IMG/VR virus record: IMGVR_UViG_3300009104_000145
Location: 1 to 20,882 of that record
From: a virus
DNA: 20,882 nt
Direction: 5' to 3' (one strand)
A program made the position numbers and the translations under genes. This document shows positions 1 through 20,882 of the stretch, piece after piece; within the stretch, counting starts at the first letter, position 1, and each line of letters begins with the position of its first letter. Under the pieces are notes generated by a model. That model saw nothing but the letters and a program-made list of their open reading frames with translations, made no database searches and had not been told where the DNA came from.

Positions 1-1
1 G

Positions 2-3000
2 GTGAATAAACCCCTAACAAAAGAAGGTGATCCGATTGCCACAAGAATTGACATTAAAACTTTTGTCAACAAAGGGGAGTATGTTGTGACTCTTCACAGC
101 AAACCTAAAGGGGGTGAGGTATTAGGGTATACTTCCGCTATCTGGATCACCCCATCAAAAGATGGGACTAAGGTAGAATTTTACACTGATCCCACACAGG
201 CAGTGAAGATAGCCTTGGATGAAAAATCCAAGTCAACCTTTGCTAGAATTTGGGGAGAGTCTAAGGGTAAGACACAAGAAGAAACACACGCCCAAGCCGA
301 GGCAATAATGAATGGGACTGCACCTGATGCTAATCAGTGGCAACAGGTACACATGAACCCGGAACGTGCATCTTATTTCTATGATATGGACGGCAATCCA
401 GTTGTTGAGGCAGATGAGGTGATACAGGTGGGCGGATTGGTTTATGCCAAAGGTGTGGAGACTACAACAATAGATGATAAAAGGTTTACTGCTAATTTAA
501 AAGAGCGGGGAGAAATTCAATTCGCTGAAGGTGCAGAACCTGAAGCGGCCCCGGAACCTACCCCAGAAGTACCACTTGGTGAGTCAATTAATCCTGAAGT
601 AACCAAGGCTATCACAGAAGCACACGGGAAGAAACCTAAGAAGAAAGATTCAATCTGGACAAAGACTAAGGAGGCAGCTGCAACCATTAAAGACCAGATG
701 ACAAGAGCGCATAAGCTGCTTGATCCTAAGAAGTTTGGAGCAACTACAGACTACCTCCGCTTGATGCAGGAAACAGGGTCATATGCTAAACATAAGGCAT
801 ATACAGATGTTTACTCTGTCATTGGAGAAATGAACAGCAAGGAGCAACTGGTGCTGTCCATGAACCTTATCCTCCCTGATATGCAAAAGGATATTGAGTC
901 AGGATTGCTTGACCCAAATGAGGGATTGCCATTTGGCTATCAGTCAGCTGAAGAGGTGCAGCAAGATTTAGAAAATTATAAAGCACAGGCAACCAAAATA
1001 AGTGAAGATCCTTCTACTGATACAGACATTAATGGATCAATAGAAAAACGCCAAGCGTTTATGGAGGAGTTGCGTGAGGAGTTGGTAGCCGAAGGATTAT
1101 TAAGGGAGGAACTATTAGAAGATGACCGTTACTTCCACCATCAGGTTTTGGAGTATCTCAACATGGAGGATGCTGGGTTTAAAACCTCCTTAGAAACCCC
1201 CGGCAGCCGGGTTACTAAACAGGGTTGGCAGAAAGCTAGGATTGGTAGTGCAAAAGATTATAATACAAAATATTTAGATTCGGAATTTGAAGTATTATCC
1301 CAAGCCCGTCAGCAGCTGGAGGCCAAGAGACTACTTGACAAGATACGGGCGGCTAATGATAAAGGAACTGATGCAAGGAAACTCCGAACCGAAATAAATA
1401 AAGAAAGAGAAGAGCAGGGATTAAAGAAGAAAAGTCTTGAGCAAGTAATAAAGGAAAATGAAGAGTTTGACGGGTATGTAATTTGGGAACCAAACGAAAA
1501 AGGCGCTTGGTATCATACCTACACGGTAGCTGATAAGGTTGCACAGAAAATATTAGAAGAAGGAGGAGCAGAAGTTTCCAAGGTAAGAGAGGCTTTTGTT
1601 AAAGGAGCAACTGAAAAGTGGGTGATCCCCAAAGAACTGGCGGAGACTTTAAATAAACCCGTAAAGAATGAGAATGAAGCTTTCCCTGTTGCTTGGTCAA
1701 GAAAAGGGATACGAGCATGGAAAGTGTGGACACTCCTCAATCCATTCAGGGTCTTCAGATATAACCTGAACAATATGTCAGGTGACTTGGATATATCTAT
1801 AGCGTATGCTCCGGGTATTTTAAAGTTTATGAAAAAGTCAGCTGTAGATTTATATAAAGAAAAGAAAACCCCGGCAGGAGAAACTGCGGATGAATTATCT
1901 CAAGGCAGGAAACGTGGCGTTATTGATAGTGGTTTTGTTGTGACTGAAGTGGATGATTTTAGTAAAATGTATGAAGGGTTGTTTGATCCAAAACCTTCCA
2001 ATACTCTTGAGAAATTAACAAAGGGTGGTAAGAATATCCCCAATATATTTAGGAAGGCAACCACTTACCGTGAGAATATTCTACGTCTTGCTGCGTGGAG
2101 ATATTTTAAGAAAAAGATTGCAGATAATCCAGACCAGAAAATATATGCTGCATCCAAGCAAACGGAGATTGACCAGATCAGGGAATTACAGAAAGATGAT
2201 GATGTGCGTGATGCTGAAGGTTTAACAGAAACTGACCACCAGATCGCAGCGAAGCTGGCCCGTGAATTAATTGGTGACTATGGAAACATATCCCACGCAG
2301 GACAGGCAATCCGTTCACACCTAATGCCGTTCTATTCTTGGATGGAAATTAATGCTCCACGATATATCCGCCTGATGCGGAACGCAAAGGCGGAGGGTAC
2401 GGATATAAAGGCACAGTTGGCCAAGGTAGCCTTAAAGCAAACAGCGTGGAAGGGTATGACATTAACTGCGAGAATGGCCTTCTTATCAACTATGGTTTCT
2501 GCATGGAACCATGCTATGTTCCCAGATGAAGAGGAAAAACTTTCTGAATTTGAGCGGGAGCAGCTGCACATTATTCTAGGTACATGGGATGGAGAGATAA
2601 AAACATTAAGGTTCCAAGGGGCATTCTCCGATTTTCTTTCATGGCTGTCCCTCCATGATGCCCCACAGGATATAGCCGATCTTATGAAAGGGAACAAAAG
2701 TGTTACTGACCAGATCGCAGAAATGGCAAAGGCTCCTGCATTAAAATTAGCAGCCGGGGTAAGTCCCCTGTTTAAAGTGCCAATGGAACAACTATCTGGT
2801 GAAAGCTATTGGCCAGACTTTCTTAACCCCCGTCCAATCAGGGATCGTTATGAACATTTAGCTAATGCTTTTTCTCTTGGGACAATCTACAAGACACTGG
2901 CCGGAAAACCAATGCGGGGGGATGAGTGGAGTAAACTTTTTATTAATTCAACTGACCCCGGTGAGTCTGCATACTACAAAAACTGGCAAAAGGTTAGGGA

Positions 3001-3343
3001 GTGGAGAGATAAGCTAGGCAAAGATGACGTAGGTGGGCATAAACCTTCTACTAAATCTAATGCTCTTTACTATTATAAACAAGCTATGAAGTATCAAGAT
3101 ATGGATGCTGCATGGAAATACTACCGCCAATATATTAACCTTTCCGGGGGAGTTACCAAGGATGGGAAGGTTCCCAAGAAAACATTAAAGAGTATCTCCC
3201 GCTCAATAAAAAGAGCCAATCCTAAATCACGAATCCCTTCTGGCACATGGAATGCATTCGTAAAGTCACTAAGCAAAGATGAGAGAAAGACTTGGAATGA
3301 AGGTATTCGCTGGTACAATACAATTTACAAGAAACGAAAATAA
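2..3343 (+). CDS. Large phage polyvalent / internal virion-type protein, probably 5'-truncated
   Basis: A 1113-residue reading frame runs from the first bases of the window to a TAA. The GTG at base 2 may not be the true start, because the N-terminal part reads like the inside of a domain and the window edge cuts the gene, so I treat it as partial. Residues about 180-240 are rich in Pro, Glu and Lys and look like a linker. Charged helical regions with coiled-coil character follow. Around residues 577-593 is a segment with LNPFRVFRYNLNNMSGD, and around 759-790 one with DYGNISHAGQ and HLMPFYSWMEINAPRY. These two segments resemble the LPD38-type domain of large phage polyvalent proteins. The C-terminus is basic. 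Such proteins are usually packaged in the virion and carried into the cell, or lie at the end of the structural module. The family call is from memory of motif shape, and no catalytic motif is evident. Confidence 0.7.
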   Translation: MNKPLTKEGDPIATRIDIKTFVNKGEYVVTLHSKPKGGEVLGYTSAIWITPSKDGTKVEFYTDPTQAVKIALDEKSKSTFARIWGESKGKTQEETHAQAEAIMNGTAPDANQWQQVHMNPERASYFYDMDGNPVVEADEVIQVGGLVYAKGVETTTIDDKRFTANLKERGEIQFAEGAEPEAAPEPTPEVPLGESINPEVTKAITEAHGKKPKKKDSIWTKTKEAAATIKDQMTRAHKLLDPKKFGATTDYLRLMQETGSYAKHKAYTDVYSVIGEMNSKEQLVLSMNLILPDMQKDIESGLLDPNEGLPFGYQSAEEVQQDLENYKAQATKISEDPSTDTDINGSIEKRQAFMEELREELVAEGLLREELLEDDRYFHHQVLEYLNMEDAGFKTSLETPGSRVTKQGWQKARIGSAKDYNTKYLDSEFEVLSQARQQLEAKRLLDKIRAANDKGTDARKLRTEINKEREEQGLKKKSLEQVIKENEEFDGYVIWEPNEKGAWYHTYTVADKVAQKILEEGGAEVSKVREAFVKGATEKWVIPKELAETLNKPVKNENEAFPVAWSRKGIRAWKVWTLLNPFRVFRYNLNNMSGDLDISIAYAPGILKFMKKSAVDLYKEKKTPAGETADELSQGRKRGVIDSGFVVTEVDDFSKMYEGLFDPKPSNTLEKLTKGGKNIPNIFRKATTYRENILRLAAWRYFKKKIADNPDQKIYAASKQTEIDQIRELQKDDDVRDAEGLTETDHQIAAKLARELIGDYGNISHAGQAIRSHLMPFYSWMEINAPRYIRLMRNAKAEGTDIKAQLAKVALKQTAWKGMTLTARMAFLSTMVSAWNHAMFPDEEEKLSEFEREQLHIILGTWDGEIKTLRFQGAFSDFLSWLSLHDAPQDIADLMKGNKSVTDQIAEMAKAPALKLAAGVSPLFKVPMEQLSGESYWPDFLNPRPIRDRYEHLANAFSLGTIYKTLAGKPMRGDEWSKLFINSTDPGESAYYKNWQKVREWRDKLGKDDVGGHKPSTKSNALYYYKQAMKYQDMDAAWKYYRQYINLSGGVTKDGKVPKKTLKSISRSIKRANPKSRIPSGTWNAFVKSLSKDERKTWNEGIRWYNTIYKKRK

Positions 3344-3346
3344 AAG

Positions 3347-3375
3347 TTGACAATTGTTTAAAATAAGATTAATCT
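3347..3375 (+). promoter_or_regulatory. Candidate sigma70-type promoter for the rightward early operon
   Basis: A perfect -35 hexamer TTGACA at 3347-3352 is followed after 17 bp by TAATCT at 3370-3375, which matches the -10 consensus at only 3 of 6 positions. It lies in the 74-bp gap between the large virion-type gene and the HTH gene that opens the next operon. The -35 overlaps the palindrome ACAATTGT (3350-3357), and CTAG repeats occur just downstream, so an operator here is possible. The weak -10 limits confidence. Confidence 0.45.
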
Positions 3376-3417
3376 GTTACCTAGAATGACAACTAGCTAA
3401 CTAGATAGAAACTTAAA

Positions 3418-3612
3418 ATGTCTCAGGAAAGGCAGACAGTCCCCGGTTGGCTCAAGTCCCCAGAGGTGGCTGCGATCTTAGGACTCACTGAATCACAATT
3501 CAGGCGTAGGCATAAAGAAATATCTTCCATTCAACTACATAAGAATGGCCCTCGCTTATTCAAGGAAACTGACGTTCTCAATTACGCTGAGAATATAAAC
3601 AGGGAGGAATGA
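3418..3612 (+). CDS. Small helix-turn-helix DNA-binding protein (excisionase/MerR-like)
   Basis: This 64-residue protein has a compact HTH layout. The segment WLKSPEVAAILGLTESQFRRR (residues about 11-31) reads as a helix-turn-helix, followed by a wing-like stretch with NGPRLFKETDVLNYAE. That arrangement is typical of excisionase or MerR-like helix_turn_helix_17 proteins, which recognise DNA as small regulators or recombination directionality factors. It is the first gene of a long rightward operon and follows a consensus TTGACA element, so an early regulator is the simplest reading. No integrase is visible nearby, so an excisionase role is not supported. The ribosome-binding site is weak, with no GGAGG upstream of the ATG. 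It overlaps the next gene. Confidence 0.7.
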   Translation: MSQERQTVPGWLKSPEVAAILGLTESQFRRRHKEISSIQLHKNGPRLFKETDVLNYAENINREE

Positions 3613-4211
3613 TGGGAAAAAAGGTAAATGGAGTTACCTTACTAAAATGTCGTGGATGTGGCAAAGAACTTTCGGGAAAGAGAAAAGCATTCTGTTCAAG
3701 AATTTGTTCCACTATCGAAAGAAAAGAAAAAGAAAGAATACGCTACCGTATTTATAATCCCCAATTAGAAAAAAGAAATTGCCTCAACTGCAATAAGAAA
3801 TACCAACCCACCCGTGAGAACCAAGGATGCTGTTGCCGTGAATGCCGCCGTGTCTATGGTCTTTTTCTTCAAAAGGAAAATTATAAAAAAAGGAAGCAGG
3901 AAAAATACTGGCAAAAAAAGTTCATCTCAACCCTCCCAAACTTAGAGACTCCCACAAGGGAGCCTTCTTCTTTTACTTCCAGTCCCCATCAGGATGCTAT
4001 TAACAACTTTATTTCCAAGGGCGGAAAAATAAAAGTCCTCCCTGATCAGCTTGATGGCCGCACACCCTCAGTAGGGGGTATAAACTCTATTAAAATTTGT
4101 AAACTTTTTCCCGGTGATAACGTGGATATTGCCGGACACTGGGAACCTTCAACGCTGCTTGGTTTTGGGTACGAAATAGACATTATGGATGATGATGAGT
4201 ATTTGCATTGA
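3612..4211 (+). CDS. Zinc-ribbon protein of unknown function
   Basis: The protein is about 199 residues. I prefer the ATG at 3612 over the one at 3609 because GGAGG at 3603-3607 is 4 nt from 3612 but only 1 nt from 3609. The N-terminal 90 residues hold two Cys clusters of zinc-ribbon form: CRGCGKE followed by CSRIC, then CLNCNKK followed by CCCREC. A very basic Lys-rich helix comes next. The C-terminal half has a short segment with IKVLPDQLDG and a final acidic tail. Zinc ribbons of this sort occur in phage HNH-type nucleases and DNA-binding proteins, but I see no HNH His/Asn residues here. It overlaps the resolvase gene downstream, which suggests translational coupling. The function is unknown; nucleic-acid binding is inferred. 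Confidence 0.75.
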   Translation: MGKKVNGVTLLKCRGCGKELSGKRKAFCSRICSTIERKEKERIRYRIYNPQLEKRNCLNCNKKYQPTRENQGCCCRECRRVYGLFLQKENYKKRKQEKYWQKKFISTLPNLETPTREPSSFTSSPHQDAINNFISKGGKIKVLPDQLDGRTPSVGGINSIKICKLFPGDNVDIAGHWEPSTLLGFGYEIDIMDDDEYLH

Positions 4212-4566
4212 CGCATCAATCGTACCCAAGCCTCGCATGACTAGGGCAGACCGTTGGAAGAAGCGGCCTTGTGTCCTGCGCTACTGGGATTTTGCAGATG
4301 TATTAAGGGCAGCAGCAGCTGCCCAGAACTTTGAGTTGGGAGATAGAATTAAAATAGAATTTCACATTGCAATGCCAAAGAGTTGGAGTAAAAAGAAACG
4401 CTCAGAGATGGAGGGCCGCCCGCATAAGAATAAACCTGACTTGGATAACTGTATAAAATCTTGTGCCGATATTTTAAAAAAAGAAGACAAGACTATTTAC
4501 GAAATAACTGCAACTAAATCTTGGTCACGGGAACCAAGGATTATAATATGGAACCAGTGGCAGTAG
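4189..4566 (+). CDS. rusA: RusA-like Holliday junction resolvase
   Basis: This protein of about 125 residues matches RusA in size and motif order. The N-terminus has VPKPRMTRADRW, the family's basic entry motif. The middle has HIAMPKSWSKKKR, and the catalytic segment NKPDLDNCIKSCADIL supplies Asp84, Asp86 and Asp94, with a further Asp at about 100. RusA is a homodimeric metal-dependent nuclease that cuts four-way junctions symmetrically, and in phages it resolves recombination or replication intermediates before packaging. The start is uncertain: three tandem ATGs occur at 4189, 4192 and 4195, and the last gives an N-terminus closest to other RusA proteins. The gene overlaps its neighbours on both sides, which places it in the recombination operon. 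Confidence 0.88.
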   Translation: MMMSICIDASIVPKPRMTRADRWKKRPCVLRYWDFADVLRAAAAAQNFELGDRIKIEFHIAMPKSWSKKKRSEMEGRPHKNKPDLDNCIKSCADILKKEDKTIYEITATKSWSREPRIIIWNQWQ

Positions 4567-4748
4567 ATATGTTAGTGACCGGGAACCATCGGCTTACTGC
4601 CGATGAACATCACGCTGTTGCGAAAGCAAGGCGTAAACGTATAGCCGCAGGGAAACAGGCTATTCAGATTAGAAAACGAATGGCCCGCTCCCTTGGGAGA
4701 CACCTTAATAAAAGTGACCAGAGAGAGAAAGGAACTGTATGGGAGTAG
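4548..4748 (+). CDS. Small basic protein of unknown function
   Basis: Sixty-six residues, starting at the ATG at 4548. AAGGA at 4536-4540 lies 7 nt upstream, a far better start than the in-frame TTG at 4521. The reading frame overlaps the end of the resolvase gene by 19 bp. The protein is helical and strongly basic in its second half (KARRKRIAAGKQ and IRKRMARSLGRH), which suggests nucleic-acid binding. I recognise no family. Its position between a resolvase and a recombination exonuclease suggests a DNA-metabolism accessory role, but this is only inference from context. Confidence 0.6.
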   Translation: MEPVAVDMLVTGNHRLTADEHHAVAKARRKRIAAGKQAIQIRKRMARSLGRHLNKSDQREKGTVWE

Positions 4749-4888
4749 AAGAGGAGGAGGCCGCTACAGAAGAGCGGAAAAACTACGAGTTACTAAAAAC
4801 AATCAAGAAGGCACAACAGGCAAGGAATAAAGCTGCCCGCCGTGCATTCTTTTCATGGTTAAAACAATTAATTGGGAGAGATAAATGA
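4739..4888 (+). CDS. Tiny ORF (49 aa) coupled to the exonuclease gene
   Basis: A 49-residue frame starts at ATG 4739, inside the end of the preceding gene, and stops at TGA 4886-4888, so it overlaps the start of the exonuclease gene in an ATGA arrangement. The sequence begins with an acidic stretch (GVEEEEAATEERK), continues with a basic helix (KKAQQARNKAARRA) and ends in FFSWLKQLIGRDK, which reads as an amphipathic helix. I recognise no family. The support is positional: it fills the gap exactly, with overlaps at both ends, as real genes do in this operon. Confidence 0.5.
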   Translation: MGVEEEEAATEERKNYELLKTIKKAQQARNKAARRAFFSWLKQLIGRDK

Positions 4889-5844
4889 GTTTTGCAAGTG
4901 TTCTGGAAGAAATTGAATTAAAGCATAAGATGAAAAAACCTGAACAGGATCAGTCACTGCGCTCACAAGGAGTGACAGGTTCTGATGCAGCTGCCTGTAT
5001 GAATTGTGATCCTTACAATACTCTTACCCAGAAGATTAAGGAGAAGCGGGGAGAATTAAACCCGGAAGACCTGTCTGGGAAAGAGGCCGTCACATGGGGC
5101 GTTATACATGAGCGTAACATAGCAAAAGAGTTTGGTAAACGGATGGGGTTTAAGGTGCAGATGGTGAGCCGCACGGTTAAATCTAAAAGCTGGCCCATTG
5201 CCCACGGGCATATTGATGCAAAGGTAGTGGGCAAGCCGTGGTTGGTGGAGATAAAGACAACACATGAATTTAAAGGTAAGGATTGGGGGGAGGAATTAAC
5301 AGACCACATCCCCCCTAATTACTATTATCAGGTATTGCACTATCTTTACTGCACGGGGTACGAGTTGGCTTATGTAGTTGTGCTGATTGGGGGGAATAAA
5401 ATGCGTGTCTATAAGGTAGACCGTGATGAGGATCGTATAGCTGAACTTGTACAGGCAGAGAAAAGATTTTGGGATATGGTTCAATCAGGTAAGCTTCCTG
5501 ACCCTATCTCTGAGGAAGAAGCATTACTTCAACACCCCGCTGCTGTTGAAGATTCTGCGCTCCTTGCGTCCCCACTAACCATTCAACTCCATGCTTCTAT
5601 TAGGCAAATAGATGATGAGATTAAAAGACTAAAGGGTGAGCGTGAAGAGAAGGTTACATTAATGATGGGCCACATGAAGGATCATTCACTGTTGGTAAAC
5701 TCAGTAGGTGAGGAGTTAGTTACATGGAAGAATTACACCCGCCGGAATAAAGATAAAAAGAAAATGGAGAATGCTTTGGCCCAGTATGAGGATGTTGCGA
5801 AGTACGAAGAGGTTACACACTATCGTACATTTAAGGTTATTTAA
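4885..5844 (+). CDS. YqaJ-type (lambda-exonuclease-like) viral recombinase nuclease
   Basis: This 319-residue protein has the full YqaJ/lambda-exonuclease pattern. GVTGSDAA at residues 29-36 is the substrate-end motif, WGVIHE at 71-76 follows, Asp111 lies in HGHIDAK, and VEIKTT at 121-126 gives the catalytic Glu122-X-Lys124. Gln149 in the YYYQV segment is the usual helix Gln. The fold is a PD-(D/E)XK nuclease that degrades one strand from double-strand ends, leaving 3' single strands for an annealing protein. A short coiled coil (about 235-255) and a basic C-terminal tail follow the nuclease core. GGGAGAG lies upstream of the ATG. The Sak4-like ATPase and the DUF669 protein two and three genes downstream make a recombination set. 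Confidence 0.9.
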   Translation: MSFASVLEEIELKHKMKKPEQDQSLRSQGVTGSDAAACMNCDPYNTLTQKIKEKRGELNPEDLSGKEAVTWGVIHERNIAKEFGKRMGFKVQMVSRTVKSKSWPIAHGHIDAKVVGKPWLVEIKTTHEFKGKDWGEELTDHIPPNYYYQVLHYLYCTGYELAYVVVLIGGNKMRVYKVDRDEDRIAELVQAEKRFWDMVQSGKLPDPISEEEALLQHPAAVEDSALLASPLTIQLHASIRQIDDEIKRLKGEREEKVTLMMGHMKDHSLLVNSVGEELVTWKNYTRRNKDKKKMENALAQYEDVAKYEEVTHYRTFKVI

Positions 5845-6321
5845 ATGGTTGAAGTAGTACTAAACCGCAATGAACAAAAACTGGCGGAATACCTAGCAAA
5901 GAAACGCTGGGACTTTAACAGGGGTAAGGGGACACCACACCTTTACTCCGGGCCTAAACCCACTGAGCAGACTGACGTTGAGGGAATGGCAGCTGAGTTA
6001 GCTTACTGTAAACTAATGAACCTGTATCCTGACTTAGAAACTGAACCTATAGTTCCACCAGTCTACGATTGTCTTAACAGGCGTGGAGTTAGGATTGATG
6101 TTAAAGCAACGCCACATAAAGACGGCCACTTGATAGCACCGTTATCAAAGGCCAAACGCCCGCCTGATAAATATGTATTAGTGGTAGGCAAAAGTCCCTC
6201 CTTTGCCATAGTGGGAGAGGTGTGGGCCGCTGAATTACTCAGCGAAAGAAACATAATGAACTTTGGGTATGGGCCGTGTTATGCCTTGCACCAAAGCCAA
6301 CTTAATCCCTTAACTCAATAG
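5845..6321 (+). CDS. Probable PD-(D/E)XK-type nuclease-like phage protein
   Basis: A 158-residue protein that begins at the base after the exonuclease stop codon. Residues 44-56 contain DVEGMAAELAYCK with Glu51 in a helix. Residues 81-90 read GVRIDVKATP, giving Asp85-Val-Lys87, and strands such as KYVLVVG follow. A helix Glu followed by a D-X-K strand is the signature of small PD-(D/E)XK-fold proteins. In phages, similar proteins occur near recombination genes with roles that are mostly undefined. I infer the nuclease fold from motif spacing only. It could be a catalytically inactive relative or a different alpha/beta protein. Confidence 0.65.
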   Translation: MVEVVLNRNEQKLAEYLAKKRWDFNRGKGTPHLYSGPKPTEQTDVEGMAAELAYCKLMNLYPDLETEPIVPPVYDCLNRRGVRIDVKATPHKDGHLIAPLSKAKRPPDKYVLVVGKSPSFAIVGEVWAAELLSERNIMNFGYGPCYALHQSQLNPLTQ

Positions 6322-6330
6322 AGAGAAAAT

Positions 6331-7113
6331 ATGGATTTTAAAATAGAAAAAGGTAAAGAAGCAAAGCCTTTGCGTGTCTGCATTTATGGATCAGATGGAT
6401 GTGGTAAATCGACATGGGCCAAGCACGGCCTCTTTCTTGATCTTGAAGGAGGACTAGGAGAAATTGACTGTCAATCTATTAATCTGGTTGACTCCACTTT
6501 TTCCGATGTGATGGATGCAGCAAGATATGTGTATTCCAACAAAAAAGATATAGGTACAGACACTCTGGTTATTGATAGCATCGATTGGCTGGAGAGAAAA
6601 ATATTTAATCAGGCTTGCAAAGATAACGGATGGTCAACCATTGAACAACCCGGTTACGGTAAGGGGTATGTTGTGGTTTTAAAATACTGGACGGAGTTTC
6701 TAAACTCGTTAGACCAACTCCGCACATTAGGTTTGAATATTGTTCTTATCTCTCACTCCGCCGTTGAACATTTCGATGATCCGATTGTTGATAATTCCTT
6801 TCACCGTCATAATCTTAAACTTAACAAACACTCAAGAGGGTTAATAGCTGAATGGTGTGATGTTCTGGGGTATGTCGCATCTGAGGTATTGACCACAGAA
6901 TCGTCAAAGAAATTTAGTACCCCCCAATACAAAGCTATATCAACTAATCGTAGGTTAATTTACTTCGGTGAACAACCTACGTTTGCGGCAAAGTCTCGTA
7001 TGACCTTGCCGGAAAGTCTCCCCTTGGATTGGGAGGCATTCATGTCCGCCGTGCAATCAGCACGGGCGGAAGGCATAACGCCAAAGAAGAAACAGGTAAC
7101 AACAGGTAAATAA
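6331..7113 (+). CDS. RecA-fold ATPase, Sak4/AAA_24-like single-strand annealing protein
   Basis: A 260-residue P-loop ATPase. Walker A is GSDGCGKST (residues 20-28) and Walker B is TDTLVIDS (about 76-83), followed by a sensor-like strand, LNIVLISHSA. This is the AAA_24 phage nucleotide-binding layout seen in Sak4-type proteins, which are RecA-core ATPases that help anneal or exchange single strands. The C-terminus is Lys-rich. AGAGAG sits upstream of the ATG. The neighbours fit: a 5'-3' type exonuclease upstream, and an SSB-like DUF669 protein starting 1 bp after this stop codon. In other phages Sak4 is commonly paired with its own SSB. A helicase-loader or packaging role is less likely. Confidence 0.85.
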   Translation: MDFKIEKGKEAKPLRVCIYGSDGCGKSTWAKHGLFLDLEGGLGEIDCQSINLVDSTFSDVMDAARYVYSNKKDIGTDTLVIDSIDWLERKIFNQACKDNGWSTIEQPGYGKGYVVVLKYWTEFLNSLDQLRTLGLNIVLISHSAVEHFDDPIVDNSFHRHNLKLNKHSRGLIAEWCDVLGYVASEVLTTESSKKFSTPQYKAISTNRRLIYFGEQPTFAAKSRMTLPESLPLDWEAFMSAVQSARAEGITPKKKQVTTGK

Positions 7114-7114
7114 A

Positions 7115-7567
7115 ATGGAACTAATGTTCGACTCCTCTGCCATTAAGGTAGAGACTAATGACTCGTTTGAACCACTGCCGGAGGGTGACTACCAAGTGAT
7201 TGTAGACCACTCAGAATTTCGTGAAACGAAAGCTGGCACTGGTAAATATCTTCACCTTGAACTGACCGTAATTGATGGGCCGGGAAAGGGGAGAAAGATT
7301 TTCGATAACCTTAATCTTGAAAACCCAAATGCAGCTGCGGTTGAGATTGCTCAACGTCAGCTGGCGGGGTTAGTACAGGCGTGTGGTAAGGTAAAGATAA
7401 CTGATTCATCTGAACTTCACAACACACCTGTTATAGCTAACCTAAAAGTGCGGCCCGCATCGAATGGATACGATGCTTCAAATGACGTTAGGTTTTATAA
7501 AAAAATACCTGACGCTGTATACACTCCAGAAACATCTGGGACACCAAAGGATGACATACCCTTTTAA
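7115..7567 (+). CDS. DUF669 phage protein, probable ssDNA-binding protein
   Basis: A 150-residue protein with the DUF669 pattern: an N-terminal FDSSAI segment, PLPEGDYQVIVDHSEF, then YLHLELTVIDGPGKGRKIFD with NLNL, and a central helix holding IAQRQLAGLVQACG. The C-terminus ends with acidic and aromatic residues (DDIPF), closely resembling the acidic protein-interaction tail of bacterial SSBs. DUF669 proteins sit beside Sak4-type ATPases in phage genomes and are thought to be OB-fold single-strand binders. The pairing here is direct, with a 1-bp gap from the ATPase gene. The SSB role is inferred from context and the tail. Confidence 0.85.
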   Translation: MELMFDSSAIKVETNDSFEPLPEGDYQVIVDHSEFRETKAGTGKYLHLELTVIDGPGKGRKIFDNLNLENPNAAAVEIAQRQLAGLVQACGKVKITDSSELHNTPVIANLKVRPASNGYDASNDVRFYKKIPDAVYTPETSGTPKDDIPF

Positions 7568-7719
7568 TGTCATTAGCAATGATATTCGCAACAACATATT
7601 TACTTGGTGTTGTTAGCGGTATTTTAGCCCTTGCCCTATTTAGTTATATCTATGTGGGGCGGGGCCACACAATCGTAATTAAAAGTGCAGATAAAAAAAT
7701 GCCTCTGGTGCGGGAGTGA
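7567..7719 (+). CDS. Small single-span membrane protein (50 aa)
   Basis: A 50-residue frame opens at an ATG overlapping the TAA of the DUF669 gene (TAATG). Residues about 4-30 (AMIFATTYLLGVVSGILALA and on to LFSYIYV) form one hydrophobic helix, followed by a short basic tail. It overlaps the HNH gene by 35 bp. No family is recognised. Small membrane proteins in phage early operons may have superinfection-exclusion or membrane-anchoring roles, but nothing here shows that. Confidence 0.55.
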   Translation: MSLAMIFATTYLLGVVSGILALALFSYIYVGRGHTIVIKSADKKMPLVRE

Positions 7720-8089
7720 TTACCACCCTAGAGGCGGGCAGCATAAGACACAAAAATATTGCTGCCGATCCTGCAAGGACAAGGCAGCATGGAAGCGCTT
7801 TGTCGATAGTGGGGATGTTCGCCGGAGGAAAGGGGGGTATAACCGTGTTACTTATATTAAAGCTTGGCTTAACCAAATGGATCAGACTGTAGCTTGTCAC
7901 TACTGCAACAAAAGACTCTCAGTGGAGGACAAGTGGGTGCTAGACCATAAGAACCCGCTCTCATCTTTTAAGACAGATGACAGGAAGGCTTTTTCTAATC
8001 CAGAGAACCTTACTATTTCTTGCCATAGCTGCAATGTCCTTAAATCGAATACCCCGTATGAGGAGTTTATAGAAAGTTTAAAGAAGTAA
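7685..8089 (+). CDS. HNH endonuclease with N-terminal zinc ribbon
   Basis: The 134-residue protein starts with GTG at 7685. Residues 6-30 make a zinc ribbon (CLWC, then CCRSC). The C-terminal half is a classic HNH domain: CHYC at 71-74, VLDHKNPLS at 85-93 with catalytic Asp87-His88, Asn108 in NPENLT, and CHSC at 113-116 for the structural zinc. HNH enzymes make metal-dependent cuts in DNA. In phages they act in packaging, as free-standing homing nucleases, or in host DNA breakdown. Here the gene lies between the SSB-like and primase genes, away from the terminase, so packaging seems less likely than a homing or early nuclease role. Confidence 0.85.
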   Translation: MQIKKCLWCGSDYHPRGGQHKTQKYCCRSCKDKAAWKRFVDSGDVRRRKGGYNRVTYIKAWLNQMDQTVACHYCNKRLSVEDKWVLDHKNPLSSFKTDDRKAFSNPENLTISCHSCNVLKSNTPYEEFIESLKK

Positions 8090-8098
8090 AGGAGAGAG

Positions 8099-10249
8099 AT
8101 GCAAATATCATATTTTATGGGGGTATCAAACAAGATACCCATGTTCAAGGAATTGGATGAAATTTTCAGCGAGATTAAGGACGGGACACACAAGCAGCTG
8201 ATTAATAAATGCAGGGAAGCAGTAGCTAAAGGCGATAAGAATAAATATTCCACGCTAAAAAGATCCTTACCATGTTATACCATCTCTTGCCGCACTTCCG
8301 CCCGTAGGTCTGAGTCTCTGGAAGAATATTCAGGACTGCTTCAAGGTGATCTGGATGATGTTGATACTGATCCTGCACTACTAAGGGACAAGTTATTTAA
8401 TGATCCTCACGTTGAAGCATCATTCATTTCTCCTAGTGGGGGAGGAGTAAAATTATGGATAAAAGTAATTAAGGATGCATCCAAGCATAAGGAATCATTC
8501 AAGGCGGCAGAAAAATACTTTAAAGCAAAACACAATGTAACACTAGACCCCAGCTGTAAGGATACTGCACGACTCTTCTTCCAAAGTTATGACCCGGATG
8601 CAAAGCGCAAAGACAATGCCCTGCCAATTCCATTGACTGTTGAAGAGCCAGACTTATTTGATGTTCCTCTAGTGGAGGAAACTTATAGACTAGATGAATA
8701 TGAGCGGGCCGTTGAAGCACTAAAAAAAATACCAGCTGATGACTATAAGGTCTGGCAGGAATGTGCAATGGCCCTCAAGGACGGACTTGGGGAAAAAGGT
8801 TTTGAGTTATTTGATCAGTGGTCACGGACAAGTGATAAGTGTAAACCATCTGAACTAAGATACAAGTGGGCAAGCTTTGACAAGGAGTGGAAGGGGGAGC
8901 GTATTACTTTCTCAACCCTATTCTACCATGCGCAAGACCCCTGTACTCACAAGGTACTAGATAAACCTCCAGCTATAACCCAGCGAAGCCCGGTGGCTAA
9001 GTCCTCCAAAGCAGTGTCTCTCTCCACTGCTTTCTTTAGTCCGCCGGGTTTCGTTGGCCAGTTCACAGAATTTTTAGTTAAACACTCCAAGTACAAGCAG
9101 CCTATCATTGCGCTGGCAGCATCACTTTGTTTTACCGGGACACTCATTGGGAGAAAATACAGGACTGAGGAGAACACAAGGAGCAACCTCTTCCTTGCTG
9201 TGCTGGCCCCCACTGGATCGGGGAAACAATTTCCCCGTGATGTTATAAAGTTATTTGATAATGCCCATGACTTAAAAATGTTTGGGTCAGAAAAAGTTAC
9301 CAGCAGGGCGGCAATTGAAAGACTTATTGCATGGCGGCCCAGCTGCCTCTTCCTCATTGATGAGTTTGGGATGTACCTCAAGCAGCTGATGGCAACTACC
9401 ACTGGTTACCAAGCAGATATTATACAGACACTGATGGAGGTATTCACCTCATGCACCGGGCCATACTATCCACTTGACCGGGCCACTCAGGAAGTGGATC
9501 GAATGTTTATTGACCAACCTTGCCTTAGTGTGCTAGGCACTGCAACCCCGGAAACTTTTTGGGATGGACTCAACACTTCCAAGATCAGGGACGGGTCACT
9601 GAACAGGTTCTTGATCTTCCAGACTCCAACCAAACGGCCAGAACGTCATCGGCCAGAGATTATACAAAAGTTTCCTAAGTCTCTGGTTGATCAGGCACTG
9701 GAGTTTAGGGACGTTCCCATTAATTCCACCCCCGGTAACTTAGCTAATCACCCTGAACCTATTGTTGTCCCCTACACTGATGAGGCATTCATTCTCTTTG
9801 AAAACTTGGAAGATGAATGCACTAAGAAAATAGATGCGGGGACAGTAACCTCCTCCATGTGGGTAAGAGTGGTTGAGTATGCAAAGAAGATAGCACTCAT
9901 CATTGCAGTTGGTGATGGTGAAAAAGAAATTGGATATGAACACGCTAAGTATGGCTGCGACTTAGTTGAGTTTCTCACTGAGCAGACAATCATATCCATC
10001 AACCAAAACCTTTCAGATAATCTTAATGAAAAACTATCAAAGAAAGTTGAGCGGATAATTCGTGATGCTGGTAAGTCAGGGGTGACAACCTCAAGACTGA
10101 CTGAGCGCACCCGTTACCTGAACAACTCCCGCCACAGGAAAGAGATACTGTCAGACCTTCAGGACTCTGGCTTGGTGGTGTGTGTGAAGAGTAAGGTGGA
10201 GGGGATTAATAAACCTGTTGAAACTTGGTATGCTACGGGGGAAGAATGA
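8099..10249 (+). CDS. Primase-helicase fusion (BT4734-like AEP, PriCT_2, DUF3987 ATPase)
   Basis: A 716-residue replication protein. Residues about 50-170 are an archaeo-eukaryotic-type primase core of the BT4734/VirE_N kind, with GDLDDVD at 83-89 supplying metal-binding acids and SPSGGGVKLWI at 111-121. Residues 200-275 match the PriCT_2 linker domain (ERAVEALKKIP and KVWQECAMALKDG). From about 310 a DUF3987-type helicase domain follows, with Walker A APTGSGKQ at 370-377 and Walker B LFLIDE at 417-422. The residue after the P-loop Lys is Gln rather than Ser or Thr. The last 50 residues look like a winged helix (GVTTSRLTERT). Such proteins prime and unwind DNA for phage replication. GGAGAG precedes the ATG. 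No DNA polymerase is present in the window. Confidence 0.88.
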   Translation: MQISYFMGVSNKIPMFKELDEIFSEIKDGTHKQLINKCREAVAKGDKNKYSTLKRSLPCYTISCRTSARRSESLEEYSGLLQGDLDDVDTDPALLRDKLFNDPHVEASFISPSGGGVKLWIKVIKDASKHKESFKAAEKYFKAKHNVTLDPSCKDTARLFFQSYDPDAKRKDNALPIPLTVEEPDLFDVPLVEETYRLDEYERAVEALKKIPADDYKVWQECAMALKDGLGEKGFELFDQWSRTSDKCKPSELRYKWASFDKEWKGERITFSTLFYHAQDPCTHKVLDKPPAITQRSPVAKSSKAVSLSTAFFSPPGFVGQFTEFLVKHSKYKQPIIALAASLCFTGTLIGRKYRTEENTRSNLFLAVLAPTGSGKQFPRDVIKLFDNAHDLKMFGSEKVTSRAAIERLIAWRPSCLFLIDEFGMYLKQLMATTTGYQADIIQTLMEVFTSCTGPYYPLDRATQEVDRMFIDQPCLSVLGTATPETFWDGLNTSKIRDGSLNRFLIFQTPTKRPERHRPEIIQKFPKSLVDQALEFRDVPINSTPGNLANHPEPIVVPYTDEAFILFENLEDECTKKIDAGTVTSSMWVRVVEYAKKIALIIAVGDGEKEIGYEHAKYGCDLVEFLTEQTIISINQNLSDNLNEKLSKKVERIIRDAGKSGVTTSRLTERTRYLNNSRHRKEILSDLQDSGLVVCVKSKVEGINKPVETWYATGEE

Positions 10250-10986
10250 TTCACTATCACGGGACACCACTCTCAGGGGCTACTGAACAGCAGATACTTT
10301 TTTACCGTGGCCGACACGCATTAATATCTTGGCCCAGCTTTGGCCCCATCCATATACCTATAACGGAATGCTGCCGCAGCTTTTGTATCGACAATGGAGC
10401 ATTCACTTTCTGGAAAGAGAATCAGGAGGTAGACTGGCACGACTTTTATTCCTTTGTTATGGACTGGGTAAACCATCCCCGTTTTGATTTTTTTATTATC
10501 CCTGATGTGATTGGGGGAACAGTTGAAGAGAACGATGCTTTAATAGAGGAGTATTGGAGTACAATGCCCGATAGTGGGGTTCCTGTCTTCCATGTAGGTG
10601 AACCACTTGAGCGGATCGATATGTTTATTCTCAAATACAACTTCACCCGGATAGCAATCGGCACAACAAAGGGTTTTGAATTAAAGTCTATGCACTTCTG
10701 GAATGAGATGCGTAAAATATTTGAGAAACTTTGTATTAACGGTATGCCCAGAGTAAAGGTGCATGGCCTTAGAATGTTAGACCCGGAAATTGTAGAAGCA
10801 TTCCCTTTCTCTTCCGGGGATAGCACAACTGCCACTAGGAAAGCGACTTTCAATACAGAGTGGGAAGGTTATCCCTATGCCCCTATTTCAAAAGCGGCAA
10901 GGGCTACTCTAGTGGCCGACAGAATTGAGCAGGGACAGTCCCCCTCGTTCTATAAATTTAAACCTATTCAATTGGATTTAATATGA
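10246..10986 (+). CDS. dpdA: Short TGT/DpdA-like transglycosylase, candidate 7-deazaguanine DNA-modification enzyme
   Basis: The ATG at 10246 overlaps the primase TGA (ATGA), with a GGGGGAAG run upstream; this gives 246 residues. The sequence reads as a TIM-barrel transglycosylase. FCIDNGAF (47-53) occupies the place of the DSGGFQ motif of tRNA-guanine transglycosylases, with Asp49 as candidate base-binding acid. FFIIPDVIGG (82-91) and PVFHVGEP (113-120) read as barrel strands. KVHGLRML (171-178) sits where TGTs have their glycine-rich strand, and GDSTTA (191-196) provides Asp192 as candidate nucleophile, like the DST motif of phage DpdA proteins. DpdA exchanges guanine in DNA for a 7-deazaguanine base, protecting it from restriction enzymes. 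The TGT C-terminal zinc site is absent, and the protein is shorter than typical DpdA. The transporter gene next door supports the call. A tRNA-directed or other activity is possible. Confidence 0.75.
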   Translation: MIHYHGTPLSGATEQQILFYRGRHALISWPSFGPIHIPITECCRSFCIDNGAFTFWKENQEVDWHDFYSFVMDWVNHPRFDFFIIPDVIGGTVEENDALIEEYWSTMPDSGVPVFHVGEPLERIDMFILKYNFTRIAIGTTKGFELKSMHFWNEMRKIFEKLCINGMPRVKVHGLRMLDPEIVEAFPFSSGDSTTATRKATFNTEWEGYPYAPISKAARATLVADRIEQGQSPSFYKFKPIQLDLI

Positions 10987-11495
10987 TAGCAGTATATATA
11001 TACCTAGCAGCAATTGTGGTTGCTAATATCTCCCTACTTTCCTTCGGGCCAGTCGCATCTATCTTTAATGCATTCATACTAATTGGCTTAGACCTGTCCC
11101 TGCGGGACAAACTCCATGATGAGTGGAAGGGCCGCCACTTGTGGTGGAAAATGCTGGCCTTGATTTGCGGAGGTTCTGTAATAACAATTGCCCTGAACTG
11201 GAATGCGCTGCCAATTGCATTGGCAAGCGCAACAGCATTCCTTCTAGCAGGGATTGGTGACGCACTTGTCTATTCAAAGTTGAAGGGTAGATCTTTCTTG
11301 ATCCGTTCCAATGGTTCTAACATTGCCGGGTCAGCAATTGATTCATTAGTCTTCCCTACTATGGCATTTGGTATTCTCATGCCGGAAATAGTCCTTGGTC
11401 AGTTCGCTGCCAAGTTAGCTGGCGGGGGGATTTGGAGTTGGGTTCTAGATGAACAAAGGAAGAGGAATAACAAAAGGAAATATAGGAAGGTATAA
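10983..11495 (+). CDS. VUT/YhhQ-family membrane transporter, probable 7-deazaguanine (preQ0) importer
   Basis: A 170-residue membrane protein with about five hydrophobic segments, whose ATG overlaps the end of the transglycosylase frame (ATGATAG, with TGA just inside). The middle reads NAFILIGLDLSLRDKL, and the later part ALVYSKLKGRSFLIRSNGSN followed by IAGSAIDSLVFPTMAFG. The order (helix with LDL, then LK-x-R, then S-x-I-x-G-x-x-I-D-x-L) follows E. coli YhhQ, the preQ0/preQ1 permease, whose matching region has FGN and SDTLAFFFIAF. It is shorter than YhhQ (221 residues), as are other phage members I know. The C-terminal tail is very basic and probably cytoplasmic. Located beside a DpdA-like gene, it would import a 7-deazaguanine precursor. 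The substrate is inferred, not shown. Confidence 0.8.
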   Translation: MIAVYIYLAAIVVANISLLSFGPVASIFNAFILIGLDLSLRDKLHDEWKGRHLWWKMLALICGGSVITIALNWNALPIALASATAFLLAGIGDALVYSKLKGRSFLIRSNGSNIAGSAIDSLVFPTMAFGILMPEIVLGQFAAKLAGGGIWSWVLDEQRKRNNKRKYRKV

Positions 11496-11506
11496 TCACT
11501 AGGGGT

Positions 11507-11531
11507 GTCCCCTCTCTTTGCAGGAGGGGAC
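11507..11531. terminator. Hairpin between convergent operons, possible bidirectional terminator
   Basis: An 8-bp perfect inverted repeat, GTCCCCTC (11507-11514) and GAGGGGAC (11524-11531), encloses a 9-nt loop. It lies in the 47-bp gap where the rightward and leftward operons meet tail to tail, which is where a bidirectional terminator belongs. Neither side has a T-run, so it is not a textbook Rho-independent terminator; it may instead protect 3' ends. Confidence 0.6.
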
Positions 11532-11542
11532 GATCTGAGCAT

Positions 11543-11719
11543 TCAATTCTGGGAATTTGAGGCCAAATCCGCAGCAATTAACTCATTTACATAAGCAGCT
11601 GTCGATTTGAATATTCCTGTTATCTCCCGCTGCTTTTTTAGTTTTTCTTGCAGCTTGCCAGAGCATTGAGGAGTTATCCGTACCAGCATACCCTTTGACT
11701 GTTTTGTTTTATTTGCCAT
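11543..11719 (-). CDS. Small basic protein, possibly ribbon-helix-helix type
   Basis: Fifty-eight residues starting at the ATG whose first base is 11719, with GGAGG 5 nt upstream inside the end of the preceding gene; an upstream in-frame ATG gives an extra 8 residues and is less likely. The protein begins with basic residues (ANKTKQSKGMLVRITPQCSG), then has a helix rich in Lys and Gln and a second helix ending in VNELIAADLA. The short strand LVRITP followed by two helices resembles a ribbon-helix-helix DNA-binding protein. It is the last gene of the leftward operon. The RHH call is tentative. Confidence 0.6.
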   Translation of the reverse strand: MANKTKQSKGMLVRITPQCSGKLQEKLKKQREITGIFKSTAAYVNELIAADLASNSQN

Positions 11720-12491
11720 GTGTCCTCCAAGCTTCACGATCATTTAAGATTAAATTAATTATGTCAGTCAACTTATCCAAGTCATCATCTGCCTCTGCAT
11801 CGGGGTCTATACGATTAAGCAGTTCAACATAATCTGACAAGTGGTCTTGGCAGCGGGTCAAGATTGAATGCATTTGTACACTCGTACCAAGTGGAGTATT
11901 AAACTGTCCCACCAAGTCCCGTCCATACTTTTCAATTGCTTCCGGGTCAATCCTGAGTATCTCATCTATCTTCCCCTCTGCATCAAGATCATCAAGATTA
12001 GTTTCACAGAAATTTATTGCTTCCCTAATTTCTCCGTACTCAATGTCCCAATAGTTAAGATCATGGCGGGAACTGTCCGGGTCAAAGTTTAGAGTTGCAT
12101 AGTCTGCACCAAGTTTGCTGCCCCCTCTTTTCAACCACTCTTCTATTTTCTCAAACATCAGGGCCAACTCTCCGTTCCGGCCAAACCCGTGATGATGACT
12201 GCATGATCTATCGTAGAGGATTTGATATAGATATGGGCAGTTAAGTTTGTCAATCAATTCAACTTCCAAACTTTGCTGCTTATCCTCATAGTCACCATCA
12301 TCACACAAGCATGGTTCACTCTCACACCAATGACAGTAGTCACCATCAGTGGAGGCAAAACCTTCTTGAAGACGGGCTTTCATTCTTGAGATTAATTCGT
12401 ACTCGTTTCTTAGGTCTTTAAGGAAAAAAGAAACAAGCCTATCTGCGTTCCTTCCCTCTGGAAAAAACTTTTCCCTAATATTATTTGACAT
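11709..12491 (-). CDS. Acidic phage protein of unknown function
   Basis: I choose the ATG at 12491, preceded by AAAGGA at good spacing, over an in-frame ATG five codons upstream. The 260-residue product is strongly acidic and mostly helical. Near residue 55 it has a Cys-rich patch, CHWCESEPCLCDDGD, that could bind a metal, followed by an HHH run (SCSHHHGFG) about residue 100. The C-terminal third has several DPDAEADD-type acidic turns. I recognise no family. It overlaps the next gene downstream by 11 bp, so the two are probably translated together. Confidence 0.65.
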   Translation of the reverse strand: MSNNIREKFFPEGRNADRLVSFFLKDLRNEYELISRMKARLQEGFASTDGDYCHWCESEPCLCDDGDYEDKQQSLEVELIDKLNCPYLYQILYDRSCSHHHGFGRNGELALMFEKIEEWLKRGGSKLGADYATLNFDPDSSRHDLNYWDIEYGEIREAINFCETNLDDLDAEGKIDEILRIDPEAIEKYGRDLVGQFNTPLGTSVQMHSILTRCQDHLSDYVELLNRIDPDAEADDDLDKLTDIINLILNDREAWRTHGK

Positions 12492-12554
12492 ATTGTATCC
12501 TTTCAATTAGAATTAATAATTCCAACTTGTACCTAGTTGGGTTTTGTTAGTTTA

Positions 12555-12591
12555 CCCGGACGGGTCTTGCTTGCGGTACGATCCGTCCGGG
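12555..12591 (-). other. Strong intergenic hairpin
   Basis: A 12-bp stem: CCCGGACGGGTC (12555-12566) pairs with GATCCGTCCGGG (12580-12591) with a single mismatch that becomes a G-U pair on the leftward RNA, around a 13-nt loop. It sits between the DUF2786 gene and the next gene of the leftward operon. No T-run follows, so an RNA processing or stability element, or an attenuator, is as likely as a terminator. Confidence 0.6.
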
Positions 12592-12599
12592 GTTTAAAA

Positions 12600-13394
12600 C
12601 TACATTCCAAGCGCCTTCTGTCTGCCCCCGGAAACCTGTTTGTTAAGTGAGATTGAAGACCCCGCAGAGTTACCCAATCCCCTACCCATCGAACCACCAG
12701 CACTTGAACCTCTACTTGAGTGAAAGTTAATCCCCTCACGAAATTTGGCCAGTTCCTTCGATGCAACATCATACGCATTCTGTACAACAAGGGCATTGAC
12801 CTGAAGGTCATCAGTCTTAATGCCTTCGGCCTTGCGTTTCCTTGTCTCTTCCCTGATGCGCTCCGCTATATTTTCAGCGGCCCCTATCCTGAAAGCATTA
12901 CGGAAGGGCAACCACTCATTACGGGCCATCTCTTCAACAAGGTAGACATTGTCCCCGTCCACTATTACACCGTCCCTTTTTGCTTCCTTAATAGTCTCTT
13001 CAAGGATGCGTTCAACTGCATCACGCAAGTAGATCAAAATCTCCTTACATACTGCGGTTCTGGAAGGTTTGCCAACAAAAACAATATTCTTTTTGCGCTT
13101 CCCTGATTTTGAACCACGGTAACTTGTTTGCCACCAATAGTCACATAAATTGGAATGAGCCAAGGCCCGTGCAATCTCTCCAGTCCAGAACAGGTCATGC
13201 TTTTCTGAAACAAAAACATCCTGCTCCACCTCTTCGTTGTCTTCTGCTTCACAGACTAACTGATCCGCTTGAAGACCATGCGCCAGCATCAATTCAGATG
13301 CCTTGGCCGCAGCACTTGCGGCCTCTGCTTCAAAGCTGCTATTTGAAAGCGCTAACAATTTTTTAACTTTCAGCAGCACCTCTTCTTTAGTCAT
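12600..13394 (-). CDS. DUF2786-domain protein
   Basis: A 264-residue protein whose first 45 residues match DUF2786 well: VLLKVKKLLALSNSSFEAEA, then KASELMLAHGLQADQL. The middle region (about 70-150) has aromatic and basic residues, including YWWQTSYRGSKSGKRKKN, then FVGKPSRTAVC, and helices that resemble the domain usually found after DUF2786. The C-terminus is a low-complexity Gly/Ser tail (about 228-250). DUF2786 proteins are common in phages and plasmids, and their role is not established. The start has GAGAGA upstream. It has the longest upstream leader in its operon, with two hairpins. Confidence 0.78.
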   Translation of the reverse strand: MTKEEVLLKVKKLLALSNSSFEAEAASAAAKASELMLAHGLQADQLVCEAEDNEEVEQDVFVSEKHDLFWTGEIARALAHSNLCDYWWQTSYRGSKSGKRKKNIVFVGKPSRTAVCKEILIYLRDAVERILEETIKEAKRDGVIVDGDNVYLVEEMARNEWLPFRNAFRIGAAENIAERIREETRKRKAEGIKTDDLQVNALVVQNAYDVASKELAKFREGINFHSSRGSSAGGSMGRGLGNSAGSSISLNKQVSGGRQKALGM

Positions 13395-13421
13395 TTTTCT
13401 CTCTCGTTTAGGTTTACTTGT

Positions 13422-13439
13422 GGTAGATAAATTTCTACC
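13422..13439 (-). other. Intergenic hairpin 1 upstream of the DUF2786 gene
   Basis: GGTAGA (13422-13427) and TCTACC (13434-13439) form a perfect 6-bp stem with a 6-nt loop TAAATT, 28 bp upstream of the DUF2786 start codon. It lies in the leader region of that gene on the leftward transcript and could influence its translation. Confidence 0.4.
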
Positions 13440-13440
13440 C

Positions 13441-13467
13441 GCAAACGCACCCAGTGGATGCGCTTGC
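13441..13467 (-). other. Intergenic hairpin 2 upstream of the DUF2786 gene
   Basis: GCAAACGCA (13441-13449) pairs with TGCGCTTGC (13459-13467) at 8 of 9 positions around a 9-nt loop. It abuts the preceding hairpin, so the gap between the two genes is almost entirely paired. Confidence 0.4.
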
Positions 13468-13480
13468 AGATTAAACTTAC

Positions 13481-13732
13481 CTATATCATCTCATCGAACC
13501 ACAAACGGGTTGCGTTCTCTTTAATGTCCCGGACATAGGTGTCACCCATCTCACCAGTCACAAAGGGTGAATCAACGGAGACTAACCAACGGGCATAAGG
13601 GTTGGTGGCCTCTTTGCTGGGTGTCTGGTACTTTTTTAATACCTTCCAAGTCCAGCTGCCATCTGCACTCTGCCAAACTTCGTAAGGGTTGTCAACGGGT
13701 CTTGTTTTTGCACATTCATTTTTTTCTCTCAT
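13481..13732 (-). CDS. Small conserved-looking phage protein of unknown function
   Basis: Eighty-three residues, starting with AGAGAGG upstream of the ATG. The sequence has a dense run of aromatic residues: NPYEVWQSADGSWTWKVLKKYQ, split here as NPYEVWQ and GSWTWKVLKKY, then NPYARWLVSVDSPFV and GDTYVRDIKE. The repeated NPY-x-x-W pattern and the closing GDTYV-D-I segment are familiar from small phage proteins of unknown function, but I cannot name the family. It probably folds as a compact beta-rich domain. It lies mid-operon, with hairpin-rich gaps on both sides. Confidence 0.65.
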   Translation of the reverse strand: MREKNECAKTRPVDNPYEVWQSADGSWTWKVLKKYQTPSKEATNPYARWLVSVDSPFVTGEMGDTYVRDIKENATRLWFDEMI

Positions 13733-13762
13733 ATTTACCTCTCTCTTGGGCTTCTGATCCTT

Positions 13763-13778
13763 GAGTCAAGAGTGACTC
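13763..13778 (-). other. Intergenic hairpin
   Basis: GAGTCA (13763-13768) and TGACTC (13773-13778) form a perfect 6-bp stem with a 4-nt loop AGAG, 31 bp upstream of the start of the small 83-aa gene. A second, weaker pair, TTGAT (13781-13785) with ATCAA (13793-13797), lies beside it. Confidence 0.4.
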
Positions 13779-13808
13779 GTTTGATGCTGTGAATCAACAT
13801 CCACCCGG

Positions 13809-13824
13809 CCCCGCTTTAGCGGGG
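13809..13824 (-). other. GC-rich intergenic hairpin
   Basis: CCCCGC (13809-13814) and GCGGGG (13819-13824) form a perfect 6-bp stem with a TTTA loop, just after the stop codon of the coiled-coil ORF on the leftward strand. No T-run follows, so it is not a standard intrinsic terminator. Confidence 0.5.
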
Positions 13825-13842
13825 ACAGATAGGGTTGACTTA

Positions 13843-13995
13843 TTAATAAATGCTCCTGTTTGGGGTCATTGTATTGTCACAGTATAGTGAACGGTCACGG
13901 GTACGGTTCTTTTTAAAAGTCTCCACCTGTTTTTGTAGTTCCTCCAGCTGCTTAGTTAAGGTCTTAAGTCTTGCGGTTATCTCTCTGTTTTCCAT
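13843..13995 (-). CDS. Tiny coiled-coil protein (50 aa)
   Basis: A 50-residue frame starting at the ATG whose first base is 13995, one base after the TAA of the upstream gene. A strong AAAGGG lies in the end of that gene at good spacing. The first 30 residues form a heptad-like helix (LKTLTKQLEELQKQVETFKK), followed by a basic stretch, KNRTRDRS. A small dimeric helical protein is likely. No family is recognised. The Shine-Dalgarno and the tight spacing argue that it is real. Confidence 0.6.
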   Translation of the reverse strand: MENREITARLKTLTKQLEELQKQVETFKKNRTRDRSLYCDNTMTPNRSIY

Positions 13996-13996
13996 G

Positions 13997-14275
13997 TTAC
14001 CCTTTCAATTTATAAACTTTGTTAACTGAATCAACTTGAATTATGCCTTTTTTCTTGAGTACTTCCACAACACCCTTTTCAATTGCTACGGTGTAGCTAA
14101 TCTTGCGGAAAGGTATTGCTTCCCCGTCTTCAAGTCTCTTGCGTGTTTTATCAACCATTGACGGTGTGATCTTTACTAGTTTGCCCGTCTTCACTCTCAA
14201 CAGTATCCAACCGGGGACACCCTTCCGGGCAGTGAGCAAATATTCGTTCTTATGATGCATTGAATAAGTTTTCAT
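13997..14275 (-). CDS. Small basic protein of unknown function
   Basis: Ninety-two residues. The N-terminus has KNEYLLTARKGVPGWILLR, which reads as a short beta hairpin, then VKITPSMVDKTRKRLEDGEA forms a helix. The C-terminal third (VAIEKGVVEVLKKKGIIQVD) reads like a small winged-helix or ribosomal-like strand-helix unit. It is basic overall, which fits nucleic-acid binding. CAGGTAC precedes the ATG. I recognise no family. It is followed directly by the coiled-coil ORF, suggesting that the two are translated together. Confidence 0.65.
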   Translation of the reverse strand: MKTYSMHHKNEYLLTARKGVPGWILLRVKTGKLVKITPSMVDKTRKRLEDGEAIPFRKISYTVAIEKGVVEVLKKKGIIQVDSVNKVYKLKG

Positions 14276-14294
14276 ATGTACCTGTTTGAGTTAT

Positions 14295-14312
14295 GGGCCG
14301 CCAAAGCGGCCC
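14295..14312 (-). other. GC-rich intergenic hairpin
   Basis: GGGCCGC (14295-14301) and GCGGCCC (14306-14312) form a perfect 7-bp stem with a CAAA loop (TTTG on the leftward RNA), in the 51-bp gap after the GP88-like gene. It resembles the other gap hairpins of this operon and is likewise not followed by a T-run. Confidence 0.55.
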
Positions 14313-14326
14313 GGATTAATGTTAGT

Positions 14327-15127
14327 TTAATATATATATCTGGATTGACCATACAGAGTGGGACTATAGTCCAGAACAAACCCTGTGCGGTCTTTTTTAG
14401 CGTCACCCTTTGCAGTTAACGCAACCAATCTGCCTTTGGGGTCAAGAAAACGTAAATCATGTAAATCACCGTTTACAACCTCTTCCGCCACTCTATGATG
14501 GGCAGCAAGTCCTGCAAGAAAACTAACTCCATATGCGGAATTGTGGTTGATCTTCCTTGAGTCGCAGTAATGGTGCGGAATATCCTTGCGGAATACCATT
14601 GCTACGTTGCCCCCGCTTGCAAGTATATCCTGCACAGTCTGCGGGTCTGTCTCTTCATTATATGAATAAGTTAAGTGATAATTGGCGGGCAAGTCCTTAA
14701 AACGGTGCGGGTTCTTGGTGTAGTCGTAAAATTGAACATTAGGAAAACGGTCTATAATAGTCTGCCCTTCAAACTTTAGTTTTTCCCATCTAATATCACT
14801 GGTTCCGTTTAACCTAACTGCGGGCAGTTTGCCTTGTTTGTCACAATCACGAACCAGTTTTTTAATATCCTTAATCAACTCATTAAAAAATGCCTCCTTG
14901 TTGTTAACAAACAGCATTGACTTGCGGAGTCTTCCCTTCTGTACGTTGCTCATTCGGCCCCGGCCCGCAGTATTCAAACAAGCGGACAAACAACCCGGTG
15001 TTGCATACGGGCAGAAGTTTTTCCCGGATAGTTTGCCCGGTGACATATAAAGAATGCCTGTTAAGTATTGGCCCAGATTATCGGACTTAAGTGTCTTGGG
15101 GTTTGTTCCTCTGGATAAGATAGTCAT
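14327..15127 (-). CDS. GP88-like phage protein with conserved Cys motif
   Basis: A 266-residue protein, the first gene of the leftward operon. Residues 39-55 hold CPYATPGCLSACLNTAG with Cys39, Cys46 and Cys50. After a basic helix come VRLNGTSDI (about 103), FYDYTKN (about 134), YHLTYSYNEE (about 150) and VAMVFR, then DLHDLRFLDP and LTAKGDAK toward the C-terminus. This motif order matches the phage Gene-88 family, whose function is unknown as far as I know. The spaced strands ending in D, E or N suggest a TIM-like barrel, and the three Cys could bind a metal or Fe-S cluster, loosely like the Gp37/Gp68 phage proteins that resemble radical-SAM enzymes. That is inference. Confidence 0.72.
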   Translation of the reverse strand: MTILSRGTNPKTLKSDNLGQYLTGILYMSPGKLSGKNFCPYATPGCLSACLNTAGRGRMSNVQKGRLRKSMLFVNNKEAFFNELIKDIKKLVRDCDKQGKLPAVRLNGTSDIRWEKLKFEGQTIIDRFPNVQFYDYTKNPHRFKDLPANYHLTYSYNEETDPQTVQDILASGGNVAMVFRKDIPHHYCDSRKINHNSAYGVSFLAGLAAHHRVAEEVVNGDLHDLRFLDPKGRLVALTAKGDAKKDRTGFVLDYSPTLYGQSRYIY

Positions 15128-15157
15128 ATTGTACCTGTTAGTTAGGGTTTGTTAGTT

Positions 15158-15173
15158 CCGGGTTGCGGCCCGG
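15158..15173 (-). other. Leader hairpin upstream of the GP88-like gene
   Basis: CCGGG (15158-15162) and CCCGG (15169-15173) form a 5-bp GC stem with loop TTGCGG. It lies in the leader of the GP88-like gene, and the adjoining CCAAAG/CTTTGG hairpin (15175-15195) follows it. The leader of this operon therefore begins as structured RNA. Confidence 0.35.
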
Positions 15174-15174
15174 C

Positions 15175-15195
15175 CCAAAGTCTTTTTTGCTTTGG
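15175..15195 (-). other. Second leader hairpin upstream of the GP88-like gene
   Basis: CCAAAG (15175-15180) and CTTTGG (15190-15195) form a perfect 6-bp stem with a 9-nt loop. On the leftward strand it would lie within or right at the start of the transcript from the predicted promoter. Confidence 0.35.
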
Positions 15196-15203
15196 TGTCT
15201 ACA

Positions 15204-15232
15204 ATCCTAAATGATTTTTTAGATAATGTCAA
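15204..15232 (-). promoter_or_regulatory. Predicted sigma70-like promoter for the leftward operon
   Basis: On the minus strand a perfect -35 TTGACA (plus-strand TGTCAA, 15227-15232) is followed after a 17-bp spacer by TAGGAT (plus-strand ATCCTA, 15204-15209), which matches the -10 consensus at four of six positions. It would start transcription about 70 bp before the GP88-like gene, at the hairpins just described. Confidence 0.6.
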
Positions 15233-15440
15233 ACTTTTTTATACTTTTATTATGTTTAGGAGGAATAAGTTGTATAAATTGTAATAAATTGTATTCAATT
15301 TATTGCTGGGGAAAAGTTTAATAAAATCAGTAATAAAGATATATAAAGATATATAAATATATATAAATTGATAAATTGTTGGGGGGTTGCTTTTTCTTTA
15401 AATAAAAAGGTATATAGGCACAATTTAGTCAATTTACTGT

Positions 15441-15469
15441 TTGCAACAAAAAAAGATTTACAATATTAT
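15441..15469 (+). promoter_or_regulatory. Predicted sigma70-like promoter for the terminase-like gene
   Basis: TTGCAA (15441-15446; four of six matches to TTGACA) and TATTAT (15464-15469; five of six to TATAAT) are separated by exactly 17 bp. The start would fall near 15476, giving a leader of about 48 nt before the terminase-like gene. Confidence 0.5.
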
Positions 15470-15502
15470 AGACTTAACTATTGAATAAATTGTATTTTCA
15501 AC

Positions 15503-15515
15503 TTACAACTTGTAA
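15503..15515. promoter_or_regulatory. Palindromic operator-like site upstream of the terminase-like gene
   Basis: TTACAA-C-TTGTAA is a perfect 13-bp palindrome just 8 bp before the ATG, in the leader downstream of the predicted promoter. The flanking ACAACTT is repeated (15506-15512 and 15515-15521 or close). A protein binding here would block transcription or translation. No Shine-Dalgarno is visible for this gene. Confidence 0.35.
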
Positions 15516-15523
15516 CAACTTAT

Positions 15524-15961
15524 ATGCTACCAGCAAGCAAAAAAATATCGGATCAGGCCGCAAGATTTATTGAGGAGATAATCAACGGGAAAAATCAAAC
15601 TCAGGCCGCTAAACTAGCAGGATATGCGCATCCAGCACAAAGTGGTCATGTATTAATGAAGAGTCCGGGGATTGTGGCTAAAATCCAGCAAGAGCGGCAA
15701 AAACTTTTTCAAACGGATTTAGCAAATTGTGCGGTATCAACTTTGCGAGAAATTATCACGGACAAAACTGCTAGTAGTTCGGCCCGCATTCAGGGATGCA
15801 GAACGGTGCTTGAGGTTTGCAATATGCTGGGCAAGCACAGCACTAAAGACAGTGATAGCAAGGCATTGCACGAAATGACCCCGGCGCAATTGGCGGGCCT
15901 GATTGATACACTGGAAGCAACAAAGATGCAGCATATAAAAGTAATAAACAAGGATGATTGA
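15524..15961 (+). CDS. terS: Terminase small-subunit-like protein (helix-turn-helix)
   Basis: The 145-residue protein has the N-terminal layout of phage terminase small subunits: helix AARFIEEIINGKNQTQAAK, then LAGYAHPAQSG, then KSPGIVAKIQQERQKL. This is the Terminase_2 pattern, where GKNQTQAAKLAGY is the HTH. The C-terminal half is helical (STLREIITDKTASSSARIQG). Small terminases recognise phage DNA and start packaging with the large subunit. The large subunit is not nearby: the next gene is a fibre, not terL or the portal. The predicted promoter and palindrome lie immediately upstream and no clear Shine-Dalgarno is seen. An alternative is an HTH regulator of the same fold. Confidence 0.7.
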   Translation: MLPASKKISDQAARFIEEIINGKNQTQAAKLAGYAHPAQSGHVLMKSPGIVAKIQQERQKLFQTDLANCAVSTLREIITDKTASSSARIQGCRTVLEVCNMLGKHSTKDSDSKALHEMTPAQLAGLIDTLEATKMQHIKVINKDD

Positions 15962-15965
15962 TAAA

Positions 15966-16003
15966 TTTATATGTACCATTTGTACCGTTATCGTACATAT
16001 AAA
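15966..16003. promoter_or_regulatory. 11-bp inverted repeat with GTAC motifs after the terminase-like gene
   Basis: TTTATATGTAC (15966-15976) and GTACATATAAA (15993-16003) are perfect 11-bp complements, 16 nt apart. The spacer holds a third GTAC (15982-15985) and a direct repeat, TGTACC. It lies 4 bp after the stop codon. It could be a terminator-like hairpin without a T-run, or a dimer-protein binding site. Farther downstream, a T-rich run at about 16070-16095 is a possible termination zone. Confidence 0.4.
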
Positions 16004-16097
16004 ATGACCGACCCGGCCCCCCGGCCTGTCCCAAAGTTGCCTAGCCCGTATATACTAACCCTCCCGAAAAATTTTTTCTAAATCAGGCTTTTTTGTT

Positions 16098-16126
16098 TTG
16101 CACGGAAGAAGTTTATTAAATATACT
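16098..16126 (+). promoter_or_regulatory. Possible promoter for the first fibre gene
   Basis: TATACT (16121-16126) is a 5-of-6 -10 element, with TTGCAC (16098-16103) 17 bp upstream as a weak -35 (3 of 6). The -10 overlaps an inverted repeat, ATACT-GTTTT-AGTAT (16122-16136), that could be an operator. The -35 is weak, so a phage-specific activator may be needed. Confidence 0.35.
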
Positions 16127-16160
16127 GTTTTAGTATCCCTAACTAAATTCATAGAGTCTT

Positions 16161-18224
16161 ATGGCCCAACCCAGAGTTTATACCCAAAGCACAAATTTCA
16201 CTGACCATTCCACCACCAATCCATCTGACCCCCATTCCGGGGCAAATCTTGACACAGAGTTTGTAGAGGTAAAGCAGAATTTAGATGACCTTAATACGAA
16301 CATCGCACTTTTGCAGCGTGATGATGGAAAGTTAATTAATGAGGCAGTTCATAAAGATGCATTTGATCAGGACGCACTCACTTTAATTGGTTTAAAGGGT
16401 TTTACAGTCAGGGGAGCATGGGCAGCAGCTACAGCGTATGCTTCAGGTGATATAATTACGAACAATGATTCAACTTATTTAACAACCACGGCACACACTT
16501 CCTCATCCGCATTTTCCACTGACACGGCAAAGTGGACATTATTGGCTAATGCAGCTATTAATGTAACCGGGCATTCAGTTGACACTTTAAATGGATTAGG
16601 GCCGCAGTCTTTACAGGGTGCTTCGTGGTCTTCCGGGGCAGCAGTTATCACCTTCACCAGCGATGTAGGCACTCCAGCGGTAGGTATGCACATCACACAT
16701 TCAGGTTTCCCTACCGGGACAAAGATTCAGAGTGTTGATAGCGGGACACAAGTTACAGCAGACACAAATTCCACAGCAGCAGGGACTGGTCAAGTAGTGG
16801 AGTTAAGTAGTGGTTTTACTCTCACCTATTCTTATGGTTCAAGCACCGATTTTCAGGTTTACATTGCGAACCAGTTAGTTGCACCTTCCACATATACAGT
16901 ATCAGGAACAACGATAACTTTTACGACTCCTCCGGCAGCGGGGACAGGTAACATAATTGTCTGGGGTGGTGGAGTTGCAGTAGAGGCAACCAAGAGTCAG
17001 GTAACTTCTTATAGGGATGATACATTAGATCACCGGGATACGACTATTGATTATGCAATTAGGACAGCAGGAGTAGTCAGGCATTTTGACGGAGCAACGA
17101 ACAATGTAACAGATACTACTCCCACAGATCAATCAGGGGTTTATTCTGCAAAAGAGTGGGCAGTAGGAACACAAGCCTCCACAGGTGGTTCAGCAAAGGA
17201 CTGGGCAATAAAGGATGATGGAGGAGTATCAGGTTCAACTTCAGATCACTCAGCAAAGGCATGGGCAGTAGGTGGCACAGGTGTTACGGATACTGCAAGT
17301 AAGGGGGCGGCTAAAGAATGGGCCATTGAAACTTCTGGTAATGTTGATGGAACCAGCTTCTCAGCAAAGGAATATGCTCAAGGTACTCAAGCATCAACTG
17401 GTGGTAGTGCAAAGGACTACGCACAGAAGACAGATGGAGGAGTAAGCGGAGCCACATCTGATCATTCTTCTAAAGCATGGGCAATTGGAGGAACAGGAGT
17501 TACAACTACCGCATCTAAAGGTGCAGCAAAAGAGTGGGCCACTACTACAGGTGGTGCAGTAGACACCTCAGAATACTCTGCAAAGGAGTATGCAATTGGG
17601 ACTACAGTTGCGGCGGGGTCTGCAAAAGACTGGGCTATTCAGGCAAAAGATTCAGTAGTAGATGGGGGAACAGGGTATTCTGCACTCCACTGGGCGGCCA
17701 AGGCAGAGGACACATACGACAATTTTGATGACAGGTTTTTAGGAGCGCATACAACGGCAGAGCGGGAAGTTGGTTCAGGGAACATTGGCAAGGATCATGA
17801 TGGAGATGCTTTAGTCTCAGGTGCGTTGTATTTTGATACAACGCTGGGAGTAATGAAAGTCTGGAACGGCTCACTCTGGAAGCAGCTTACTCCAACAACT
17901 GCGGAGCAGACCAATATAGATACAATTGTTACAGGATATGATGGAACAGCAACAACTTCTGGAACGACTACAAATTTATCTCTCATCAATACAGTAAAAC
18001 TAAATCTTGAGGATGTAAACAATTTTGCTACTCGTTACAGGGTTGGAGATTCTGACCCCATCGATTCAAAGGATGATGGAGATTTATTCTGGAACAGAAG
18101 TTCTGATGAATTAAAGATTTACAATTCAACGGCATCGGCTTGGCAAGTGCCTTATTTAGATTCAGCTTCTGTGGATAATGCTGCGGTAGCCCAAGCGATC
18201 AGCATGAGCATCGCCCTTGGGTGA
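16161..18224 (+). CDS. Tail fibre protein with SAKxWA repeats
   Basis: A 687-residue protein. The N-terminus (residues about 1-75) contains TNPSDPHSGANLDTEFVEVK and NLDDLNTNIALLQRDDGKL, which are typical of the virion-attachment end of marine podovirus- and siphovirus-type fibres. Residues 77-110 make a small beta domain, and one at about 210-270 (YSYGSSTDFQVYIAN) resembles the T7-gp17-like tail fibre beta domain. From about 327 to 515 there are short repeats built on S-A-K-E/D-W-A, a helical heptad-like repeat common in phage fibres. Then comes a region with SALYFDTTLGVMKVWNGSLWK, as in fibre shaft and knob domains. It forms part of the host-attachment apparatus. The ribosome-binding site is weak. 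The overall call is firm; the exact tail type is not. Confidence 0.82.
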   Translation: MAQPRVYTQSTNFTDHSTTNPSDPHSGANLDTEFVEVKQNLDDLNTNIALLQRDDGKLINEAVHKDAFDQDALTLIGLKGFTVRGAWAAATAYASGDIITNNDSTYLTTTAHTSSSAFSTDTAKWTLLANAAINVTGHSVDTLNGLGPQSLQGASWSSGAAVITFTSDVGTPAVGMHITHSGFPTGTKIQSVDSGTQVTADTNSTAAGTGQVVELSSGFTLTYSYGSSTDFQVYIANQLVAPSTYTVSGTTITFTTPPAAGTGNIIVWGGGVAVEATKSQVTSYRDDTLDHRDTTIDYAIRTAGVVRHFDGATNNVTDTTPTDQSGVYSAKEWAVGTQASTGGSAKDWAIKDDGGVSGSTSDHSAKAWAVGGTGVTDTASKGAAKEWAIETSGNVDGTSFSAKEYAQGTQASTGGSAKDYAQKTDGGVSGATSDHSSKAWAIGGTGVTTTASKGAAKEWATTTGGAVDTSEYSAKEYAIGTTVAAGSAKDWAIQAKDSVVDGGTGYSALHWAAKAEDTYDNFDDRFLGAHTTAEREVGSGNIGKDHDGDALVSGALYFDTTLGVMKVWNGSLWKQLTPTTAEQTNIDTIVTGYDGTATTSGTTTNLSLINTVKLNLEDVNNFATRYRVGDSDPIDSKDDGDLFWNRSSDELKIYNSTASAWQVPYLDSASVDNAAVAQAISMSIALG
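17166..17711 (+). repeat. Tandem 216-bp repeat inside the fibre gene
   Basis: Two consecutive 72-residue units occur at 17166-17381 and 17382-17597, each starting GTQASTGGSAKD and passing through DGGVSG, TSDHS and TASKGAAKEWA. A degenerate third unit starts at 17598. Period and frame are exact at protein level, while the DNA has diverged at many third positions, so the duplication is not recent. Confidence 0.8.
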
Positions 18225-18247
18225 ATAAACAAAATTAAAGGATAATT

Positions 18248-18589
18248 ATGGCAAACGCATTTAAGAACAGAACTTTACAATTAGTTGGGACTACACCAGC
18301 AGATGTGGGAGCAGATGTTGATCCAAACACTGAAACCACATTAATTGGTATGACCCTAGCTAATGTAACGTCAGGAGTTATTAACGTAACTGTTCAGTTA
18401 ATTAACACTAATTCATCAACAGGTGCAACAACGCATATTGTCAAGGATGCACCGATCCCGACTGGTGGGTCATTGGTTGTTGTAGGAGGTGATCAAAAGA
18501 TTGTTTTAACGGAGGAAGATAAAATAACTGTAACATCTAACACCGCATCTTCATGTGATGTAATAATGAGTTTCTTGGAGATAACATAA
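18248..18589 (+). CDS. Small beta-rich structural or fibre-associated protein
   Basis: A 113-residue protein with strong AAAGGA upstream of the ATG. It alternates strands and turns: FKNRTLQLVG, then TETTLIGMTLANVT and VINVTVQLINTN, and finally PIPTGGSLVVVGGDQKIVL with DKITVTSN. This pattern, with an ending of the kind SLEI or FLEI, is common in small phage proteins of marine viruses that form beta sandwiches on the virion surface. It lies between the two fibre genes. The fold and structural role are inferred from sequence layout and context, and no catalytic residues stand out. Confidence 0.7.
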   Translation: MANAFKNRTLQLVGTTPADVGADVDPNTETTLIGMTLANVTSGVINVTVQLINTNSSTGATTHIVKDAPIPTGGSLVVVGGDQKIVLTEEDKITVTSNTASSCDVIMSFLEIT

Positions 18590-18590
18590 T

Positions 18591-20114
18591 ATGGCATATT
18601 TAGGAAGAAAAGGAGCAGTAGCTGGATTAACCAGCAGTGATATACCAGACAATTCAATAACCTCTGCAAAGATTGTAGATGGTGCAGTTGCTGTTGCTGA
18701 TCTTGGGCCTAACTCTGTAGATAGTTCTGAGTTGGTAGATGGCAGTATTGACACATCTCATATTGCTGATGACCAAGTTACTGGTGATAAACTAGCTAAC
18801 GATATTGCAATCAGTACAACAGGAGCAATCACTACTACTGGTGCATTTACCTCAGTAGGTATAGATGATAATGCTTCAGGTGCAGTAGCAATTACTATTG
18901 ATTCGGATGAAAATATAGGTATTAAAACAAATTCCCCAAGTTCTGCTGATAGTAATGCTCGAAATTTAGTTATAAGTTCTGCAACTCCCGGCATAACAAT
19001 AAGAGATTCAGCCGCAACTGATGGTAGTAGTTATATAAAATTTGCTGATTCAGCCGCATGGGGTCAAGGTGCAATACAATATTGGCATGGTGGAGATGCA
19101 ATGTTGTTTTATACTAACGGAGCTAATGAAAGAATGAGAATTACATCCTCTGGTAGAGTAGGCATCGGTAGTACTCCTTATAATTCTGGCTATCCCCAAT
19201 TAACTGTTACAGAATCCGATTCAGGGGAAGACCCAACAAACCCTCATGTTTACGGACTTTTTGTAGAAAATAATTATTCAGGTAATGATAATGCAGTATT
19301 TCAAACTGCATCTGGGCCGGGAAAAACAGTTACTATTACGAGTGCTGGCAGAGTAGGTATCGGTGTTACAAGTCCGGGTGCTTTACTACATGTAAAAGGG
19401 GATGTACCCGGTGGTTATGGCTGTTACTTTCTAAATGATGGAGGAAATAGCACTAGATATGGAATTGAATTGAATTGTGGTGCAAATGATGCGTCAGGGA
19501 CTAATTATGCTGTACGATGGAATGATGGTAATGGTACGGATCAAGGTTTTGTTACATTTTCTGGTGGTACAGTTTCATATGGAGCATTTACTGCGGTGCA
19601 TGATGTTCAACTTCCAGATGCAGATAATGAAAATGGTTACCCTTATGGAACATTAGTTGAAACAACTGAAATATCTTATAAACGTGAGACAGAAAGGGGT
19701 ATTGAATATAAAGTTAAAAAAACAAGTAGTGCATATTCAAAAGCAGTTTTAGGTGCTTACTCTGGCAAGCATGAATTAACAGCAGGAGATGTAGATGTTA
19801 GATATAAGGAGTCAGATACTATACCTGAAGGTCAAAAAGTTGGTGATATAAAAGAAACGGTACATGAGGAAAGGTTTGATAATTTACACCAAGTAAATGT
19901 ATTAGGTGATGGTCATATTCTATGCAATGGAGAAAAAGGTAATATTTCAGTCGGTGATGGAATATGTACTTCTTCAGCAGAAGGTCAGGGAATGAAAGCA
20001 GATAAAATGGCAATGATTATTGGAATTGCACAAGAAGATGCAACCTTTAGTGGAAGTGAATCGAAGCTAGTAGCAGTTCAATATGGATTACAACAATTTA
20101 CACCGTGGACATAA
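18591..20114 (+). CDS. Second tail fibre with a possible C-terminal self-processing chaperone domain
   Basis: A 507-residue protein beginning one base after the previous gene. The N-terminal 70 residues contain repeats of the SSDIPDNSITSAKIVDGAV kind (also VDSSELVDGSIDTSHIADDQ), which form elongated fibre shafts. The middle has collagen-like-free beta repeats, SGRVGIGSTPYNS and AGRVGIGVTSPGALLHVKG, as found in many phage fibres. The last 150 residues have GDGHILCNGEKGNISVGDG and SAEGQGMKADKMAMIIGIAQ, then SKLVAVQYGLQQF. This resembles the Peptidase_G2/intramolecular chaperone type of C-terminal domain that trimerises fibres and is often cleaved off. I do not see a proven catalytic pair. A Shine-Dalgarno is weak (GGAG is far upstream). 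Confidence 0.75.
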   Translation: MAYLGRKGAVAGLTSSDIPDNSITSAKIVDGAVAVADLGPNSVDSSELVDGSIDTSHIADDQVTGDKLANDIAISTTGAITTTGAFTSVGIDDNASGAVAITIDSDENIGIKTNSPSSADSNARNLVISSATPGITIRDSAATDGSSYIKFADSAAWGQGAIQYWHGGDAMLFYTNGANERMRITSSGRVGIGSTPYNSGYPQLTVTESDSGEDPTNPHVYGLFVENNYSGNDNAVFQTASGPGKTVTITSAGRVGIGVTSPGALLHVKGDVPGGYGCYFLNDGGNSTRYGIELNCGANDASGTNYAVRWNDGNGTDQGFVTFSGGTVSYGAFTAVHDVQLPDADNENGYPYGTLVETTEISYKRETERGIEYKVKKTSSAYSKAVLGAYSGKHELTAGDVDVRYKESDTIPEGQKVGDIKETVHEERFDNLHQVNVLGDGHILCNGEKGNISVGDGICTSSAEGQGMKADKMAMIIGIAQEDATFSGSESKLVAVQYGLQQFTPWT

Positions 20115-20118
20115 TAGC

Positions 20119-20268
20119 ATGACTATAGAAGAAGTAGATAAGATAATTCAAGACCTTAGACAACAGATACCACAAATGCAAATGCAACTACACCAAGCAG
20201 AAGGGTACAAACAGGCTTTGCTGGATTTAGAAAAAAAAGAAGAATCAAAGTCTGAAGATGAAAATTAA
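20119..20268 (+). CDS. Tiny coiled-coil protein (49 aa)
   Basis: An ATG at 20119 lies just past the fibre stop codon, avoiding an overlapping upstream in-frame ATG at 20083. The product is a Gln-rich helix (IIQDLRQQIPQMQMQLHQAE) with an acidic C-terminal tail (KKEESKSEDEN). It may be a small fibre-associated or chaperone-like coiled coil. No family is recognised. Confidence 0.6.
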   Translation: MTIEEVDKIIQDLRQQIPQMQMQLHQAEGYKQALLDLEKKEESKSEDEN

Positions 20269-20437
20269 TTTAACCCTGGAATCTGGATTAGAAGTAGAAT
20301 TTACACCTGATTTTGAATTAGAAAACGAATCTGACCTACCAGAAGTAAAATGGATTTTAGCTGATCCCTCCTCCAAAGACAGTTCTCTATTTGATCCCCA
20401 CATATTTTTTTTAGGAACCAGTGATGAAGATGATTAA
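20258..20437 (+). CDS. Tiny acidic ORF (59 aa)
   Basis: An ATG at 20258 inside the end of the previous ORF opens a 59-residue frame ending at 20437, overlapping the holin-like gene start. It starts MKINLTLESGLEVEFTPDFE and ends in FLGTSDEDD, and is rich in acidic residues. The interlocking overlaps on both sides support it as real. The function is unknown. Confidence 0.5.
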   Translation: MKINLTLESGLEVEFTPDFELENESDLPEVKWILADPSSKDSSLFDPHIFFLGTSDEDD

Positions 20438-20810
20438 AGTAAGTTTAATAACCTTGGGATTATTACTAGGTACTCTAGCATTTAGTGAACCTCCAATTCA
20501 CGAGCTAGTTAGTAGTAATCCTCATCCAGCACATCCTCCTGCTTCTTCAGCACAGACTGCAGTAGATGATGTGATAACCATTCTCTTAGATCAAGGATTT
20601 GCAGGAGCAATAATTGTAATTCTGTTTCTTTGGACTTACAGAACAGACAAAGCAAATCGTGCAGTTCAAAAGGAAAACTTTGATAAGTTTGTGAAGATTA
20701 GTGCAGAGTGCTCTGGTCACATGGCAGGAGTAAGTGCAAGACTTGAGAACATTGAAAGAGAATTAGAAGCAACAAAACAAATAGAAATGATGAATGTAAG
20801 GAAAGGATAA
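20424..20810 (+). CDS. Membrane protein with signal-like start, candidate holin or lysis accessory protein
   Basis: I start at the ATG at 20424, with AGGA 7 nt upstream; a GTG at 20421 is the alternative. The 128-residue protein begins with a hydrophobic segment (KVSLITLGLLLGTLAFS) that looks like a signal peptide or first membrane span, then a Pro/His-rich linker (SSNPHPAHPPASSAQT). A second membrane helix, FAGAIIVILFLWTY, is flanked by charged residues, and the C-terminal 50 residues form a coiled-coil helix (ECSGHMAGVSARLENIEREL). This could be a holin, an antiholin or a spanin-like protein, given its place after the fibres. The lysis role is inferred from layout and position only. Confidence 0.55.
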   Translation: MKMIKVSLITLGLLLGTLAFSEPPIHELVSSNPHPAHPPASSAQTAVDDVITILLDQGFAGAIIVILFLWTYRTDKANRAVQKENFDKFVKISAECSGHMAGVSARLENIERELEATKQIEMMNVRKG

Positions 20811-20811
20811 T

Positions 20812-20882
20812 ATGATTCCATTACTAGCTCCGTTAATTTCGGGAACTGTCAAGACCCTGTGTATGTCTATGCTCTCAGAGAA
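20812..20882 (+). CDS. Start of a membrane-associated protein, truncated by the window end
   Basis: ATG at 20812 with AAGGA upstream opens a frame continuing to the window edge. The 23 visible residues, beginning MIPLLAPLISGTV, are hydrophobic, which is consistent with a second holin-type or lysis-associated membrane protein after the preceding gene. Too little is visible to say more. Confidence 0.5.
   Translation, partial: MIPLLAPLISGTVKTLCMSMLSE

Follow-up and report, generated by a model that had tools for sequence, protein, structure and literature searches.

A recurrent phage gene pair encoding a short DpdA-like transglycosylase and a putative preQ0/preQ1 importer

In a virus record of 20,882 bases, analysed here over its whole length and called the window (a 20.9-kb fragment), we identified a gene for a short DpdA-like guanine transglycosylase that overlaps a gene for a putative preQ0/preQ1 importer. 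Dozens of unrelated phages carry the same pairing, which is therefore probably a real functional unit. Comparative sequence data strongly support the two genes working together, and we consider it fairly probable that they form a cassette for base import and base insertion acting on phage DNA.

Results

The dpdA-like gene (10246..10986, + strand) starts with ATG and encodes a protein of 246 aa, recognised by its ORF, a PHROG_887 match, a TGT fold and invariant residues. The yhhQ-like gene (10983..11495, + strand) also starts with ATG and encodes a putative 170-aa importer of the YhhQ/QPTR (Vut_1) type. The coordinates of these two ORFs, their 4-nt overlap and all motifs quoted in the first-pass annotation were confirmed. 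The overlap consists of an ATGA stop/start (10983..10986, + strand), and a 4-nt overlap between the upstream stop and the nearest downstream start recurs in 87 pair loci, counted before dereplication. The ATGA overlap supports the proposed translational coupling of dpdA-like to yhhQ-like. Upstream, the sequence GGGGGA (10237..10242, + strand) reads as the probable RBS of the dpdA-like gene. A second ATGA (10246-10249) joins the dpdA-like start to the end of a primase-like gene (8099..10249, + strand), which carries BT4734-like_N, PriCT_2 and DUF3987 domains.

Membership of the 246-aa protein in the TGT/DpdA superfamily was confirmed. The protein matches PHROG_887 (queuine tRNA-ribosyltransferase) with E=5.4e-59, while a Pfam scan of it reached no family. 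A search of GenBank phages found a homologue in 176 records; there, the MED16 homologue was matched with E 2e-20, and the DpdA proteins of Iggy and 9g were matched weakly (E about 1e-6). The DpdA of CAjan, likewise a PHROG_887 member, was matched with E 4e-8 by blastp and E 4e-14 by profile comparison. We found that D49, H116, E119, H173 and D192 are invariant among 35 homologues (alignment A1) and in an alignment that includes the 9g and CAjan DpdA (A4). Both candidate Asp residues are thus conserved down to these distant enzymes, and D49 and D192 are the likely catalytic pair. The 9g and CAjan proteins, which share all five residues, are proven DNA modifiers (PMC6884629), an observation in favour of a cassette acting on DNA.

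The AlphaFold model of the 246-aa protein, built with the 35 homologues, reached a pLDDT of 91.3. Only three structures were matched by Foldseek with E<0.001, namely the archaeosine TGT 1j2b, the DNA preQ0 insertase DpdA 7ui4 and mouse TGT. With VIA-align, both TGTs and Cap10 scored Z 15-16. The best solved matches are therefore TGTs and DpdA, which places the protein inside the TGT superfamily as the first-pass annotation had anticipated. Single-sequence and profile searches of PDB sequences returned nothing, and matches came from the fold search only.

The main rival to DNA as acceptor is tRNA. The pair could raise queuosine or preQ1 in host tRNA, with precursors from the importer being put into tRNA by either the host TGT or the phage enzyme, and so improve phage translation. 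Archaeal, human and Zymomonas tRNA TGTs are indeed among the top structural scores, bacterial QPTR-TGT fusions have been reported for queuosine salvage (PMC11130926), and phages with precursor genes have been proposed to boost host Q (PMC6884629). However, reading of the sequence showed that the 246-aa protein lacks the CxCxxC...H zinc motif located near the C-terminus of E. coli TGT. It also has no detectable sequence similarity to that enzyme (hhalign of the family profile against E. coli TGT alone gave no significant match), in contrast to its profile match to CAjan DpdA. Moreover, the related 9g DpdA works on DNA even in tgt-less E. coli (PMC6884629). We therefore regard action on tRNA as unlikely.

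Another acceptor or base is also conceivable for the joint function, like the action of Cap10 of type IV CBASS on protein, for example against host defence. Cap10 shows that the TGT superfamily is able to act on protein, its family having been remodelled for protein-linked 7-amido-7-deazaguanine (PMC11996544), and structural comparison puts the Cap10 structure 9ntn among the top matches (Z 15.6). This match is non-discriminating, because all TGT-superfamily structures score alike. Among the scanned ORFs of the window, itself a fragment, there was no CD-NTase or QueC-like Cap9, and PADLOC gave no match in the window, making such a function very improbable.

The second gene had been assigned to the YhhQ/QPTR family, and this assignment holds. 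The 170-aa protein scores 52 bits against PF02592 (Vut_1), above the cut-off of 27.2, and it is modelled with six long helices (pLDDT 88), in agreement with the six membrane helices of the family. R41, S82, D93, S112 and D120 are retained in E. coli YhhQ and CAjan gp41. A fold search with the model gave no match below E 0.001, and the NCBIfam equivalog cut-offs were not reached (TIGR00697, 29 of 50.95 bits; PRK11212, 20.6 of 252 bits). By sequence, the protein is a member of the YhhQ/QPTR (COG1738) family and not a certified equivalog.

Compared with orthologues in two related loci (L005 and L007), dN/dS was 0.05-0.12 for both genes, as expected if both are under purifying selection. Together with the PHROG_887 and PF02592 matches, these values rule out chance. 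A degenerate or truncated gene pair was rejected, since dN/dS is low in both genes.

The position of dpdA directly behind the primase gene, stressed by the first-pass annotation, is true of the window. The order HNH, primase, dpdA, yhhQ is preserved in the syntenic loci L005, L006 and L007, but linkage to the primase is conserved only among these close relatives and in the distant phage PEAT2. Dependence of the pair on the primase context was rejected, as locus L008 and most others keep the pair without that primase. The window contained no tRNA and no preQ1 riboswitch or any other Rfam family, and its promoter and terminator counts were at about shuffle level.

The linkage of the two genes was examined in 80 viral loci with a DpdA-like protein, 80 with a YhhQ-like profile and 80 bacterial loci with a DpdA profile, the last presumably largely prophages. 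We found that a short DpdA adjoins YhhQ in 68 of the 80 phage YhhQ loci, with dpdA first in 48 and yhhQ first in 20, and all but two lie within 60 nt. Half of the other 12 loci (6) adjoin a second, shorter TGT-like family, PHROG_15826, including L209, which was counted through its identical position and score to L207. The profile of this family is homologous to the PHROG_887-type DpdA profile (E 1.5e-5). When the 80 YhhQ loci were grouped at 80% protein identity, 31 of 34 clusters had a TGT-like neighbour throughout, 1 was mixed and 2 had none, with the caveat that the contig of L195 ends at the gene.

The divergence of both proteins is correlated across the 53 pairs left after dereplication, 37 in one gene order and 16 in the other (Mantel r 0.42; 0/5000 permutations as high). 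When 103 DpdA-like proteins were placed on a tree, a minimum of 13 changes of the label "yhhQ adjacent" was required, of which well-supported branches force at least 8; the pair thus arose or disappeared at least 8-13 times. The sample was partly selected by YhhQ, so that the frequencies above are not prevalences; the repeated gains and losses are independent of this selection.

The two genes could also be neutral neighbours, morons that travel together without a joint function. Short DpdA often occurs without YhhQ, in 50/80 viral loci and 75/80 bacterial genome loci. Nevertheless, most phage YhhQ genes adjoin a TGT-like gene, in both orders, in many independent lineages and with the same overlap, nearly always of 4 nt. 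Chance co-occurrence would be expected in about 0.1 record, given 26 YhhQ and 176 DpdA records among 50,697. Neutral co-travelling is scarcely credible on these data.

Among cultured phages, direct reading of the sequence showed the pair in PEAT2, AB3P2, RCIP0319, Sadiya, RHph_N3_2, ECO111 5-P, Phc, Lg3 and Tbat1_6, and match coordinates indicated it in LHE71. Pam5, also read directly, has both genes with one small gene in between. Other TGT families adjoin YhhQ, or lie one gene off, in phiLM21 and Aoka, and there is no TGT within 4.2 kb around YhhQ in mEp021.

As for the origin of the base, QueC (PF06508) and QueD (PF01242) were absent from the 20 YhhQ phage records searched, and both were found in CAjan as a positive control. 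Of these records, 19 have a TGT-like gene near YhhQ (the exception being mEp021), and 7, being metagenomic contigs, may be incomplete. The window, too, covers only a fragment of its genome, so that biosynthesis genes may lie elsewhere in that genome. On the host side, recognisable QueC was missing in 2/5 hosts of pair prophages (Devosia ginsengisoli, a MAG, and Rhizobium subbaraonis) versus 0/27 hosts of dpdA-only prophages, all of which had QueC or at least a clear fragment. This enrichment of QueC-poor hosts is suggestive only, as it concerns few genomes of related hosts and is confounded by phylogeny. The comparison is limited to five pair genomes because a sweep of 397 Rhizobium-order genomes gave only two with a match, one being the centre genome itself.

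Discussion

If the pair is a cassette for phage DNA, the infected cell would take up a ready-made 7-deazaguanine base, preQ0 or preQ1, through the YhhQ-like protein, and the DpdA-like transglycosylase would swap guanines in phage DNA for it. By analogy with TGT, D192 would act as the nucleophile and D49 as the general acid/base. Recognition of the phage DNA by restriction enzymes would thereby be lowered. DNA as the target, the identity of the carried base and the benefit against restriction are all points that we infer.

The short lone DpdA proteins of gammaproteobacterial phages (PHROG_887; MED16, SEN1, BTP1, SfI) belong to the same family as the 246-aa protein, with tblastn E 2e-20 to 1e-50, a length of about 240-276 aa and the same invariant residues. 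Full-length relatives span 226-276 aa, and 246 aa is thus an ordinary length. The short DpdA had been taken for a special, streamlined form; it is instead the usual form in lone-DpdA phages, MED16 included. Unlike the window, these phages mostly have no adjacent YhhQ, and MED16 has none. A homologue in MED16, whose DNA contains dADG (PMC8306585), speaks for a cassette acting on DNA.

The published levels of modification differ widely. In lone-DpdA phages, dADG makes up about 0.02% of G in 7-11 and 0.13% in MED16, which has no preQ0 synthesis genes, and Orion has none (PMC6884629, PMC8306585); an unmodified Orion and very little modification in MED16 and 7-11 count against the cassette. In the MED16 study, dADG was reported to have no noticeable influence on the enzymes that were assayed (PMC8306585). 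Phages that make preQ0, such as Rosebush and CAjan, have 28-32% of G modified (PMC6884629, PMC8306585). Phages may plausibly carry an importer because supply would limit modification, and the published levels fit this reading. E. coli and its relatives, hosts of many pair phages, make preQ0 and own YhhQ, which would make import redundant there.

The DpdA of the Queuovirinae 9g and CAjan belongs to the TGT superfamily and has both Asp residues and H116, E119 and H173 in common with the 246-aa protein. At 306-317 aa it is about 60-70 aa longer and shares 20-21% identity, and genes for preQ0 synthesis are found in both phages. The que cluster of CAjan includes a putative preQ0 transporter, gp41; in this phage a distance of about 2.3 kb separates yhhQ and dpdA, which do not overlap. 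Pantoea phage Vid5 resembles the window in having a preQ0/preQ1 (Vut_1) transporter and a tgt gene, and its DNA has dG+. Vid5 carries most of the biosynthesis cluster, whereas the cassette of the window consists of two genes. In Pectobacterium phage PEAT2 and Acinetobacter phage AB3P2, a VUT protein and a queuine tRNA-ribosyltransferase are adjacent, as in the window; their DpdA has 33-38% identity to that of the window. In PEAT2 the pair also stands right behind a primase, with the gene order reversed. The bacterial QPTR-bTGT fusions (PMC11130926) couple the same transporter family to a TGT-family enzyme, as here, but are single fused proteins directed at tRNA, whereas the window pair consists of separate phage genes.

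Salvage was already proposed for Vid5 in 2018, together with its preQ0/preQ1 transporter (PMC6266253). A 2019 study suggested that DpdA-only phages use a base of host or exogenous origin, and described phage YhhQ as uncorrelated with any phage group (PMC6884629). With the Vid5 transporter, the 2019 suggestion and the bacterial fusions, the kind of system is therefore already known. Possibly new here is the finding that this type of phage YhhQ nearly always comes joined to a TGT-like gene, a point that later papers may already have noticed.

A tentative extension is that YhhQ-TGT is a general phage cassette, assembled independently on many occasions and with more than one TGT-like family (PHROG_887, PHROG_15826). 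DNA hypermodification would then depend on the environment, and restriction resistance would vary with extracellular preQ0/preQ1. We think this possible, with the doubtful side prevailing. The linkage itself bears on the questions raised in 2019, whether the DNA of lone-DpdA phages is modified and from where they obtain the base. It predicts that, in phages with the pair, DNA modification would rise with added preQ0/preQ1 and fall without yhhQ. Since several cultured phages carry the pair, this prediction is testable now.

Guanine transglycosylase-like genes paired with phage yhhQ

In the fetched homologous loci, we found a second TGT-like family, PHROG_15826, paired with phage YhhQ-like genes, which encode putative preQ0/preQ1 importers. 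Its members (~208 aa) are shorter than the short DpdA, are annotated as "unknown function" in PHROG, and carry the motifs DNGC, PDVVGD, AQDG, VGGTTEWKLG, VHVGRVNS and DSVDGT. Profile comparison showed that the short DpdA profile is homologous to the PHROG_15826 profile (E 1.5e-5). The YhhQ-paired genes are located at L198:578-1276, L201:3378-4001, L207:3945-4565, L224:3168-3971, L237:2765-3388 and L256:2757-3383.

Four related contigs (L187, L188, L189, L190) keep the YhhQ-like gene and are missing the adjoining dpdA, which is present beside it in their close relatives L184, L186, L192 and L193. In L187, a terminase-like ORF directly follows the YhhQ-like gene. In mEp021-group lambdoid phages, the YhhQ-like gene (phage mEp021, L259:1785-2297) is located between a gene annotated as a cytosine methyltransferase and another gene, and no TGT-like gene was found in the surrounding 4.2 kb in mEp021.

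The top Foldseek match of the predicted structure of the window YhhQ-like protein (model m01b1cbe5960f; window 10983-11495) was the ECF transporter S-component 5edl, although this match was not significant (E 0.2, probability 0.98). QueT/QrtT, other queuosine-precursor transporters, belong to the ECF transporter S-component class.

Neighbouring genes on the opposite strand

The product of window 11709-12506 (-) shares just 44-49% identity among the closest relatives, compared with 72-87% for most adjacent genes in L004 and L005, indicating a fast-changing gene. A protein with DUF2786 and DUF7168 domains (window 12600-13394, -) is strongly conserved (75-79%) in relatives L004, L005 and L007. 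The GP88-family gene (window 14327-15127, -; PF17338, 161 bits; PHROG_1617) is retained together with the dpdA-yhhQ operon in L004 and L007.
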